In this document: in pieces, positions 1 through 64,000 of the stretch
Position numbering within the stretch: the stretch's first letter is position 1
Layout of the letters: each line of letters opens with the position of its first letter
Source of the DNA: Hominimerdicola alba 8
GTDB taxonomy: Bacteria > Bacillota > Clostridia > Oscillospirales > Ruminococcaceae
DNA: 64,000 nucleotides
Direction of reading: 5' to 3'
Assembly: GCF_000178155.2 (NCBI RefSeq)
Contig: NZ_ADKM02000062.1
Span: 62,001 to 126,000 of the forward strand
Position numbers and translations under genes: made by a program
Notes under the pieces: generated by a model
The model's input: the letters and a program-made list of their open reading frames with translations, nothing else
Told to the model about the DNA's origin: nothing
Database searches by the model: none

Positions 1-508
1 TTATCTCGTAAGAACCGATAGCCGCAGGTGCTGCAACGACCTCACCCTCAGTGGGAGCCGTTTCGGGTGTTACAACAGGTGCGCCCTCGTTAACATAACC
101 CTCTACCAGCAGATCCGACTCAGTAACGATAGTTGGATCTACATAAACGTAAGGAGTGATCGGGTGGTTGGAATATGGCGAGATGGTGATATCAAGGTTT
201 GTGATCTCGTCGCTTGCCAGCAGGTCATCTATCTGCTGCGATGCTACCTGAGTTTCCTGGATATCGTAGAACGACTCAGTCATCTTTGTAACTTCGTTGT
301 ATGCCTCTTTGATCCTGTCAGGAAGACCTTCGTCCTCCTTGATCCTCTTCTTCAGGTCAGATCTGGTGGACTTTGCATTATCCAGCGCTGTCTGTGAATC
401 CTGAAGACCTTCTATCGCGGGCTTAATGAAAAACATTACACCAATTGCCCAAACAAAAATTACGATCAGTATAGTAAGTAAGATCCTATCACGATAATTC
501 AGCTTCAT
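1..508 (-). CDS. PilO-like type IV pilus assembly protein, 3' end cut by window edge
   Basis: The reading frame starts at an ATG (506-508) and stays open for 169 codons to the left edge. It has a short basic N-terminus, one hydrophobic segment (about residues 9-29, TILIVIFVWAIGVMFFI) and then a charged, probably coiled-coil stretch (about 35-75). This is the topology of PilO/GspM-type proteins, which form the periplasmic-side alignment complex with PilM and PilN in type IV pilus machines. The far end becomes Pro/Ala/Val-rich. It begins 3 bases after the stop of the pilM-pilN fusion, so it is translated from the same operon. Family assignment rests on topology and neighbours, not on a strong motif. 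Confidence 0.7.
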   Translation of the reverse strand, partial: MKLNYRDRILLTILIVIFVWAIGVMFFIKPAIEGLQDSQTALDNAKSTRSDLKKRIKEDEGLPDRIKEAYNEVTKMTESFYDIQETQVASQQIDDLLASDEITNLDITISPYSNHPITPYVYVDPTIVTESDLLVEGYVNEGAPVVTPETAPTEGEVVAAPAAIGSYEI

Positions 509-511
509 TTA

Positions 512-2023
512 TCATTCACCCTCTTCCATAAAATACAATACAAGATTGCTTATCTGAATAGTCTTATCCTCTTCCTTGACTTCTTCGTCACCCTTTGTCT
601 GAGGTTCAACTACTCTGTAATCATAGTAGTCAACATTGGCAACGAAATCAATAGCCTTGAGATCATCGACCAGTTTCTTGACTTCTTCTTTTTCCTTTAC
701 AGTAACGGGTGAGATCGTGTAAGCGCCGTTGTTCAGATCGAATGCGATATCGGTGTATGTAGCCTCATGCTTGTCGATAACTTCCTGTATCTTGTCGAAC
801 TTATCCTTTGTAAGCTGAGGAAGTGTGTCGATATCCAGCTGAACCGTCTTAACATAGTTCTTATATGTATTGATCATTTCCAGTCTGTTATGCAGTACCT
901 CGTTAGCCTTTACCTGCGCTTCGAGCTTAGCATTCTCAGCCTCGACCTTCTCGGTTTCCTTGTCGATGCCCGATGCTCTCAGCGAGATAAAGCCGTAAAC
1001 AGCCGCGATCAGTATCGCAGATGCCGCAGCCAGTATACCTGCTGTGGTAAGCATAGAACTTATACCCGAAGATGCTTCCTTGCTGGTAGTTCTGTCAACT
1101 TCGAGGAGGTTTATCCTCTCAGTCTGCTTGTTTCTTCTGTAGAGTGCGCCGATCGCATTTGCGAAAACAGTGAACTCAAAGTTCTCGTAGCCTGTTATCT
1201 GAGCGGGTGTACCAAGAACAGAAGCCTTGATATCCAGACCGTCCAGAGCATCAACTATCTTCATGTAATCATCTATGAAACCATAGAGGATAACGTTAGC
1301 CAGACCTGAGCCGCCTCTTGCCTTGTTGAACTGCTCCATTCTGAAGATGTTCTCGTTCAGAGCTTCGAGCACGTAATCATCTGCATCATATTCATCAGGC
1401 GAGATCGGTACGTATCTTGCGAAAGCCATCTGTCCGTTCTCGAACAGTGTCAGACCCAGGAAGTTGTTGTCCAGCTGGCAAACCAGCAGCGGCATCTTGT
1501 CGGCATTCGACTTATCAGCCAGAACTATTCTCGCGATGGAGTTACAGCCGATGTTAACGCTTCTCAGATTGATGTTCATAACAGCGAACAGCTTTCTGAA
1601 ACCTTCAACTATCGAACTCGGGCACGCAGTAGCCAGTACCTTTACCGCACCGGGATTATCTTCGCCTGCTTCACCTACAACAGTATATGAGATCGAATAC
1701 TCGTTGGATATACCCATTTCCTGACTCATGTGGTTCTGTACCATCTGCAGGAACTCGGCACCCTTAGCCTTAGGAACGATAAGTTCCTTGAATACGATAT
1801 TGCTGGACGAGAATGTTACGATAGCATCTCTGTCCATCATCTGCTCACTTCTCAGCTGAGTCAGCAGCAGTTCGGACAGACCCGAAAGCTGGATAACTTC
1901 ACCGTTAACGATCATGTCCTCAGGCACCATTACGGAAGTCGAGTTGTCGATGCGGATCTTGTTAGCTGTATTGTCACCTTTTACGATGTTGATCTGCCTA
2001 TCAGAAAAGTCAAATGATAGCAT
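512..2023 (-). CDS. PilM-PilN fusion, type IV pilus inner-membrane assembly protein
   Basis: 503 residues. About residues 1-310 look like PilM, the actin-fold cytoplasmic ATPase-like protein of type IV pili (MLSFDFSDRQINIVKG start, an EYSISYTVVGE region and a VLATACPSSIVEG strand). A single transmembrane helix follows near 322-346, then a coiled coil (about 350-410) and a small mixed domain ending in LVLYFMEEGE, which is the PilN layout. In most systems these are two genes, so one chain here would link the cytoplasmic ring to the alignment complex. A 95-base gap with a small GC hairpin separates it from pilC upstream; the RBS is a GAGGTGAAGG-like sequence. The PilN half is assigned from topology. 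Confidence 0.72.
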   Translation of the reverse strand: MLSFDFSDRQINIVKGDNTANKIRIDNSTSVMVPEDMIVNGEVIQLSGLSELLLTQLRSEQMMDRDAIVTFSSSNIVFKELIVPKAKGAEFLQMVQNHMSQEMGISNEYSISYTVVGEAGEDNPGAVKVLATACPSSIVEGFRKLFAVMNINLRSVNIGCNSIARIVLADKSNADKMPLLVCQLDNNFLGLTLFENGQMAFARYVPISPDEYDADDYVLEALNENIFRMEQFNKARGGSGLANVILYGFIDDYMKIVDALDGLDIKASVLGTPAQITGYENFEFTVFANAIGALYRRNKQTERINLLEVDRTTSKEASSGISSMLTTAGILAAASAILIAAVYGFISLRASGIDKETEKVEAENAKLEAQVKANEVLHNRLEMINTYKNYVKTVQLDIDTLPQLTKDKFDKIQEVIDKHEATYTDIAFDLNNGAYTISPVTVKEKEEVKKLVDDLKAIDFVANVDYYDYRVVEPQTKGDEEVKEEDKTIQISNLVLYFMEEGE

Positions 2024-2118
2024 TTATTCCTTCACCTCAATATAAAAATTTTTACGATTTATCTCCGCCCTTTTCAGGACGGTAATTATATACGCGAGGC
2101 TTGAAGCCCCGACGTACA

Positions 2119-3315
2119 TTATTCCTTTTCCATTTCTGCAATACCACCGTAAAGCATCGGGAATATAGCGGCAAGTACAAGACCTATGCCGACACCAAGG
2201 ATAATGATCATAAGAGGTTCCATCAGACCGACCAGTCTTGTAACGGCTGCGTCTGCTTCTTCCTCGTAGAAGTCCGCGGTCTTTTCGAGTATGTCGTCCA
2301 GCGCGCCCGACTCTTCACCGACATAGATGATCGAGCAGAACATGCCCTCGAATATCTCAGTCTTTGAAAGTGCGGTCGAAACGGGAGAACCCTGCTTGAC
2401 CTCGTCAACTACCTGAAGGAACATCTTATCGATATACGTATTGTTAAGTATCCTCGAGGATCTTTCAAGGCAGTCTACCATCGGTATACCGCTGGAGTAA
2501 AGGGACGAAAGTGTTCTTGAGAAACGGCCTTCGGCTATCTTTACCATCAGAGGACCTACCAGAGGCATCTTGATCTTCATGTAATCGAATTTCAGTTTTA
2601 CCGACTCTACCTTCATCGCGTATGTCCATGCAAGCACCAGCACAACTACACCTATCAGCAGTGCATACCACTTCTTGATCACGAAATCACTGAAACCGAA
2701 CAGAGCCTTCTGCAAAACGTTCAAGTTGTCTTCCGGCATCATACTCCTGAATATAGGCAGTATGAAAACGCTCATCGCAAGTACCAGAACGATTACCAGT
2801 ACCAGCAGAACGCAAGGGTAGATCATAGCACCCTTGACCTTGTTGTTCAGCTTGTTGCTGTTTGCATAGTACTCCTGCAATCTCTTCATGGTAACATCGA
2901 GCGAACCTGAGATCTCGCCCGCATCTACCATCGAGATGAAGAAGTCGGGGAAGCAGCCTCGCTTTGCCTCCAGCGCACCCGAAAAGCTCTCGCCCTTCTG
3001 TACGTCTTCGTAGACATCTCTCCAGACTGCCTTAGCGCCCTTGTTCTCTTCCTCTTTATAAAGGATATCGAGCGCCTTGACTATCGTCAGACCTGACGAC
3101 ATCATTGCCGACAGCTGTCTGCAGCAGTATGCCAGTTCAGCCGTCTTGAACTTATGGGCAGTTTTTTTGCCGCCGCCCAAAGCCTCGTTATAGCTTACAC
3201 AGAACAATCCCTGCTCATAGATCTTGTCAAGCAGTTCCTGCTCATTTTCAGCCTCGTAGGTACCTTTTATGGTCTTGCCCGTGGTATCCTTAGCGACGTA
3301 GCTATAATTCTTCAT
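2119..3315 (-). CDS. pilC: Type IV pilus inner-membrane platform protein PilC (GspF family)
   Basis: 398 residues, the normal length for PilC/GspF. It opens with MKNYSYVAKDTTGKTIKGTYEA, the typical GspF N-terminus, and has two repeated GspF domains (about 65-190 and 265-390), each with the characteristic GExSG-type motif (GEISGSLDVTM and GEESGALDDIL). Transmembrane helices lie near 165-190, 215-235 and 365-392. The protein sits in the membrane and couples the assembly ATPase to pilin insertion. It is the first gene after a strong promoter (3423-3451) and has a GGAGG ribosome site 9 bases before ATG. No pilB/pilT ATPase is seen in this window; it may lie past the left edge or elsewhere. Confidence 0.92.
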   Translation of the reverse strand: MKNYSYVAKDTTGKTIKGTYEAENEQELLDKIYEQGLFCVSYNEALGGGKKTAHKFKTAELAYCCRQLSAMMSSGLTIVKALDILYKEEENKGAKAVWRDVYEDVQKGESFSGALEAKRGCFPDFFISMVDAGEISGSLDVTMKRLQEYYANSNKLNNKVKGAMIYPCVLLVLVIVLVLAMSVFILPIFRSMMPEDNLNVLQKALFGFSDFVIKKWYALLIGVVVLVLAWTYAMKVESVKLKFDYMKIKMPLVGPLMVKIAEGRFSRTLSSLYSSGIPMVDCLERSSRILNNTYIDKMFLQVVDEVKQGSPVSTALSKTEIFEGMFCSIIYVGEESGALDDILEKTADFYEEEADAAVTRLVGLMEPLMIIILGVGIGLVLAAIFPMLYGGIAEMEKE

Positions 3316-3422
3316 ATTTGTAGATACACCTCCACCATTTTAATGCTTCACAGCCCATGCCGTCTGACTCTTCGATGCACCAAAACACATCAAGGCATAA
3401 AACCACAAAACATATTTTTATC

Positions 3423-3451
3423 ATTATATCATTTTTTTGATTTTTTTACAA
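3423..3451 (-). promoter_or_regulatory. Sigma-A-type promoter of the pilus operon
   Basis: On the minus strand, TTGTAA, 17 bases, TATAAT, in an A-rich spacer. It lies about 110 bases upstream of pilC, leaving an untranslated leader of about 100 bases. The rest of the 3316-3597 gap is AT-rich with no other recognisable feature. Confidence 0.7.
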
Positions 3452-3597
3452 GACTTAATGCCAATTTTTTTGTAATTTTATTCACAAAATACTAATGATT
3501 TTTTTAGTCAGTTCTTACTATAAAGATAGCTGATTTAACATTTTTACAAAAAATTAAGCAGCACCGGGATTTTTTTTGTACCCGTTGACATAAACTG

Positions 3598-4221
3598 TTA
3601 CCCGTCATTCTCAGCGGGGTCATTTTCATCATCATAAATACCGTTCTCTTCGCTTTCAGCCGCAGCCGAACGACCGCCGCCCGAAAGCAGTACAGGGTGC
3701 TTTTTGACATATATCTTGTAGGACGCCACATAAGTCACCAGTGCAGTGCCGAGCAGTACTATTATCGACCCCAGCACCCCTATCAGATAATTCCCGCCGC
3801 AGACTTCCGTCACCCATTTTGCGGGATAATAGAGCACCATGTAGAAGACTTCACCCTTGCCCTCAGCGTGGAAAGAATCGCGGAAGATAGCGGGGATGAA
3901 GTAAAACATGCCTATCAGTATCAGCACCGTCAGTATGGTCGTCATGCTCCACTCTTCATAAGCTGTATGCTTTCGCGCATCGTCAAAGAACACCCATATC
4001 AGGAACAGGCATATCACCACTGTTCCTATAACGGATTCCACATTCGGCTGTGTCAGGAAGTTCTTCACCCCGACCATCGAATAGGGCAGGAATGTCACCA
4101 GCGACGGGAACAATACCGCCCCCGTGAACGCCCCGAACAGCACCAGCGCCAGCAACAGACCAAGTCTTGCCAGAGTATAGCCGACTATGAAACGCAGCCA
4201 GTCATAGCTTTCGCTGCCCAT
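3598..4221 (-). CDS. Hypothetical multi-pass membrane protein
   Basis: 207 residues. Hydrophobic segments near 10-35, 65-80, 92-112 and 140-165 suggest four transmembrane helices. The C-terminus (about 175-207) is hydrophilic, with a small Gly/Ala/Ser stretch and an acidic end (DDENDPAENDG). No enzymatic motif is visible and I do not recognise the family. It stands alone between recG and the pilus operon, on the same strand as both. The start codon ATG is followed by GSESYDW; no strong RBS was identified. Confidence 0.6.
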   Translation of the reverse strand: MGSESYDWLRFIVGYTLARLGLLLALVLFGAFTGAVLFPSLVTFLPYSMVGVKNFLTQPNVESVIGTVVICLFLIWVFFDDARKHTAYEEWSMTTILTVLILIGMFYFIPAIFRDSFHAEGKGEVFYMVLYYPAKWVTEVCGGNYLIGVLGSIIVLLGTALVTYVASYKIYVKKHPVLLSGGGRSAAAESEENGIYDDENDPAENDG

Positions 4222-4302
4222 GTCTATCAGCCTCCCGAATGTAAAGTATCGGCACTTTACTTTTCACCGTACTTACACAAACTTTTATTTATTTTATACA
4301 AA

Positions 4303-6339
4303 TCAGTCGTTTGAAACATTTTGTTCAAAAAGATGCTCAACAAGCTCCTTAAGACCACTGTTCTGCGGGGTGTCCAGCTGCGGGTCTTTATCGAGTATCA
4401 CCTTAGCCGCCGCCTGCGCCTTTACCAGAACATCCATGTTCTGCGACATATCAGCTATCTTCATCTTCGGCAGACCATGCTGCCTGCTGCCGAAGAAATC
4501 ACCGGGACCCCTCAGTTTCAGGTCTTCCTGCGATATTTCAAAACCGTCATGGCTCTTTGAAAGTATCTTTAGCCGCTGAACGACTTCCTCAGTCGGGTTA
4601 TCGGTTATCAGTATGCAGCTCGACTTGAACTGCCCTCTGCCCACACGCCCGCGCAGCTGATGCAGCTGCGAAAGCCCGAACCTGTCCGCATTTTCGATGA
4701 CCATTATCGCCGCATTCGGCACATCTACCCCGACCTCGACAACAGTTGTCGAAACCAGCAGGTCAAGTTCATGTTCCTTGAACTGCTTCATGACCTTTTC
4801 CTTTTTGTCGGGTGCGAGCCTGCCATGCAGCAGACCCACACGGTAGTCCTTGAAAAAGCCCTCCGAAAGATTTTTCGCGTAGCTTTTGACATCTTGCAGG
4901 TCAGCCGCACTTTCCTCTATCATCGGGCAGACTATATAACCCTGCCTGCCTTCATCGAGATGCTGTTTCACATACCCGAAAGCCCTCTCCCTCAGCTTGC
5001 CCGTGACCGCGTAAGTTTCAACAGGCTGTCTGCCTTTGGGAAGTTCTTTCAGCACCGATATATCCAGATCACCGTATATCATCAGCGCCAGCGTTCTCGG
5101 TATTGGCGTTGCCGACATTACCAGCTTGTGGGGATTATCCCCCTTGCCCGCCAGCATCGCACGCTGTCCCACACCGAAGCGGTGCTGTTCGTCTGTTATG
5201 ACCAGCCCCAGCTTTTTGAAAGTTGTGCTTGCCTGCACCAGTGCGTGCGTACCTACCACCACCGAGTACTCCCCTGCCGCGATGCCCGCCTTGACCTTTT
5301 CCTTCTTTTTGGCGGTCATCGAGCCTGTCAGCAGTACGACTTTCACGCCCAGCGGTTCAAGAAATCCGCACAGCGTTTCATAATGCTGTGCCGCCAGTAT
5401 CTCGGTGGGAGCCATCAGCGCAGTCTGACAGCCGTTCTTGTAAGCGAAGAACGCCGCGCCCGCCGCCACAGCCGTCTTGCCCGAACCCACATCGCCCTGG
5501 ATAAGGCGGTTCATCGGGAAATTCTTCTGCATATCGGCTATGCAGTCATTTATCGCATTTTTCTGACCATCGGTCAGTTCAAAGGGCAGACCGCTGTAAT
5601 ATTCATCGATGCTCTCGCCCGTCATCACACAGCCCGCATGTTCTCGGCACCTGCTCTTCATCATCAGCATACCCAGCGCCAGCGTCAGCAGTTCGTCAAA
5701 CACCAGCCTGTCTTTCGCCATTTCGAGGGTGTGCATATCTGTGGGAAAATGAATGTTCTGCATCGCGAAGCCCAGCGAACAAAGTTCGTTCTCACGCAGT
5801 ATCTCAGCGGGAACAGGCTCATATATCTGCGCCCCCAGTGAAGTCAGTGCCGCATGCACGTTCTGCCGCAGAAGATTTTGCGTGATGCCCTCAGTCAGCC
5901 TGTAAACGGGCTGAACGGGGTCAGTCCCCTCAGCGGGGTATATCTGCGGGGAATTTATCTCGCGCCGTATCAGGTTGCCCGTCAGCTTGCCGACCAGAAA
6001 ATACTCCCGCTCGACTTCCAGCGATTTAAAAAGGTAGCCCGCGTTGTAAATGACTATCGTGAGATCGGCAGTATCATCGGTGAATACCGCCTTGTACACC
6101 GACAGCCCCCGCCTTATGGGAGCTTCGGGCAATTTGCGCACCACCCGCCCTTTCAGCACCACCGTTTCGTTCAGCGGCGCATCGCGAATGGTCTGCGGCG
6201 AATTCAGGTCGATGTAATAACGCGGGAAATGATACAGCAGGTCATAGACGGTCTTCACGCCCATATTCTCGTAAAGCTCGCTTTTCTTCGGACCCACGCC
6301 CGAAAGGTACATCACGGGCTTTGCAAGCTCCTTAATCAT
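4303..6339 (-). CDS. recG: ATP-dependent DNA helicase RecG
   Basis: About 678 residues, the usual RecG length. The N-terminus has the GVGPKKSELYENMG helix-hairpin motif and the wedge/OB domain (about 50-150). The SF2 helicase core follows, with Walker A GDVGSGKT (about 285), the DEQH box VITDEQHRFG (about 390), SATPIPRTLALMIYGDLD (motif III region), and motifs V/VI DVPNAAIMVIENADRFGLSQ and QLRGRVGRG. RecG branch-migrates replication forks and Holliday junctions in the cytoplasm. I chose the ATG at 6339; an in-frame GTG at 6348 is possible. Its own promoter lies just upstream, leaving a very short leader. Confidence 0.95.
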   Translation of the reverse strand: MIKELAKPVMYLSGVGPKKSELYENMGVKTVYDLLYHFPRYYIDLNSPQTIRDAPLNETVVLKGRVVRKLPEAPIRRGLSVYKAVFTDDTADLTIVIYNAGYLFKSLEVEREYFLVGKLTGNLIRREINSPQIYPAEGTDPVQPVYRLTEGITQNLLRQNVHAALTSLGAQIYEPVPAEILRENELCSLGFAMQNIHFPTDMHTLEMAKDRLVFDELLTLALGMLMMKSRCREHAGCVMTGESIDEYYSGLPFELTDGQKNAINDCIADMQKNFPMNRLIQGDVGSGKTAVAAGAAFFAYKNGCQTALMAPTEILAAQHYETLCGFLEPLGVKVVLLTGSMTAKKKEKVKAGIAAGEYSVVVGTHALVQASTTFKKLGLVITDEQHRFGVGQRAMLAGKGDNPHKLVMSATPIPRTLALMIYGDLDISVLKELPKGRQPVETYAVTGKLRERAFGYVKQHLDEGRQGYIVCPMIEESAADLQDVKSYAKNLSEGFFKDYRVGLLHGRLAPDKKEKVMKQFKEHELDLLVSTTVVEVGVDVPNAAIMVIENADRFGLSQLHQLRGRVGRGQFKSSCILITDNPTEEVVQRLKILSKSHDGFEISQEDLKLRGPGDFFGSRQHGLPKMKIADMSQNMDVLVKAQAAAKVILDKDPQLDTPQNSGLKELVEHLFEQNVSND

Positions 6340-6373
6340 TCCCGACACCGCCTTGTCATACTTCTTCGTTTAT

Positions 6374-6402
6374 ATTATAACACATCTTCACAAAAATTGC
6401 AA
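6374..6402 (-). promoter_or_regulatory. Promoter of recG
   Basis: Minus strand TTGCAA, 17 bases, TATAAT. The -10 box is only about 30 bases from the recG start codon. Confidence 0.65.
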
Positions 6403-6452
6403 GGGGGTTGGCGATGTTTTTTGTGATTAGTCCCTAAAACCCATAATAAAAA

Positions 6453-6480
6453 AAGAGAGCAGAACACATTCGGCTCTCTT
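6453..6480 (-). terminator. Intrinsic terminator reading toward recG
   Basis: Stem AAGAGAGC / GCTCTCTT with a 12-base loop. Read on the minus strand it is followed by seven T, so it would stop minus-strand transcripts just before the recG promoter. The only gene immediately beyond it runs the other way, so it probably blocks antisense or read-through RNA. Confidence 0.6.
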
Positions 6481-6574
6481 AAATGGTATCTTTTTCCTTT
6501 TAATAGTTCACGGATTTATTTTTTTAACGACAATGTGCATAAAAAAAGCCTAATACATTTAAATAGTTTTCCAA

Positions 6575-6603
6575 TTGAAATCAATAATATATTATGGTAA
6601 AAT
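6575..6603 (+). promoter_or_regulatory. Promoter of the EcsC-family gene
   Basis: TTGAAA, 17 bases, TAAAAT, 22 bases before the start codon. Confidence 0.6.
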
Positions 6604-6624
6604 TTTAATAAGGAGGTGTACCTT

Positions 6625-7326
6625 ATGTCAACAAATGAAACAAAAACCAAAATTTCCCACGATGACATAATGAAAATGCTTGATTCCTGTTACGGAAAGT
6701 GCATTAAAGGAATCCCTAAAGCTAGCAAACCTGTTGAAGAAATGGCTGATGACTATTTGCGAAAACACGGTTCACCGGACATAGCATGTAAAGCCATGCT
6801 AAAGAATCAAATTGCCAAATGCACCACTTCAGGTTTTTTATCAGGTTTTGGTGGTGCAATAATGTTGCCAGTAACTATTCCTGCTAACGTTGGTAGTGTT
6901 ATTTATTTTCAGATGCGAATGATCGCATGCACCGCTTACATCGGTGGTTATGATCTTAATTGTGACCAGACTCAGACATTTGTTTACGCTTGTCTGGCTG
7001 GTGTCAGCGTTAACCAACTTGTCAAGCAGGCTGGTATTAAATTCGGGACAAAAATGGCAACTAGCCTTGTTAAAAAGATTCCCGGCAAAACTCTTACTAA
7101 AATCAATCAGAAAGTCGGATTTAGATTTTTGACTAAATTTGGTTCAAAAGGCATTGTAAATCTCGGCAAACTAATTCCCGGCGTCGGCGCTATTATAGGC
7201 GGCGGTCTTGATTGTGCGGAAACAACAATCATTTCAAACAGAGCCTATAAATGGTTTATAGAAGGAGATTTTTCTGGTAGTGATGATGAGCCGGAGGAAA
7301 AAGATATTATTGATTTAGAGATATAA
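6625..7326 (+). CDS. EcsC-family protein
   Basis: 233 residues from the ATG at 6625, which has a consensus AAGGAGGTG site 7 bases before it; an upstream in-frame GTG lies inside that site and cannot be the start. The middle carries the EcsC-type pattern: a glycine-rich hydrophobic run (GFLSGFGGAIMLPVTIPANV, about 73-92) and IPGVGAIIGGGLDCAET near 188-204. The N-terminus is charged and the C-terminus acidic. EcsC proteins are named after the third gene of the B. subtilis ecs operon; their biochemical role is poorly known. Here it is a single-gene unit with its own promoter and terminator. Its codons are clearly more AT-rich than its neighbours, suggesting recent transfer. Confidence 0.75.
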   Translation: MSTNETKTKISHDDIMKMLDSCYGKCIKGIPKASKPVEEMADDYLRKHGSPDIACKAMLKNQIAKCTTSGFLSGFGGAIMLPVTIPANVGSVIYFQMRMIACTAYIGGYDLNCDQTQTFVYACLAGVSVNQLVKQAGIKFGTKMATSLVKKIPGKTLTKINQKVGFRFLTKFGSKGIVNLGKLIPGVGAIIGGGLDCAETTIISNRAYKWFIEGDFSGSDDEPEEKDIIDLEI

Positions 7327-7330
7327 CAAA

Positions 7331-7358
7331 AAAGACCGCCCCTCACAGGACGGTCTTT
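7331..7358. terminator. Bidirectional terminator between EcsC gene and cellobiose phosphorylase
   Basis: Perfect 8-bp stem AAAGACCG / CGGTCTTT with a 12-base loop, T-rich on both outgoing sides. It serves the two converging genes. Confidence 0.85.
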
Positions 7359-7376
7359 CTTATTTCTATAAATCTA

Positions 7377-9791
7377 TCAGCCCATCACAACAGTGATATT
7401 GGTCTGCTCGGTCATCTTGCACTCGCATACGAAGTCGCCCTCAACTGCCTCGCCGTTAACGGTTATCGACTTGATACCGCTCTGTACGTGGTCGGGGTTC
7501 TGTATGTCGATGGACAGGTGCTTGCCGCGGAAGTTCTTCTCTATCTTGAAGCCGTCCCACTCAGCAGGAATGGACGGGCTTATCACCAGACCCTCAGCGT
7601 TTGGCCTCATGCCGCAGATACCCTCAACACAGCCTACCATCACGGTCGAACCTGTGCCTGTCAGCCAGTGAACATGGCTCCTGCCCGCATAAGGCGAACG
7701 TGTGCTCTCGGTGAACTGACCGTGTACGTATGGCTCCAGCACTCTCTGCTCAGCCTTGTCGTTCATGCTTGCAGGCGCACTTTCAAGGAAGTACTCAAAC
7801 GCCCTGTTGCCGTGACCCATCAGCGATTCTGCCAGTATTATCCAGCCCTGTGTCTGGCTGAATATACCGCCGTTCTCCTTAGTGTCGGGGTTGAATATGT
7901 GCATCAGCGCACCGTCAAAGTAGTGGTCTACATAAGGCGGTTCCATTATCTTTACGCCGTAAGGTGTGTTCAGTATCTCGTGAACGCTCTCCAGAGCCTT
8001 TTCAGCCTGCTCCTTGCTTGCAAAGCCCGAAATTACAGACCATGACTGAGGGTTCAGCCACATCGAAGCCTCAGGGTCAGCCTTCGCGCCGACTACCTCG
8101 CCGTTGTCGCGTATACCTCTGATAAATCTGTCCTCGTCCCAGCAGTCAGCCAGTGCCTTGCCCAGTTCAGCCTGAGCCTCAGTGATGTACCTGACATACT
8201 CAGCGTCCTTGCGCTCTTCTGCATAGCCCTTCATAACGCTCATCGCATAGTACAGCTGGAAAGCAACGAAAGTGGACTCGCCCTTCTTGCCCATTCTCAG
8301 ACAGTCGTTCCAGTCAGCGTGCAGACCTGCGGGCATCTTGTGTGCGCCCAGTCTTTCCTGCGAGAAGCGTATAGCGTTCTTCAGATGATCGTAAACGGTA
8401 GCCTCTCCGCCGCCCTCTTCCGCATAAACGATGACTTCATCAAGGAATGCCTTGTTGCCTGTTTCACCGATATACTTAACTATTGTCGGGAACAGCCACA
8501 GCGCATCGTCCGCTCTGTAAGACGGGTGACCTGTTTCCTTAGCATATACGCTGTTCTCGTCGTTTTCATCGGGGCAAGTTTCGTGACCTGCTCTGTGGTC
8601 GAACTTAACGAGTGGCAGGCCGCCGCCGTTCGATACCTGCGCAGACAGCATGAAGCGTATCTTCTCAGCCGCCAGTTCGGGGTTGATGTGTATGATACCC
8701 TGTATATCCTGAACGGTATCTCTGTAACCGTAGCCGTTTCTCAGACCGCAGTAAATGAACGAAGCCGCTCTCGACCAGATGAATGTGATGAAGCACTGGT
8801 AAGCGTTCCATACATCGACCATGTTGTTGAACTCTTCGGAAGGTGTTTCTACCTGGAAGTTGTTCAGCTGACCATGCCAGTAGTCAACAAGTTCCTTGAC
8901 CTCAGCATCTACCTTGCCCTCAGCCTTGTACTCAGCCATGATGTTCTCGGCAGTGATGGGGTCTTTCTGACCGAGAATGTAGATAAGTTCCTTAGTTTCG
9001 CCTGCCGCCAGTGTGAAGTCGGACTGCAAAGCGCCGCATGCGTTGGAGTTGTAGTTCAGTACGTTGTCGCACTTGCCGTTCTCAACAGCGATGGGGTTGC
9101 CGTAATCTCTGTAAGCGCCTATAAAGCTGTCAAGGTTGCCGTTGTAAGCCGAAACATCAGCGCCCACCAGACCGAAAAATCTCTCCTTGTGGTTAAAACC
9201 GTTCTCGTCCTTGCCGCTGTTCTCGTTTATGTGCTGAACTATCTTGTTGCCCTCAAAAGAGGTGCGTGTGATGAACAGTGTGTACTGTAAGTTTACCTGA
9301 TCCTGCTCATAGTTGTTCTCGTTCGTGAACTCGATAAAGCCCCAAGTTGACAGGTTTCTCGCCTTGTCAGAGTCATTGGTGATCTTTATTCTCCACACCT
9401 CATAAGTCTTGTTGAGGGGCACATAGTAAGTCAGCGCAGACTTGATGCCCTTGTACTCAGAGTTGATGGTGGTGTAAGCAGTACCGTGATGGCACTCGGT
9501 CTTGTACTCATCAAGGCTCTTGCCTACAGGCTGCCATGTTGCAGACCAGTAATCCTTTGCATCGTTATCTCTGATGTAAACATATCTGCCCGGCAGACCG
9601 ATGTTTGAATTGAAGCGATACCTTGCAATTCTGCCGTTTGCACCGCTCTTTACGAAGCTGTATCCGCCGCCGTTGTTTGAAACGATAGCGCCGTACTCAG
9701 GCGAACCGAGATAGTTTGCCCAGGGTGCGGGGGTATCGGGGCGAGTGATGACATATTCCTTGTTTTTCAGGTCAAAATAACCATACTGCAT
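7377..9791 (-). CDS. Cellobiose phosphorylase (GH94)
   Basis: 804 residues. It opens MQYGYFD, as cellobiose phosphorylases do, and shows the family blocks RNGYGYRDTVQDIQG (about 345-360), HADWNDCLRMGKKGES (about 490, containing the general-acid Asp of DWND) and a C-terminal GRSHVHWLTGTGSTVMVGCVEG. The enzyme splits cellobiose with phosphate into glucose 1-phosphate and glucose in the cytoplasm, saving ATP in cellulose fermentation. No signal peptide is present, consistent with an intracellular site. It is a single gene with an AAGGAGAG ribosome site. The closely related cellodextrin phosphorylase is the main alternative; the start motif and ADWNDC block favour cellobiose. Confidence 0.93.
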   Translation of the reverse strand: MQYGYFDLKNKEYVITRPDTPAPWANYLGSPEYGAIVSNNGGGYSFVKSGANGRIARYRFNSNIGLPGRYVYIRDNDAKDYWSATWQPVGKSLDEYKTECHHGTAYTTINSEYKGIKSALTYYVPLNKTYEVWRIKITNDSDKARNLSTWGFIEFTNENNYEQDQVNLQYTLFITRTSFEGNKIVQHINENSGKDENGFNHKERFFGLVGADVSAYNGNLDSFIGAYRDYGNPIAVENGKCDNVLNYNSNACGALQSDFTLAAGETKELIYILGQKDPITAENIMAEYKAEGKVDAEVKELVDYWHGQLNNFQVETPSEEFNNMVDVWNAYQCFITFIWSRAASFIYCGLRNGYGYRDTVQDIQGIIHINPELAAEKIRFMLSAQVSNGGGLPLVKFDHRAGHETCPDENDENSVYAKETGHPSYRADDALWLFPTIVKYIGETGNKAFLDEVIVYAEEGGGEATVYDHLKNAIRFSQERLGAHKMPAGLHADWNDCLRMGKKGESTFVAFQLYYAMSVMKGYAEERKDAEYVRYITEAQAELGKALADCWDEDRFIRGIRDNGEVVGAKADPEASMWLNPQSWSVISGFASKEQAEKALESVHEILNTPYGVKIMEPPYVDHYFDGALMHIFNPDTKENGGIFSQTQGWIILAESLMGHGNRAFEYFLESAPASMNDKAEQRVLEPYVHGQFTESTRSPYAGRSHVHWLTGTGSTVMVGCVEGICGMRPNAEGLVISPSIPAEWDGFKIEKNFRGKHLSIDIQNPDHVQSGIKSITVNGEAVEGDFVCECKMTEQTNITVVMG

Positions 9792-9986
9792 AGTCTTTCT
9801 CTCCTTTGAATTTTGAATTTCATATTATCCGCAAGCGATAAACGCCAGTCTCATTGTAACATATATCCGCATTTTTGACAAGGGGGTGCAGGGGCTTTTT
9901 TTCAAAAAAATCCGTAAATTTTTTAGTGCAAAGTGCAGTGATTTAAATTTATGTGGATATATTAAATCATTAAAAATAAATGAAAA

Positions 9987-10013
9987 CGCACCCGCCACAT
10001 TACAGCGGGTGCG
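9987..10013. terminator. Terminator after the 10046-10462 gene
   Basis: Perfect stem CGCACCCGC / GCGGGTGCG with a 9-base loop; T-rich tails on both strands (GTTTTCATTT on the minus side). Confidence 0.85.
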
Positions 10014-10045
10014 AAAATTTTTTCGTTATAACAGTGATATCCTAT

Positions 10046-10462
10046 TCAGTCCTGCTGATCTATGATCGCATATTTTCTGTCAATATTGTTGTCAGCAATA
10101 CATTTCTCCACAGCTTCTTTGACATCTTCAAAGTACTTGTCCCAGTTCTCTATCTCATCGCGCCTGTAATGGTCAACTTGCATCCCGATGATCACGAACT
10201 CGTAATTCGGTTCGGAATCGGGATTCCATGCCTGTGAATCATGTATCTCTACTCTAACGCCAAGTTCATAGCCGTTTTCCTCTATACATTTATCTAACAG
10301 ACGCTTTATCTCACCGGCATCAGTGATAAGTTCGGCAGAAGATGTTTCACTGTCGGCAGATACATCGGGCTTTTCGCCGCTGTTGTGCTTCACCGCAAAT
10401 AAAACCACAATAGCCGCCGCTATAACGCAGAGTATGACCACTGTCAGCATCTTCTTTTTCAT
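10046..10462 (-). CDS. Hypothetical membrane-anchored or secreted protein
   Basis: 138 residues. A basic start (MKKK) and hydrophobic segment (about 5-23) make an uncleaved anchor or signal peptide without a lipobox cysteine. A Ser/Glu-rich linker follows, then a small soluble domain (about 45-138) with a YEFVIIGMQVDHYRRDE strand and amphipathic helices. No known family is recognised. ATG is preceded by a GGAGGA site. It is followed by its own terminator and stands alone. Confidence 0.6.
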   Translation of the reverse strand: MKKKMLTVVILCVIAAAIVVLFAVKHNSGEKPDVSADSETSSAELITDAGEIKRLLDKCIEENGYELGVRVEIHDSQAWNPDSEPNYEFVIIGMQVDHYRRDEIENWDKYFEDVKEAVEKCIADNNIDRKYAIIDQQD

Positions 10463-10645
10463 GCCGGCATCCTCCTTTAGTAAGAAATATTTGGGTCATT
10501 CCTGTAAAACCGAAGATGATACTCGCGGTAAAGACGCAAGTACTGTTATTTCGGGGATTATAGCATATATCCGCATCACTTTCAAGGGGGGGATATAAAC
10601 ATTCCTTAAACAGAATACAAATATTTTTCGCTGATATAAGTGCGG

Positions 10646-11173
10646 CTATTTCTTCTGACTGATAAGCGTATAAACAAAGTCCCCCGCTATCGCCGCCGCA
10701 CAGATACAGCCGACTGCCGCCGTTATTTTCGGAAGTTTTCGGTAAAGCAGGCGCATCAGCGGGTGTACTGCTTTTACCAGCAAAAGACTGAGTCCGCCAA
10801 ACATCAGCGAACTGTACAGTGCTATCCTCCCCTGAAAATTGAAACGCCACATGTGGTAGGACCATAGCTTTCTGCCAAGCGCCGCCTCTATGATATAAGA
10901 TGCCGCCAGTTCCCCCGCTGTGGTGACAGCCATGCTGACAAGGAACACAAGCACCGCATTGTTCCTCTTACGGAAAACAAACAGCAGTATCAGCCCGAAA
11001 AAGCCGTAAATAGGCAGTATCGGCAGGTGCAGAAAACCTCTCGGTTCATAATGGCGGTACATGGCATACATCACTGCTATCTCATACAGCCACCCAACGA
11101 AACCGCACACCGCGAACTCGGCGGCATATGAAGCTGCAAGCGTAAGATCACACTTTTGTTTTTCTTTTTCCAT
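10646..11173 (-). CDS. Putative ABC-transporter-type membrane protein (PF06541-like)
   Basis: 175 residues from the ATG at 11173, chosen because AAAGGAG lies 8 bases before it. It has five or six hydrophobic helices and the pattern of the PF06541 family: GWLYEI near 25, RGFLHLPILPIYGFFG near 45, a GELAASYIIEAALGRKLWSY block near 85-105 and FNFQGRIALYSSLMFG. Members are called putative ABC permeases but no transported substrate is established. No ATPase partner adjoins it. The membrane location is secure; the function is not. Confidence 0.7.
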   Translation of the reverse strand: MEKEKQKCDLTLAASYAAEFAVCGFVGWLYEIAVMYAMYRHYEPRGFLHLPILPIYGFFGLILLFVFRKRNNAVLVFLVSMAVTTAGELAASYIIEAALGRKLWSYHMWRFNFQGRIALYSSLMFGGLSLLLVKAVHPLMRLLYRKLPKITAAVGCICAAAIAGDFVYTLISQKK

Positions 11174-11283
11174 CGCGTTCTCCTTTTGTACCAAAAAGCG
11201 GACTGCCGCATGACAGCCCGCGATATATCATTGTGTTCTGAAACAGTATCATACCGCTGTTGCCGCCCGCTGACGCAACATGC

Positions 11284-11386
11284 TATAGCAATCCAACTCT
11301 TTAAATTCACAAAATCCGGTCGCAAAAGCTGGGATTTATGGGTTTTGTGACTGGATTTTGTCTGAATTTTAAGGCGGATTGCTATA
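11284..11386. repeat. 103-bp palindromic repeat, copy 1 (solo)
   Basis: Begins TATAGCAATCC and ends GGATTGCTATA, a perfect 11-bp terminal inverted repeat, with further pairing inside (CAAAATCCGGTC with GACTGGATTTTG and TTTAAATTCA with TGAATTTTAA). It could fold into a long hairpin. This copy lies between the PF06541 gene and the ABC ATPase gene with no larger element recognised around it. Confidence 0.9.
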
Positions 11387-11430
11387 AACACAGTTCTTAC
11401 AGACGATATGAAAACAGCGCCGCAATATCA

Positions 11431-12177
11431 TCACTGTTCCAGCTTTTTGAGGAACGCCCTCGTCCTGTCATTTGACGGGTTGTCGATAACATCGGCAGGT
11501 GCGCCCTGTTCGACTATAACTCCGCCGTCCATGAAGACCACATGGTCTGAGATACTTCTGGCAAAAGCTATCTCGTGGGTGACTATGACCATAGTCATCT
11601 TCTCTTCCGCCAGTTCTTTCAGAACTTTCAGTATCTCGGCAGTAAGTTCGGGGTCAAGTGCCGAAGTCGGCTCATCGAAGAACAGCATCTTCGGCTTCAT
11701 GTTCAGCGCCCTCGCTATGGCAACACGCTGCTGCTGTCCGCCCGAAAGCTGGTAGGGGTAATAATCAGCCTTACTGTCAAGCCCCATCTTTTTCAGCAGT
11801 ACTTCCGCACTCTTTGCGACCTCTTCCTTATCGCGCTTCATGACATGTATCGGCGCATCGCAGATATTCTTCATGACCGAATAGTGCGGAAAGAGGTTGA
11901 AACTCTGGAAAACAAGGCTGAAATAACTCTTTATCTCCTTAAGTTCGCTTTTGGTAGCATATTTAGCATCTTTCACCGCTGTTTTGCCGCAGTAAGTGAG
12001 AGTGCCGCCGTCAACAGTTTCCAGCATCGACATGCACCTCAACAGTGTCGATTTGCCCGAACCCGACGGTCCCAGAATGGACACCACCTGACCTTCACTG
12101 ACTTCAAGGCTGATATCTTTCAGCACTTCCAGGTCATCAAAACTCTTCTTGACATTTTTAACTTCAAGTAATTTCAT
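11431..12177 (-). CDS. Polar amino-acid ABC transporter ATP-binding protein
   Basis: 248 residues, full length for GlnQ/HisP-type ATPases. Walker A is GPSGSGKST (about 36-44), Q-loop VFQSFNLFPHYSV, ABC signature LSGGQQQRVAIARAL (about 143), Walker B MLFFDEPTSALDP and switch VIVTHE. QSFNLFPH is typical of the polar amino-acid uptake class. It energises import at the cytoplasmic face. It is the third gene of the set solute-binding protein, permease, ATPase; 12 bases separate it from the permease. The exact amino acid cannot be read from sequence. Confidence 0.93.
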   Translation of the reverse strand: MKLLEVKNVKKSFDDLEVLKDISLEVSEGQVVSILGPSGSGKSTLLRCMSMLETVDGGTLTYCGKTAVKDAKYATKSELKEIKSYFSLVFQSFNLFPHYSVMKNICDAPIHVMKRDKEEVAKSAEVLLKKMGLDSKADYYPYQLSGGQQQRVAIARALNMKPKMLFFDEPTSALDPELTAEILKVLKELAEEKMTMVIVTHEIAFARSISDHVVFMDGGVIVEQGAPADVIDNPSNDRTRAFLKKLEQ

Positions 12178-12189
12178 GCAGCGTCCCTC

Positions 12190-12873
12190 CTATCTGTAAT
12201 AGTTCATTTTCTTCTCGACAAGTTCCATAATGAAAGCCACGAGGAAGTTGAACACATAATAGAACAGACCTGCCACGAACAGCGGCAGTATGGTCGCCTG
12301 TGAAGCCGCCACCTGCTTTGCCACAGTGAACATCTCGGTATAGGCTATTGCAAATGCCAGCGAGGTATCCTTTACCAGCGTGATTATCTCATTGGTCACA
12401 GAGGGAAGGATATTCTTGACCATCTGCGGGAAAACTATCTTGAAAAAGCGCTGTGAGCGGGAATAACCCAGTATCTCACAGGCTTCGTACTGCCCTTTTG
12501 GCACCGCCTGTATGCCCGAACGGTATATCTCTGCAAAATAAGCCGCGTAGTTCAGTGAAAAGCCTATTATGACCGCATAAAAACGGTAGTCGGGCGAGAT
12601 GGGCACTTTGAACAGGTAGTAAGGTCCGAACATTACCACCAACAGCTGGAGCATCAGCGGAGTACCTCTCACCACCGATATATACAGCTTTGTCAGCAGA
12701 CTCAGCGGCTTGAATTTTGACATGCGCCCGAATGCTATCAGCAGACCCAGCGGCAAAGCGAACAGCAAAGTCAGAAAAAATATACTGAGTGTTGCGCCGA
12801 AACCTTCAAACAGCTTACGGCAAATGTCTATTATCTGCGGTACCAGCCCCGCATTTTCAGCCAGTATCATCAT
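12190..12873 (-). CDS. Polar amino-acid ABC transporter permease
   Basis: 227 residues with the HEQRO permease architecture: N-terminal GATLSIFFLTLLFALPLG, SVVRGTPLMLQLLVVMFG (about 88-105), then the EAA loop with EIYRSGIQAVPKGQYEACEILGYSR, the contact site for the ATPase. About five transmembrane helices. It starts inside the last codon of the binding-protein gene (ATGA overlap, 12870-12873), a sign of coupled translation. Confidence 0.93.
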   Translation of the reverse strand: MMILAENAGLVPQIIDICRKLFEGFGATLSIFFLTLLFALPLGLLIAFGRMSKFKPLSLLTKLYISVVRGTPLMLQLLVVMFGPYYLFKVPISPDYRFYAVIIGFSLNYAAYFAEIYRSGIQAVPKGQYEACEILGYSRSQRFFKIVFPQMVKNILPSVTNEIITLVKDTSLAFAIAYTEMFTVAKQVAASQATILPLFVAGLFYYVFNFLVAFIMELVEKKMNYYR

Positions 12874-13721
12874 TCTGCCTTGTCAGCGGGGTCAAAGCAC
12901 AGGCTTGCTTTGTCGATGCCCCTGTCAGCCCATTCATCGGCTATCTTTTCAAAGGTGCCGTCCTCATACATCTTTACAAGAGTATCCTGTACCTTATCTC
13001 TCAGCTCGGTATTGCCCTTGAGGAAACCAACGCCGTATCTCTCGGTAGAAACGTTCTCATCAAGGATAACATAAGCATCACCTCTGCTTGAAACTTCGTA
13101 GGCAGCAACACCGTAGTCCATGCAGATAGCATCTGCGGCACCGCTTTCGAGGTTCAGGAACGCGGTGTTATAATCACCCACCTGCTGGAGGTCTGCAAAA
13201 GTTGCAGCCAGCGCCTTATTTTCATCGCTGGCATCTTCACCGTCAAGTGCATGCAGTGCCGAAGAGTCAGCCTGAACGATGACTACCTTGCCTGCAAGAC
13301 CCTTGAGGTCACTGATACCGCCGTCAGCCTTGACTACGACCACCTGTGAATTGTCGATATAAGGCGTACTCCATGTATATGAATCCTCTCTGCCGTTGAT
13401 GGTGAAACCGTTCCAGATGCAGTCTATAGAACCCGAAGAAAGTTCCATATCCTTTGAATCCCAGTCGATAGGCTGCTTTACCAGTTCCCAGTCATTTCGC
13501 TTGCAGACTTCCTCAGCCAGCGACAGGTCAAAGCCAACATATTCACCGTTATCGTCCTTAAAACCGTAGGGCGGGAACTCAGCATCAAAGCCGACAGTAA
13601 AAGTCTTCTTGCCGTCAGCAGACTTTTTCTCACCCTTTTCACCCTTAGCGCCGCAGCCCGAAAAAGCTGCTGCAACAACTGCCATGCCAAGCACAGCAGC
13701 CATAACTCTCTTAAGAACCAT
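12870..13721 (-). CDS. Amino-acid ABC transporter substrate-binding lipoprotein
   Basis: 283 residues. A lipoprotein signal peptide ends at a lipobox-like FSGC (Cys about 23), followed by a Lys-rich linker. The SBP_bac_3 fold follows: FTVGFDAEFPPYGFKDDNG (about 40-58), GEYVGFDLSLAEEV, SSGSIDCIWNGFTI, and NLESGAADAICMDY. The protein is tethered outside the membrane and delivers the amino acid to the permease. It is first in the operon with GGGAGGAG upstream and a strong promoter. Confidence 0.94.
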   Translation of the reverse strand: MVLKRVMAAVLGMAVVAAAFSGCGAKGEKGEKKSADGKKTFTVGFDAEFPPYGFKDDNGEYVGFDLSLAEEVCKRNDWELVKQPIDWDSKDMELSSGSIDCIWNGFTINGREDSYTWSTPYIDNSQVVVVKADGGISDLKGLAGKVVIVQADSSALHALDGEDASDENKALAATFADLQQVGDYNTAFLNLESGAADAICMDYGVAAYEVSSRGDAYVILDENVSTERYGVGFLKGNTELRDKVQDTLVKMYEDGTFEKIADEWADRGIDKASLCFDPADKAE

Positions 13722-13794
13722 CTTATGATCTCCTCCCGAAATTTATTGACATAAATTAACATTTTGATACATTTACCCAAAAAGTCCTTTACTA

Positions 13795-13823
13795 TACTAT
13801 CACATTAGCAGACCTTTGTCAAT
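13795..13823 (-). promoter_or_regulatory. Promoter of the amino-acid ABC operon
   Basis: Minus strand TTGACA, 17 bases, TAGTAT; about 75 bases before the start codon. Confidence 0.75.
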
Positions 13824-13911
13824 AGCATATTTCTCGGCAAATTTGTTAATTTTTCAGCCTTTTGCGGGCTTTTCGCACTTGAAAAAAAGCTGAGAACATG
13901 GTATAATAAAA

Positions 13912-14021
13912 TACAGTCATCCCGCTGACACAACGCACTGAACAGCTTTTTAGCCGGCGGTTTTCAATAACCGTCCTTTGTTATACCATTATTTTTATGC
14001 TGTCTTAAAGGGATAACCATA
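13912..14021. repeat. MITE-like element, diverged copy
   Basis: Ends TACAGTCATCCCGCTGACACA and (reverse complement) TATGGTTATCCCTTTAAGACA match the terminal repeats of the intact copies at 18466 and 52107. The 8-base flanks TAATAAAA and TACTATAA agree at 6 of 8. The inside carries a short GC inverted repeat but not the common core. Confidence 0.55.
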
Positions 14022-14153
14022 TACTATAATATAAAATTTGTTCCCGCGCTGACAGGCCGCACAGGCATGGCGGTTCAGCGGGGAACATTTGTTGTGAGGT
14101 TTTTCCTCCATGCAGGCGTTGGAAGAAACTTTAGCGGTGCATTTCGCATTTAT

Positions 14154-14243
14154 TATTGCAATCCAACTATTTAAATTCACAAAATCCAGTCGCAAAAGCT
14201 CGGATCTATGGATTTTGTCTGAATTTTAAGGCGGATCGCTATA
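14154..14243. repeat. Palindromic repeat, copy 2 (solo, 13-bp internal deletion)
   Basis: Starts TATTGCAATCC and ends GGATCGCTATA. It matches the 103-bp family except that about 13 bases around the centre are missing, so its central hairpin is shortened. Confidence 0.85.
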
Positions 14244-14834
14244 GTATGAAGCACCGTTCACGGCAGATATCGGGACAAACGGGAAGTGCCCATGTGGGTC
14301 TTGCGTTTTTAAACTTCGTCATTACACCGCGTTTCGGCGTCTGCCCCTCTTATGCACTTTGGCGTGGGCAGAGGCGGTGGGGTGCGTTCATTCTTCGTCT
14401 GTCATGTCGGGTGCGTTGTCAAGCTGCTGCGGGGAATACAGGAGTGTTCCTGCCGATAGTCGTACCGTAGTTCCGATAGGGGCGGCGAACAGCGTACATA
14501 CTCTCCTACTGACAGCGAAAATCGGTCAAAAGTTGTACGTTTTTGTACAACTTTTAATGAAATATTTCCGAATTAAAATAAAAAACAGTTGTTTGCACAG
14601 GCTGTTGTGCGCCATTTTATTGCATATGCACATGAAACGGCGGTGGCTTTTTGAATTATTTTTTTCCTTTAACAAAAAAATTGGTACGACAAGGGGCAAC
14701 GGCTGTGACTTTTCCGAAATGTGGTCAATTCTATATTGCGCTGCCTAAAAGTGCCTATATGACGCAGGAAATGACCGCCGAATATTTCAGCCCGATGCTG
14801 ACGACTGCAAAACATTAACGAAAGGAGTGAGAAT
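14244..14834. other. Intergenic stretch before the two-component operon
   Basis: About 590 bases with no convincing gene. The part to about 14520 is GC-rich and looks like eroded coding sequence without an intact frame; the rest is AT-rich. The only clear structure is the inverted repeat at 14528-14555. No consensus promoter was found for the genes that follow. Confidence 0.5.
14528..14555. promoter_or_regulatory. Perfect inverted repeat, operator- or hairpin-like
   Basis: AAAAGTTGTAC, 6-base spacer GTTTTT, GTACAACTTTT. The 11-bp arms are perfect. No T-run follows, so it is less like a terminator than a dimeric protein-binding site or a stable RNA hairpin, about 280 bases upstream of the sensor-kinase genes. 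Confidence 0.5.
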
Positions 14835-16490
14835 ATGCCCATAGACCGCAAACACCGCCGCGAGATGCTTTTCGGGGCGGGCGCTGTGCTGTTCTCAGGG
14901 ATCTTCAGGCTGGTGCTGGAAGATACTGTAATAAGTTACCACTGCATACTGGCGCTGATACTGCTGACAGTTTACCTGATATGGCTTTTCTCCTCACGCA
15001 GGCGTTTCCCGCAGAGGGGCATGCGGCGGCTGCTGACAGCTTCGGCGCTGCTGATGATGGTCTGGTGCATCGTAAAGACCATAAGGTACGAATTCATACC
15101 TGCTGACTCTTTTCTCAGCAGACAGATATGGTACTGGTATTACTTTCCTGTGATAATGCTGCCGCTGCTGCTGCTTATGGCGACTTTTTACATCGGCAGG
15201 ACGGACAGCTATGAACTGCCTGCAGCATCGCCTGTGGCTTTCATACCTGCTACACTGCTGGCAGCGGGGATAGCCACAAATGACCTGCATCAGCTGGCTT
15301 TCAGATTTGAACACGGCATACCGAATACCGATGACCGCTACAGCTACGGTCCGCTGTATTACTGTGCCATCGGGTCTATGATATTCTGTCTGTGCGGGAT
15401 ACTTTTCAAGACACTGCGCGGCTGCACACGCAAGCAGTTTCGCAGGAGTTTTGTAATACCTGCTGGTGTGACCACTATGGCGGGTCTTTACCTGCTGCTG
15501 TACACCAACGACAAAAACCCGCTCCTGTTTCAGAGAATGTATGAATTTCCCGACATGACCTGTTTGTTCTTCGTGAGTTTCTGGGAGAGTCTGGTGATGA
15601 CCCACATGCTGCCATCGAATGACGGTCATGAGGAGTTTTTCAAGGCTTCGCTGATAAATGCAGGGCTGGCTGACAGCGAGATGAACGTGGTGCTGCACGG
15701 TGAGAACAGTCCCCTGCCTGACAAGGAACAGCTGAAAGAAGCTGAGAACGGCGAAGTGATAAAAGACGGCATGCTGCTGAAAGTTCAGCCTGTGAAAGGC
15801 GGATATTTCTACTGGGCTGAGGATATACGCGAATTACAGCAGATAAACATGCAGCTGGAAGAAACGCGGTCATACCTCGAAGAAGAGAATGCGATGCTGG
15901 ACGAGGCGCAGCACCTCGAAGAGGGCAGGCGGCGCACTGCTGAACAGAACAAGCTGTATGACAGCATATCACGAAGGCTGAAACCGAACTTTGACAGGCT
16001 TTCGGAGAGGCTGGAAGTTCTGCCCGATGACGAAGAGGGCTTCCGAAACAGCATGAAGAGGGCGGCGATAGATGCCGTCTTCATAAAGCGATGCTCAAAT
16101 CTTCTGCTGCTGGCGGGCAGCGATGGATATATAGACAGCGGCGAACTGGCGCTATCGGTCGGTGAATCGCTGGGATATCTTGAATTATCGGGGATATTCG
16201 GCAATGCTGAGATACCTCGCGGTAAAAAGCTGACGGCTGATACGGTACTGCTGATGTACGAACTTTTTCAGGCGGCGGTGGAGAACGCTCTGCCTGCGCT
16301 GAATGCTGTGATGGTCACGCTGGACTTCGGGAATGGCATTGATTACAGGATAGAACTTGACAATGAAGACAAGCCCGAACTTTCAGCATTTGAGAAGAGG
16401 ACGGCGCTGTTGGGCGGCAGGATATCGGCTGAAAGTTCTGACGGCAGCTGCTTCATCACATTTTCTGTGAAAGGGGGCGGCGGCGAATGA
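14835..16490 (+). CDS. Membrane sensor with degenerate histidine-kinase region
   Basis: 551 residues. Residues 1-245 hold about seven hydrophobic helices, resembling the 7TM N-terminal sensor module of some kinases. A PAS-like stretch may follow (about 258-340, with YFYWAEDIRELQQIN), then a coiled coil (about 342-385) and a kinase-like C-terminus. The region where a dimerisation histidine is expected reads LYDSISRRLKPNFDRLSERL, with no His, and the N-box position reads YELFQAAVENAL. It is therefore probably catalytically dead in phosphotransfer and works with the next gene, whose ATG overlaps its stop by 4 bases. RBS AAAGGAG 9 bases before ATG. Confidence 0.65.
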   Translation: MPIDRKHRREMLFGAGAVLFSGIFRLVLEDTVISYHCILALILLTVYLIWLFSSRRRFPQRGMRRLLTASALLMMVWCIVKTIRYEFIPADSFLSRQIWYWYYFPVIMLPLLLLMATFYIGRTDSYELPAASPVAFIPATLLAAGIATNDLHQLAFRFEHGIPNTDDRYSYGPLYYCAIGSMIFCLCGILFKTLRGCTRKQFRRSFVIPAGVTTMAGLYLLLYTNDKNPLLFQRMYEFPDMTCLFFVSFWESLVMTHMLPSNDGHEEFFKASLINAGLADSEMNVVLHGENSPLPDKEQLKEAENGEVIKDGMLLKVQPVKGGYFYWAEDIRELQQINMQLEETRSYLEEENAMLDEAQHLEEGRRRTAEQNKLYDSISRRLKPNFDRLSERLEVLPDDEEGFRNSMKRAAIDAVFIKRCSNLLLLAGSDGYIDSGELALSVGESLGYLELSGIFGNAEIPRGKKLTADTVLLMYELFQAAVENALPALNAVMVTLDFGNGIDYRIELDNEDKPELSAFEKRTALLGGRISAESSDGSCFITFSVKGGGGE

Positions 16491-17761
16491 CACTGACAGA
16501 TGCGCCGATATCTCTGCTATCGGTCATGGGTACAGGCACTTTCCTGCTGGATATACTGATGCTGGCATTGATAATAAGACGGCACATCGCGGGGCTTGGC
16601 AGGCGGATATACTTTGTCTGCATACCTGCGCTGACAGCGGGGATACTGCTGCTGTGGAACATCACAAAAGTCACCCGCTGGCGGATAATGGAGATGCCTG
16701 TTTCAGAATATGAAGACCGTTCATACTGCCCGAACACATATCTCTGTCTTGGGCTTATGCTGGTTTTAGCGGTGCTGGGCATCGTGCTGTGGACAAGGCA
16801 GGAGATGGACATAAAGAACAGCCTGACACCGCAATCGCTGGAAGAAGGGCTGAACAGTCTGCCTGACGGGGTCGCATTTACCACTCCGCAGGGCGTGCCG
16901 CTGTTCGTGAACAGCACCATGCACCGCACCTGCATAGAGGCTATGGGCATACCGCTGTTTGACAGCAATCTGCTGGAACTCAGTTTGCAGAGAAACAAAC
17001 TGCGAAAGGGGTGCAGTTCTGAGGTACGCGGCAAGAGGTACTTCCTGCACCTGAGAGATGGAAGTGTGCGCGATATACACAAGCGTCTTATAAATGTCGG
17101 CGGCGTAAAGGTATGGGAACTGACTGCTTATGATGTCACGGAACGGTATCAGAAGAGCCGTGAGCTGGAAGAGCGAAATGAACATCTGAAAGAAGTGAAC
17201 CTCCGGCTGAGGGATTACAACAACGAGATGAACGCGCTGATACGCGAAGAAGAAGTCCTTGCGGCGAAGATACGCATACACGATGATGTGGGCAGGGCAT
17301 TGCTGGCGCTTAAAAGCTACCTGATACGCGGAGGCGACAGGGCTGCGCTGATGGAGTTGTGGCAGTTCACTGCGGGGATACTGAAAGGCGAGAACGAACC
17401 CGATGACAGCGCAGACCCTATAGGGGCGCTGAGAGAAGCCGCAGAAGCGGTCGGGGTAAGGCTGACGCTGAACGGTGAGATACCCGATGATATGCGCAAG
17501 GTGCTGGTGATAGCGATACACGAATGTCTGACAAATACGGTCAAGCATGCAGACGGCAGTGAACTGACCGTTGACCTGACCGATGAAGACGGCGTTATGA
17601 CCGCAGTGTTCACCAATGACGGCAAGCCGCCTGAGGGCGAGATAAGCGAAAAAGGCGGTCTTAAGAGCCTGCGCACAGCGGTCGAGCAGGTGCGGGGCGA
17701 GATGGAACTGGCAGCAGTTCCGCAGTTCAGGCTGACGATAAGGGTGGACAGAAAGGAGTAA
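16487..17761 (+). CDS. Sensor histidine kinase, NarL-partner type
   Basis: 424 residues. Three N-terminal hydrophobic helices (about 10-30, 40-60, 80-100), a PAS-like domain (about 112-220), a coiled coil, and a kinase core. The likely phosphorylated histidine is in KIRIHDDVGRALLALKSYL (about 265), and the N-box is IAIHECLTNTVKHAD (about 345), both of the HisKA_3/LuxR-partner class. A GLKSLRTAVEQVRGEM segment stands where the G-box helix is expected. It presumably autophosphorylates and passes phosphate to the regulator 4 bases downstream. The signal is unknown. Confidence 0.82.
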   Translation: MTLTDAPISLLSVMGTGTFLLDILMLALIIRRHIAGLGRRIYFVCIPALTAGILLLWNITKVTRWRIMEMPVSEYEDRSYCPNTYLCLGLMLVLAVLGIVLWTRQEMDIKNSLTPQSLEEGLNSLPDGVAFTTPQGVPLFVNSTMHRTCIEAMGIPLFDSNLLELSLQRNKLRKGCSSEVRGKRYFLHLRDGSVRDIHKRLINVGGVKVWELTAYDVTERYQKSRELEERNEHLKEVNLRLRDYNNEMNALIREEEVLAAKIRIHDDVGRALLALKSYLIRGGDRAALMELWQFTAGILKGENEPDDSADPIGALREAAEAVGVRLTLNGEIPDDMRKVLVIAIHECLTNTVKHADGSELTVDLTDEDGVMTAVFTNDGKPPEGEISEKGGLKSLRTAVEQVRGEMELAAVPQFRLTIRVDRKE

Positions 17762-17765
17762 TACA

Positions 17766-18395
17766 ATGGAAAAATACAGAGTGATGATAGTGGACGACCA
17801 GTCCATTTCAAGGCACTTGTTTGAGATGTACGTTAACAATTCGCCTAAATACGAACTGGCTTTCTCGCTGAGTTCGGCGCAGGCGGCTGATGTTTATATA
17901 CTGCGGCATCAGGTAGACCTGATACTGATGGACATTCTTATGAATGACGGTTCAAACGGGCTTGATGCGGCTGAGAAGATAAAATCTTTAAGACCTGAGA
18001 TAAAGATAATCGCGGTGACATCGATGCCCGAATATTCGTGGCTGGAAAAAGCGAAGTCCATCGGCATAGAGAGTTTCTGGTACAAGGAAGCAGACGAACA
18101 GACCATACTTGAAGTTATGGACAGGACGATGGCGGGCGACCATGTATACCCGCGCAGCAGCCCGACCGTAAAGCTGGGACTGGCTGACAGTTCGGAATTC
18201 ACAGAGCGTGAACTGGAGATACTGCGGGTAGTGACCACAGGTGCGACAAACCAGCAGGTCGCGGAACAGCTGGGGATATCCGAGAACACGGTGAAGTCAC
18301 ATGTGCGTTCGATGCTTGACAAGACAGGTTTCAGAAGCCGGACCGAACTTGCCATAAAAGCCCGCGTCATCGGCATAACCATCAGCAATTCCTGA
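17766..18395 (+). CDS. LuxR/NarL-family response regulator
   Basis: 209 residues. Receiver domain 1-120 with the acidic pair in MIVDDQS, phospho-acceptor Asp in DLILMDILMNDGSNG (about 59), Thr in AVTSMPE and Lys in FWYKEAD. The C-terminal helix-turn-helix (about 143-205) has FTERELEILRVVTTGATNQQVAEQLGISENTVKSH split over two helices, the LuxR signature. It acts as a DNA-binding transcription factor when phosphorylated by the kinase encoded just upstream. A terminator follows, so it closes the operon. Confidence 0.92.
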   Translation: MEKYRVMIVDDQSISRHLFEMYVNNSPKYELAFSLSSAQAADVYILRHQVDLILMDILMNDGSNGLDAAEKIKSLRPEIKIIAVTSMPEYSWLEKAKSIGIESFWYKEADEQTILEVMDRTMAGDHVYPRSSPTVKLGLADSSEFTERELEILRVVTTGATNQQVAEQLGISENTVKSHVRSMLDKTGFRSRTELAIKARVIGITISNS

Positions 18396-18418
18396 TACGG
18401 TCATCAAACTGAATATGA

Positions 18419-18456
18419 AAAAGTGCGCCTGCGGCAATTTCCGCAGACGCACTTTT
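18419..18456 (+). terminator. Terminator of the two-component operon
   Basis: Long stem AAAAGTGCG(C)CTGCGG / CCGCAGACGCACTTTT followed by ATTTTAC. Confidence 0.85.
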
Positions 18457-18465
18457 ATTTTACAA

Positions 18466-18591
18466 TATGACTATCCCTTTAGAACACCGGCTGAAAATGC
18501 GGTAAACAAAAGAATAATTGAGCGCCTCACGCCAAGAACCTTAAGTTCTGTATAGCCGCTGTTTTTGTGGTGTGTCAGCGGGATAACCACA
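18466..18591. mobile_element. MITE-like element with perfect 8-bp target duplication (empty form)
   Basis: 126 bp. Left end TATGACTATCCCTTTAGAACACC, right end (reverse complement) TGTGGTTATCCCGCTGACACACC. It is flanked on both sides by TTTTACAA (18458-18465 and 18592-18599). The core has the shared boxes GCGGTAAACAAAAGAATAATTGAGCG and CCTTAAGTTCTGTATAGCCGC (each interrupted by family variants). It lacks the 103-bp palindrome and so shows the empty site. No open frame; mobilisation in trans is inferred. Confidence 0.82.
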
Positions 18592-18603
18592 TTTTACAAA
18601 AAA

Positions 18604-18623
18604 GGTGGGAGCAAGCCCCCACC
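18604..18623 (-). terminator. Terminator of ddh
   Basis: Minus strand GGTGGG, 8-base loop, CCCACC, then a run of T (complement of 18595-18603). Confidence 0.75.
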
Positions 18624-18646
18624 CTGATGTATATTCGGTACAGATA

Positions 18647-19636
18647 TCAGAGCATCGATGCTCTCAGTTCTTCGCCGCTCTTTGGCGAGAGGTATGCAGG
18701 TGCGATATCGAATACGGTCTTGCAGCCTGCTGCGCCCTCTTTCTGGAGTCTTACAGCTGCCCTTGCGTATGCTACCAGTATGCTGGAAGTGAACTCGGGG
18801 TTGGAACCAAGTTTCAGGCTGTACTCGATGATGTGACGAGTTTCGCCGTTCACGCCAGTCTTGCCGCTTCTGAATACGAAGCCGCCGTGAGGGATACCGC
18901 TGTGCTTTTCGTTCAGTTCTTCCTGCGAAATGAAGTTTACAGTGGTATCATAGTCGGAGAAGTAGTTGGGCATGGTCTTGATAGTTTCCTCTATCTTAGC
19001 CTTGTCAGCGCCCTCTTCGGCTACAACGAAGCACTCTCTTGTATGCTTCTGTCTGGTGGTCAGTTCGGGGTCTTCGCCGTTTCTTACAGCGTCCATAGCT
19101 GCCTGAACGGGAACAGTGTACTGCTTGCCGTCAGCAACGCCCTCAACTCTTCTGATAGCGTCGGAATGACCCTGAGATACGCCCTTGCCCCAGAAAGTGT
19201 AATCCTTGCCATCAGGCAGTATGCAGCTGCCGTACAATCTCTGTACAGAGAACATACCCGGATCCCAGCCCACTGAGATAACGCTGACATTGCCGCCCTC
19301 TTTAGCAGCGGCATCGACATTTGCGAAATGCTCGGGGATCCTTGCGTGAGTATCGAAGCTGTCGATAACGTTGAACAGCTTTGCAAACTGAGGTGTCTGC
19401 ACAGGCAGGTCGGTAGCGCTGCCGCCGCAGAGTATCAGAACATCGATCTTATCCTTGAAATCAGCCACATCATTTACAGAGTAAACGCCCACACCTTCGG
19501 TGAGTATTTTCAGTGAAGAAGGATCTCTTCTGGTGAATACCGCAGCAAGCTCGGTATCGGGGTTCTGTCTTATAGCAAGCTCAACGCCTCTGCCGAGATT
19601 GCCGTAGCCAACAATACCTATACGAATGTTTGACAT
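18647..19636 (-). CDS. ddh: meso-Diaminopimelate dehydrogenase
   Basis: 329 residues from the ATG at 19636, chosen over one 3 codons upstream because AAAGGAA is 9 bases before it. N-terminal Rossmann motif IRIGIVGYGNLGRGVE, then FTRRDPSSL for NADPH selection, LILCGGSATDLPVQTP, DSFDTHARIPEHF and SVGWDPGMFSVQR, all typical of Ddh. The enzyme makes meso-diaminopimelate from tetrahydrodipicolinate in one step, for lysine and peptidoglycan, bypassing the succinylase or acetylase routes. Single gene with own promoter and terminator. Confidence 0.95.
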   Translation of the reverse strand: MSNIRIGIVGYGNLGRGVELAIRQNPDTELAAVFTRRDPSSLKILTEGVGVYSVNDVADFKDKIDVLILCGGSATDLPVQTPQFAKLFNVIDSFDTHARIPEHFANVDAAAKEGGNVSVISVGWDPGMFSVQRLYGSCILPDGKDYTFWGKGVSQGHSDAIRRVEGVADGKQYTVPVQAAMDAVRNGEDPELTTRQKHTRECFVVAEEGADKAKIEETIKTMPNYFSDYDTTVNFISQEELNEKHSGIPHGGFVFRSGKTGVNGETRHIIEYSLKLGSNPEFTSSILVAYARAAVRLQKEGAAGCKTVFDIAPAYLSPKSGEELRASML

Positions 19637-19679
19637 ATTGATCATTTCCTTTCTAACTAAAAAAGAACTTTACTCTGTT

Positions 19680-19708
19680 ATTTTACCACAAAATCCTATT
19701 TCCGTCAA
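19680..19708 (-). promoter_or_regulatory. Promoter of ddh
   Basis: Minus strand TTGACG, 17 bases, TAAAAT, 44 bases before the start codon. Confidence 0.7.
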
Positions 19709-19960
19709 TAGCGCAGCAGACCTCAGGACTGCTGTTTTCCGCATTTTCTACCATAATTTTCAGAGATTTCGGGCGTTTTGACGCAAGTTCGGTTTACAGC
19801 GATAAAGCGGGATTTTAAAGCATATCGCTTTAGTATGTTATAATGCCATCTGCACAAAAACAAGCATTTATTTTTATGCAAAAGGCAGAAATTGTTATTA
19901 CTGTGCCACGCTCTGCCGAAATTAGCCGAAAATATGTTATAATTTGAGTGAGGTGATGTT

Positions 19961-20066
19961 ATGGACACGATAGACAGCATTTTTACACGGCACAGCTATC
20001 GAAAACATGCTTTTGGCGATACATGCACCGGGATATGCCTCCTGCCGGTATGAGGGTCACATAACA
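19961..20066 (+). pseudogene. Probable nitroreductase N-terminal remnant
   Basis: After a TATAAT box (19938-19943) and a GAGGTGATG ribosome site comes ATG with MDTIDSIFTRHSYRKH, very like the start of nitroreductase-family flavoproteins (xxIxxRRSIRKF). That frame stops after about 17 more residues, while the +1 frame reads LLAIHAPGYASC, resembling the next nitroreductase block (LLxAAxxAPS). A frameshift or deletion plus loss of everything downstream is the simplest reading. The degenerate MITE-like copy begins right after it. Short length keeps confidence moderate. Confidence 0.45.
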
Positions 20067-20168
20067 GATGATGACCGTATCTGTGACAAACCGGCTGCGA
20101 TACCGGATTGCTATAATTATCCTTTTGTTTACCGCATTTTCAGCAGGTGTGCCAAAGAGGCAGTCAAG
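20067..20168. repeat. Degenerate MITE-like copy, reverse orientation
   Basis: Contains AATTATCCTTTTGTTTACCG, the reverse complement of the shared core, and ends near GGTGTGCCAAAGAGGCAGTCA, a decayed terminal repeat. The other end (GACCGTATCTGTGACAAACC) is only weakly alike. No target duplication is visible. Confidence 0.45.
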
Positions 20169-20180
20169 TGTGAATATGAA

Positions 20181-20212
20181 AAAACTCCCACCGCGTGAGC
20201 AAAGGGAGTTTT
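20181..20212. terminator. Bidirectional terminator
   Basis: Stem AAAACTCCC / GGGAGTTTT, 14-base loop, T-rich beyond both ends. It closes the surface-protein gene at 20226 on the minus strand. Confidence 0.75.
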
Positions 20213-20225
20213 TTTGTACTATAGC

Positions 20226-21167
20226 TTATTTTTTCTTCTTTGCGGCGAGTGCGATGACCACACCGATGAGTGCAGCGGCACCGACCGCAATGGCGACTAT
20301 AAGACCTGTGTTGGACTTCTTTTCGGTCTTTTCTTCGGTTTCGGAGGAGTTTTCTGCCTTTGATACAGCCTTGCTGTCAGCGGGGGCTTCTTCCTCTGCG
20401 GCGGGGGCTTCCTCTGCGGGTGATTCGCTTTCGGCAGTGCTTTCTGCGACCGACTCGGCTGTGCTCTCTTCGCCGCCTATCGGCGGGTCATTGGCGATAT
20501 CGCCGTTGCCGCTGACCTTCTCGACCGTTTCATCGGCAAAGCCCTCTATCTTATCGGTGGGCAGACCTGATATCGTGAAATTGATGGTAATGGGGTCGGT
20601 GGTCTTCCATGCGTAGTTATCCATCGGCGGGTCGGTGACGGCAGGTTCGCCGTAGGCGTTCTTTATTTTCAGCATTTTACCGTCAAGTTCGGAATCTTCG
20701 GGGAGCGGCTGTTCGATGAACGTATACTTGACACCGTCGATGGTAACATCATCTATATTGACGACCACTGTCGGCTGAAAGCCCTCTTCCTCATCGGGGG
20801 CTTCAAGCGGAAGTTCAAGATACAGACCGAAGTAGCCGCAGTAGTAGTCACCGCCCGAAACATCTTTGCAGTCGTAGCCGCTCATATCAACGGTATAGGA
20901 ACCGTTGCCTGTGATGTTGACATCGTGGTAGGTGCTGGAAACTTCCATAGTGCCCATCTCATCCATAGCGGGTTCACTGGTGCCGCGACGGTAGTCCCAC
21001 CAGTCCATTATCATCCACGCTATACCTGCCTGACCGTAAACGCCGTTCTCATCGGGCTGAGGTATCTCCTCCTCTGCCGCATAAGCGGTCACGCCCGATG
21101 CCATCATAGACAGTGATGCGATGCCCGCACAGAAGACAGATGCCGTTTTTTTCAGTATGCTTTTCAT
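20226..21167 (-). CDS. Exported, C-terminally anchored hypothetical protein
   Basis: 313 residues from the ATG at 21167, which has GGAGG 9 bases upstream; the frame extends further up but without a ribosome site. Signal peptide MKSILKKTASVFCAG... cleaved after AYA (about 31). A Trp/Tyr-rich domain (about 45-115, with AWMIMDWWDYRR and CGYFGLYLELPLEA) and a second strand-rich part (about 120-225) follow, then a Ser/Glu/Ala-rich linker and a C-terminal KSNTG, hydrophobic helix and KKKK tail. The tail resembles a cell-wall sorting signal, but the motif is not classical LPxTG. Function unknown. Confidence 0.7.
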   Translation of the reverse strand: MKSILKKTASVFCAGIASLSMMASGVTAYAAEEEIPQPDENGVYGQAGIAWMIMDWWDYRRGTSEPAMDEMGTMEVSSTYHDVNITGNGSYTVDMSGYDCKDVSGGDYYCGYFGLYLELPLEAPDEEEGFQPTVVVNIDDVTIDGVKYTFIEQPLPEDSELDGKMLKIKNAYGEPAVTDPPMDNYAWKTTDPITINFTISGLPTDKIEGFADETVEKVSGNGDIANDPPIGGEESTAESVAESTAESESPAEEAPAAEEEAPADSKAVSKAENSSETEEKTEKKSNTGLIVAIAVGAAALIGVVIALAAKKKK

Positions 21168-21233
21168 ATCAATATCCTCCATTATCACAAAGACAGCCTT
21201 ACGCAGAAGGTCTGCCATACTGACATTATCCTT

Positions 21234-21485
21234 TATGACTATCCCTTTAGCACACCAACTATAGCAATCCAACTTTTTAAATTCACAAAATCCAGTCGCA
21301 AAAGCTGGGATTTATGGGTTTTGTGACTGGATTTTGTCTGAATTTTAAGGCGGATTGCTATAAAAATGCGGTAAACAAAAGGATAATTGAGCGCCCCATA
21401 TTTTTCCCCCGCCTGCGGTATTGCAAAAAAACGCCAACTATTGCTGAAAAACTTTTTGGTACGGTGTGTCAGCGGGATAACCATA
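21234..21485. mobile_element. MITE-like element containing the 103-bp palindrome (filled form)
   Basis: 252 bp. Left end TATGACTATCCCTTTAGCACACC, right end (reverse complement) TATGGTTATCCCGCTGACACACC. The palindrome at 21260-21362 sits exactly where the copies at 18466 and 48641 have none. The 8-base flanks TTATCCTT and TTCTTTTT agree at only 5 of 8. It lies 66 bases upstream of the surface-protein start codon. A further partial end-like motif (CTAAAGGGACGGTCA) follows near 21515-21535. Confidence 0.75.
21260..21362. repeat. 103-bp palindromic repeat, copy 3 (nested)
   Basis: TATAGCAATCC to GGATTGCTATA, 103 bp, differing from copy 1 at only a few bases. It is nested in the larger element. 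Confidence 0.92.
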
Positions 21486-21864
21486 TTCTTTTTACACTGC
21501 ATTTTTTATGCTGAACTAAAGGGACGGTCAATTTTTGTTATATTTGATAACGATTTCATTATAAACTATTTCAGACTGCTTGTCAAGCAGATATCTATAT
21601 AAATCAGACAAAAATTCTGGTAAGTTTTGCAAAAATATAATAAAATTAAACAGTTTGCTCTTCAAGCTGAGATTTGGCGGTATTTTTACAAGAATTGTGA
21701 TGTCTTTATAAATTTTGTCTATGTTAATAATATCTATTTGCTTATGTCTATTTTTGTTCACAATCACGAAATTTTTGTTTTTTCCGCTTCGGTTAATGAC
21801 AAATAGAGATTTTTCTGCTATTATAATATGTGTATACGGCGTAAACATGAAGGGGTTGTTGAAT
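21486..21864. other. AT-rich intergenic region before the FIST-EAL gene
   Basis: About 380 bases, strongly AT-rich. It holds a TATAAT box at 21822-21827, 37 bases before the chosen start codon, with no good -35 box. No gene is supported. Confidence 0.5.
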
Positions 21865-24477
21865 ATGTTTACATGGAATTTTCAATATGTGTCAAAAGCT
21901 AGGCTGGAAGAATCTTTCAAACAACTGATGCTCGACCCGCAAAAAGGCGATATCCTTATAAGGATACACACAGCTATCCATCTGGAAGAGGAGGCTGTGG
22001 ATCTGGCGAGATTCATATCAAATCTGGTGCCGCAGGCGCACATCTTCGGGACAAGCACCTCAGCTATAATCAGCTGGGGCAAGCTGATACAGAATCAGTG
22101 CGTCATCTCGGTGACACAGATGAACGGCGGCAGGATAAGGACTGCACTGCTTCCCACATTTGAGGAGGACGGCATGCCCGTATACCCCGATCTGCTGTGC
22201 CAGAACGTGAAAGATGCTGTCATAGACAGGGATACCAAGCTGCTGCTGACTTTCCTGACGAGAAAGTATCTGGGCGTTTACAACTTTGTGGAAAAATGCA
22301 ATTCACACTTTCCGGGTGTGCAGATGATAGGCGGACTTGCCAACACCTCTGAGATAAACCTTAAGCGTTTTTTAGATTCGGGGTTCGTCTTCAATGAGAA
22401 CGGAAGCACCAACAAAGGCATACTGGTAGCGGCGATAAGCGGCGAGGGCGTTGAGTCTTACAGTTCCTACGCTACGGGCGTACAGACTATAGGCGATGAA
22501 GCCGAGATAACCGATACTTTCGGCACCTGCATACTCTCAATAGACGGCAGGGACGCGGCTGAAGAATTCCGCATCGGTGTCGGTGATGAGTTGAAAAACC
22601 GTCCTGAACTGACGAACCTTTTCCCTTATGTTTATTCGGACGCAAGCGACATACCGATATTCGTGCGATTCTCGGACGACCGTTCGATAAGCGATATATT
22701 CGACAAAAGTGTGGCGATAAACAGGCTGGCTTACGAGGCTCACCCATACCTGAACACGGAGACGAACCGCGAACTTATCTGTGCGAACCACAATGTCAGG
22801 GTGGGCAAAAAGCTCAGGCGTGCTTTCATTTATGACAGAAAGGTCATATCCGACAACCGCTCACTTTTCAGGCGCATAGAGAACTTCGAGAAGGCTGAAA
22901 CTATCTTCGGGTATTCCTGCATAACGAGGTCGATGATATATTCTAACTGCGTAAAGTGGGAACTTTCCGCATATGAGAACTCAAACATGTGCGGCTGCAT
23001 AACTGAGGGTCAGATAGCCAACGTTAACGGGCGGAACACTTTTGCGAACTGCTCTTTCGTGGTATCGATAATAGGTGAAGAGCCTGCAACTCAGATGTAC
23101 AATCCCTACGCTTTCTCCCATACTGATACGCTGGTGGCTGACAACCGCGAACTGCTGGGCTACCTGTATGATGTTGAGAAAAAGCTGATACAGAAAGAAC
23201 ATGCTGCCGCTGCTGACAGCCTCAAGGCATTCGTGCGCGACTGCGAACTCAAGCTGCTTTATTCAGAACGGGACGAGATACCGAATGCCGCTGCGATGAA
23301 CATGGATATACAGCTGAAAGGCTACGACAGGATATGTATGATAAACGTGTTTGACACTGCGGATATGAATGTGGTATTCTCTGAAAAGCAGCGAGATCTG
23401 ACCTACAAGAACTATCTGTCAAAGTGCGTCAGCTTCGCAAAACAGAAGGGTTATACCATTTATCTGCTGAAAGACTGGCATCTTGCCATCGGTGCGCCAT
23501 CTTACATGTTTGCGCTGTCTGAATTTGTGAACGACATGGAACAGCTGCAGCGGGAACTTTTTGAAACTACCGAAGACTACATCGCCATAGTGCCGATATT
23601 CTGCGTGATAGATGACTGCACGATGGATAATCTGGAACAGGCATACAGTTCTGAGAGGATAGAGATGGCGAGGAAGAACATTCAGTTCTCTGTGCGCGAT
23701 GCAAAGTCGGGTCAGCTGGACGAGGACAGCATACGCGAGCGCTACCACATGGTAAACGTGATAAACTACGCCATTGCCCACGACAAGGTCTTGCCGTATT
23801 TTCAGGGCATACACGACAACCGCACAGACACCATACACCACTACGAATCGCTTATGAGGCTGATGGACGAGAACGGCAAGGTGTACTATCCGGGAAGTTT
23901 CCTCGATGTGGCACGTTCTTACGGTCTGCTGTACGATTCGCTGTCAAAGATCATGATAAAGAAGGTCTTCGGGCGTTTCAGCGGCATAGAGGACAAGAGC
24001 GTGAGCATAAATCTGGGCATGCGGGATATCAAGAACCGTGATGTGGTGGATTTTATCTACGATTCACTGGCATCTGTCAGCCACCCTGAGAACTTCGTAT
24101 TTGAGATACTGGAAAATGAAGATATAGACGACTACGACACGCTTGTCGCTTTTGTTGACAAGATACATGAACTGGGCGGACAGATATCCATAGACGATTT
24201 CGGCAGCGGTTTTTCAAATTTACAGCACATCGCAAGCATACATTCGGATTACCTCAAGATCGACGGTTCGATAGTGCGCAGGTGTGTGGATGACGAGCAG
24301 AGCGCTAATCTCATCGCGCTGATATCGGGCTGGAAGAAGATATCTGCACGCAAGGTACAGATAATCGCAGAATTCGTTGAGAATGCCGAGATACAGGAAT
24401 TGCTGATGGGTTTCGGCATAGATTATTCGCAGGGATATCTGTTCTCGAAGCCTTCGCCCGACATAGAAGGGGTGTAG
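21865..24477 (+). CDS. FIST sensor - degenerate GGDEF-like - EAL domain protein
   Basis: 870 residues from the ATG at 21865, after an AAGGGG ribosome site; the frame is open further upstream but those codons lie at or before the -10 box. About 20-190 is FIST_N-like (MIGGLAN, GILVAAISGEGV), about 200-385 FIST_C-like (ETIFGYSCITRS, CGCITEGQIANV), a proposed ligand-sensing pair. About 460-620 resembles a GGDEF fold without the GGDEF motif. The last 250 residues are an EAL c-di-GMP phosphodiesterase: ESLMRL for EALLR, SINLGMRD, FEILENEDI, SIDDFGSGFSN, LKIDGS, AEFVEN and QGYLFSKP. The metal and catalytic acids are present, so activity is plausible. It is cytoplasmic with no membrane segment. Confidence 0.78.
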   Translation: MFTWNFQYVSKARLEESFKQLMLDPQKGDILIRIHTAIHLEEEAVDLARFISNLVPQAHIFGTSTSAIISWGKLIQNQCVISVTQMNGGRIRTALLPTFEEDGMPVYPDLLCQNVKDAVIDRDTKLLLTFLTRKYLGVYNFVEKCNSHFPGVQMIGGLANTSEINLKRFLDSGFVFNENGSTNKGILVAAISGEGVESYSSYATGVQTIGDEAEITDTFGTCILSIDGRDAAEEFRIGVGDELKNRPELTNLFPYVYSDASDIPIFVRFSDDRSISDIFDKSVAINRLAYEAHPYLNTETNRELICANHNVRVGKKLRRAFIYDRKVISDNRSLFRRIENFEKAETIFGYSCITRSMIYSNCVKWELSAYENSNMCGCITEGQIANVNGRNTFANCSFVVSIIGEEPATQMYNPYAFSHTDTLVADNRELLGYLYDVEKKLIQKEHAAAADSLKAFVRDCELKLLYSERDEIPNAAAMNMDIQLKGYDRICMINVFDTADMNVVFSEKQRDLTYKNYLSKCVSFAKQKGYTIYLLKDWHLAIGAPSYMFALSEFVNDMEQLQRELFETTEDYIAIVPIFCVIDDCTMDNLEQAYSSERIEMARKNIQFSVRDAKSGQLDEDSIRERYHMVNVINYAIAHDKVLPYFQGIHDNRTDTIHHYESLMRLMDENGKVYYPGSFLDVARSYGLLYDSLSKIMIKKVFGRFSGIEDKSVSINLGMRDIKNRDVVDFIYDSLASVSHPENFVFEILENEDIDDYDTLVAFVDKIHELGGQISIDDFGSGFSNLQHIASIHSDYLKIDGSIVRRCVDDEQSANLIALISGWKKISARKVQIIAEFVENAEIQELLMGFGIDYSQGYLFSKPSPDIEGV

Positions 24478-24480
24478 CGA

Positions 24481-26223
24481 ATGGCAGGCAAGAGAAAAAA
24501 CGAAAAACTGATCTGCATGCTGCTGGAAGATATCGGCAGTGACTTCTCAAAAGAACTGGTGAGAGCTGTCGCAAATGCCATACCACACGGACGCGGTATC
24601 AGGCTGACTGTGTTGCCCGGGAAATATGATGACGGTCTGGGTTCTGACAGCATACATAACTACAAGAGCGTGTACAACTCGGTATTCAGGCTGAGTTCGC
24701 TGTGTGATGTTGACGGGTTCATAATCCATCTGGGCAGTGTAAATGAGCGCGACCGCAACAATGAACAGATATATTCAAGCGTTATGAACAAGCACCGCGA
24801 TGTGCCTAAAGTGCTGGTGGCTTCAGACCTGGAAGATGTGGTCACGGTCAATTACGACAACGAGTCGGGCATACGCGAGGCGGTGGAATATCTTGTCAAC
24901 GCTGACGGGCTTACAAAATTCTGCATGCTTGGCGGCAGAGATGACAACAAGGACGCAAGGGCGCGCAAGGATATATTTGAGAAATGTCTTGATGTATACG
25001 GTATCGTGCTTGAGGAGAAAAATTTCGCATATACCGATATGACGAGCAACTGCGTCAGTGAAGCGGGCAGACTGCTGGACGACAACCCCGATGTGCAGGC
25101 GATATTCTGCGTAAATGATGCGGCTGCAATGGGACTTTACGAAGCTATGGCGCAGCGCAGTCTGGTGCCCGGCAAGGATATAATGGTGTTCGGATTTGAC
25201 AACACACGAATGTCGGGTGAACTGATACCGCCGCTGACTTCCATCGGGTCGGACAAAATGTCGCTGGGGCAGCGGGCGCTGGAACTGCTGCTGGAAATGA
25301 TGAACGGCAGCAGGGCGAAGTCTGACACTGTACCCACAAGGCTGTACGGGCGGGGATCTTTCCCGTATGAAACGTACGACTACAACCGCAAGGAGCTTGT
25401 GAGCGCTGACCCTGCTTTCATCTACCGCATGTTCGATGACTGCTTTTACCGATACAAAAGTTCTTACATAGACCGCGAAGCAATAGATCTGAAAAGGCTG
25501 TTCTTCGAGATATTCTCGCGAATACTGATGGCATCGAAGCGAAGATATATGAGCATAGAGAACTTTGAAGAGTTGGCGGTGATGGTGGACAAGTTCTTTG
25601 AGAAAGGGGCTATGGAGTACACAGATGCGCTGAAGCTGACCAAAAGCATCGAACGGATACAGGACGGCATCAACCGCGTACAGCGTTCGCTGGCGGCTAC
25701 GGTGCTGGTGAACAGGCTTTTCGCGCGAATGAAGGACAAGGCGATAATCTCGCAGTCGAAGCAGATGACAGTCCGCGAATACGTATACGCTTTTGAAAGG
25801 TCTAAGATGGAGTCTTTCCTGATAGCGGGAATGAACGGCAGCGGCAGCGAAGCAGACATCTACCACAGTTTTGACCAGCTGGGGCTGAAAAACTCGGCAC
25901 TGTATGTTTTCGATAACGCGGTGGACTACAGCGGCGGTCCTGACACGGTATTCCCTGAAATAATAAAGCTGAAATGCGTGATGCGTTCGGGCGGGCTGTA
26001 CATACTTTCTGAGGAAAGACAGCGCTGCCGCGTGAGCGAAGTGCTGGAGCGTGACGAACTTTCGGCTAAATGCAAGGGATTTGTGGCATTTCCTGTATTC
26101 TGCGGCAAGATGATATACGGTCTGCTGATGTGCGAACTGACAAGCGACATCTACGAGCGCGGGGAGTTCATAGCAATGCAGTTGGGTCGGTCATTTGCGC
26201 TGTGCGACAAATACAAAATATGA
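24481..26223 (+). CDS. Periplasmic-binding-fold protein with C-terminal GAF-like domain
   Basis: 580 residues, starting 3 bases after the EAL gene stops, so the two are co-expressed. About 8-285 has the LacI/GalR ligand-binding fold (DVDGFIIHLGS, VTVNYDNESGIREAVEYL, AIFCVNDAAAMGLYEA, IMVFGFDNTRMSGELIPPLTS) but there is no N-terminal helix-turn-helix and no signal peptide. About 300-420 is helical, and about 430-580 looks like a GAF-type module ending GFVAFPVFCGKMIYGLLMCEL. Related proteins in clostridia often end in GGDEF; this one does not. It probably senses a small molecule in the cytoplasm and acts with the EAL protein; the partner role is inference. Confidence 0.65.
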   Translation: MAGKRKNEKLICMLLEDIGSDFSKELVRAVANAIPHGRGIRLTVLPGKYDDGLGSDSIHNYKSVYNSVFRLSSLCDVDGFIIHLGSVNERDRNNEQIYSSVMNKHRDVPKVLVASDLEDVVTVNYDNESGIREAVEYLVNADGLTKFCMLGGRDDNKDARARKDIFEKCLDVYGIVLEEKNFAYTDMTSNCVSEAGRLLDDNPDVQAIFCVNDAAAMGLYEAMAQRSLVPGKDIMVFGFDNTRMSGELIPPLTSIGSDKMSLGQRALELLLEMMNGSRAKSDTVPTRLYGRGSFPYETYDYNRKELVSADPAFIYRMFDDCFYRYKSSYIDREAIDLKRLFFEIFSRILMASKRRYMSIENFEELAVMVDKFFEKGAMEYTDALKLTKSIERIQDGINRVQRSLAATVLVNRLFARMKDKAIISQSKQMTVREYVYAFERSKMESFLIAGMNGSGSEADIYHSFDQLGLKNSALYVFDNAVDYSGGPDTVFPEIIKLKCVMRSGGLYILSEERQRCRVSEVLERDELSAKCKGFVAFPVFCGKMIYGLLMCELTSDIYERGEFIAMQLGRSFALCDKYKI

Positions 26224-26230
26224 TGACAAA

Positions 26231-26261
26231 AAGGACGGTGCTGAACATCAGCGCCGTCCTT
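26231..26261. terminator. Bidirectional terminator
   Basis: Stem AAGGACGG.GCTGA / TCAGC.CCGTCCTT with a 3-base loop, shared by the converging genes at 24481 and 26267. Confidence 0.85.
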
Positions 26262-26266
26262 GTGTT

Positions 26267-27385
26267 TTATCTGCTGAGTTTTTCCATGAAAGCCTGCTTG
26301 TTCTCGATGGCGGTGGTGGTGGGTCTGCCGAGATCGTCCCTTGAACCGAGAGCGCACTTCACTTCGATGAAACTCAGTTCATGCCTGTCCTTTGCAGCTG
26401 AAAGTGCGCGGTCAAGGGCATCAAAGCTGTCTGCACTGACGGCATGGGGATAGCCGCAGGCTTTTGCTATGCCCACAAGGTCTGCCTGACCCGCAACGGT
26501 GGGCATGCCGCCGACAGTTTCGTGGGCTGAATTATTTATCACCACATGGACAAGGTTTGCGGGCTTCTGCGCACCTATCACCGCCATCGCGCCCATGTGC
26601 ATCAGCACTGCGCCGTCACCATCGATGCACCAGACGCGCTTTTTTGGCTTATTGAGTGCAACGCCCAGCGCTATTGAAGAACTGTGACCCATTGAACCTA
26701 CTGTCAGCAGGTCAAGTCCATGACCCTGTGAATTCGCTTCTCTTATCTCGAAAAGTTCACGGCTCGCCTTGCCTGTGGTGGATATTACGGGGTCATCGCC
26801 GCTGACTGCTGTGATATGCTTTATGACATCTTCGCGGGTCATGGTGCAGTCGTTTTTATAGGTGACTTTCGGGGCATCGGTCAGTGCGCCCTTGCGTATG
26901 ACGAAAGCCGCCTGTCTGCCTTTTCGGAACACCTCGCGGAACTCTGCCATAGCCGCGCTGACTTCTTCGTTGGGAGTATCCGCGCCTATCACAAAGACAG
27001 ATATGCCCATATCTTCCAGCAGTTTCACCGTGACCTCGCCCTGATAGATGTGCTGAGGTTCGTCATGGACACCCGGTTCACCGCGCCAGCCGACCACGAA
27101 CAGCATCGGTATGGCATAGACCTTTTCATTCAGCAGACTTGCCGCAGGGTTTATGATATTGCCCTCGCCGCTGTTCTGCATATACACCACAGGCACTCTG
27201 CCCGTTGCCAGGTGGTAGCCTGCCGCCAGCGCCGCGCAGTTGCCCTCATTTGCGGCTATGATGTGGTGTCTGCTGTCGATGCCGTACCTGTCCATGAGGT
27301 AGTTGCACAGCGCTTTCAGCTGACTGTCAGGCACGCCTGTATAAAAATCTGCGCCTATTATTTCTGCAAATTCCTGTACTTTCAT
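26267..27385 (-). CDS. aepY: Phosphonopyruvate decarboxylase
   Basis: 372 residues. N-terminal TPP-enzyme half with FYTGVPDSQLKALCNYL and the conserved Glu in IIAANEGNCAALAAGYHLA (about 45), then VYMQNSGEGN and GWRGEPGVHDEPQH. C-terminal half with the TPP motif CIDGDGAVLMHMG (about 255) to VINNSAHETVGG. It is cytoplasmic and turns phosphonopyruvate into phosphonoacetaldehyde, the step that drives C-P bond formation forward. It starts 20 bases after the PEP mutase gene. A transaminase to make 2-aminoethylphosphonate is not adjacent. Confidence 0.92.
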   Translation of the reverse strand: MKVQEFAEIIGADFYTGVPDSQLKALCNYLMDRYGIDSRHHIIAANEGNCAALAAGYHLATGRVPVVYMQNSGEGNIINPAASLLNEKVYAIPMLFVVGWRGEPGVHDEPQHIYQGEVTVKLLEDMGISVFVIGADTPNEEVSAAMAEFREVFRKGRQAAFVIRKGALTDAPKVTYKNDCTMTREDVIKHITAVSGDDPVISTTGKASRELFEIREANSQGHGLDLLTVGSMGHSSSIALGVALNKPKKRVWCIDGDGAVLMHMGAMAVIGAQKPANLVHVVINNSAHETVGGMPTVAGQADLVGIAKACGYPHAVSADSFDALDRALSAAKDRHELSFIEVKCALGSRDDLGRPTTTAIENKQAFMEKLSR

Positions 27386-27405
27386 ATTTTCCTCCTGCGG
27401 CAGAC

Positions 27406-28701
27406 CTACACTTCGTCCACCAGTGTTATTATCTGCTTTATCGGCATCAGCATTTCATCTGCCTCTTTTGCACGATGGTTTATAAGTATGCTCTCAGCGG
27501 TTTTCTGCATGGCGGGAAAAGCCGCCCGCGTCAGCTGATTGGCATATATCACTATGCTGACCCCATGCGCCGCCAGTTCTTCTTCGGTGATGCTGTTGAA
27601 ACTGCTGGGCACGACCACAAGAGGGGTCTTCTTGTCCACCGCCCTGAACCTGTCGCAGAAATCCAGTATCTCCGTCGGGTCAGTCCTGCGGCTGTGTATC
27701 ATTATGCCGTCAGCACCCGCCGCTGTGTATGCGAACGCCCTTGTCAGCGCATCTTCCATGCCCTTTTCGAGGATAAGGCTCTCTATCCTTGCTATTATCA
27801 TAAAGTCATCGGTCAGCTGTGCCCGCTTGCCTGCGGCTATCTTGCGGGTGAAGTCCTCTATATCAGCCTGTGTCTGGCTGACATCGGTACCGAAGAGGCT
27901 GTTGCGTTTAAGACCGCACTTGTCCTCGATTATGACTGCCGAAACTCCCATTCTTTCCAGCGTGCGCACCGTGTAGACGAAATGCTCGGTCAGCCCGCCT
28001 GTATCGCCGTCGAATATAAGCGGCTTTGTGGTGACCTCCATTATCTCATCGATGGTGCGGAAGCGGCTGGTGAGGTCAACCAGTTCAATATCGGGCTTGC
28101 CGCGCGCTGTGCTGTCACACAGGCTGGAGAGCCACATGCCGTCAAACTGGTCGAGCCGCCCACCGCGCTCTACCACAGTGCGCTCAACTATCAGCCCTGT
28201 AAGACCGCTGTGGGCTTCCATTATCTTGACGATGGGTGTCAGCCCGATAAGCTGTCTGAGTCTTTTGCGGCGGTATTCGGGCATAGCTAGTTTTCTTCTC
28301 AGCTGCATGTCTATCTTATGCACGTTCACGTTATAGGTATAGGGGATATTCACCAGACTGCCGCCGTACTTTGCAAGAAGTTCTTCAACATGCGCCCTGA
28401 TGGCGGCGGCGGGACCCTCAGTCCAGTTGTCGCCGTGTACCACATAGTCGGGTCTTAAAGCGGGTATCACATCATCATAGAGCATATCCTCCTGCATGAT
28501 GACCTCATCTACGCCCTTGATACTGCGGTAAAGCGAAAGCCTTTCCTGCTGGCTTATGGTGGGAAATTTGTTATAGCGTATCAGCGCCCTGTCAGACAGG
28601 CACCCCACCACGACTCTTCCCAATGAAGCCGCCTGCGCGATGACTTTCATATGTCCCTCGTGTATGACATCGGTGCAAAAGCATGTGTATGCTGTTTTCA
28701 T
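27406..28701 (-). CDS. aepX: Phosphoenolpyruvate mutase with N-terminal nucleotidyltransferase domain
   Basis: 431 residues. Residues 1-130 form a cytidylyltransferase-like domain with the HxGH motif in VIHEGHMKVI and SIKGVDEVIMQED. About 140-420 is PEP mutase of the isocitrate-lyase superfamily: GLTGLIVER, MWLSSLCDSTARGKPDIE, LIFDGDTGG and the mutase motif IEDKCGLKRNSLFG (about 250). The mutase isomerises PEP to phosphonopyruvate. The N-terminal domain could load CTP on a phosphonate or alcohol for lipid or glycan decoration. Such fusions are known, but the substrate is not readable. First gene of a two-gene unit with aepY. Confidence 0.92.
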   Translation of the reverse strand: MKTAYTCFCTDVIHEGHMKVIAQAASLGRVVVGCLSDRALIRYNKFPTISQQERLSLYRSIKGVDEVIMQEDMLYDDVIPALRPDYVVHGDNWTEGPAAAIRAHVEELLAKYGGSLVNIPYTYNVNVHKIDMQLRRKLAMPEYRRKRLRQLIGLTPIVKIMEAHSGLTGLIVERTVVERGGRLDQFDGMWLSSLCDSTARGKPDIELVDLTSRFRTIDEIMEVTTKPLIFDGDTGGLTEHFVYTVRTLERMGVSAVIIEDKCGLKRNSLFGTDVSQTQADIEDFTRKIAAGKRAQLTDDFMIIARIESLILEKGMEDALTRAFAYTAAGADGIMIHSRRTDPTEILDFCDRFRAVDKKTPLVVVPSSFNSITEEELAAHGVSIVIYANQLTRAAFPAMQKTAESILINHRAKEADEMLMPIKQIITLVDEV

Positions 28702-28722
28702 TTCGTTCTCCTTTTTCTGATA

Positions 28723-28823
28723 TATGGTCTATCCGCTGACACACCACAAAAACGGCGGTTTTACAGAACTTAAGGTGGTTGGCGTATATCTCTCCCCGAA
28801 CACGCGGGCAAGGGATAGCGCTG
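28723..28823. repeat. MITE-like element, partly degenerate, just upstream of aepX
   Basis: Starts TATGGTCTATCCGCTGACACACC; carries CAAAAACGGCGGTTTTACAG and GAACTTAAGG, which match the reverse complement of the shared core. The far end near AAGGGATAGCGCTGA is weak. It begins 22 bases before the aepX start codon, inside its expected 5' region. Confidence 0.6.
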
Positions 28824-28852
28824 ACATGTCTGTTTTCAGCAGTATTCCAAAA

Positions 28853-28884
28853 ACAGCGCCGCCCTCGCAGGACAGCGCCGCTGT
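28853..28884 (-). terminator. Probable terminator of glmU
   Basis: Minus strand ACAGCG / CGCTGT stem with a GC-rich loop and a following TTTTT. Confidence 0.6.
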
Positions 28885-28887
28885 ATA

Positions 28888-30306
28888 TCAGTTATTCCTG
28901 TGAGCGTCTTCAAACTTTTTGGTGCGCTTCTCCAGTTTTTTCTTGGCGTAGTCTTCTTTTATGATCTCTTTGCCGCGCTCGATAGCAAGTGCATCTGCGG
29001 GGACATCGCCTGTTATGGTAGAACCTGCCGCAGTATATGCGCCCCTGCCCACCGTCACAGGTGCGACAAGGTTGGTATTACAGCCGATGAACGCATTATC
29101 ACCGACTACAGTCCTGTACTTCTTCTCGCCATCGTAGTTGGCTGTAGCCACACCACAGCCGAAGTTTACGTTACTGCCGACATCAGAATCGCCCACGTAG
29201 GTCAGGTGCGAAACTGCCGTACCCTCACCGATGGTGGAATTCTTTATCTCAACGAAGTCGCCTATCTTAACGCCCTTGCAGATGTGTGTATCGGGTCTTA
29301 GCTGGACGAAAGGACCTATCTTCGCGCAGTCATCGACCACCGCATCATACGCCTGTACGTTATTGAGGTTCACGCCATTGCCGATGATGGTGTTTTCGAG
29401 GATACAATTCCTGCCGATGATGCAGTTTTCGCCTATCTTAGTGCCGTTTCTCAGTTCAACACCTGCATCGATGCGGGTGCCTGCGCCTATCTCGACATTT
29501 CTGCCGATGCTGACACCGTCAAGGCAGGTGAACTCGATACCGAAGTCAAGCCACTTGTCTATCACCGACATTCTGGCTATATCGTTGAGTTTCAGCAGAC
29601 CGCGCCTGTCATTTGCACCCAATGCAACATTCGGGTTCTCGGATATGTAAGCGTCAGCCGATTTGCCCTTGTTTATCATAAGTTCAACGCAGTCGGTAAG
29701 GTAATACTCGCCCTGTGCGTTGTTGGGCTTTATCTCGAACAGCACTTCCAGCAATGCTTCGGTGTTGAACCAGTAGCAGCCCGAATTTATCTCGTTTATC
29801 TTAAGCTGTTCAGCAGTGCAGTCCTTATGTTCAACTATGCCTGCGATACCGTCGGCAGTGCGGACTACTCTGCCATAACCTGTGGCATCATCGACTTTGG
29901 AAGTGACTACGGTTACACCGCAGTTCTTCTTCTCATGAAGTTCAAGTGCGCCTTTTATGGTATCGGCATCTATAAAAGGAGCATCGCCGCACAGCACCAG
30001 TGTGCTGCCGCCCACATGGGCTTTAAGAAAATCAGCCGCCATCATGACTGCATGACCTGTACCCAGCCTTTCAGCCTGCAAAACGGTGCTTACCTTGCCG
30101 ACAGAACTGCGCTTTGCAACATATTCATCTATCATTTCGCCTGCAAAGCCCTTTACGATGCAGATATCGCTCAGACCTGCGTCCTCACACGCACTCATGA
30201 CCCATTCGAGCATCGGTTCGCCCAGCACATTACAAAGTGCTTTAGGCGAATTTATCTTCATGCGCTTGCCCTGTCCGCCTGCAAGTATTATAACATTATT
30301 TGACAT
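28888..30306 (-). CDS. glmU: Bifunctional GlmU: GlcN-1-P acetyltransferase / GlcNAc-1-P uridylyltransferase
   Basis: 472 residues, slightly longer than usual. N-terminal pyrophosphorylase: LAGGQGKRMKINSPKAL, LGTGHAVM, LVLCGDAPFID, GYGRVVR and EINSGCYWF. The C-terminal half is a left-handed beta helix with hexapeptides and the acetyl-CoA site (about 340-440: LRPDTHICKGVKIGDFVEIK, SHLTYVGDSDVG, GCGVATANYDG). It supplies UDP-GlcNAc for peptidoglycan. The extra C-terminus (KKKLEKRTKKFEDAHRNN) is basic. Single gene with its own promoter. Confidence 0.95.
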   Translation of the reverse strand: MSNNVIILAGGQGKRMKINSPKALCNVLGEPMLEWVMSACEDAGLSDICIVKGFAGEMIDEYVAKRSSVGKVSTVLQAERLGTGHAVMMAADFLKAHVGGSTLVLCGDAPFIDADTIKGALELHEKKNCGVTVVTSKVDDATGYGRVVRTADGIAGIVEHKDCTAEQLKINEINSGCYWFNTEALLEVLFEIKPNNAQGEYYLTDCVELMINKGKSADAYISENPNVALGANDRRGLLKLNDIARMSVIDKWLDFGIEFTCLDGVSIGRNVEIGAGTRIDAGVELRNGTKIGENCIIGRNCILENTIIGNGVNLNNVQAYDAVVDDCAKIGPFVQLRPDTHICKGVKIGDFVEIKNSTIGEGTAVSHLTYVGDSDVGSNVNFGCGVATANYDGEKKYRTVVGDNAFIGCNTNLVAPVTVGRGAYTAAGSTITGDVPADALAIERGKEIIKEDYAKKKLEKRTKKFEDAHRNN

Positions 30307-30363
30307 AACTCTAACCCCTCATAGCAAAAATTATGCTGCCGCGCAGCTGTGACTTTACCCTTT

Positions 30364-30392
30364 ATTATAATACTTTCAAACGTTTAAGTCAA
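30364..30392 (-). promoter_or_regulatory. Promoter of glmU
   Basis: Minus strand TTGACT, 17 bases, TATAAT. The roughly 50-base leader holds a small hairpin (GCTGCGCGGCAGC). The rest of 30393-30551 holds nothing recognised. Confidence 0.75.
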
Positions 30393-30551
30393 TCGCTATT
30401 TTTCATATATTTTTTGCTCTCTGTTTGGCGTTTTTACTGCGTTATGAGGGCATTTATCACTTTCGTCTGCTTAATCTATAAAAGTCGCATTCGAGATTTG
30501 TAAAAGATACACAAGAATGTTTACGCTTGGGTTAAATATTGTGAAAACCTC

Positions 30552-30579
30552 TTGAAAAATTCGTGAAATATGGTATAAT
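30552..30579 (+). promoter_or_regulatory. Promoter of the SGNH esterase gene
   Basis: TTGAAA, 16 bases, TATAAT, about 63 bases before the start codon. Confidence 0.7.
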
Positions 30580-30642
30580 ATCTAAGTAAGGATATATGGT
30601 ATAGGCTGTCATACAGGCAGTTTGAGAAGAGAGGAAATGAAT

Positions 30643-32166
30643 ATGAAAATAAGAAACAGATTTATCGCAGGTCTTTGTTCTGCGGCGCTGGCGGCATCGG
30701 TGATGCCTGTTTCGGCAGACAGCGCAAAGACCGATTTTTATGAGGCTACTGCTGATAACGTGAAGATACTCGGCAGGACGGTATATGTTGAAGATGCGCT
30801 GTGGTTCGCAAATTCTGTGGCAGGTGTCGAGTTCACTGCAACAGGTTCGCAGGTCACTTTCAATCTGAAAATTTCGGGCGACCCCACAAGGATAGGCATT
30901 TTCGTTAATGACAAGCTGGTACAGCGCGGTCTTGCAAAGGGCGCAAAGAAGATGTGCAGTGTAACAGTACCTCTTGAAGACGGCGAGAACACTGTGAAGT
31001 TCCTTAAGCTGTCTGAGGGTCCGCAGTCGAACATCTCGATACAGAGTATCGAGATAGACGAGGGTGCTGAGATAAAGCCAGCAGCTGCAAAAGCGCACAA
31101 GATGGAATTCATCGGTGACTCGATAACCTGCGGCTACGGTATCGACCTGCCGCTGAAAGACCCCGAAACGGGCAAGAACAACACTTTCTCCACTTCAAGC
31201 GAAGATGCTTCAAAGACCTACGCTTATCAGATAGCTGAGATGTTCGATGCTGATGTGAATTTCTTCTCCGGCAGCGGCTACGGCATCTGGTGCAGTTACG
31301 GCGGCAGCAAGGAGAACACTATGGACCAGTACTACAACCAGTGCGGTCCCCATACATGGAACAGCATAACTGCTGAGGGCTACACGCTGATAGAGTCTTA
31401 CGACTGGGATTTCAGCAAATACCAGCCCGGATGCGTTGTGATAAATCTGGGTACAAATGACTGGTCGTATTTCCAGAGTCAGGGTGACACGACTGATTTT
31501 GAGGAAAGCTACATAGATTTTCTGAAGATGGTACGCGCAGGAAATCCCGATGCAAAGATAATCTGCACACTGGGGCTGATGGGCGCTGACCTGTTTGGCG
31601 AGATAGAGAGCGCGGTCGATGACTACAAGAGCGAAACTGATGATGAAAATGTTTATACCTTTGAACTGGAGCCTATAATGTCAGGTTCGGAGGGGTACGC
31701 TGTTGACTATCACCCGACTGCGGCATCAAACACCCGCGCGGCGAGCAAGGAACTGGGTCCGTATATTGCAGAAGTGATGGGCTGGGAGTTGGGAGAACTG
31801 CCTGATAACGGCACGCTGACACTCGCACCCGACAATCTGGTGACCGGCGAGTTCCACGAGCAGCCTGCGGAAGAGCCTGTGGAAAGTCAGGCGGAAGAGA
31901 GCAGCGCTTCTGAAGCTGAGAGCGAGAGTTCAAGCGAGGCTGAGTCATCGAGCGGGGCTGAGTCTTCTTCGGCTGATGACAGCAAGGCTTCGAGCACCGC
32001 TGACAGCAAGGCAAGTTCGGCTGCTGCAAACAACACAAGCAGTGCAAAAGCCACAACAAATCCCAACCAGACCGCGAACCAGAACCCTACGACCGGCATG
32101 GCAGGCGGCATGGCTATGATCGCTCTTATGGGCGGCGCAGTGATAATCTCCAAGAGAAAGAAATAA
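30643..32166 (+). CDS. Secreted SGNH/CE2-type carbohydrate esterase with sortase-like tail
   Basis: 507 residues from the ATG at 30643 (RBS AGAGAGGA). Signal peptide to about ASVMPVSA (25). About 30-145 is a jelly-roll domain and about 150-390 an SGNH hydrolase: nucleophile block FIGDSITCGYG, oxyanion Gly in SGSGYGIWC, block III Asn in INLGTNDWSYF, and DYHPT with the catalytic Asp/His. This two-domain order is that of family CE2 acetyl-esterases, which deacetylate xylan or other plant sugars. A Ser/Glu/Ala linker (about 405-475) leads to NPTTG, a hydrophobic helix and KRKK, so it is probably fixed to the wall. A terminator follows. Confidence 0.85.
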   Translation: MKIRNRFIAGLCSAALAASVMPVSADSAKTDFYEATADNVKILGRTVYVEDALWFANSVAGVEFTATGSQVTFNLKISGDPTRIGIFVNDKLVQRGLAKGAKKMCSVTVPLEDGENTVKFLKLSEGPQSNISIQSIEIDEGAEIKPAAAKAHKMEFIGDSITCGYGIDLPLKDPETGKNNTFSTSSEDASKTYAYQIAEMFDADVNFFSGSGYGIWCSYGGSKENTMDQYYNQCGPHTWNSITAEGYTLIESYDWDFSKYQPGCVVINLGTNDWSYFQSQGDTTDFEESYIDFLKMVRAGNPDAKIICTLGLMGADLFGEIESAVDDYKSETDDENVYTFELEPIMSGSEGYAVDYHPTAASNTRAASKELGPYIAEVMGWELGELPDNGTLTLAPDNLVTGEFHEQPAEEPVESQAEESSASEAESESSSEAESSSGAESSSADDSKASSTADSKASSAAANNTSSAKATTNPNQTANQNPTTGMAGGMAMIALMGGAVIISKRKK

Positions 32167-32182
32167 CTGATCTATACCTATA

Positions 32183-32211
32183 GCAAAAGGCACTTATGCG
32201 GTGCCTTTTGC
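32183..32211 (+). terminator. Terminator of the esterase gene
   Basis: Stem GCAAAAGGCAC / GTGCCTTTTGC with a 7-base loop. Confidence 0.75.
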
Positions 32212-32290
32212 AGTTTAAAATAGTCATACTGATATATTATTAACAAGCAGAATTCAATTTCAGATTTTTGTGAAAAATTTTCAAAATTGC

Positions 32291-32319
32291 TTGCATTTTT
32301 GAAAATAATATGCTATAAT
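32291..32319 (+). promoter_or_regulatory. Promoter of the 32405 gene
   Basis: TTGCAT, 17 bases, TATAAT; leader about 80 bases. Confidence 0.7.
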
Positions 32320-32404
32320 ATATTTGTGGATATTTATACAGTATTTTTCGTGGCTGCTGCCATGTGAATTATAGTAAGTATATGATCAGGGAAGGAAGAT
32401 ATTT

Positions 32405-32935
32405 ATGACATATATGCTCAACAGTATAGATGAAGCGATCGACAGAAAGTTTCTTGTAACTAAGCAGATGAAGGCTCAGGCTGAACCGGGCAGCATCATA
32501 CATGTGCTCAACGCCACCAAGAAGAAGGACGGTATCGTTGTAGATTACCGTGTTACCGATGTTGGCAAGGGCTACTCTTTCAGAGATTACGCAGCAAGGT
32601 TTGGCAGCGTGAGCGAGTTCTGCAAGTGGGCAAGACCCGATAACTTCATTGCAAGACATTATGAGTCATTTGATCTTAAGGAGATCCAGAACTACATCAA
32701 GGTCACTGACAGGAGTTTTGTAACTTTTGCTCTGCCGATAATCATTGTAGGTGTGCTGATATTTGCTGCACTGGGCATCTTCGTTGTCAAGGGTGTTGGC
32801 GGTATCGTTCTGGCAGCTATCGGTTCTCTGATCGTAATTTTCGGTATGACATGGTTCTTCCGCTGGCAGAAAAACAAGGTCAAGCTGGATCTGTACAGCA
32901 AGATCAGTTCTGACTGGGGCGTTCAGTTCAAGTAA
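32405..32935 (+). CDS. Hypothetical protein with two C-terminal transmembrane helices
   Basis: 176 residues. About 1-95 is soluble and charged (DEAIDRKFLVTKQMKAQAEP; VDYRVTDVGKGYSFRDYAARFG), about 103-125 and 128-150 are hydrophobic helices, and the end is basic and amphipathic (RWQKNKVKLDLYSKI). No family recognised. ATG is preceded by GGAAGGAAG. Monocistronic, with promoter and strong terminator. Confidence 0.65.
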   Translation: MTYMLNSIDEAIDRKFLVTKQMKAQAEPGSIIHVLNATKKKDGIVVDYRVTDVGKGYSFRDYAARFGSVSEFCKWARPDNFIARHYESFDLKEIQNYIKVTDRSFVTFALPIIIVGVLIFAALGIFVVKGVGGIVLAAIGSLIVIFGMTWFFRWQKNKVKLDLYSKISSDWGVQFK

Positions 32936-32940
32936 TTTTC

Positions 32941-32968
32941 AGACCATACATCGCGTGATGTATGGTCT
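32941..32968 (+). terminator. Terminator of the 32405 gene
   Basis: Perfect 12-bp stem AGACCATACATC / GATGTATGGTCT, loop GCGT, then seven T. Confidence 0.92.
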
Positions 32969-33012
32969 TTTTTTACATATACTAACTAGTCTTTAACTAT
33001 GTGATACAACAA

Positions 33013-33045
33013 AACCGCCGTCAGATATTTCACCTGACGGCGGTT
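33013..33045 (-). terminator. Terminator of the kinase/phosphatase signalling operon
   Basis: Perfect 12-bp stem AACCGCCGTCAG / CTGACGGCGGTT with a 9-base loop; TTTTG follows on the minus strand. Confidence 0.85.
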
Positions 33046-33057
33046 ATTATTTTCGTA

Positions 33058-34470
33058 TCAGAAGCCTGAATCTCTCATCTTCTTCTTGAAGTTTGAGTTT
33101 ACTTTGGCGTTCTTTTTCTTCTGCTTAGCGAGTTTTCTCATCTCGTCGAGAGTCATTGGAACTTCTTCCTCATCGTCATCGTCATCATCATAAGATGTCG
33201 AAGCAAAAGATGGCTTGCGCATCAGATCATCGGTAGTTACCGACTTAATGCTCTGGCTCACCGCCGGTCTTGAAGAGATATCACCGACCTGAATAGATGT
33301 CTGACCAACGCCCGGCATCTTCATCATGTTGGATACGCCGCTGCCTGCGGGACGAACTGTAGTGCCTGCGCCCTGGAAACCATTCTGCATAGGCTGCTGG
33401 AAGCCCATATTCTGCTGTGGGTAGCCGCCCTGCATGCCCCGCTGGAAGCCCATGTTCTGCTGAGGATAGCCGCCCTGCATGCCCTGCTGGAAGCCCATAT
33501 TCTGCTGAGGATAGCCGCCCTGCATGCCCTGCTGGAAGCCCATGTTCTGCTGAGGATAGCCGCCCTGCATGCCCTGCTGGGGATAACCCATGTTCTGCTG
33601 AGGATAGCCGCCCTGCATGCCCTGCTGGGGGTAGCCCATGTTCTGCTGGGGATAGCCGCTCTGGACACCCTGCTGAGGATAGCCCATGTTCTGCTGAGGG
33701 TAACCGCTCTGCTGCATACCCTGTCTTGGATAGCCCTGCTGCATCGTAGGAGGAATGCTGAAACCTGCTGCGCCCTGTGCTGTAGCATCATCAGGGTGAT
33801 CGAACATAGTCTTGACACCGCTGTTGGCAGCGTTTACGCCTGCATTTGGTGCTGCTGCTTCCTCAAAGAAAGGATTGCTTGAATCTACGCTGAAACCGTC
33901 AGCAAACTCGGCAGGAGCACCGACTGTTTCGGTCTTGACGCTGTTTGCAGTTTCGGCAGGCTTTGCTTCGGAAGAAGAAGTATCAACATCAAAGCCATCC
34001 ATAAGATCCATCATGCTTGGCTCTGCCGCAGGTGCTTCGGGAGCGGGTGCTGCTTTGCTATCGGGTACAGGAACGATATCCCTGAGCAGTGTACCTTCTT
34101 CGGGAGAAGTAAGCACGCAGCAATCGCCGTTTGCGGGATCATCCTGTGCAAGTATCATAAGGCTTGCTTTGCCTGTACCTGCAACGCTGCCGTCCCTGAA
34201 ATTCAGTGTTACCATCTTTTTGGCTACCGCACCGTTGGGGCTGTCGATAAAACGTCTTACAGCAACAGTTTCAGCGGGGATAGTTTCTACCTGACCGCCT
34301 TTTACTGTAATGGTCGTGATGCCTGTGGTAGGCTGTTCGTCGCCGTCAACGATAACACAAACAGCAGACTCGTTCTCGGAAATATACTCAGGCTTGTTCT
34401 GCATTATCATGTCTGCATACTGTTTTGCCAGATTATAGAGTTCGTTTATTTCCATAGTATTATACACCAT
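33058..34470 (-). CDS. Low-complexity GYPQQ-repeat protein ending the signalling operon
   Basis: 470 residues. About 1-135 is an ordered domain ([40 protein letters not shown]). About 140-240 is Ala/Pro/Glu-rich. About 245-365 is a tandem repeat of [17 protein letters not shown] and [16 protein letters not shown] units, at least eight. Then comes a linker, an acidic patch (DDDDDDEEE, about 430) and a Lys-rich tail ([19 protein letters not shown]). No signal peptide or transmembrane helix. The repeat is prion- or condensate-like in composition. It lies 21 bases after the GGDEF gene. Function unknown; a substrate or scaffold for the upstream kinase is a guess. Confidence 0.65.
33397..33738. repeat. 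In-frame tandem repeat coding for GYPQQ units
   Basis: Units of about 48-51 bases built on GGCTATCCTCAGCAGAACATG-like blocks (reverse complement), nearly identical at the DNA level in the middle copies. The frame is kept throughout. Confidence 0.85.
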
Positions 34471-34491
34471 TCACCTTTCCGCAATTATATC

Positions 34492-35448
34492 TTAGCCCTG
34501 TCTTGTGTAGAAGCAAAGCTGGTTCTTACCGCTTTCCTTTGCGTTGAACATTGCAGTTTCTGCGCATCTGAACAGGTCATCTGCGGTCATAGCATTCTCC
34601 GGGAAGCTGGCTGCACCGTAGCTTGCTGCAACGGTGTATACGTTACCGCCCATTGTGATAGGCTCACTGAAAATGCCGCTGATGCCCGCAGCGTACTTGT
34701 AGATAGCTTCATTTGTCATACCGCTGCCGAGTATTATACCGAACTCGTCGCCGCCGATCTTAGCTGCGAAATTGTTGCCGCCGCAGTAGATCTTGATCTT
34801 CTCGGCGTACTGCTTGAGAAGGTCGTCGCCTATTGCGTGGCCGAAGTTATCGTTGATGCGTCTGAAATCGTCCAGATCTATGTAGATCATTACGCAGTCG
34901 CCGCTCTGTTTGATCTGCTTTTCAAGGCGCTCCATGAAGTTCTGTCTGTTGGGCATGCCTGTCAGCTTATCGTAGTAAGCCATGTACTTCATGCTCTCTT
35001 CCTGCTCTTCTATGATGCGGTTCTTCTCAATAGCTTCCTGATAGCTTTCTTTCAGTTCTTCGGTCATCTGCTCACTCTTGTTTGTATAGAAGTAGATAAC
35101 TGCTGCGATGCCGATGGTTATTACGTTTACGACAAAGCCGGGCAGAGCGTTTCTTCTGCCCATTGCGACCATCTGTATCAGCAGATACAGCGCGTTCAGA
35201 CCGTTGAGAGTCGCTGCTGCGATCATACCTTTCTTACGTGCGAAAAGGGTCATTACTACAGTTGCAACAACTTCGATCTGTCCGACTACGCCTGCCATCG
35301 CACTGTTGCCCTGCGGTGCACCGCCTGCTGCCTTCACTGCTCTAGCGTTATCTGCTGACATTTTTCCCTGTATTGCAACACACGCGAGATAAACAACAAT
35401 GCACACTATCATTATTATAAGATTCCTGGTTTCCTTTTTCTTTTCCAT
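34492..35448 (-). CDS. Membrane-bound diguanylate cyclase (GGDEF)
   Basis: 318 residues. N-terminal hydrophobic helices near 8-25, 48-68, 75-95 and 100-120 form a membrane module, followed by a coiled coil (about 122-150). GGDEF domain about 155-315: YYDKLTGMPNRQNFMERL, the metal site IYIDLDDFRRIND, and an intact active motif AKIGGDEFG. There is no RxxD-type inhibitory site clearly placed before it. It should make c-di-GMP at the inner face. It sits between the phosphatase gene (65-base gap) and the repeat protein, so c-di-GMP is probably an output or parallel branch of this operon. Confidence 0.92.
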   Translation of the reverse strand: MEKKKETRNLIIMIVCIVVYLACVAIQGKMSADNARAVKAAGGAPQGNSAMAGVVGQIEVVATVVMTLFARKKGMIAAATLNGLNALYLLIQMVAMGRRNALPGFVVNVITIGIAAVIYFYTNKSEQMTEELKESYQEAIEKNRIIEEQEESMKYMAYYDKLTGMPNRQNFMERLEKQIKQSGDCVMIYIDLDDFRRINDNFGHAIGDDLLKQYAEKIKIYCGGNNFAAKIGGDEFGIILGSGMTNEAIYKYAAGISGIFSEPITMGGNVYTVAASYGAASFPENAMTADDLFRCAETAMFNAKESGKNQLCFYTRQG

Positions 35449-35513
35449 TATGAATACACTCCGTTAACCAAATTTTCCAATATTACCTAATTTTCCATAT
35501 ATGGGTCACTTCA

Positions 35514-36419
35514 TCAGAAGTTAGCCGTATGAAGTCTTGCCTTTCTTTCGGCGGCAAGCTTCTTGTTCCGCTCTATCATTTCTTTGAGCAGATCCACTTT
35601 TTCCTGAGCAAACTCAACATCGTAAACGCATGCCAGCGAGATATCATCTTCTGTGCCGAAATGCGACCTCTTGGTTATGTTCTTCACCACTGATGCTTCC
35701 AGAGAGGGCGAGTTGACCTGCGATGCGAGTATTACATGATAATCCCTGAAATCGTACTCACTGCCGAAAGACGTATAAAGTCCGTCAGTCGAAGAGAACA
35801 GCGCTATGGGGCGCTTGTCATCGATATAGAAACTCTCGAACATCGAAGCTGCGTTAGCGTTACACATCGATGAAGTGATATTGGCAGGATTTGCCTCTTC
35901 ATACTCCATCGGCATTACAGCCTCGCCGTCTTCAAATATCGCAACGAAGCTGCCGTCGCCTATCTGCACGCCGAAAGTAAAACCTCTGCCTGCCACAGCC
36001 GCGATAAGTGTTGTGCCGTAGTAGGATTCCGGGTTTATCGCCTCGAATTCTTCCTGCGTGAAAGGCTTCTTCTCGACAGCAGTTACAGGATTTTCTTCAA
36101 GGTGCTTCATCACCTTAGTATTCCATGCTGCGATTATCTGCCTTTCGATATTTCTGATTATCATTTTGTGATTTTTCGGCAGATTCTCTTCAAACGCATC
36201 CGGGTCTTCATAGAACCTGTCGATAGTTTCGATAGTGGCTTCAACAGCGCACTGCGAACCTATATTACTTCGGAAGTGTTTTTTACTTCCGTGACCGTCC
36301 GCCACTACAGCGATAGCGTAACGGTCGGTTATCTTGTGTGCCGAACTGTCCTGACACACTATTCCTTTTGCCACGTGGCTGGCACCCATTACCGAGTGGC
36401 TAAAGCCATTAAAAGACAT
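35514..36419 (-). CDS. PP2C-family protein phosphatase
   Basis: 301 residues. PP2C motifs: early ASHVAKGIVCQDSSAH, metal Asp in AVVADGHGSKKH (about 41), YGTTLIAAVAGRGF (motif for strand pair), VQIGDGSFVAI (about 155), FSSTDGLYTSFG (metal Asp, about 215) and EDDISLACVYD near 262. All main metal ligands are present. A Lys/Arg/Glu-rich helix ends the chain. Together with the vWA gene (33 bases upstream) and the kinase-like gene it forms a TerY-P-type triad, in which the phosphatase is thought to reverse the kinase. Confidence 0.88.
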   Translation of the reverse strand: MSFNGFSHSVMGASHVAKGIVCQDSSAHKITDRYAIAVVADGHGSKKHFRSNIGSQCAVEATIETIDRFYEDPDAFEENLPKNHKMIIRNIERQIIAAWNTKVMKHLEENPVTAVEKKPFTQEEFEAINPESYYGTTLIAAVAGRGFTFGVQIGDGSFVAIFEDGEAVMPMEYEEANPANITSSMCNANAASMFESFYIDDKRPIALFSSTDGLYTSFGSEYDFRDYHVILASQVNSPSLEASVVKNITKRSHFGTEDDISLACVYDVEFAQEKVDLLKEMIERNKKLAAERKARLHTANF

Positions 36420-36452
36420 TTTCTTCCAACACTCCTTCCGACATCTTACGAT

Positions 36453-37265
36453 TTACCAGCCCGTATCGTAAGGAACGTCGCCTGCGTCAGTCTGGTCACC
36501 GACCAGTTCCTGGATCTGCTGACCCAGCATCTTCTGCTTAGCTGCGTATACGTCCTCATCGCTGAGTTCTTCGTTAGTTTCGTCGGAAAGTGTCATTGAC
36601 TTACTTCCTATCTGGGAAGCTGTTACTGCGATTATCTTGATCATCGCAGCAAGCTGTCCGCCTGTGTAAGCGTGAACAACAGTGTCCTTAGAGCCTGTGA
36701 ACTCTTCCAGCATATCATCGTTTGCTTCATCACCGATACCCAGTGCAGCCTTAAGACCGAACTTATACCAGCTGTTGGCCTGAAGTGCCTTCAGACCTGC
36801 CTTATAGTCATCAGAAGGATAACCGTCTGTCATAAGGAACATTACGGGTGCGAACGAAAGTGAAGGTGAATTCAGGAAGCTGTTTCTGGACATTCTTGCA
36901 GCCAGTTCGGTGAATGCAGCGCCCATGCTGGTAACGCCCTGTGCGCCCAGTCTTGCCCACTCGAACTCTTCGATGGAGATAGGTGCTGAGTACATCCACT
37001 TAACATCTGTATCGAAAGTCAGAACTGCGACCTTAACATCAGTATCAGCTTCACCGACTCTTCTTATCTCAGGTATCAGCTCTTCCATAACGGTGTTCAG
37101 CTGACCCATCTTCTTGCCCTTCATGCTTCCCGAAGTATCTATCAGGAAGAAGATAACAAGGCTCTTTTTAGATACCGCTGTGGCGCCGAGGGGATCATCA
37201 TCGTCAAAATCCAGCAGATCATCAACAGTGGTGTTTTCCTTGACCTCATTGTTATTATTATTCAT
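36453..37265 (-). CDS. TerY-like von Willebrand factor A domain protein
   Basis: 270 residues. Acidic N-terminus (DDLLDFDDDDP), then a vWA fold: MIDAS motif FFLIDTSGSMKGKK (about 38), Thr in GVTSMGAAF (about 113) and Asp in FLMTDGYPSDD (about 147), so all three metal-ion sites are kept. No signal peptide; cytoplasmic. A C-terminal acidic extension (about 225-270) follows. TerY-type vWA proteins are proposed to bind partners in a metal-dependent way. Located 26 bases after the kinase-like gene and before the PP2C gene. Confidence 0.88.
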   Translation of the reverse strand: MNNNNNEVKENTTVDDLLDFDDDDPLGATAVSKKSLVIFFLIDTSGSMKGKKMGQLNTVMEELIPEIRRVGEADTDVKVAVLTFDTDVKWMYSAPISIEEFEWARLGAQGVTSMGAAFTELAARMSRNSFLNSPSLSFAPVMFLMTDGYPSDDYKAGLKALQANSWYKFGLKAALGIGDEANDDMLEEFTGSKDTVVHAYTGGQLAAMIKIIAVTASQIGSKSMTLSDETNEELSDEDVYAAKQKMLGQQIQELVGDQTDAGDVPYDTGW

Positions 37266-37291
37266 AAATCATTTCGCCCTTTCCTAAAAAT

Positions 37292-38635
37292 TTATATTTT
37301 CGCGGTGACTTTACCGAAATCGACCTCTAAGTCCTTCCATATAGGGAAGCCTTTACCCGGCTGTATCGGATAATACTTACCATCGGGAAGTTTTGCGTTC
37401 CATGTATCCTCAGTACAGTTCTTGATACCCAGAACACCTGGCTTGAGCTTGTTCTCGACCAGCTCACCTGCTACTGTCAGGAAATCATCGCAATCGGGGT
37501 CTATCTCGCACTTATAGAACTTACAGCCAACGTAAAGCGGCATTCTGTTCTCTCTGTTGCTGAAACCGAGTGTTGCGAACTCTGTGCCGCACTTGGGGCA
37601 GCGGAAGGTCTTTTCATCGGTCTTGGCAAACATGGAGGTGAAATTTGTTCTGCCGCACACGCACTGTATTATCTCAGATCTCAATCTGATGAACAGCTTC
37701 TGCCATTCATTCTCGATTATACGCTTATTGGGGTCTGAGATACCCTGAGTGAATGAAAGTATGAAAGCATCTCTGATATACTTGGGGTATATCCTCCAGA
37801 ACTTGATAACATTGTCGTGGATGCCTCTTACAGGTCTGTTCGTGGCGTTGTCGGGGTCATAAACGAACACAGCGTCCTGACCGTAGTGTCTGAGTTCCGA
37901 ACTCTCGGTCAGGCAAACGTCCTTAACGACCTTTTCGCCCTCCATCGGGTCACCTCTGAACAGCAGCTTGAAGAGTACGACTGCCAGCGAGTATTTATCT
38001 GTCTGCACATCAGGCTTTGCGATGCCTCTGACTACTTCGGGTGCCATGTAGCCGGGCTTACCGCCGATACCGAAGTTTGAACCTTCGGGCGCGATATTAT
38101 CGCAGTCGCAGACCAGTACGGCACCTGTATTGACGTTGATGAAGAAACCACCGTCGTTAAGGTCCTGATAGCTCTTGCCTGCGCGGTGCAGCTGTCTGAA
38201 CGTATTTGCGATATTGATGACCGCAGTCACCATAGCGTACAGGCTTTGAAATCTTACAGCCTGTTTGGTCGCCCTGCCTGTCAGCGGGTCGATGACCAGC
38301 TTATAGGTATTGAGTATATCCACAAAAGAGTCAAAACTCTCAGGTTTCAGCTCCATGATATAGCCGAATGTGCCGTCAGCATTTTCCTTTGTGAGATATT
38401 TTGGCCACAGGAACTTATTGCTGGGCGCACCGTCCTGGATATTGTTCTTGATATTCTGTCTGAATTCCTTCGGACGCTTTATCTTATCGACATCATACCA
38501 TTTCAGCGCCCATTTCTGGGAATTGAATTCTACGAGGTAAACGATACCCTGACCACCGCTGCCGATGACCTTGAGGACTTTCGCTCTTCCTCCGAATTCC
38601 ATCTCGACCTCCTGGCCGATCTTTAATTCAACCAT
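37292..38635 (-). CDS. Serine/threonine-kinase-like protein with C-terminal zinc-ribbon region
   Basis: 447 residues. Kinase fold about 15-285: Gly-loop VIGSGGQGIVYLVEF, Lys in KWALKWY, catalytic loop SYQDLNDGGFFIN (Asp kept; His, Arg and Lys of HRDLK replaced), metal loop VLVCDCDN in place of DFG, then GKPGYMAPEVVRG. This loop style recalls kinases known beside vWA and PP2C genes. About 320-345 has CVCGRTN...CPKC, a zinc-ribbon pair, as in TerY-C-type regions, and about 355-445 a further Cys-containing module (GCKFYKCEIDPDCDD). Cytoplasmic. 24 bases separate it from the zinc-ribbon/LRR gene. Active kinase is likely but untested. Confidence 0.85.
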   Translation of the reverse strand: MVELKIGQEVEMEFGGRAKVLKVIGSGGQGIVYLVEFNSQKWALKWYDVDKIKRPKEFRQNIKNNIQDGAPSNKFLWPKYLTKENADGTFGYIMELKPESFDSFVDILNTYKLVIDPLTGRATKQAVRFQSLYAMVTAVINIANTFRQLHRAGKSYQDLNDGGFFINVNTGAVLVCDCDNIAPEGSNFGIGGKPGYMAPEVVRGIAKPDVQTDKYSLAVVLFKLLFRGDPMEGEKVVKDVCLTESSELRHYGQDAVFVYDPDNATNRPVRGIHDNVIKFWRIYPKYIRDAFILSFTQGISDPNKRIIENEWQKLFIRLRSEIIQCVCGRTNFTSMFAKTDEKTFRCPKCGTEFATLGFSNRENRMPLYVGCKFYKCEIDPDCDDFLTVAGELVENKLKPGVLGIKNCTEDTWNAKLPDGKYYPIQPGKGFPIWKDLEVDFGKVTAKI

Positions 38636-38659
38636 CTGATACTTCCTCCAATTTCTTCC

Positions 38660-39721
38660 TTATATCGGCTTCTGCTTCAGACCCACGCCTACCTGCACCG
38701 TTTCAAAGTCAATGTTATAAGTAAGGCAATACTTATGTACATATGAATTCTCGTAGCAGCGTATAGTAAGCTCGGGACAATAAGAAAAAGCATTCTTGTC
38801 GATGAACTTGACACTGTCGGGCAGGAACAGCTTTTCGAGTTTTTCACACCCTGAGAAAGCCTCGACACCGATACTGCTGACAGTATTGGGTATATCTACC
38901 ACGCTAAGGTTAGCGCAGAACTCAAAGGTATTATCCGGTATTTCCAGTATACCCTTTGGTATCTTTATCATCGCCAGCTTACCGCACTGGCTGAATGCGC
39001 CCTGCTCGATGACCCTAAGGCTTTCGGGCATCTCAACGCCCTTTAAATTCTTGCACTCGGAGAACGCATAGTCGCCTATAGCTATCATAGTAGAAGGCAG
39101 CTTTATCGAACGCATGAAGTTGAATCTGTCAAAGCAGAAGCTGTCGATCTTTGTAAAGCCTTCGGGGATCGTTACATTCCTTGCGAGCCTGTATCTGGTA
39201 GCGTCGGATGACTTGAATATCTTGGTATCAGGTCTGAGCTTCGGTGCTTCGGGCTTCTTTTCTTCCTCAACGGGTTCTGCGGGCTTTTCGGGCTCTTTGT
39301 TCTTCGACATGGAAGAATCGTATGGCCAGCCCAGCGTATAGGTGAAGCAAGCCAGCACGAATTCTGCCGCATTCTCGGAAACGAACAGTTCGTTTATCAT
39401 ATAACTCTTGGCGCTCAGCAGGGCATATTCCCTGTTGGTCTTTTCTTCCTTGACCATGTTTTTGAGCACGCCTGCCCTCATAGCATTTACCAGCAGTCTG
39501 CGTTCCTTGTCGTAGGCTGCGAGGTAGTCGTTCAGCATCGACACGAACTGAGTCGGGTCATTGATAAGTATGCTGCCATGCTTTTCCATGATGGTCTTCA
39601 GTATATGCTGGATCTCAATGGTATTTTCAAAGCCTTCGATATTCTGCGGAGCGGGTGCGCCGCAATTGGGACATTCTATGGCTTTGGGCGGCAGCTCAGC
39701 ATTACATCTTTCACACTGCAT
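38660..39721 (-). CDS. Zinc-ribbon / BspA-type leucine-rich repeat protein
   Basis: 353 residues. N-terminal zinc ribbon CERCNAELPPKAIECPNC (1-20), a helical domain (about 30-120, with MLNDYLAAYDKERRLLVNAM), a Pro/Glu/Lys linker (about 130-155) and five or six LRR_5 repeats (about 175-330: YAFSECKNLKGVEMPESLRV and similar). No signal peptide, unlike surface BspA proteins, so it likely acts inside the cell as an interaction platform. First gene after the operon promoter. The zinc ribbon parallels that in the kinase. Function unknown. Confidence 0.78.
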   Translation of the reverse strand: MQCERCNAELPPKAIECPNCGAPAPQNIEGFENTIEIQHILKTIMEKHGSILINDPTQFVSMLNDYLAAYDKERRLLVNAMRAGVLKNMVKEEKTNREYALLSAKSYMINELFVSENAAEFVLACFTYTLGWPYDSSMSKNKEPEKPAEPVEEEKKPEAPKLRPDTKIFKSSDATRYRLARNVTIPEGFTKIDSFCFDRFNFMRSIKLPSTMIAIGDYAFSECKNLKGVEMPESLRVIEQGAFSQCGKLAMIKIPKGILEIPDNTFEFCANLSVVDIPNTVSSIGVEAFSGCEKLEKLFLPDSVKFIDKNAFSYCPELTIRCYENSYVHKYCLTYNIDFETVQVGVGLKQKPI

Positions 39722-39878
39722 AAATCTTCTCTCCTGACATATAAAATTTATTTACGCCGTTCATTTTCTGCCTGCGCAGGCTGTTCTGCCATGCGCAAAA
39801 TGTTCAAAATCATATCACACGAACGACGTCGTAATGGTAAATATTTTATCTAAATTGCACTCTAAATACATTTATTTA

Positions 39879-39907
39879 AGTATAGCACTTTTTGATAAAA
39901 TTGTCAA
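39879..39907 (-). promoter_or_regulatory. Promoter of the kinase/vWA/PP2C operon
   Basis: Minus strand TTGACA, 17 bases, TATACT. The spacer and the bases downstream closely match the promoter at 43297-43325. Confidence 0.88.
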
Positions 39908-39972
39908 GTAAAAATGACGCTCTAAGGCTGGATTTTACCGAAATTAAACAAAGATAACGTTTTCGACAAAAA

Positions 39973-40015
39973 TTCAGCGGCAAGGTTCTGAGAACATCAG
40001 AACAATGCCGCTGAA
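39973..40015 (-). terminator. Terminator of the sensory-hydrogenase gene
   Basis: Minus strand stem TTCAGCGGCA..GTTCTGA / TCAGAAC..TGCCGCTGAA with a small internal loop, followed by ATTTTTG. Confidence 0.8.
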
Positions 40016-40088
40016 AATATTATCCTGCCGAATAAACAGTGTATCACGAAATGCCGACAAGACCCTTAAACTGCGGGTCATTTCAGCT

Positions 40089-40172
40089 ATGGTATCCCTC
40101 AGCGGCATCAATAGCTATGCCGATGCGCCTTTTTACGGCTCCCATCGAGGCGAAAGCGGCATCAGATACCAT
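40089..40172. repeat. Inverted-repeat region downstream of the hydrogenase homologue
   Basis: ATGGTATC (40089-40096) pairs with GATACCAT (40165-40172). Inside, AGCGGCATC occurs twice in direct orientation. The region lies between the stop of the hydrogenase gene and its terminator, so it would be in the 3' untranslated RNA. Confidence 0.5.
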
Positions 40173-40224
40173 GATACACCTGCCTTTCCGTTACGCAAAA
40201 CGACTATTCGCGCGGCTTATCGGA

Positions 40225-41907
40225 TCATTTCTTCTCGGTGGTCTTATGGAGAGTCTTATTGATCTCATCGACCAGATTGGTGATATCACCGATCGAACTG
40301 TTGATGATGCCTGAACTCTCATTGGTGACATTTACATTATCGTCCAGTGCGCTGAAAGCATCTATGGTAGTTTCCAGAATGGTAACGAGCTGACCGACAC
40401 TGTCTGCGTCCATCGTGGAGTTATCGTTACAGAACGCCACGACATTCTCCAGCAGATTTCTTACGACGCCCGCTCTCTCGCTGGTCTTGGTGGTAGACTC
40501 ACCGATAGTTTCCATATTCTTCATGATATTATCAACGCCCTCTTTCAGCTTATCTGAAAGTTCAAGACATTCGTAAGTGATCTCTGCCAGTTTCTCATGC
40601 TGTTCTGCCAGCTGGCTGTGTCTTGCCACCATTATGCTCTTGGCATGGATAACGCAGTTATCGGGCGTATTCAGACCTCTGTAGATAGCTATAGCCATAT
40701 CGCGGCATGATCTGTAGCCACATGCACGACAGTCAAAGTGCTTGTCATCTTCTTCGATCTTGCCCATGCTCTCATAAACATTTTCAAGCTGTCTTTCAGT
40801 GGGGACGGGTGTAGGAGTCACAGGCTTATAGTTTCTCAGGAAGTCATTGAGTTTCAGTTCATCATCGAACTTCTTGAAAAGTCTGTCATCGCCTCTGCCC
40901 ATGAAGCCTGATTTACGGCGGCTCTTCGCCTCGTTCTCGACTTCTTTCATGGTTACCATCACATCGAACATTGTCTGGTTAGCGCCTGCGCCGGGTCCGA
41001 TATTACAGCCGAACTCACAGGAGAGCACATCAAACACTTCGGGGTGTTTGAAGTCGGGCATCTCGGCATACATATCCAGTTCACGGTACACCTTGCCCAC
41101 GCCCTCTGATGTAGTGATATTGATATCGGGGTTGTGGAGCCAGAGGTTATCTCTAAGTCCGCCCGGACGCGAATAGACAGCGCCCACCTGACCCTGCTGG
41201 TCATCGAAGCGGTACTCATAGTCATCGGTATTTGAAACGGGTATGCTTATGCCGTTTTTCTCGAAATACTCGCCCAGTTTCTTGAAGGTGACGTTATAAT
41301 CAACAAGACCTGTTTCCTCGAACTCATATTTCTTGGCGATACATGAAGTCAGCGCCGCGATGGGGTTATTTCTGTTAAGATACTTCTTTATGTAAGTCGC
41401 GCTGCACAGAGTAGGGCTGTGTATAGGCGAGAGGTTAGCCAGCAGTTTAGGCTGATAAGTTTCAACATACTTGACGATGGAAGCGCAGGGCTGTGTTATC
41501 ACGTTGCCTACCTTTTTCTGCTCGATAGCCCTCAGATGTGCCCATGAACAGATATCTGCACCGAAAGAGCCGTCATATATCATGCAGCCCTGTTTACGGA
41601 ACCAGTCAAGTATGCCCTTCCACTTTGTGGGGAAGACCGCCTTGATAGCCGGGGTCGCAAGTATTATCATTTTCTCTTTCTTCATTCTGCTCATGCACTC
41701 ATCGGTATCATCGATATAATCTCTCGCACCGTGATTACAGTTTTTAACACATTCGCCGCAGCCTATACACCTGTCATTATTGACCATTGTGATAAATCTG
41801 CCGCCATCGATTATCTTTGTGATATTCGCCTCAGGCGCAGGACATGAACGCACGCAGGCATTACAGCCAACACACTTATCAGGTCTGACAATAAGTAACT
41901 CACTCAT
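40225..41907 (-). CDS. Sensory [FeFe]-hydrogenase-like protein with chemoreceptor-like tail
   Basis: 560 residues from the ATG at 41907 (RBS AAGGAG). About 1-60: two 4Fe-4S ferredoxin motifs (CVGCNACVRSCP, CIGCGECVKNC). About 70-330: [FeFe]-hydrogenase large-subunit fold with altered H-cluster blocks QPCASIVKYVE, TSCIAKKYEF and VLSCEFGCNIGPG, keeping four candidate cysteine ligands. About 385-420: an extra FeS motif CRACGYRSCRDMA. About 430-560: a long helical tail resembling a methyl-accepting-protein coiled coil, with no PAS domain. This altered motif set is that of sensory (group C) hydrogenases, which are known in R. albus. A hydrogen or redox sensor is inferred; turnover is not implied. 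Confidence 0.82.
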   Translation of the reverse strand: MSELLIVRPDKCVGCNACVRSCPAPEANITKIIDGGRFITMVNNDRCIGCGECVKNCNHGARDYIDDTDECMSRMKKEKMIILATPAIKAVFPTKWKGILDWFRKQGCMIYDGSFGADICSWAHLRAIEQKKVGNVITQPCASIVKYVETYQPKLLANLSPIHSPTLCSATYIKKYLNRNNPIAALTSCIAKKYEFEETGLVDYNVTFKKLGEYFEKNGISIPVSNTDDYEYRFDDQQGQVGAVYSRPGGLRDNLWLHNPDINITTSEGVGKVYRELDMYAEMPDFKHPEVFDVLSCEFGCNIGPGAGANQTMFDVMVTMKEVENEAKSRRKSGFMGRGDDRLFKKFDDELKLNDFLRNYKPVTPTPVPTERQLENVYESMGKIEEDDKHFDCRACGYRSCRDMAIAIYRGLNTPDNCVIHAKSIMVARHSQLAEQHEKLAEITYECLELSDKLKEGVDNIMKNMETIGESTTKTSERAGVVRNLLENVVAFCNDNSTMDADSVGQLVTILETTIDAFSALDDNVNVTNESSGIINSSIGDITNLVDEINKTLHKTTEKK

Positions 41908-41978
41908 AATACACACTCCTTACCGCCCGCACTGCGGGCATGCTAACACCCAATTTACCCTAAAAGTAAAATATATTT

Positions 41979-42086
41979 TATGACTATCCCTTTAGCACAC
42001 CGATCATGTCAGCAATATCCTCTTTTCCCCGATATCAGGGGAAAATAAGACTGCCTACCATTGTCTGAGCCATCGGGACGACACTA
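41979..42086. repeat. MITE-like element, right end degenerate
   Basis: Left end TATGACTATCCCTTTAGCACACC is intact. The inside holds a hairpin TTTTCCCC / GGGGAAAA (42023-42045). The right end near TCGGGACGACACTA is only weakly like the family and abuts the stop codon of the next gene. It lies 71 bases upstream of the hydrogenase-like start codon, between the two parts of the signalling cluster. Confidence 0.6.
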
Positions 42087-43196
42087 TCATTTTTTCAACT
42101 CATTAGCCTGTTTCAGCAGAGCACTGAGGTCAACGCCCGACTTTTTGCCGCCCTCAGCCGCTTTCTTTTCTTCGGGCTTTTTCTCTTCCGTCTTTTCTGC
42201 ATCTTCGGCTGTTTCTTCTGTTTTTTCTTCTGTTTTTTCTTCGGCTGATCCTTCAGCCTTTTCATCAGCGTTATCAGCTTCGCTGTTCTCGGTTTCGCCG
42301 CCCTTGAGCGCACTTGCCTGCTTCATCAGTTCTTCGAGTTTCGCATTGGACTTTTTCGGCTGCTCGCCCGCTTTTCTCGATTCGGGAGCTTCGGGGAGAT
42401 CCGCCTCGACCAGTTCGGGCACCTTAAATTCGGGAATGCCGCCCTCAGTCAGCTTGCTCTCGGTCTCTTTCAGCAGTTTTTCAGCTTCTGCGCCCCTTTC
42501 GGTTATGGCAGCAAGAGCCTCATTCAATGCAGCCATCTGCTTGCCGAGTTCCTCGACATCTGTGAGCATCGAAGCCCTGAGGTTATTGTTTGCTACCTTC
42601 ATCTTCTCGGAAGAATTCTTTGTTTCCGCGTCAGTTTCGGCAGCCTTTTTCTCGGCTTCGTAGATTATCTCGGCAGCTGTATGGTTGGCATCTTCAAGCA
42701 TCTCCTTGACCAGAGCCTCAGCCGCAGCCTTTTTATCTTCCGCTTCCTTATTGGCATTGCCGACCAGTGCATTAGCGGACTGCTGTGCTGCTATGAACAC
42801 CTGACTCAGTGCCGCAGCTTCATCATCGGATTCATAAGCGCTCAGTTTAGACTTGACATCTTCCAGTTCCTTGACAGCAGCAGCGTGGCTCTCTTTAAGA
42901 GCAGCAAGTTCTTCTGCCAGCTTTGCCTTGTCTTCCTCAGCTGCTTTCAGCTTTGCGGAATTTGTTTCATTCTGCACCTGCAGGCTGGTCAGCTTGACCT
43001 TTTCCTGTGCAAGCACAGTTTCATGGGCTTTTTCCTCATCGCTGCCCTTCTTGTATTCTTCCATTATAAGTTTTGTTTCACGGAGTTCATTCTTGAGGTC
43101 AAACACCTGACCGTTCAGAAATTCCAACCTTTTTATAACTTCATTTCTGTCATAACCGCCGAACTCGACAGTCTTTATAAACCTGGTTTCCGCCAT
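42087..43196 (-). CDS. Coiled-coil protein with DivIVA-like N-terminus
   Basis: 369 residues. The first 35 (ETRFIKTVEFGGYDRNEVIKRL) resemble the membrane-curvature start of DivIVA/GpsB-type proteins. About 25-250 is almost continuous coiled coil (heptads such as KAAEEDKAKLAEELAALKE). About 260-350 is Glu/Lys/Ala low complexity (EEKTEEKTEETAEDAEKTEEKK). It ends with a helix SGVDLSALLKQANELKK, an echo of KLEELMKQASALKG near 285. No signal peptide. It probably forms a filament or scaffold. First gene after the twin promoter at 43297. Confidence 0.7.
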   Translation of the reverse strand: MAETRFIKTVEFGGYDRNEVIKRLEFLNGQVFDLKNELRETKLIMEEYKKGSDEEKAHETVLAQEKVKLTSLQVQNETNSAKLKAAEEDKAKLAEELAALKESHAAAVKELEDVKSKLSAYESDDEAAALSQVFIAAQQSANALVGNANKEAEDKKAAAEALVKEMLEDANHTAAEIIYEAEKKAAETDAETKNSSEKMKVANNNLRASMLTDVEELGKQMAALNEALAAITERGAEAEKLLKETESKLTEGGIPEFKVPELVEADLPEAPESRKAGEQPKKSNAKLEELMKQASALKGGETENSEADNADEKAEGSAEEKTEEKTEETAEDAEKTEEKKPEEKKAAEGGKKSGVDLSALLKQANELKK

Positions 43197-43296
43197 TCTA
43201 TCATTCCTCCTGAAGCCGCATTTTTTTGCGGCAGCCTATTGAAAATTATACACAAATAAGGCTTATGCCTACCCTTTCATATAATTTATACTATTA

Positions 43297-43325
43297 AGTA
43301 TAAAACTTTTTTTCACAATTGTCAA
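43297..43325 (-). promoter_or_regulatory. Promoter of the coiled-coil/hydrogenase-like genes
   Basis: Minus strand TTGACA, 17 bases, TATACT, followed by TTAATAGTATAAATT. Spacing and flanks mirror the promoter at 39879. The remaining 43326-43616 gap is AT-rich with nothing else recognised. Confidence 0.88.
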
Positions 43326-43616
43326 TAGATTTTTTCACATATAAAGAAGTTTTTTCTACGTTTTATGCAAATAAGTTCAGTTAGTTTAGATTTGTCTTGT
43401 GTGACTGCCCAAAATTTGCGCCTTTCAACCAGTTTTGTCATTCACGATTTATTAAAACTGTACAAATTCATTCAGCTTTTCTGAACGCAGAAATTAGCTA
43501 AGTCTTTTTGTGCAACTTTGCTAAAATCACAGATTAACTCCGCCCATACATTTGTACGAACGGAGTATATCAACATATATTCAGATATTCTTATCTGTAT
43601 CTGTTTTTTTCGGGCT

Positions 43617-44174
43617 TTACCAGTCATCTTCGCAATCTTTGATAAGCTGCTGCACCTCTTCATTAAAATACAGTCCGATATCGAACAATTTATCTGCCTG
43701 CTGCTTAGTGATCCTGCCTGTCAGCGAATAGACGAACTGCCCATGCTGACGCTGCATACCGTCCCACGAGTCGATTATTTTTATCCAGCCCGCCTTGCCC
43801 AGCGCCCTTTCGGGGAATTTTGCGCCCGGTATGAACCTGTCAGCCAGCATGATAGCACAGCGGTTATGGTTATAATAATCACAGGAATATGTATCGCCCT
43901 GCGGCGACATCCAGCCCAGCTTGAAGCTGTCGCTGTTCTTGAAAAACATCTTTTCCAGCGGGAGGGGGTATTTCTTATCCGACTCTATCACTTTGACGAA
44001 ATTATAGTCGTCCTCTTTAAAGCGGTAATAGCCGCCTTTACCATCGAGCACTACGGGCAGCTGTTCTTCCTTGACCATCGTTTCAAAAGGAGTACCTTTC
44101 AGTGTTTCAAGTGTATCATGGTACTCATTGCAATAATAGCCTGCCGATGACTTATAAACAGCATATTTCTTCAT
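43617..44174 (-). CDS. Hypothetical cytoplasmic protein
   Basis: 185 residues from the ATG at 44174 (GGTGAG upstream); the open frame extends 16 codons more without a ribosome site. Rich in aromatic and charged residues (YAVYKSSAGYYCNEYHDTLE; GWMSPQGDTYSCDYYNHNRC). A C-terminal helix (ADKLFDIGLYFNEEVQQLIKD) ends in acidic residues. No signal peptide, no membrane segment, no known family recognised. Monocistronic. Confidence 0.6.
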   Translation of the reverse strand: MKKYAVYKSSAGYYCNEYHDTLETLKGTPFETMVKEEQLPVVLDGKGGYYRFKEDDYNFVKVIESDKKYPLPLEKMFFKNSDSFKLGWMSPQGDTYSCDYYNHNRCAIMLADRFIPGAKFPERALGKAGWIKIIDSWDGMQRQHGQFVYSLTGRITKQQADKLFDIGLYFNEEVQQLIKDCEDDW

Positions 44175-44355
44175 AGTGCTCACCGAGCTCACCACCTTCC
44201 TGCTCACAGACTTTCCGCGCACAAGCTATGTGCCTGTTTCTGTCCATTCATTCACTATTCTATCACATTCTACCCGCTTTTGTCAATAGTTTAAACATAC
44301 CATAACGGAAATCGCACATATCAGACAAGGCATATCTGCGAATAAGCGCGCAAAA

Positions 44356-44385
44356 AGGCGCGCAGACCTTTCATTCCGCGCGCCT
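44356..44385 (-). terminator. Terminator of metY
   Basis: Minus strand AGGCGCGC / GCGCGCCT stem followed by TTTTT. Confidence 0.85.
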
Positions 44386-44399
44386 GACATATATCATTT

Positions 44400-45668
44400 T
44401 CAGATATTTGCGAATGCCTGTTTCAGGTCATCGAGGATATCCTCGACATTTTCAAGACCAACAGAAAATCTTATCATGCCGCCGTCGATGCCTGCTGCTT
44501 TGAGCTGTTCATCGCTGAGCTGGCGGTGTGTTGCAGATGCGGGGTGCAGAACGCAGGTACGGATATCTGCGACGTGCACTTCGTTGGAAGCCAGTTTCAG
44601 GCTATCCATGAACTTGACAGCAACTGGTCTGCCGCCCTTTATCGAGAAGCTGATAACGCCAGATGCGCCCAGCGGCAGGTACTTCTGCACCAGAGGATAG
44701 TACTTATTGCCTTCTAGACCCGGATAGAACACGCTCTCGACCTTATCGTTGTTATTCAGATATTCTGCTACTATCTTAGCGTTCTCAACATACTGCTTCA
44801 TACGTACAGGCAGTGTTTCCAGACCCAGATTGAGCAGGAAGGAGGAGTTAGCCGCAGGGTAGCAGCCGAAATCTCTCATAAGCTGCATCCTTGCCTTTAC
44901 GATGAAAGGTGCGAACGGGTACTTCTCGGTATATACAGTGCCGTGATAGCTTTCGTCAGGCTCGGTCATGCAGGGGAACTTGCCGCTTGCTGCCCAGTCG
45001 AACTTGCCGCTGTCAACGATAACGCCGCCGACCTGTACAGCATGGCCGTCCATATACTTTGAAGTGGAGTGTATAACGATATCAGCGCCCCACTCAATAG
45101 GTCTGCACAGTATGGGGGTAGCAAAAGTGTTATCTACCACCAGCGGCACGCCGTTTGCGTGTGCTGCTTTTGCGAACTTCTCTATATCAAGTACAGTCAG
45201 TGCGGGGTTGGCGATAGTTTCACCGAACACCAGCTTGGTATTGGGCTTGAATGCCGCCATCAGTTCTTCTTCGGTGCAGTCGGGGTCAACATAGATGCAC
45301 TCGATGCCCAGCTTCTTCATGGTTATGCTGAACAGGTTGATAGTGCCGCCGTAGATGGCAGTCGATGCGATAAAGCTGTCGCCGCTCTCGCAGATATTCA
45401 GTATAGTGCAGAGGGTAGCCGCCTGACCCGAAGAGGTACACATTGCAGCCACGCCGCCCTCCAGTGCTGCTATCTTCTTCTCGACAGCATCGGTGGTGGG
45501 GTTTTCAAATCTGCCGTAGATAAGGCTAAGTGTGGGGTCATCAAACACAGCCGCCACCGCATCGGTGGAGTCATAAACGTAGGTCGTGCTCTGTACTATC
45601 GGCACAACTCTCGGCTCTCCGTTTTTAGGGGTATAACCCTCATGCAAACATTTGGTTTCGATCTTCAT
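44400..45668 (-). CDS. metY: O-acetylhomoserine sulfhydrylase (PLP enzyme)
   Basis: 422 residues, full length for the Cys/Met-metabolism PLP family. It begins ETKCLHEGYTPKNGEPRVVP, typical of MetY, and has YGRFENPTTDAVEKKIAALEGG, SSGQAATL, the PLP-phosphate site STAIYGGT, Asp in VDNTFATP and the Schiff-base Lys in HSTSKYMDGHA (about 208). It forms homocysteine from O-acetylhomoserine and sulfide in the cytoplasm. Cystathionine gamma-synthase or methionine gamma-lyase are related, but length and start favour MetY. Single gene with its own terminator; no riboswitch seen upstream. Confidence 0.9.
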   Translation of the reverse strand: MKIETKCLHEGYTPKNGEPRVVPIVQSTTYVYDSTDAVAAVFDDPTLSLIYGRFENPTTDAVEKKIAALEGGVAAMCTSSGQAATLCTILNICESGDSFIASTAIYGGTINLFSITMKKLGIECIYVDPDCTEEELMAAFKPNTKLVFGETIANPALTVLDIEKFAKAAHANGVPLVVDNTFATPILCRPIEWGADIVIHSTSKYMDGHAVQVGGVIVDSGKFDWAASGKFPCMTEPDESYHGTVYTEKYPFAPFIVKARMQLMRDFGCYPAANSSFLLNLGLETLPVRMKQYVENAKIVAEYLNNNDKVESVFYPGLEGNKYYPLVQKYLPLGASGVISFSIKGGRPVAVKFMDSLKLASNEVHVADIRTCVLHPASATHRQLSDEQLKAAGIDGGMIRFSVGLENVEDILDDLKQAFANI

Positions 45669-45757
45669 TATTATCTGTCCTTTCGATCATATGTATATTT
45701 CAAGCTGAAATCGTTCAGCCTAATGTCGTATATTTTTGGGGGACTTTCCTGCCGACG

Positions 45758-46783
45758 CTATCGCTCATAAGATCTCAGCGAAGTTTTCATGCGCAGGGGG
45801 AGGTCGGCATCTGCACTGCGGGCATCACCTGTATAGGTATAGCTCAGTGTCAGCGTGCCGCCGTCTTCTGTCGGGTAGACAGCTTCCGCCGTCTGACTGC
45901 CGCTGTCGTTCTTCCCCAGAAAATATCTGCCTTTTACGCCGCATCTGCTTATCAGGTCGCCCTGTTCGCGCTCATCATATCCACCTGATCTGTCAGAAGC
46001 CTTAGCGCAGGCAGTTTCAAGGCTGACAGACGGGGCATACACCGCCCTGAATGTCAGTGCGGCGCTGTTGTCGGGGGCGTACAGTTCGTCCGTATCATTT
46101 GATGTCAGATAAAAGCCCGCTGTTGGCACGACTTCTTCAAGTCTGCCCTGTGCGCCGAAGTCAGCCGTGACTGTCAGGCTGTCATCAAAGCAGAAAGTCA
46201 GCAGGCTGTCCCATGCTTCACGCACGCGCTGTTCCTGCAAAGACTTGCGGACATTCTTATTTATCCTGTAGGTCAGGTTGAGGAAACTGCCGCTGTCAAG
46301 TTCGTATGAACCCGATATAAGGTCATAATCAGACAGCGAGGAATTGTGCAGGACATAGCCCCGTCTGCCCGCACCGACTTCATCGCGCCGCACCTCAACA
46401 CCTTTTGACGGCGAATCAGCTTCGATGCCGAAGCCCAGAAATGTGAAAGCATTGGCACTGCCGCAGGGCATCACCATAGCGCCGAAGTCGCCCGCGTCAC
46501 CTGCACTGCTGTACATTATCAGTCTGCCGCCGCTGTCGGGGTAGAGGTCGCACTCGCCCGTCAGGTCTTCATCGGGGCTTGTTTCGAGGTCGGCATAAAA
46601 TTCTTCGGGCATACTGAAACGGAAGCCGTATTCCTCACTGCAAACTTCAAATTTGCTTTTTTCACGCCCGCTGACAGAACTGCCCGTATCGGTCTTTGCG
46701 GGCAGTTCATCTATACTGCCGTCAAACCCGCAGGCTGTCAGCCCAAAACACACCGCAAGGGCGATGATAGGCGCTCTTTTCAT
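45758..46783 (-). CDS. Hypothetical lipoprotein
   Basis: 341 residues. Lipoprotein signal peptide with lipobox LTAC (Cys about 18), then a Ser/Asp linker. A domain about 45-165 begins FEVCSEEYGFRFSMPEEFYAD, a PsbP/DUF-like strand pattern common in clostridial lipoproteins; about 195-330 looks like a second, related copy (LEEVVPTAGFYLTSNDTDELYAP). It would be anchored outside the membrane. Role unknown. It is 26 bases downstream of the membrane-protein gene at 46810 and probably in the same unit. Confidence 0.65.
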   Translation of the reverse strand: MKRAPIIALAVCFGLTACGFDGSIDELPAKTDTGSSVSGREKSKFEVCSEEYGFRFSMPEEFYADLETSPDEDLTGECDLYPDSGGRLIMYSSAGDAGDFGAMVMPCGSANAFTFLGFGIEADSPSKGVEVRRDEVGAGRRGYVLHNSSLSDYDLISGSYELDSGSFLNLTYRINKNVRKSLQEQRVREAWDSLLTFCFDDSLTVTADFGAQGRLEEVVPTAGFYLTSNDTDELYAPDNSAALTFRAVYAPSVSLETACAKASDRSGGYDEREQGDLISRCGVKGRYFLGKNDSGSQTAEAVYPTEDGGTLTLSYTYTGDARSADADLPLRMKTSLRSYER

Positions 46784-46809
46784 TTACAAGACTCTCTTTC
46801 TATCCGATA

Positions 46810-47295
46810 TTATCTCACAGGTTCTTTCATGCGTCTGATGCACAGCACCCCTGCGGTCACCATGCCGACAAGCACCAGCACAGGAAAGCCGAAAAGCGTG
46901 ATATACAAGGCGCTTTCGGGCGACATATCTTCGGTAAAGCCCAGCACGCCTATAAGCACGACCGCCTCCGCGAACAGTGTCAGGAACGCTGTCAGCAGTG
47001 CCGCGCCGAAATACATCACCCAGAAAGGCGGTATCATATCACGGTGAGCGGGAAACCTCTTTTTTGATGTGATGAATCTTATCGCAAACACAAAATGTGT
47101 CAGAAACAGCAGACAGCCCGCCGTGTATGCTATGGCGTTGTAGCCGTACACATAACCGCCCAGAAAGCCGACAGAATGACCGCCTATGCTTTTTTTGCCG
47201 AGAAGCTGCACCGCCGATGCCGCCGCACCGACGGGAACAGCCGCCAGCATACAAAAAATATCCTTTAAAAGTGTTTTTATATTTGTCTTTTTCAT
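46810..47295 (-). CDS. Hypothetical four-helix membrane protein
   Basis: 161 residues from the ATG at 47295, with GAGGTGAC upstream. Hydrophobic helices near 12-32, 52-75, 93-118 and 130-155. The first loop is Gly-rich (GGHSVGFLGGYVYGYN). No family recognised. It lies 20 bases after the 47316 gene, in a five-gene same-strand run. Confidence 0.6.
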   Translation of the reverse strand: MKKTNIKTLLKDIFCMLAAVPVGAAASAVQLLGKKSIGGHSVGFLGGYVYGYNAIAYTAGCLLFLTHFVFAIRFITSKKRFPAHRDMIPPFWVMYFGAALLTAFLTLFAEAVVLIGVLGFTEDMSPESALYITLFGFPVLVLVGMVTAGVLCIRRMKEPVR

Positions 47296-47315
47296 TTTGT
47301 CACCTCGCATCAAAG

Positions 47316-47945
47316 TCAGTTCACATGTATCGAATTGTAATCGACTTTGCTCATGCTGACTGCGCTTTCCATAGCTATCCTCGCGGCTTCGGTGACATTC
47401 ATACTGCCGCCTGCCGTGAACACAGCCTTTTGCAGTGCTATGCCGAAAACTATATGCAGTTCGCCGTCCTCAGCGTAGTGATTTGCGACTTCTGCCAGCG
47501 GCAGCCACAGCCGCCCCAGATAGTCTGTCATGCTTTCGCCCACCTGACATGCACGCGGTCTGCCGAACTGTTCGCCGCCTGCCGTGTAGGAGATGTATCT
47601 GAAAATGTCGTTGACATCGGGCAGAGTGCCCCCGCGCTGTTTGACAGCGCCGCCTATCATCGACCACACCGACAGCTTTTCATTGACCAGCGGCTCGTTC
47701 AGCAGGTCACCGAAAAACAGCTTTCTTCCCTGTTTATCGGTCATCACTGTAAATATCTGATCTTCTGTCAGGTGGTTCTTCTTCATGAACATCACCCGCA
47801 CATCTTTCTGGCAGGCATACCCTGCCAGCGAACCAACTGCGCAGACAAGCGACTGCGGATGTATCTCGCCGCTTCCGCCGCGCATGGCATTGACCAGCCT
47901 TTCCAGCACTGCGTCAGCACCCTTTTGCAGTTTTGCTATGTCCAA
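47316..47945 (-). CDS. Hypothetical cytoplasmic protein
   Basis: 209 residues. Mostly helical and soluble: MDIAKLQKGADAVLERLVNAM, then QSLVCAVGSLAGYACQKD, FFGDLLNEPLVNEKLSVWSM and a C-terminal NVTEAARIAMESAVSMSKVD. No signal peptide. No family recognised. The start overlaps the end of the DUF2085-like gene by 32 bases, so translation is probably coupled. Confidence 0.65.
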   Translation of the reverse strand: MDIAKLQKGADAVLERLVNAMRGGSGEIHPQSLVCAVGSLAGYACQKDVRVMFMKKNHLTEDQIFTVMTDKQGRKLFFGDLLNEPLVNEKLSVWSMIGGAVKQRGGTLPDVNDIFRYISYTAGGEQFGRPRACQVGESMTDYLGRLWLPLAEVANHYAEDGELHIVFGIALQKAVFTAGGSMNVTEAARIAMESAVSMSKVDYNSIHVN

Positions 47946-48312
47946 ATTTTTTCACTGTCCTTATTACGTATTTTATGCCCTCAAAGTACAGCACAGCCGT
48001 ACCGATGCCGCCTGCGATGCCTGTCACCAGTCTGCGCGGGTTGTCAGACTCTTTTATGCCCAGCTGTTGTATCAGCCAGTCGGTGAAAGTAACGCCGCAC
48101 AGAGCGACAGCCGCCCATGACGGCAGTTTCTTCCGCTTAAACAGCAGTGCAGAAGCGATGATATGACCTGCCAGCACGCCTGTGCATCTGGCACAGACAG
48201 GCATCTGCCACTGACCGATGAAAAAGCTCCTGTCAGCCCGCTGGTGACAGCCGCATCTTTCGCCGTACTCCATCGCTTTGAGCCACAGCTGTTCCTTTTG
48301 CTGTGCCGTCAT
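47914..48312 (-). CDS. DUF2085-like membrane protein
   Basis: 132 residues. Two cysteine blocks fit DUF2085: GERCGCHQRADRSFFIGQWQ (about 17-36) and MPVCARCTGVLAGH (about 37-50), followed by two or three hydrophobic helices with TDWLIQQLG and PRRLVTGIAGG, both typical of the family. A metal- or redox-linked membrane role is possible but not established. It overlaps genes on both sides (4 bases upstream, 32 downstream). Confidence 0.75.
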   Translation of the reverse strand: MTAQQKEQLWLKAMEYGERCGCHQRADRSFFIGQWQMPVCARCTGVLAGHIIASALLFKRKKLPSWAAVALCGVTFTDWLIQQLGIKESDNPRRLVTGIAGGIGTAVLYFEGIKYVIRTVKKFGHSKTAKGC

Positions 48313-48569
48313 GCCTTGAACTTCTTATCACAGTTCGGGCAGACCCAGTATGCGCGGGTCTTGGTTTCGATCTTGGTATCCTTACCGCACAGACCGCACA
48401 GCAGTCCCACAGGACCCATTATAAGATACCCGCAAATACCGCTGCAAACGCCGTAATCGCCGCCTTTTGTGGTAGTTTCGTTTATAAGGCGGCAGTCGGG
48501 ACAGCCGCACTTGGGGCAGACTTTGCCTGTGTAACCGTAGTTATTATAGCCGTAATTATTATAATCCAT
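48309..48569 (-). CDS. Small zinc-ribbon protein
   Basis: 86 residues. An Asn/Tyr/Gly-rich start (MDYNNYGYNNYGY), then CPKCGCPDC (18-26), a glycine-rich hydrophobic stretch with CSGICGYLIMGPVGLLCGLCGK, and WVCPNCDKKFKA at the end. The outer Cys pairs would bind one zinc; the middle may insert in or lie on the membrane. First of the overlapping gene chain that runs to the lipoprotein. Confidence 0.7.
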   Translation of the reverse strand: MDYNNYGYNNYGYTGKVCPKCGCPDCRLINETTTKGGDYGVCSGICGYLIMGPVGLLCGLCGKDTKIETKTRAYWVCPNCDKKFKA

Positions 48570-48640
48570 GTTATCTCCTTAGGTTTATGTATATGTCCCC
48601 GCACAGTGCGGGGACAGCATCGCTATATTCTTTTATCATT

Positions 48641-48801
48641 TATGACTATCCCTTTAGCACAACATCTGAAAATGCGGCAAACAAAAGGATAATTGAGCGT
48701 TGTATATCTTTCCCCCGCCTGCGGCGGGGGAAAGATATACGCCAAGAACCTTAAGTCCTGTATAGCCGCTGTTTTTGTGGTGTGTCAGCGGGATAACCCT
48801 G
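48641..48801. mobile_element. MITE-like element after purB (empty form, 7/8 target duplication)
   Basis: 161 bp. Left end TATGACTATCCCTTTAGCACAAC; right end (reverse complement) CAGGGTTATCCCGCTGACACACC. Flanks TTATCATT and TTATCTTT differ at one base. The core boxes match the 18466 copy, plus a perfect internal palindrome built on GTATATCTTTCCCCCGCC (48703-48741 region). The right flank touches the purB stop codon. Confidence 0.8.
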
Positions 48802-48808
48802 TTATCTT

Positions 48809-50248
48809 TTATACGTTTATCTCTGCCACATCGTCGGAAACGCCGTTAGCTTCGATTATGGGCTTTACGACATTATCGATGAACTCATCGACCTGCTGGG
48901 GGCATCTGCCGATGTAGTTTTCGGGCTTCATTATCTCAGCCAGTTCTTCGCGTGTTACCATGAAGATAGGGTCAGCCGCAATGAGGTCTGCGAGGTCGTT
49001 GTCAAGACCGTCTTTCTTGACATGTTCGCCTGCTATCATCGAAAGTTTTCTGATATGCTCGTGAAGTTCCTGTCTGTTGCCGCCCTTTTCGCAAGCGTCC
49101 ATGATTATGTTCTCGGTAGCCATGAAAGGCAGTTCAGCCATAACGCGGCGGGTGATCATCTTGTCATATACCACCAGACCGTTATCGGGGTCGGTAACGT
49201 TGAGCATGATGTTCAGTATAGCGTCAACGCCGAGAAAAGCCTCAGCCACAGAGATACGCTTGTTTGCGGAGTCATCAAGAGTTCTCTCGAACCACTGTGT
49301 ACCTGCGGTGAATGCGGGGTTGAGGACATCGCAGATAACGTATCTTGCCAGCGAGCAGATACGCTCATCGCGCATGGGGTTTCTCTTGTAAGCCATAGCG
49401 GAAGAACCTATCTGGGTCTTCTCGAAAGGCTCTTCTATCTCCTTGAAAGACTGGAGAAGTCTGATATCGTTGCCGAACTTCATGGCACTCTGCGCGATGG
49501 CAGCCATTACCTGACAAACCGCAAAGTCAACTTTTCTCGAATAGGTCTGACCCGATACAGGAACGACTGCGTCAAAGCCCATTTCCTCAGCGATGAGTCT
49601 TTCAAGTTCCTTTACCTTGTCGGTGTCACCGTGAAACAGTTCCATGAACGATGCCTGTGTGCCTGTTGTACCCTTTGAGCCCAGCAGTTTCAGTCTGCCC
49701 ATCTGGAAATCAAGGTCTTCCAGATCCATGACCAGTTCGTTGCACCAGAGAGTTGCTCTCTTGCCCACTGTGGTCAGCTGTGCGGGCTGGAGGTGGGTAT
49801 AAGCCAGACATGGCAGACCCTTATACTTGTCAGCGAACTTAGCCAGCTGATCTATTACCTTTACCAGCTTTCTCTTGACTATCTTCATGGCATCGCGCAT
49901 GATGATGATATCTGTGTTATCGCCCACATAGCAGGAAGTTGCGCCCAGATGGATTATCTTGTCGGCGTTGGGACAGCACTTGCCGTAGGTATGTACATGC
50001 GCCATTACATCGTGGCGCACCAGCTTTTCTTCCTCAGCCGCCATAGCGTAGTCGATGTTGTTGACGTTTGCTTCAAGTTCATCTACCTGTGCCTGAGTAA
50101 CGTTCAGACCCAGCTTCATCTCAGCCCTTGCCAGAGCTACCCAGAGCTTTCTCCAGGTGGTGAACTTCTTGTCAGCCGAGAAGATGTACTGCATCTCCTT
50201 GCTGGCATATCTTGTGCAGAATGGTGATTCATAGCTGTTGGTTGACAT
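48809..50248 (-). CDS. purB: Adenylosuccinate lyase
   Basis: 479 residues from the ATG at 50248 (AAAGAGG upstream). It has YESPFCTRYASKEMQYIFS, the His of HVHTYGKCCP, TSCYVGDNTDIIIMRDA, KGLPCLAYTHLQPAQLTTVG, GTTGTQASFMELF and the superfamily signature GSSAMAYKRNPMR (about 290). The length fits the eukaryote/Bacteroidetes-like PurB class. It cleaves SAICAR and adenylosuccinate in purine synthesis. Single gene with its own promoter and a roughly 75-base leader. Confidence 0.95.
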   Translation of the reverse strand: MSTNSYESPFCTRYASKEMQYIFSADKKFTTWRKLWVALARAEMKLGLNVTQAQVDELEANVNNIDYAMAAEEEKLVRHDVMAHVHTYGKCCPNADKIIHLGATSCYVGDNTDIIIMRDAMKIVKRKLVKVIDQLAKFADKYKGLPCLAYTHLQPAQLTTVGKRATLWCNELVMDLEDLDFQMGRLKLLGSKGTTGTQASFMELFHGDTDKVKELERLIAEEMGFDAVVPVSGQTYSRKVDFAVCQVMAAIAQSAMKFGNDIRLLQSFKEIEEPFEKTQIGSSAMAYKRNPMRDERICSLARYVICDVLNPAFTAGTQWFERTLDDSANKRISVAEAFLGVDAILNIMLNVTDPDNGLVVYDKMITRRVMAELPFMATENIIMDACEKGGNRQELHEHIRKLSMIAGEHVKKDGLDNDLADLIAADPIFMVTREELAEIMKPENYIGRCPQQVDEFIDNVVKPIIEANGVSDDVAEINV

Positions 50249-50330
50249 AGTGATTACCTCTTTCGTTTTATCGTTTAGGGCGTTCTGCCTGTCCGCGCAC
50301 GAACAGGTACAAAACATGAAATACAGATTT

Positions 50331-50359
50331 ATTATAGCACATATCGCCTGAAAAATCAA
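50331..50359 (-). promoter_or_regulatory. Promoter of purB
   Basis: Minus strand TTGATT, 17 bases, TATAAT. The leader shows no purine-riboswitch core that I can recognise. Confidence 0.7.
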
Positions 50360-50441
50360 GGCGGCGTAAGACATATGATATTACTCTGACATACCATAGC
50401 AAAAAACTCTGTATCTGAGGGTATTTTTGCACAAAAAAAGT

Positions 50442-50464
50442 GTGCAGTCAGCCTGTGACTGCAC
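50442..50464 (-). terminator. Terminator of the spoIVB-like gene
   Basis: Minus strand GTGCAGTCA / TGACTGCAC, 5-base loop, then ACTTTTTTT. Confidence 0.9.
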
Positions 50465-50471
50465 AACTCTG

Positions 50472-51674
50472 TCATGAAACTTTTGCTTTTTCAGCCATAT
50501 CCTCAGCGAAGATGCCGTAGCCCCTTGTGGGGTCATCGATAAAGACATGGGTGACCGCCCCGACAAGCCTGCCGTTTTGTATCACGGGCGAACCGCTCAT
50601 GCCCTGAACTATTCCGCCTGTTTCTTTCAGCAGGCGGGGGTCGGTGATGTGTACCACCATATCATGTTCGGCGCTCTCGCTGAGGTCGATATGCTCTATC
50701 TCGACATCGTAGGCAACGGGATTTTCGCCGTCCAATGAACTGTATATCTGTGCCGCGCCGCGCACTATCTCCTGCTTGTAGCCCAGCGGAAGGGCTTCTT
50801 TGTCATCGGGACAGTTTTGCAGAGTGCCGAACAGACCCTCACGGCAATTGAGAGTTATCTCGCCCAGCACTTCATCACCCGAAAATTCGCCCACCAGCTG
50901 ACCTGGACAGCCCTCAGCAGAGGGGACAAGACCTGTTATCTCGATATCACCCACCGCACCCTCTGAAAGGGGGAGTATCTCTTTTGTGTCGCTGTCGCAG
51001 ACAGGGTGACCCAGACCGCCGAATGCACCTGTGTCAGCGTCATAGAAAGTCAGTGTGCCGATGCCCGCAGAGGAATCCCGCACCCACATGCCCGCCTTAT
51101 AACTGCCCTCGCAGTAGGTCGGCATAAGTGTGAGGGTCATATCTTTGCCGCCGCGTTTCAGCCTGACCTCACAGCCGTTTTCGCGGCAGGTTCGCACAGC
51201 TTCGGAAACATCGCGGTTAGAGCGTATATTCTCACCGTTCATGGAAATAATTATATCACCTTTTCTTATCCCGCATTCGCGGGCGGGACAACTGCCGCCG
51301 ACTTTCGTCAGTTCGACCACTATGACACCGTCTGTCAGCAGTTTGATGCCGAAGGCTTCGCCGCAGGGCACAAGCATCGGGCGCGGTTCGCTGACTGCTG
51401 TGACATTCTTTACAGGGACGCTTCCGAACAGCAGAAGGGTGCTCTCGCCCGAATGTGAAGACCGCCCCGAAATATCTGTGAGGGCGGTGGTATAACACTT
51501 TCGGGCGGGGCGGGAGGATATTCCCAAAAAGGTGTTCAGGGTGAGTTCTTCGCCGCCGGCAATATTGTAGCTGTCGGGCAGTGCCTTGTCATAAAAGCCG
51601 ACCGCTCCCATCAGCCCCATAACTGCCGCCGCGACCGCAGCGGCGGTGCGTCTTGCTTTTGTTTTTATCTTCAT
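50472..51674 (-). CDS. spoIVB: SpoIVB-type S55 serine peptidase with PDZ domain
   Basis: 400 residues from the ATG at 51674 (AAAGGAAG upstream). An N-terminal hydrophobic anchor (about 10-35), then a PDZ domain (about 105-185: VGGSCPARECGIRKGDIIISMNG in two strands) and an S55 domain: catalytic His in FGGLGHPVCD (about 225), Ser in VQGMSGSPVIQNGRL (about 365) and a nearby Asp in THVFIDD. In B. subtilis SpoIVB signals from the forespore to activate sigma-K. Here it is a lone gene, and Ruminococcus is usually considered non-sporulating, so it may have another signalling role. Confidence 0.9.
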   Translation of the reverse strand: MKIKTKARRTAAAVAAAVMGLMGAVGFYDKALPDSYNIAGGEELTLNTFLGISSRPARKCYTTALTDISGRSSHSGESTLLLFGSVPVKNVTAVSEPRPMLVPCGEAFGIKLLTDGVIVVELTKVGGSCPARECGIRKGDIIISMNGENIRSNRDVSEAVRTCRENGCEVRLKRGGKDMTLTLMPTYCEGSYKAGMWVRDSSAGIGTLTFYDADTGAFGGLGHPVCDSDTKEILPLSEGAVGDIEITGLVPSAEGCPGQLVGEFSGDEVLGEITLNCREGLFGTLQNCPDDKEALPLGYKQEIVRGAAQIYSSLDGENPVAYDVEIEHIDLSESAEHDMVVHITDPRLLKETGGIVQGMSGSPVIQNGRLVGAVTHVFIDDPTRGYGIFAEDMAEKAKVS

Positions 51675-51705
51675 CTGCATCTTCCTTTGCTTTGATATCA
51701 ATTTT

Positions 51706-51868
51706 TATGATCATCTCTTTAGCACACTGACAAAAACGCCTATACCTATATAAGAAACATCGAGTTGATGTCATACTTTGCCCGCCGCAGACGGGGAAGT
51801 AAGAGCGCCAACTGTTTCAAGTTCTTATATGACATCTTTTATTTTGGTGTGTCTGCGGGATAACCACA
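51706..51868. mobile_element. MITE-like element upstream of spoIVB (variant core)
   Basis: 163 bp. Left end TATGATCATCTCTTTAGCACAC, right end (reverse complement) TGTGGTTATCCCGCAGACACACC. The core is different from other copies and has its own inverted arms (TATATAAGAAAC / GTTCTTATAT region). Flanking 8-mers agree at 5 of 8. It starts 32 bases before the spoIVB start codon. Confidence 0.65.
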
Positions 51869-52106
51869 TTCGTTTTTTGCATTAAGGCTGATATTTCATG
51901 AAAAGCGAACTGTGCCGATAAAATATCTGCCGATATTATTTTTGACCGATGATGAAATTTCATGCGGCGGTGTGCATAAGTATTATTTGTATTGGCAGAA
52001 GCGGCTGAAATTTGCGCGAATAGCAAAATTTTCAAAAATGCGCCTTGAAATGCCGTGAGATATGTGCTATAATATTTTACGTTTATTCGGTACGACCATT
52101 TAAATA
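51869..52106. other. Intergenic region with divergent promoter
   Basis: About 240 bases, AT-rich, with no gene; the plus-strand promoter at 52045-52073 is its only clear feature. Confidence 0.5.
52045..52073 (+). promoter_or_regulatory. Promoter of the 52342 gene pair
   Basis: TTGAAA, 17 bases, TATAAT. The MITE-like element at 52107 lies between this promoter and the genes, so its sequence would be transcribed in the leader. Confidence 0.7.
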
Positions 52107-52310
52107 TGTGGTCATCCCGCTGACACACCACAAAAACAGCGGCTAAGGGGCGCTCAATTATCCTTTTGTTTACCGCATTTTTATAGCGATCCGCCTTAAA
52201 ATTCAGACAGGATCCAGTCACAAAACCCATAGATCACAGCTTTTGCGACCGGATCTTGTGAATTTAAAAAGTTGGATCGCTATAGTTGGTGTGCTAAAGG
52301 GATAGTCATA
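52107..52310. mobile_element. MITE-like element with perfect 8-bp target duplication, holding the palindrome
   Basis: 204 bp, reverse orientation. Ends TGTGGTCATCCCGCTGACACACC and (reverse complement) TATGACTATCCCTTTAGCACACC. Flanked by TTTAAATA on both sides (52099-52106 and 52311-52318). The 103-bp palindrome is at the same internal point as in the 21234 copy. No coding capacity. Confidence 0.85.
52182..52284. repeat. 103-bp palindromic repeat, copy 4 (nested)
   Basis: TATAGCGATCC to GGATCGCTATA. Both arms carry the same A-to-G (T-to-C) change relative to copies 1 and 3, a compensatory pair that keeps the stem. Confidence 0.92.
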
Positions 52311-52341
52311 TTTAAATATTATCACGAAGCAGAGGTAAAAT

Positions 52342-52983
52342 ATGTCAAAAAAAGACAGACTTAAGGCTCAGGCACAAAAGCAGATACTTGAACGCCGTGA
52401 GTTGGAAGAAGAAGAGCGGGAAGCACGCGAAGCCGCCCGTCACAAGCAGAGCAAGTCGGCTAAAAAACTGCTCAACAAGACTAAATACGGCAGGTACGGA
52501 AAGGAACCGCTTGGCTTTCTGTTCATACGCCTGCTGATGCTCGTGCCGTTTGCGTGGTCGGGCATATACTACGGACTTATAATGATATTCGGCACTTTCG
52601 GCGGGTACATAGAACCTCAGCCTCCGACTTGGGTCGGGTGGTGCATGCTGGCGGGCGATCTGCTGGTGCTGGGCGGCATCATCACCGAGTTCTGCAAAAA
52701 GCACATACCCGCATTTATCGTCATTTTCGCAGGTACAGGGCTTTATCTGAGAGCGGCGCAGTATTTCATCGACTACCTCAGCGACAGGCTGGACAAGGTG
52801 TGGGTCGAGGAAGGCATGAAGTCGATAAACACCGAGTACATGAAGCACCATTACCCGATGGCGGCTGTGGCGGCGCTGGAACTGGTCATACTGGTATGGT
52901 GGATAATACTGAGGATACTTGCGGCAAAGCGGGCACAGCATCTCAGGGATACAGCGCCCGTCAAGTCGATAGTGGAGGAATGA
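52342..52983 (+). CDS. Hypothetical membrane protein with charged coiled-coil N-terminus
   Basis: 213 residues. The first 45 are highly charged (KQILERRELEEEEREAREAA), predicted coiled coil. Helices near 57-80, 90-110, 115-135 and 175-195 give about four membrane spans. No family recognised. AGAGG precedes the ATG. Three bases separate it from the next gene, so they are co-transcribed. Confidence 0.65.
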   Translation: MSKKDRLKAQAQKQILERRELEEEEREAREAARHKQSKSAKKLLNKTKYGRYGKEPLGFLFIRLLMLVPFAWSGIYYGLIMIFGTFGGYIEPQPPTWVGWCMLAGDLLVLGGIITEFCKKHIPAFIVIFAGTGLYLRAAQYFIDYLSDRLDKVWVEEGMKSINTEYMKHHYPMAAVAALELVILVWWIILRILAAKRAQHLRDTAPVKSIVEE

Positions 52984-52986
52984 TGT

Positions 52987-53418
52987 ATGTCAACAAAGAA
53001 AGTGTTAATTGTGATATTTACGGCGTTGATGGTGTTAGTTTCTACGGTAGCACTGGTGGTGGGGATATCAGCATTCAGGCTGATAAAGCGCTGTACCGAG
53101 AGCGTGAGCGCCGAATTCATCGGGTATGACATAGTCAAACGTTCAAGTACAGGCAAAAGCAGCTACAAAAACTACTACCCGAAATTCAGGTACGAATACG
53201 GCGGCAAGCTGTATGAGGTGACCGGAAGCAACACATACGCCCGCGACAAGGCTGAGGGCTATGTGCAGGAGATATACATAGACCCTGATTCGCCCGAAGA
53301 TTTCATAGACCCCGAAAACAACAACAAGCTGATACCCACGATCTGTGTGGCGGCGGGCATTTTTATGGATATACTCGCGTTATATCTGATAATAGATGCT
53401 GTAAAGAACGGGAAATAG
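52987..53418 (+). CDS. DUF3592-like small membrane protein
   Basis: 143 residues. Two hydrophobic helices (about 5-28 and 115-138) flank an extracytoplasmic strand-rich part with KNYYPKFRYEYGGKLYEV and VQEIYIDPDSPEDF, the usual pattern of DUF3592 proteins, whose role is unknown. The final codons and stop lie within the tandem duplication that follows. Confidence 0.7.
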   Translation: MSTKKVLIVIFTALMVLVSTVALVVGISAFRLIKRCTESVSAEFIGYDIVKRSSTGKSSYKNYYPKFRYEYGGKLYEVTGSNTYARDKAEGYVQEIYIDPDSPEDFIDPENNNKLIPTICVAAGIFMDILALYLIIDAVKNGK

Positions 53419-53745
53419 GCGTGAGGTCTGCTTTTCACGATAATGTGAGAGGCAGACTTTTTTCATGCGGTGCGGGAATGATGCAGTCACCGCATAGCAA
53501 GAACGCGCTTAGACGGCGTCCGGCGGGCGCATCAGCGGAAGGCGGTGTTATTTACGGCGGGTATCTTCGCGATATATCTTGAAAGAACAGGAAATAGGCG
53601 CAAAGTCTGCTTTTCACGATAATGTGAGGGGCAGACCTTTTTTCATGCGGCGCGGGAATGATGCAGTCACCGCGCAGCGAGAACGCGCTTAGACGGCGTT
53701 CGGCGGGGAATATCAGCGGAAGGCGGTGTTGTTTACGGCGGGTAT
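53403..53745. repeat. Tandem duplication of a gene end, terminator and GC-rich spacer
   Basis: Copy 1 is 53403-53564, copy 2 53582-53745, offset 179-181 bases. Shared blocks include AAAGAAC.GGAAATAGGCG, TCTGCTTTTCACGATAATGTG, GGGAATGATGCAGTCACCGC and GAACGCGCTTAGACGGCGT. Each copy has a hairpin (TCTGC.. / GCAGAC plus T-run) fit to end transcription, so the 52987 gene ends with two terminators. Confidence 0.85.
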
Positions 53746-53822
53746 GGGCATACGGCGGGAAAGATGCCCCCGACCGATGCGGCGTATCAGCGCAAAAAGC
53801 CACAAATTTTAATAAATAATGC

Positions 53823-53851
53823 TTGACAATGATATTATACGGTGGTATAAT
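53823..53851 (+). promoter_or_regulatory. Promoter of ileS
   Basis: TTGACA, 17 bases, TATAAT. The leader is only about 50 bases and holds one GCGGG / CCCGC hairpin; there is no space for a T-box. Confidence 0.8.
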
Positions 53852-53909
53852 TGATTTTGTATATTTTAGGCGCGGGTTAAATAGAACAGCCCCCGCTAAG
53901 AAAAGGTGT

Positions 53910-56900
53910 GTGAAAAATTTGAAGTACGAAGAACTGGCAGGAAAGCCGAACATTCCCGAAATACAGGAAGATGTCCTGAAATTCTGGAAAGATGAGAACG
54001 TATTTGAAAAATCAGTCAACAAGGAAGCCCCTGAGGTAGTTTTCTATGACGGACCTCCCTTCCCCACAGGCAAGCCCCATCACGGCACTATACTGGTATC
54101 CTTCATCAAGGATATGATCGCCCGCTACTGGACGATGAAGGGCTACAAAGTCCCCAGAGTATGGGGCTGGGACTGTCACGGTCTTCCCATCGAAAATCAG
54201 GTGGAGAAAGATCTCGGCATCGACGACAAGAACTATATCGAAAATACACTTGGCATAGACAAGTTCAACGACAAGTGCTTTGAGCTGGTGAGCGGCAACA
54301 ACGAAGCATGGAAAGAGTACGTTGAGCAGATGGCGCGCTGGGTAGACTACGACGGCGCTTACAAGACCATGAACCCGACTTTCATGGAGAGCGTTATGTG
54401 GGCGTTCAAGCAGTGCTATGACAAGGGACTCATCTACCGCGATTACAGAGTTACCCCTTACTGCACCCACTGCGAAACTTCGCTGTCCATCTCCGATACA
54501 AGAGAGTCTGACTCTACAAGACCACGTCAGGACAGATGGATAATCGCTAAGTTCAAGACCGAAGAGGTCATCGACGGCAAGCCTGTGTTCTTCCTGGCAT
54601 GGACGACCACTCCCTGGACACTGCCGTCTAACCTGTGTCTGGCTGTGGGCAAAGACCTTGACTACGCTTTCTGCGATGTGGGCGAGGAGATATTCATAGC
54701 TTGTACCGCAGTGCTGGGCAGATATGACAAGATATTCGGCAAAGAGCCTAAGATAGTAAAGACCGCTAAGGGCGAAGAACTGGTGGGCAGGACTTACGAG
54801 CCGCTGTTCCCATACTTTGCAGACCTGAAGGACAAGGCATTCAGAGTAGTTACTGCTGACTATGTAGGCGCTGACGAAGGTGTGGGCATCGTACACACCG
54901 CTCCCGCTTTCGGTGAGGACGACTACTGGACATGCAAGAACAACGGCATACCGCTGGTCAACCCCGTTGACGCTAAGGGCAGATTTACTGAGGAAGTCAC
55001 CGACTTCTATGAGCCTGACGGCGAAAAGAACGTTATTGAGATGAACCCGACTGTTATACGCTTCCTGTACGAGCAGGGCAAGGCTGTGGCTGACGGTACT
55101 ATCGAGCATAACTATCCCCACTGCTGGAGATGCAAGCGCCCGCTCATCTACAAGGCTATGGACGCTTGGTACTTCGACGTTACCAAGATCAAGGACAAGC
55201 TGATAGCCCAGAACGAACTGATAAACTGGGTGCCTGAAACTGTTAAGCACGGCAGATTCGGCAAGTGGCTGGAAAATGCCCGTGACTGGAACATCTCCAG
55301 AAACAGATACTGGTCTACTCCTATACCGATATGGGAGTGCGACAAGTGCGGCAAGAGAGTCGTGCTGGGTTCTATCGACGAGATAGAGGAAAAGAGCGGC
55401 GTAAGGCTTACGAACCTGCACAGACAGTACATGGACAAGATAAAGTTCAAATGCGACTGCCCCGACTGTGACGGCACTATGGTAAGAGTACCCGAAGTTC
55501 TCGACTGCTGGTTCGAGAGCGGCTCGGTGCCTTTTGCACAGAAGCACTATCCTTTCGAGAACAAGGAGTGGTTCGATTCACACTTCCCTTCCGATTTCAT
55601 AGTTGAGTATACAGGTCAGATAAGATGCTGGTTCTACTACCTGCATGTACTGAGCGTGGCACTGTTCGACAAGCCATGTTTCTCAAACTGCGTGGTACAC
55701 GGTACTATCCTTGCTAAGGACGGCAAGAAGCTGTCAAAATCTTCAAGGAACTACACCGACCCGATGCAGCTGATGAAGAAGTTCGGCACTGACGCATTCA
55801 GGCTGTATCTCTATCAGACAAACGCTATGCTGATAGGCGACTTGCAGTTTGATGACAACGGCATTTCCGATGCACTCCAGCAGATAATCTTCCCGCTGTG
55901 GAACGCATGCAACTTCTACATCAGCTACGCTAATATAGATGATTTCAAGCCTGAGAGCCTGACACCTCCGACTTCCGACAACCAGCTTGACCGCTGGATG
56001 CTGGCTAAGCTGTGGGAGGCTTCAAACGCTATCAGCAAGAATATGGACGCTTACTTCGTAAACAAGTATGTCGAGAACCTCATCGAGCTGGTAGACGGTC
56101 TGACCAACTGGTTCATCAGACGTTCGAGAAGACGTTTCTGGGAGAAGGGTCTGAGCGAGGACAAGAAGAACGCTTACGAAACACTGTACTATGTACTGGT
56201 GAACATGTGCAAGCTGTTCGCTCCTGCCGCGCCTATCATAGCTGAAAAGCTGTACAAGACACTGACAGGCGGCTACTCGGTACATCTGGAGAGCTGGGCT
56301 GATATACCCGACAGCTTCCGTGATGACAAACTGCTGGACGAAGTTAAGCTGGTCAGAAATGTCATCTATCTGGCAAGGTCTATCAGAAGCAAGAACAATG
56401 TCAAGAACCGTCAGCCGCTGAGCGAACTGTGCGTTGCGCTGAGCGAGAGCGAGGGCAATGCGGTAGTTGAGAGTTTCAAGGATATCATCGCGGAAGAACT
56501 GAATGTCAAGAGCGTGAAGATACTCGAAAGCGCAGAGAGCGTGGCTGAGATAAAGTATGCGCCTAACTTCAATGAGATAAGGAACAGATATCCCGACAGG
56601 ATACCGGACATCATCAAGGCTGTCAAGAGCGGCAAGTTCGCACTTAAGGGCGACAAGGCAGTACTGAACATTGGCGGCACTGAGGAAGAGTTCGACGGCG
56701 AAGTTATACTGGTGACCTATCAGGCTAAGGCAGGTCAGCATGTGGCTTCCGACAAGGGCATAGTAGTTTCACTTGACCTGACCATCACAGACGAGCTGCG
56801 CGATGAAGGCTTCGCAAGAGATATCGTGAGAAGCATTCAGGACGCACGCCGCAAGCTGGGCTGTGCCATCACCGATAAGATAACCATGAAGCTGGAGGGC

Positions 56901-57035
56901 GATGTGCCTTCTGCATGGGTGGATTATATCTGCGGTGAAACTCTGTCAGACAGCGGTGATATCGCTGAGGCTGATACTTCCTACGAAGTTGAATACGAAG
57001 ACGGCAGAAAGGTGACCGTTTCGCTGAAAAAGTAA
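53910..57035 (+). CDS. ileS: Isoleucyl-tRNA synthetase, type 2
   Basis: About 1041 residues from a GTG at 53910; a TTG at 53919 would give better spacing to AAAAGG, so the start is uncertain. HIGH-type motif PPFPTGKPHHGT (about 45), WGWDCHGLPIENQVEKDLG, editing domain with FLAWTTTPWTLPSN, and KMSKS-type GKKLSKSSRNY (about 610). Zinc-binding CDKCGKR region near 495 and an anticodon-binding domain near 690-870. Length and motifs fit the eukaryote-like IleRS2 class, which is often mupirocin-tolerant. Followed after 69 bases by valS. Confidence 0.93.
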   Translation: MKNLKYEELAGKPNIPEIQEDVLKFWKDENVFEKSVNKEAPEVVFYDGPPFPTGKPHHGTILVSFIKDMIARYWTMKGYKVPRVWGWDCHGLPIENQVEKDLGIDDKNYIENTLGIDKFNDKCFELVSGNNEAWKEYVEQMARWVDYDGAYKTMNPTFMESVMWAFKQCYDKGLIYRDYRVTPYCTHCETSLSISDTRESDSTRPRQDRWIIAKFKTEEVIDGKPVFFLAWTTTPWTLPSNLCLAVGKDLDYAFCDVGEEIFIACTAVLGRYDKIFGKEPKIVKTAKGEELVGRTYEPLFPYFADLKDKAFRVVTADYVGADEGVGIVHTAPAFGEDDYWTCKNNGIPLVNPVDAKGRFTEEVTDFYEPDGEKNVIEMNPTVIRFLYEQGKAVADGTIEHNYPHCWRCKRPLIYKAMDAWYFDVTKIKDKLIAQNELINWVPETVKHGRFGKWLENARDWNISRNRYWSTPIPIWECDKCGKRVVLGSIDEIEEKSGVRLTNLHRQYMDKIKFKCDCPDCDGTMVRVPEVLDCWFESGSVPFAQKHYPFENKEWFDSHFPSDFIVEYTGQIRCWFYYLHVLSVALFDKPCFSNCVVHGTILAKDGKKLSKSSRNYTDPMQLMKKFGTDAFRLYLYQTNAMLIGDLQFDDNGISDALQQIIFPLWNACNFYISYANIDDFKPESLTPPTSDNQLDRWMLAKLWEASNAISKNMDAYFVNKYVENLIELVDGLTNWFIRRSRRRFWEKGLSEDKKNAYETLYYVLVNMCKLFAPAAPIIAEKLYKTLTGGYSVHLESWADIPDSFRDDKLLDEVKLVRNVIYLARSIRSKNNVKNRQPLSELCVALSESEGNAVVESFKDIIAEELNVKSVKILESAESVAEIKYAPNFNEIRNRYPDRIPDIIKAVKSGKFALKGDKAVLNIGGTEEEFDGEVILVTYQAKAGQHVASDKGIVVSLDLTITDELRDEGFARDIVRSIQDARRKLGCAITDKITMKLEGDVPSAWVDYICGETLSDSGDIAEADTSYEVEYEDGRKVTVSLKK

Positions 57036-57050
57036 AATAACGCTTTCACA

Positions 57051-57077
57051 CCCCGTTTCCGCCAGGCGGAGGCGGGG
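57051..57077 (+). promoter_or_regulatory. GC hairpin between ileS and valS
   Basis: CCCCG.TTCCGCC / GGCGGAG.CGGGG stem with a 2-base loop and no T-run. It may attenuate or stabilise the ileS-valS message. Confidence 0.5.
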
Positions 57078-57104
57078 AGTGATGTTTGAAAGGAAAGCTC
57101 ATAA

Positions 57105-59798
57105 ATGAAAGAATTACCAAAGACTTATGACCCCCGCGAAGTAGAAAAGCGTACCTACGAAGCGTGGGAGAAGAACGGGTGTTTTCGCGGGGTAGCCGAC
57201 CCCAAGAAGAAGCCCTATTCGATAGCTATGCCGCCCCCGAACGTTACAGGTCAGCTGCACATGGGTCACGCTGTTGACAACACCATGCAGGATATACTGA
57301 CACGTTTCAAGAGAATGCAGGGCTATGCCGCACTGTGGATACCCGGTACCGACCACGCCGCTATCGCAACAGAAGCAAAGATCGTTGAGGCTATGCGTCA
57401 GGAGGGGCTGACTAAGGCTGATCTGGGCAGAGAAAAGTTCATGGAGAGAGCATGGGCGTGGAAAGAAAAGTTCGGCGGCAGGATAGTTGAACAGCTGAGA
57501 ACACTTGGTACTTCCTGCGACTGGGAGCGCGAGCATTTCACTATGGACGAGCAGTGCTCTAAGGCTGTGCTGGAAGTATTCGTAAAACTCTATGAAGAGG
57601 GTCTTATCTATCGCGGCAACAGAATGGTAAACTGGTGCCCGAAATGCCAGACTTCAATATCCGATGCGGAAGTTGAGTATGAGAACAAGGACGGCAATTT
57701 CTGGCATATCCTCTACAAGGTCAAGGAAACAGGCGAGTTTCTTGAGATAGCAACCACACGTCCAGAAACGATGCTGGGCGATACTGCCGTTGCTATCAAT
57801 GCGGAAGACCCGAGATACAAGCATCTGCATGGCTGCCATGTCATACTCCCCCTGCTTGACAAGGAGATACCCATAGTATGCGATGAACACGCTGATATGG
57901 AAAAGGGTACAGGTGTCGTTAAGATAACCCCTGCCCACGACCCCAACGACTTTGAAGTTGGTCAGAGACATTCTCTGCCGAGCGTAAGATGCTTCACCTA
58001 CGACGGTCACATGACGGGCGCTGAGGACAAGGCGGCTTATGAAGAACTGAAAGCCAGCGGTCTGATGACTGAGGGCGAGCCTGAAGTCCTTGACTGCGGC
58101 AAGTATGCGGGCATGACCACCGCTGAGGCGAGAAAAGTCATTGTTGCCGATCTGGAGGCGCTGGGTCTGCTGAAAGAGGTAGAGCCGCTGAAACACGATG
58201 TCGGCACATGCTACCGCTGTCACTCGACTATCGAGCCGATGATTTCAAAGCAGTGGTTCGTTAAGATGAAGCCGCTGGCTGAACCTGCTATACAGGCTGT
58301 TGAAGAGGGCAAGATAAAGTTCGTGCCCGAAAGATTCACCAAAACTTACCTCAACTGGATGAGGGGCACACGCGACTGGTGCATCTCCCGTCAGCTGTGG
58401 TGGGGTCACAGGATACCTGCGTGGTACTGCGATGACTGCGGCGAGATAAACGTTGCAAAATCTGCACCATGCAAGTGCAAGAAGTGCGGCAGCACAAACC
58501 TGACACAGGACGAAGACTCGCTGGATACATGGTTCTCATCGGCACTGTGGCCTTTCAGCATACTGGGCTGGCCTGACAAGCAGTCTGATGACTTCAACTA
58601 CTTCTACCCCACAAGCACACTGGTAACGGGCTATGATATAATCGGTTTCTGGGTAAGCAGAATGATCTTCTCGGGTCTGGCTTACACGGGCAAGGCACCT
58701 TTTGACACTGTGCTGATACACGGTATCGTAAGAGATTCTCAGGGCAGAAAAATGTCGAAGTCGCTGGGCAACGGTATCGACCCGCTGGTAGTTATCGACC
58801 AGTACGGCGCTGATGCACTGAGATTTATGCTGGTACAGGGTTCTTCACCCGGAAACGACATGCGTTACAGCGAAGAAAAGATAGTTGCGATGAGAAACTT
58901 CACCAACAAGATATGGAACGCTTCACGCTTCCTGCTGATGAACATGACCATCGACAAGATAGAACTGCCTAAAGAACTGACTCTGGAAGACAAGTGGATA
59001 CTCTCAAGCCTTAACAAGGTGGCTAAGGAAGTTACTTACAACCTCGAACACTTCGAGATGGGCGTTGCCGCACAGAAGGTCTACGACTTTATCTGGAACA
59101 GCTTCTGCGACTGGTATATCGAACTGGCAAAGAACCGTTTCAACGGCGATGACGCACAGGCTAAGAAGAATGTTGAGAACGTGCTGGCTTACGTGCTGAC
59201 AGATATACTCAAACTTCTGCACCCGTTCATGCCTTTTATCACTGAGGAAATTTATCAGGCGCTCCCCCACGAGGAAGGCTTCCTGATGATGCAGAGCTGG
59301 GTAGACTACAAGCCCGAACTGGATTTCCCCGAAGATGAAGCAAGAATGGAGAAGATAATGGAAGCTGTACGCGCTGTACGCGAGTGCCGCTCGGGTCATA
59401 ATGTGCCCAACTCCAGAAAGGCTCACATAACCATCGTGACTGCGAACACTGCTGATTACGCTGAGGCAGGCGACTTCCTGAAGAGGCTGGCAAGCGCATC
59501 GGAAGTTACACTGACCACTGACGAACCTGCTGATGCAAGCGGCATGGTCACTGTTGCCACTGCTGATGCGAAACTCCTTCTGCCGCTGAGAGAACTGGTG
59601 GATATAGAAGCTGAAAAGGCGCGTATCACTAAGGAACTCGAAAAGGCTAACAAGGAACTGGATTTCGTAAACAGCAAGCTGAACAACGAAAAGTTCATGT
59701 CAAAAGCCCCCGAAAAGGTGGTAAACGAGATACGCGAGAAGGAAGTCAAGGCAAAAGCGCTGGTAGCTAACCTGACCGAGATGCTCAATAATCTCTGA
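57105..59798 (+). CDS. valS: Valyl-tRNA synthetase
   Basis: 897 residues, normal length. HIGH region PPPNVTGQLHMGHAVDN (about 44), GTDHAAIATEAKI, RGNRMVNWCPKCQTSISDAEVE, editing motif ATTRPETMLGDTAVA, DWCISRQLWWGHRIPAWYC, DTWFSSALWPFS and KMSKS as GRKMSKSLGNGIDP (about 550). A C-terminal coiled-coil arm (about 835-897) is typical of ValRS. It charges tRNA-Val. AAAGGAAAG precedes the ATG. Co-transcribed with ileS and closed by a strong terminator. Confidence 0.97.
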   Translation: MKELPKTYDPREVEKRTYEAWEKNGCFRGVADPKKKPYSIAMPPPNVTGQLHMGHAVDNTMQDILTRFKRMQGYAALWIPGTDHAAIATEAKIVEAMRQEGLTKADLGREKFMERAWAWKEKFGGRIVEQLRTLGTSCDWEREHFTMDEQCSKAVLEVFVKLYEEGLIYRGNRMVNWCPKCQTSISDAEVEYENKDGNFWHILYKVKETGEFLEIATTRPETMLGDTAVAINAEDPRYKHLHGCHVILPLLDKEIPIVCDEHADMEKGTGVVKITPAHDPNDFEVGQRHSLPSVRCFTYDGHMTGAEDKAAYEELKASGLMTEGEPEVLDCGKYAGMTTAEARKVIVADLEALGLLKEVEPLKHDVGTCYRCHSTIEPMISKQWFVKMKPLAEPAIQAVEEGKIKFVPERFTKTYLNWMRGTRDWCISRQLWWGHRIPAWYCDDCGEINVAKSAPCKCKKCGSTNLTQDEDSLDTWFSSALWPFSILGWPDKQSDDFNYFYPTSTLVTGYDIIGFWVSRMIFSGLAYTGKAPFDTVLIHGIVRDSQGRKMSKSLGNGIDPLVVIDQYGADALRFMLVQGSSPGNDMRYSEEKIVAMRNFTNKIWNASRFLLMNMTIDKIELPKELTLEDKWILSSLNKVAKEVTYNLEHFEMGVAAQKVYDFIWNSFCDWYIELAKNRFNGDDAQAKKNVENVLAYVLTDILKLLHPFMPFITEEIYQALPHEEGFLMMQSWVDYKPELDFPEDEARMEKIMEAVRAVRECRSGHNVPNSRKAHITIVTANTADYAEAGDFLKRLASASEVTLTTDEPADASGMVTVATADAKLLLPLRELVDIEAEKARITKELEKANKELDFVNSKLNNEKFMSKAPEKVVNEIREKEVKAKALVANLTEMLNNL

Positions 59799-59809
59799 AC
59801 ATAACAGCG

Positions 59810-59838
59810 AACCCCCTGAGAATATATCTCAGGGGGTT
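59810..59838 (+). terminator. Terminator of ileS-valS
   Basis: Perfect 12-bp stem AACCCCCTGAGA / TCTCAGGGGGTT, 5-base loop, then TTTCTTTC. Confidence 0.92.
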
Positions 59839-59948
59839 TTTCTTTCATATAAAGTTGGTCGCCCGACCGCTTTGACTCGCGCATAGCTTTGTGTTCTTAC
59901 TCAGCTTTATCTGGCGGCAAAGTTTCAGCTAAAACGGCTCGCTTTCGT

Positions 59949-59970
59949 TCATGCCAATAATTATGAATTA
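59949..59970. repeat. Short dispersed repeat, copy A
   Basis: TCATGCCAATRATYATGAATTA consensus, also at 63784-63805. Both copies lie downstream of coding genes in otherwise empty sequence. Confidence 0.5.
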
Positions 59971-59980
59971 TGAATTAAAT

Positions 59981-60535
59981 TTAAGCCCACGGGTTGGAGG
60001 ATTCGGGCTGACGTATGCCCGCAAGGAGAAATTGCTCCCACAGATACCACTTGCCGTCTTTGGCAAGACGAAGCGTCACTGCGCGGGGGCTGTCAGCACC
60101 GCCCGACTGCAAATACAGCTTGGCATAGCCCTGTTCCTGATATGAATAGGGGTTCTCGCTGACTTTTACAGTGTAAGGCTCGGCGGGCTTGTAGTCGTTA
60201 TTGGGGGTCGCACCGACAAAGTAACTGCGCGGCACATAGTCTGCCGCCGAAAAACGGTCGCGCAAAAACTGCTGTTCGTAGGCTGAAAGCGGCTGAGGAC
60301 CTTTCAGCAGGCCGAGCATCTGAATGCTCGCGTCCTTGTCCTGCGGATAGAAGCACAGCGCCAGCACTGTCAGCGCGGCAGTGTCAAAAGGGTTTGCAAG
60401 CGCCGCCTGCGGAAGTGCCGCAAACTCGGCAAAATTTTCGGGAAGCCGCGCGAAAGTAACATCAACCGTTCTGTTGCCCGACTGCTGAGGTGCGTTTGTC
60501 GAAACAGGTGTGCCAATATTGTCAAAAAGTCCCAT
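59981..60535 (-). CDS. Hypothetical protein, probable DUF6935-type
   Basis: 184 residues. A Gln/Ser/Thr-rich start, then VDVTFARLPENFAEFAALPQAALANPFDT in two blocks, CFYPQDKDASIQMLGLLKGP and a C-terminal strand block KYWYLWEQFLLAGIRQP-like (KWYLWEQFLLAG). This order resembles a family of uncharacterised clostridial proteins that I recall as DUF6935. Cytoplasmic by sequence. It is 42 bases downstream of the M48 peptidase gene and likely its operon partner. Confidence 0.6.
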   Translation of the reverse strand: MGLFDNIGTPVSTNAPQQSGNRTVDVTFARLPENFAEFAALPQAALANPFDTAALTVLALCFYPQDKDASIQMLGLLKGPQPLSAYEQQFLRDRFSAADYVPRSYFVGATPNNDYKPAEPYTVKVSENPYSYQEQGYAKLYLQSGGADSPRAVTLRLAKDGKWYLWEQFLLAGIRQPESSNPWA

Positions 60536-60577
60536 TAAAATTCTCCTTTCAGTCGTTGAGTGATATTCTTACAGAGT

Positions 60578-61921
60578 TTAACTCTGTGCCATTACGTGGT
60601 ATCTTATGGAAACAGGCGCATTCTGCCTGAACCATGTATTGCGTTCAAACCTGTCAGTGTGGTCGATGGAAATGTGCGCCACGCTGTATTCCTTGATCAG
60701 GAACTTCACCCTGATGTCAGCCTGTTCGCAGACGGATATGTTAGTGAAGCCCAGCGCCCTCAGTTCATCGACTACTGTGCGGTAATCCCTGCCGCAGTAG
60801 CCCGCATCGGAATACGGCACGCAGATCTGACCGGGATGCGCCGCACGCTGTTCCTGCTCGCTGAGCGGAACATAAGCCGATATCAGCCATGCGATGTCAG
60901 CAGGAAGCCATTCGCCCACCTTTATATCAGTCCTGCCGCCTGCTGTTATGGCGACTGCGCTGTTGACTGCCGCGCCGTCCGCCTGGGTGGTGCGGGTGAT
61001 GTTCACGTTGGTGAAGCCCGCTTCACGGAGTTCTGCCGCAACGGTGTTTGCGTCCTTTTTCAGGAAACTGCTCAGCGGCACGTTCATCGGCACATGGGTG
61101 CTCTGCTGACCGTTGTCGAGGTCATCGAGGTATTCCACCATGCGTTTGAAATCAGATGTGCTCGTCCACTTGTTGCACTGGTAAGCCCTAAGCGCGTTCA
61201 GCGGGTGGGTGGCGTGGTTGAACATCATGAACTCCATCACCTTGTTCCATGCCGACTCGTCCACCATCTTGTAATATTCCTCAGCCTGTTTCAGGAAAGC
61301 CGCTTTGTTCGCCGCTATGGGGATATTCTTATCAAAGCCTGCCAGACGCATACAGAGTTCGATGGTGTTTTCGCCCGAACCGTCGCAGACAGCCGCCGCC
61401 CTGTCAGCGGAATATTCACTGCACCGCATCCAGTAATAGAAAGCCATGCTGACAGGCTGGGTTATCAGCGGCGAGAGTTCCAGCATACTCAGCGCACCGC
61501 TCAGTATCAGTCTGCCCATAGTCAGGTATAGTACATGGTGGCAGGCGATATGTCCGCATTCATGGGCGAGAACAGTGGGCAGAAGTTCTTCGGGCACAGT
61601 GTTTATCAGCCCCGAAGTCATAACGATGAAAGGTTCATTATCGCCCGAAGTATAGGCGTTAGGATAGGGGTTCAGCGCCACGTAAAGTTCGGGGACGGGA
61701 ATATCGAGCCGCTCGCAGATAGGCACAAGCATATCGTGATACTTAGCCATCTGTGTTTCATCAGCCCTTACGTATGTTGAAAGGTTGAGCAGTTTGAACT
61801 GCCTTTCGTTCCATATCTTCATAAAGCCGCGAAGAAGCTGGGTAAAGCCCGGTATCGCTTTAAGTGCGTTGAGCGCAGTGCGGTCAGATTCATGGATAAA
61901 TAGGTCGTGATTTAATGCCAT
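60578..61921 (-). CDS. M48-family metallopeptidase with two C-terminal PASTA-like repeats
   Basis: 447 residues. The zinc site is VLAHECGHIACHH (about 118, HExxH plus) with a downstream EYSADRAAA Glu ligand (about 168), as in M48 peptidases. Hydrophobic segments near 128-155 could touch the membrane. About 278-345 (LKKDANTVAAELREAGFTNV) and 365-440 (YRTVVDELRALGFTNI) are two PASTA-like modules, usually found outside the cell on kinases and penicillin-binding proteins. There is no signal peptide, so the chain may be cytoplasmic. First gene after a good promoter. Confidence 0.8.
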   Translation of the reverse strand: MALNHDLFIHESDRTALNALKAIPGFTQLLRGFMKIWNERQFKLLNLSTYVRADETQMAKYHDMLVPICERLDIPVPELYVALNPYPNAYTSGDNEPFIVMTSGLINTVPEELLPTVLAHECGHIACHHVLYLTMGRLILSGALSMLELSPLITQPVSMAFYYWMRCSEYSADRAAAVCDGSGENTIELCMRLAGFDKNIPIAANKAAFLKQAEEYYKMVDESAWNKVMEFMMFNHATHPLNALRAYQCNKWTSTSDFKRMVEYLDDLDNGQQSTHVPMNVPLSSFLKKDANTVAAELREAGFTNVNITRTTQADGAAVNSAVAITAGGRTDIKVGEWLPADIAWLISAYVPLSEQEQRAAHPGQICVPYSDAGYCGRDYRTVVDELRALGFTNISVCEQADIRVKFLIKEYSVAHISIDHTDRFERNTWFRQNAPVSIRYHVMAQS

Positions 61922-62000
61922 TTTTTGTCACCTCAGTTGTTTTACTATCATCGGTCAGAAGCCGATCTCTTTTTTCTTGACGGAAAGTCCGTCCGCAATC

Positions 62001-62029
62001 ATTATATCACATACCGCCAAAACATGCAA
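62001..62029 (-). promoter_or_regulatory. Promoter of the M48 peptidase gene
   Basis: Minus strand TTGCAT, 17 bases, TATAAT. The roughly 75-base leader includes a CGGAC.TT..GTCCG-like small hairpin. Confidence 0.72.
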
Positions 62030-62118
62030 TAGTTATTAACTAATTTCGTGCAAATTGTTTCCTTTTCAACACCAAAGTTTCACCCTACGCACACCGACCC
62101 GATAACAGACAGCAAAAA

Positions 62119-62142
62119 AGCCGACGCATCACTGCATCGGCT
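62119..62142 (-). terminator. Terminator of gltA
   Basis: Minus strand AGCCGATGCA / TGCGTCGGCT with a 4-base loop, then six T. Confidence 0.9.
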
Positions 62143-62148
62143 CTGATA

Positions 62149-63495
62149 TCATCTGTTGTTTATCGGCACATATTCCCTTTCTTTGGAAACTGCCTTGTAT
62201 GCGGGTCTGATTATGCGCTTGCCTGTGACAAGTTCTTCAAACCTGTGTGCGCACCAGCCGGGCATTCTCGATACTGCGAACATGGGAGTAAACAGATCCT
62301 GCGGGATACCGAGCATTCTGTAGACGAAGCCCGAATACATATCCACGTTAGCGCACATAGCCTTGTCACTGCCCTTTACCTTCAGGAACAGTTCGGGTGT
62401 AAGGCGCTCGATAGTATCCAGCAGGCGGAACTCCTTCTCGAACTCCGTACCCTCAGCCATACGCTTTGCGTTAGCCTTAAGTATGACAGCGCGGGGGTCT
62501 GACAGGGTATATACTGCGTGACCCATGCCGTATATAAGACCCGATTTGTCGAATGCTTCCTTATTGAGCATCTTTATCAGGAAATCAGCGACCTCTCCCT
62601 CATCGTCCCAGTTGGCAACATTCGCCTTGATGCACTCGTGCATCGCTGACACCTTGATATTCGCGCCGCCGTGTTTAGGACCTTTCAGCGAGCCGATAGC
62701 TGCCGAATAAGCCGAATAGGGGTCAGTACCCGAAGAAGTCAGCACACGGCAGGCAAAAGTGGAGTTGTTGCCGCCGCCATGCTCAGCGTGGAGCATCATC
62801 AGCAGGTCGAGCAGTTTAGCTTCGTCATCGGTAAACTGCCTGTCGGGTCTGATGGCAGCCAGTATCATCTCGGCGGTGTTATGGTTGGGGTCAAGAGGGT
62901 GCAGGAACATCGTCTGATTGTCGAAAGTCCTCCGCTTGACCTGATATGCCAGCGTCATGATATAAGGCAGTTTGGAGATTATCGAGATAGCCGTCGCCAT
63001 TTCGTATTCGGGGGCGCGGTTCTCAGGGTTATCATCGTAGGAATAAAGCGCCAGTATCGCGCGGGACATCTTGTTCATGATATCCTTAGAAGGCGCTTTG
63101 AGTATCATATCCGAGAAGAAATCCTGCGGCAGCGGACGGTTCTCCGCTATCATCATCTTGAACGCCGCAAGTTCGTCCTTATTTGGCAGTTCACCCAGCA
63201 GCAGCAGATAAACTATCTCTTCAAAGCCGAAACGGTTCTCTTTCACCGCATTGCCTACAAGATCGTTGATATTGTAGCCGCGATAGATCAGCTGACCTTC
63301 TATGGGCATTCTTTCGCCCTCATTGACAACATAGCCGTGAACGTTACAGATGTTGGTAAGACCTGCTGTAACGCCTGTACCGTCGGCGTTTCGCAGACCT
63401 CTCTTAACGCTGTATCTGTCGTAGAACTTAGGGTCTATGGTGTTGTTTGTAACAAACTGCTGGCAGAGCAGCTTTCTCGCTGTATCGTTTACCAT
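62149..63495 (-). CDS. gltA: Citrate synthase
   Basis: 448 residues. It has GLTNICNVHGYVVNEGER, GQLIYRGYNINDLV, FLHPLDPNHN, the catalytic His pair in LLMMLHAEHGGGNNSTFACRV split over two stretches (about 240) and GLIYGMGHAVYTLSDPRA (about 320), and Asp in NVDMYSGFVYRMLGIP. Citrate synthase condenses oxaloacetate and acetyl-CoA; in this kind of anaerobe it feeds an incomplete cycle toward glutamate. Single gene with strong promoter and terminator. Confidence 0.95.
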   Translation of the reverse strand: MVNDTARKLLCQQFVTNNTIDPKFYDRYSVKRGLRNADGTGVTAGLTNICNVHGYVVNEGERMPIEGQLIYRGYNINDLVGNAVKENRFGFEEIVYLLLLGELPNKDELAAFKMMIAENRPLPQDFFSDMILKAPSKDIMNKMSRAILALYSYDDNPENRAPEYEMATAISIISKLPYIMTLAYQVKRRTFDNQTMFLHPLDPNHNTAEMILAAIRPDRQFTDDEAKLLDLLMMLHAEHGGGNNSTFACRVLTSSGTDPYSAYSAAIGSLKGPKHGGANIKVSAMHECIKANVANWDDEGEVADFLIKMLNKEAFDKSGLIYGMGHAVYTLSDPRAVILKANAKRMAEGTEFEKEFRLLDTIERLTPELFLKVKGSDKAMCANVDMYSGFVYRMLGIPQDLFTPMFAVSRMPGWCAHRFEELVTGKRIIRPAYKAVSKEREYVPINNR

Positions 63496-63529
63496 TATGC
63501 TTCATCTCACTTTCATCACGTATTTAAAT

Positions 63530-63558
63530 ATTATACCACAGTTCGCCCTTTTTGTCAA
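63530..63558 (-). promoter_or_regulatory. Promoter of gltA
   Basis: Minus strand TTGACA, 17 bases, TATAAT; about 35 bases to the start codon. Confidence 0.85.
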
Positions 63559-63821
63559 CTACCGCACAACGTTTAGAATTCATAATTCAGGGGAGAGTAT
63601 CGTGCGTTTATTTTAAGGGCGTTCGCATACGCCCACGCCCTACAGTTTGAAATGCGTTTCCCACAGGTGAGCGATAAATTCCCGCCGCGAAAGTTTGTTG
63701 TTCTTATCCGTTGGAGATGGTGGCAAACCCACACCCTCCCCTAAAATTTGGCACGACCTTGCGACGAAACGGCAAACTATCGGTCATGCCAATGATCATG
63801 AATTACGGATCGTGAATAAAA
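63559..63821. other. Gene-free spacer
   Basis: About 260 bases with no supported frame. It contains the second copy (63784-63805) of the short dispersed repeat at 59949. Confidence 0.5.
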
Positions 63822-63860
63822 AAAGCCCCCGATGCGCATAATAATACGCATCGGGGCTTT
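63822..63860 (-). terminator. Terminator of the right-edge gene
   Basis: Stem AAAGCCCC.GATGCG / CGCATCGGGGCTTT with one bulged base; T-run on the minus strand. Confidence 0.88.
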
Positions 63861-63866
63861 TAGTCA

Positions 63867-64000
63867 TCAGTATTCAAAGAAGCCTGTCTGCGCATCGGGT
63901 GCGGCAGGTTCAGCGTTGCCGCCCTGATCGGGGACAACAGGCTGGTCGGTTACTGCGGGAGCATCTGTGTATACAGGCTCGGTCGCGGCGGTATCAGACC
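63867..64000 (-). CDS. C-terminal end of an unknown protein, cut by window edge
   Basis: The last 43 residues of a minus-strand frame that enters from the right edge and stops at TGA (63867-63869). They are Pro/Ala/Thr/Asp-rich (EPVYTDAPAVTDQPVVPD) and end in QTGFFEY. This looks like a low-complexity tail of a secreted or membrane protein. No family can be assigned. Confidence 0.6.
   Translation of the reverse strand, partial: SDTAATEPVYTDAPAVTDQPVVPDQGGNAEPAAPDAQTGFFEY

Follow-up and report, generated by a model that had tools for sequence, protein, structure and literature searches.

Eight open reading frames, all on the minus strand, occupy positions 33058-43325 of the 64,000-nucleotide stretch of Hominimerdicola alba 8 DNA that we analyzed (the window). 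Pfam bears out the domains that an earlier sequence-only reading had assigned to them, namely LRR_5, Pkinase, VWA, PP2C_2, GGDEF and Fe_hyd_lg_C (Table 1). The eight genes are real, and that part of the reading stands; its list was incomplete, since two genes outside the coordinates it gave, TM176 and P201, also belong to the set. Two transcription units had been proposed, in agreement with the promoter-like sites and terminator-like hairpins of Table 1, which place the genes for the coiled-coil protein (COIL) and the hydrogenase homologue (HYD) apparently in one unit and the kinase, vWA and PP2C genes in another. The -35/-10 block upstream of the LRR gene is kept in both aligned relatives, and the intergenic gaps of the six-gene unit, from LRR to REP, measure 21-65 bp. 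Sigma-70-like sites with at least 9 matches numbered 27 against 17.3 expected, and the weaker ones are uninformative. A candidate structured RNA at 40060-40205 was dropped (z -0.9). No Rfam family reached its gathering score across the whole window, and thus Rfam gives no support for a c-di-GMP riboswitch.

Table 1. Genes and predicted signals of the locus, in window coordinates
Feature	Position	Strand	Evidence and occurrence
TM176, 176 aa, two likely membrane spans near the C-terminus (judged by eye)	32405..32935	+	51/52 loci
Terminator-like hairpin after REP	33010..33050	-	Scan; z -7.4
REP, predicted domain with a degenerate cytidine-deaminase fold, then a variable stretch rich in PQQ; C-terminus basic	33058..34470	-	Structure model and deaminase matches; 51/52 loci
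Membrane GGDEF protein, intact GGDEF motif	34492..35448	-	PF00990 118.6 bits; this type in 9/52 loci
PP2C phosphatase	35514..36419	-	PF13672 124 bits; 52/52 loci
vWA (TerY-like) protein, DxSxS metal-site start	36453..37265	-	PF00092 40.5 bits; 52/52 loci
Ser/Thr kinase, C-terminal zinc-ribbon cysteines	37292..38635	-	PF00069 40.8 bits; kinase-fold matches; 52/52 loci
LRR protein (BspA-type LRR) with a helical part and a zinc ribbon at the N-terminus	38660..39721	-	PF13306 125.6 bits; 52/52 loci
Promoter-like site, six-gene unit	39879..39907	-	11/12 matches, sigma-70-like; also present in L190 and L195
Terminator-like hairpin between HYD and LRR	39966..40033	-	z -6.1
HYD, group D-like sensory [FeFe]-hydrogenase homologue, helical tail	40225..41916	-	PF02906 80.4 bits, PF04060, Fer4; 50/52 loci
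COIL, coiled-coil protein, weakly DivIVA-like	42087..43196	-	Adjoins HYD in 50/50
Promoter-like site upstream of COIL-HYD	43297..43325	-	11/12 matches, sigma-70-like
P201, 201 aa from a GTG start	43617..44222	-	38/52 loci

The kinase, vWA and PP2C genes fit the published definition of a TerY-P triad, and the name given to them earlier is the right one. As described in the available text of PMC11090510, such a triad consists of adjacent vWA, PP2C and kinase genes, the kinase carrying a C-terminal zinc ribbon and the vWA protein a DxSxS motif. The window triad has the same layout, predicted zinc ribbon and metal site; reversible phosphorylation by its kinase and PP2C is putative. It differs from the triad of that source in being embedded with HYD, COIL, LRR, REP, TM176 and GGDEF, and no Ter, restriction or CoCoNuT genes were recognized among the set members. 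The kinase gave kinase-fold matches, from a poor structure model (mean pLDDT 59.8). Two CxC/CxxC pairs follow the kinase domain in 124 of 124 partly redundant alignment rows; Pfam zinc-ribbon models match this part of the protein weakly. An FHA-like domain suspected there is not claimed, as Pfam returned only weak zinc-finger-type matches and the model is too poor. The DxSxS motif is present in the window vWA protein and in 113 of 116 rows, again partly redundant. The Zn_Ribbon_1 match of the LRR protein (21.2 bits) lies below the cut-off. PHROGs yielded generic matches only, to the vWA protein and the kinase.

REP had been described as a scaffold-like GYPQQ-repeat protein, a description that does not hold. 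The repeat is not its conserved part, and the PQQ-rich tail is variable. Its structure model (pLDDT 94) indicates a deaminase-fold protein, with an N-terminal domain that matches cytidine and blasticidin S deaminases (Z 14.4 over 114 residues, 2.7 A). Window REP has no Pfam match at E<=0.1, and a relative (L068) matches PF00383. In contrast to the deaminases whose fold it appears to share, window REP has lost the zinc site, which reads P/E/G/S or similar non-ligands; a complete H/E/C/C site occurs in 7 of 57 aligned copies. An active deaminase was accordingly dropped for window REP, in which the zinc ligands (H/C and PCxxC) with the catalytic Glu were not found. The GGDEF gene is present in the window as the earlier reading had it, but is not a fixed member of the set; it is an optional accessory in two forms. 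The window copy carries GGDEF and the GG[DE]EF signature is found in 23 of 25 rows of its type, whereas a second type, in 38 of 52 loci, mostly lacks the motif. Window COIL has no Pfam match at E<=0.1, DivIVA included; one relative (L066) reaches 26.4 bits against a DivIVA cut-off of 28. TM176, convergent with REP and with no Pfam match over cut-off, is found with either unit and accompanies COIL-HYD in L172, L175 and L189. P201 has no Pfam match.

Along with Fe_hyd_lg_C, HYD has a pair of Fer4 sites at its N-terminus and an FeS site at its C-terminus. We counted its residues in 93 relatives, each scoring over 800 bits. All 16 cluster cysteines, covering two N-terminal [4Fe-4S] motifs, the four H-cluster ligands and a C-terminal Cx2Cx4Cx16C, are kept in 93 of 93. 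C299 is lost and M353 is replaced by Ser or Thr in every one, and M497 is replaced by Leu in most. Lys358, which we take to be the residue anchoring the diiron site, is kept in the window protein and its close clade. It is K in 64 of the 93 relatives; the other 29, among them many named R. flavefaciens loci, have A, E, Q, S or another residue there. In one relative of HYD within the family, an MCP signaling domain forms the C-terminal end. The absence of C299 and the change of M353 to Ser/Thr are group D (M2e) traits in the available text of PMC8163306. TamHydS of that group (PMC8163306, PMC13104023) shares with HYD, as far as those texts describe it, the two N-terminal [4Fe-4S] sites, the H-cluster cysteines, the C-terminal Cx2Cx4Cx16C, both substitutions and the lack of PAS, as well as the M497 to Leu change found in most HYD relatives. 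Relative to TamHydS, HYD has a longer helical tail and a Lys358 that varies among its relatives. These residue traits suggest that HYD is group D-like. The group C HydS of R. albus (PMC6776011, in the part available) is likewise a putative Ruminococcus H2 sensor linked to a phosphatase gene. That type, however, is a separate locus in the same genome (L085), whose protein has a weak PAS match and only 24% identity to HYD over the BLAST piece. The C-terminal PAS domain typical of group C is absent from HYD, which gave no Pfam PAS match at E<=0.1.

HYD could instead be a plain Fe-S sensor of redox state (or of oxygen or NO) that has lost the diiron subsite, in many species at least, in which case hydrogen would not be the signal and the rest of the pathway would be unchanged. 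In its favor are the replacement of Lys358 and the low PF02906 score of HYD (82.5 bits, where the genome's three further hydrogenase-like proteins reach 170-335 bits). We nevertheless consider it rather unlikely, given the invariant H-cluster cysteines, the lysine kept in the window copy and its close clade, and the reported activity of TamHydS, whose active site is similar (PMC8163306, available text).

Conservation was assessed in 52 named, kinase-centered full loci of about 21 kb from Ruminococcus and relatives. LRR, kinase, vWA and PP2C are contiguous in all 52. Under one rule for members and controls (E<=1e-5), HYD and COIL were each found in 50, REP and TM176 in 51, GGDEF in 44 and P201 in 38, compared with 4, 2, 2 and 1 for the flanking control genes SGNH, MetZ, GlmU and PEPmut. 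The sequence-only reading had stated that triad-keeping relatives without the other genes nearby would mean chance adjacency; such relatives have HYD nearby in 50 of 52 cases and REP in 51 of 52, and the gene set is not a chance adjacency. With respect to the kinase, HYD is found in four different positions; mapped on the kinase tree, these imply at least six changes of position, and in 78 of 98 loci the two genes lie 2.4-9.3 kb apart. Its linkage to the triad is thus kept through rearrangement while other neighbors turn over. At the level of family genomes, a strong kinase occurs in 18 of the 19 with strong HYD, compared with 27 of 297 overall, an association for which kinship accounts in part. 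Strong HYD is absent from 9 of the 27 strong-kinase genomes. When its absence was rechecked in nine family genomes at E<=1e-40, G047, G098 and G083 had the triad kinase and no HYD; G047, estimated to be 100% complete, retains the kinase, GGDEF and REP genes (L166). Conversely, G262 has HYD without the kinase.

Such genomes, in which each part occurs without the other, might mean that COIL-HYD and LRR-to-REP are two independent systems, neighbors without a functional link. Their separate predicted promoters, the terminator-like hairpin between them and their separation in 6 of the 18 family genomes that have both (one of the six at a contig end) would follow naturally. A linkage that outlasts at least six changes of arrangement amid changing neighbors, and a TM176 gene that sits with either unit, make this very improbable. 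Most defence genes are patchily spread, whereas this set is fixed across the sampled Ruminococcus relatives and includes no nuclease or other effector among its conserved members. We therefore see scarcely any likelihood that the triad serves as a TerY-P module of phage defence and lies beside a redox sensor by chance. PADLOC made no defence assignment for the set, matching the kinase weakly to the PD-T4-6 and mad6 models and neither the vWA protein, PP2C nor the other members, although TerY-P triads have been reported to be antiphage (PMC7699616 and PMC11090510, in the parts available).

We favor, at roughly even chances, the reading in which HYD, as a sensor of H2 or redox state, feeds a phosphorylation switch in a conserved signaling system of Ruminococcus and its relatives. 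This reading draws on the linkage of the core genes in 50-52 of 52 loci against 0-4 for the four controls and on its survival of the rearrangements, on the co-occurrence of strong HYD and strong kinase (with the share due to kinship), on the kept cluster cysteines and the uniform C299 and M353 changes, on the relative ending in an MCP domain and on the match of the triad to the TerY-P definition in the available text of PMC11090510. It is weakened by the variable Lys358, by the genomes that hold kinase or HYD alone and by the apparently separate transcription units. Since 29 of the 93 relatives lack Lys358 and G047 has the triad without HYD, hydrogen itself is no more than a putative signal. 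The earlier interpretation is, overall, partly supported.

From these components we infer a path whose contacts, direction, ligand, targets and output are all provisional. The clusters of HYD would respond to H2 or to the redox state of the cell's electron carriers, and a conformational change may pass along the helical tail of HYD to the partner COIL, whose signal would set the balance between kinase and PP2C. The vWA protein would be the metal-dependent assembly part of the switch, and its targets may include the zinc-ribbon/LRR protein and REP, the latter, a mostly non-catalytic deaminase fold, would be the hub of assembly. In some lineages, membrane GGDEF proteins would contribute a further arm through c-di-GMP. 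More tentatively, and with the balance tipping slightly against, this could be the so far missing route by which a sensory [FeFe]-hydrogenase of group D passes on its signal in rumen bacteria that degrade fibre. TerY-P would turn H2 or redox state into reversible phosphorylation on Ser/Thr, a mostly dead cytidine deaminase would be the hub, and c-di-GMP would form a side arm.

A literature search whose reach stopped short of most subscription journals found no paper on the full gene combination. The gene set could show how hydrogenase-like gas or redox sensors pass on their signal, and its conserved partners name concrete candidates for that step. If the reading is true, TerY-P would be a general sensor-coupled switch rather than only a metal-stress or defence module, widening the possible uses of such triads and adding a degenerate deaminase to the proteins associated with signaling. 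A shift of R. albus between ethanol and acetate that depends on H2 has been reported (PMC6776011, available text). That shift bears on ruminant methane formation, for which a second putative sensor locus may offer a new handle.

All eight minus-strand ORFs in the window were found as the sequence-only reading had described them. Their Pfam families are LRR_5 with a weak Zn ribbon (LRR), Pkinase, VWA, PP2C_2 and GGDEF, and the hydrogenase homologue (HYD) carries Fe_hyd_lg_C, two N-terminal Fer4 sites and one C-terminal FeS site; the window copies of the coiled-coil protein (COIL) and the GYPQQ protein (REP) had no Pfam match at E ≤ 0.1. Two promoter-like sites, together with two hairpins that fold well above shuffles, one that has a T run and separates HYD from LRR (z −6.1) and one 3′ of REP (z −7.4), make two transcription units likely, in agreement with the two promoter units of that reading. 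Ahead of LRR, the promoter block is kept in both relatives aligned with the window, and the strongly conserved block there is possibly an operator.

Coordinates of regulatory features in the window and of side observations in related loci
Feature	Sequence	Coordinates	Strand	Details
Promoter-like site	window	43325-43297	minus	11/12 matches
Promoter-like site, LRR unit	window	39907-39879	minus	11/12 matches
Candidate operator	window	39879-39965		covers the LRR-unit promoter and the stretch upstream of it; three sequences aligned
HYD-LRR interval	L151	3065-7880		DUF2201 vWA/metallopeptidase-like protein, BspA-type LRR protein (by eye), MoxR-like AAA protein
Lipoprotein and GGDEF genes	L155	3899-6170		Peripla_BP_4 lipoprotein gene, then second-type membrane GGDEF
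Lipoprotein and GGDEF pair	L232	5832-8444		as in L155, by eye
Tandem GGDEF ORFs	L168	12978-19736		seven window-type membrane ORFs directly 3′ of PP2C; signatures drift (GDEF, GDDF, SDKF)
HYD family relative	L184	9029-11029		HYD-like architecture, MCP signalling domain at end (75.8 bits)
Second LRR-kinase-REP locus	L179 (G000:C119, the window's genome)	60000-79900		GGDEF protein adjoining; no vWA or PP2C match

A kinase-alignment scan of genome contigs gave 155 relatives, the best 80 of which were kept as named loci; 52 of these span the full ~21.3 kb and were counted, and HYD is still present in 16 of the 28 short loci left out. LRR, kinase, vWA and PP2C are contiguous and in constant order in all 52 full loci, accompanied by REP and the small membrane protein TM176 in 51 each, HYD and COIL in 50 each, a GGDEF protein of any type in 43 and the 201-residue protein P201 in 38, although these counts are not independent events, the loci having been selected for their similarity to the kinase and often being closely related. 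The flanking genes used as controls are rare in the same loci (SGNH 4, MetZ 2, GlmU 2, PEPmut 0), and rescoring members and controls under one common BLAST rule gave the same picture. The co-occurrence check proposed from sequence alone thus came out in favor of the combination. In each of the 50 loci with HYD, COIL is its same-strand neighbour, and the two full loci lacking HYD (L198 and L205) look like parts of genomes G276 and G063, whose HYD sits on other contigs. Other triads (vWA 29-40% identity; L086-L088) had no HYD BLAST match in their stretch, and L089 had neither a HYD BLAST match nor a kinase match. Within the genus, the vWA protein was found at E ≤ 0.001 in 21 of 29 genomes, some hits being distant paralogues.

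Arrangement was compared over 98 distinct kinase sequences, obtained from 115 loci by merging identical ones. HYD lies upstream of the kinase on the same strand in 38 and on the opposite strand in 31, and downstream on the opposite strand in 7 and on the same strand in 2; it is absent from the stretch in 20, of which 13 are shorter than 19 kb. For the rows with HYD, the kinase tree requires at least six changes of arrangement; the window's nearest rows in this tree are same-genus genomes and one uncultured Ruminococcus. The HYD-kinase distance is 2.4-9.3 kb in all 78 loci with HYD in the stretch, and such linkage, kept despite rearrangement, argues for function. TM176 accompanies COIL-HYD away from the kinase in L172, L175 and L189 and is not with the displaced pair in L170 (a short contig), L171 or L174.

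At E ≤ 1e-70, 40 of 297 family genomes had a match to the kinase alignment and 50 had one to the HYD alignment. With cut-offs set after the tables were seen, a strong kinase (>700 bits) occurs in 27 genomes and a strong HYD (>850 bits; the split copy in G274 counted too) in 19; both occur in 18 (Fisher p 3e-21, kinship ignored). Of these 18 genomes, 12 have the two genes ≤10 kb apart; in the remaining 6 HYD is elsewhere, and one of the 6 has a kinase contig of just 3.1 kb. Nine genomes have a strong kinase without a strong HYD, six of them (genera g29 and g96) encoding more distant, unlinked HYD-like proteins; the other three, G047, G098 and G083, had no HYD at E ≤ 1e-40, and G262 has HYD and no kinase match at E ≤ 1e-20. 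Because kinase matches outside the family peak at 468 bits among 394 genomes sampled from the order, this form of the kinase looks family-specific.

Among 93 distinct HYD relatives (>800 bits), the 8 N-terminal, 4 H-cluster and 4 C-terminal cysteines are all invariant. Lys358, which holds a cyanide ligand at the diiron site, is kept in 64, whereas many copies from R. flavefaciens have A, E, Q or S there; with the lysine replaced in 29 of 93, some members of the family may no longer have this site. The C299 position is P in 66, Q in 19, S in 7 and H in 1, all 93 have S or T for M353, and M497 is L in 86, a pattern that agrees with traits of TamHydS and group D in PMC8163306. The window's genome encodes four PF02906 proteins, of which HYD scores lowest and another has a weak PAS match and is group C-like. 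PMC6776011 gives three hydrogenases in R. albus 7, where HYD may be an additional one not included in that number. One clade (L066-L069 with L076-L079) carries HYD twice: the copy next to the triad is 44-47% identical, and the one at another place 64-65%.

The label TerY-P, given earlier to the triad, fits the definition in PMC11090510, with zinc-ribbon cysteines at the kinase C-terminus and a DxSxS start in vWA. As a putative output, c-di-GMP is recurrent without being fixed: the window type of GGDEF protein is present in 9 of the 52 full loci, a second type in 38 and both in 5, against some 0.16 GGDEF proteins expected per 21 kb from the 31 matches in the 4.05-Mb genome, whose contig bearing the window is 270 kb. 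The second type lacks GG[DE]EF in 63 of 68 partly redundant rows of its score range and may serve to bind c-di-GMP, not to synthesise it. In many relatives, a periplasmic-binding lipoprotein and a membrane GGDEF protein with degenerate signature are encoded close to the LRR unit or divergently from it.

The last gene, earlier viewed as a repeat protein, is better described by its N-terminal domain, which is the conserved part; the PQQ-rich stretch is variable, and of 96 distinct copies 68 have at least three PQQ and 90 have NPF. The model of this domain (mean pLDDT 94) has deaminases as its best matches, with a Foldseek E of 6e-6 to a cytidine deaminase and VIA Z 14.4 over 114 residues (2.7 Å) to blasticidin S deaminase, and a relative (L068) reaches 25.3 bits against PF00383, whose cut-off is 25. 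Of 57 aligned copies, 7 have the whole zinc site (13 of 96 if the pattern is relaxed), which the window copy has lost; REP is therefore a pseudo-deaminase in most copies seen.

A literature search, with most subscription papers outside its scope, returned no match for the combination at the thresholds set. The analysis establishes the gene set, its linkage, the domains, the conserved ligands and, by model, the fold of REP. We propose a pathway in which signal, contacts and phosphorylation are all putative: HYD would sense H2 or redox state and pass it on, through its helical tail and COIL, to the kinase/PP2C pair; vWA, LRR and REP would be partners or targets, and GGDEF proteins would be one output.
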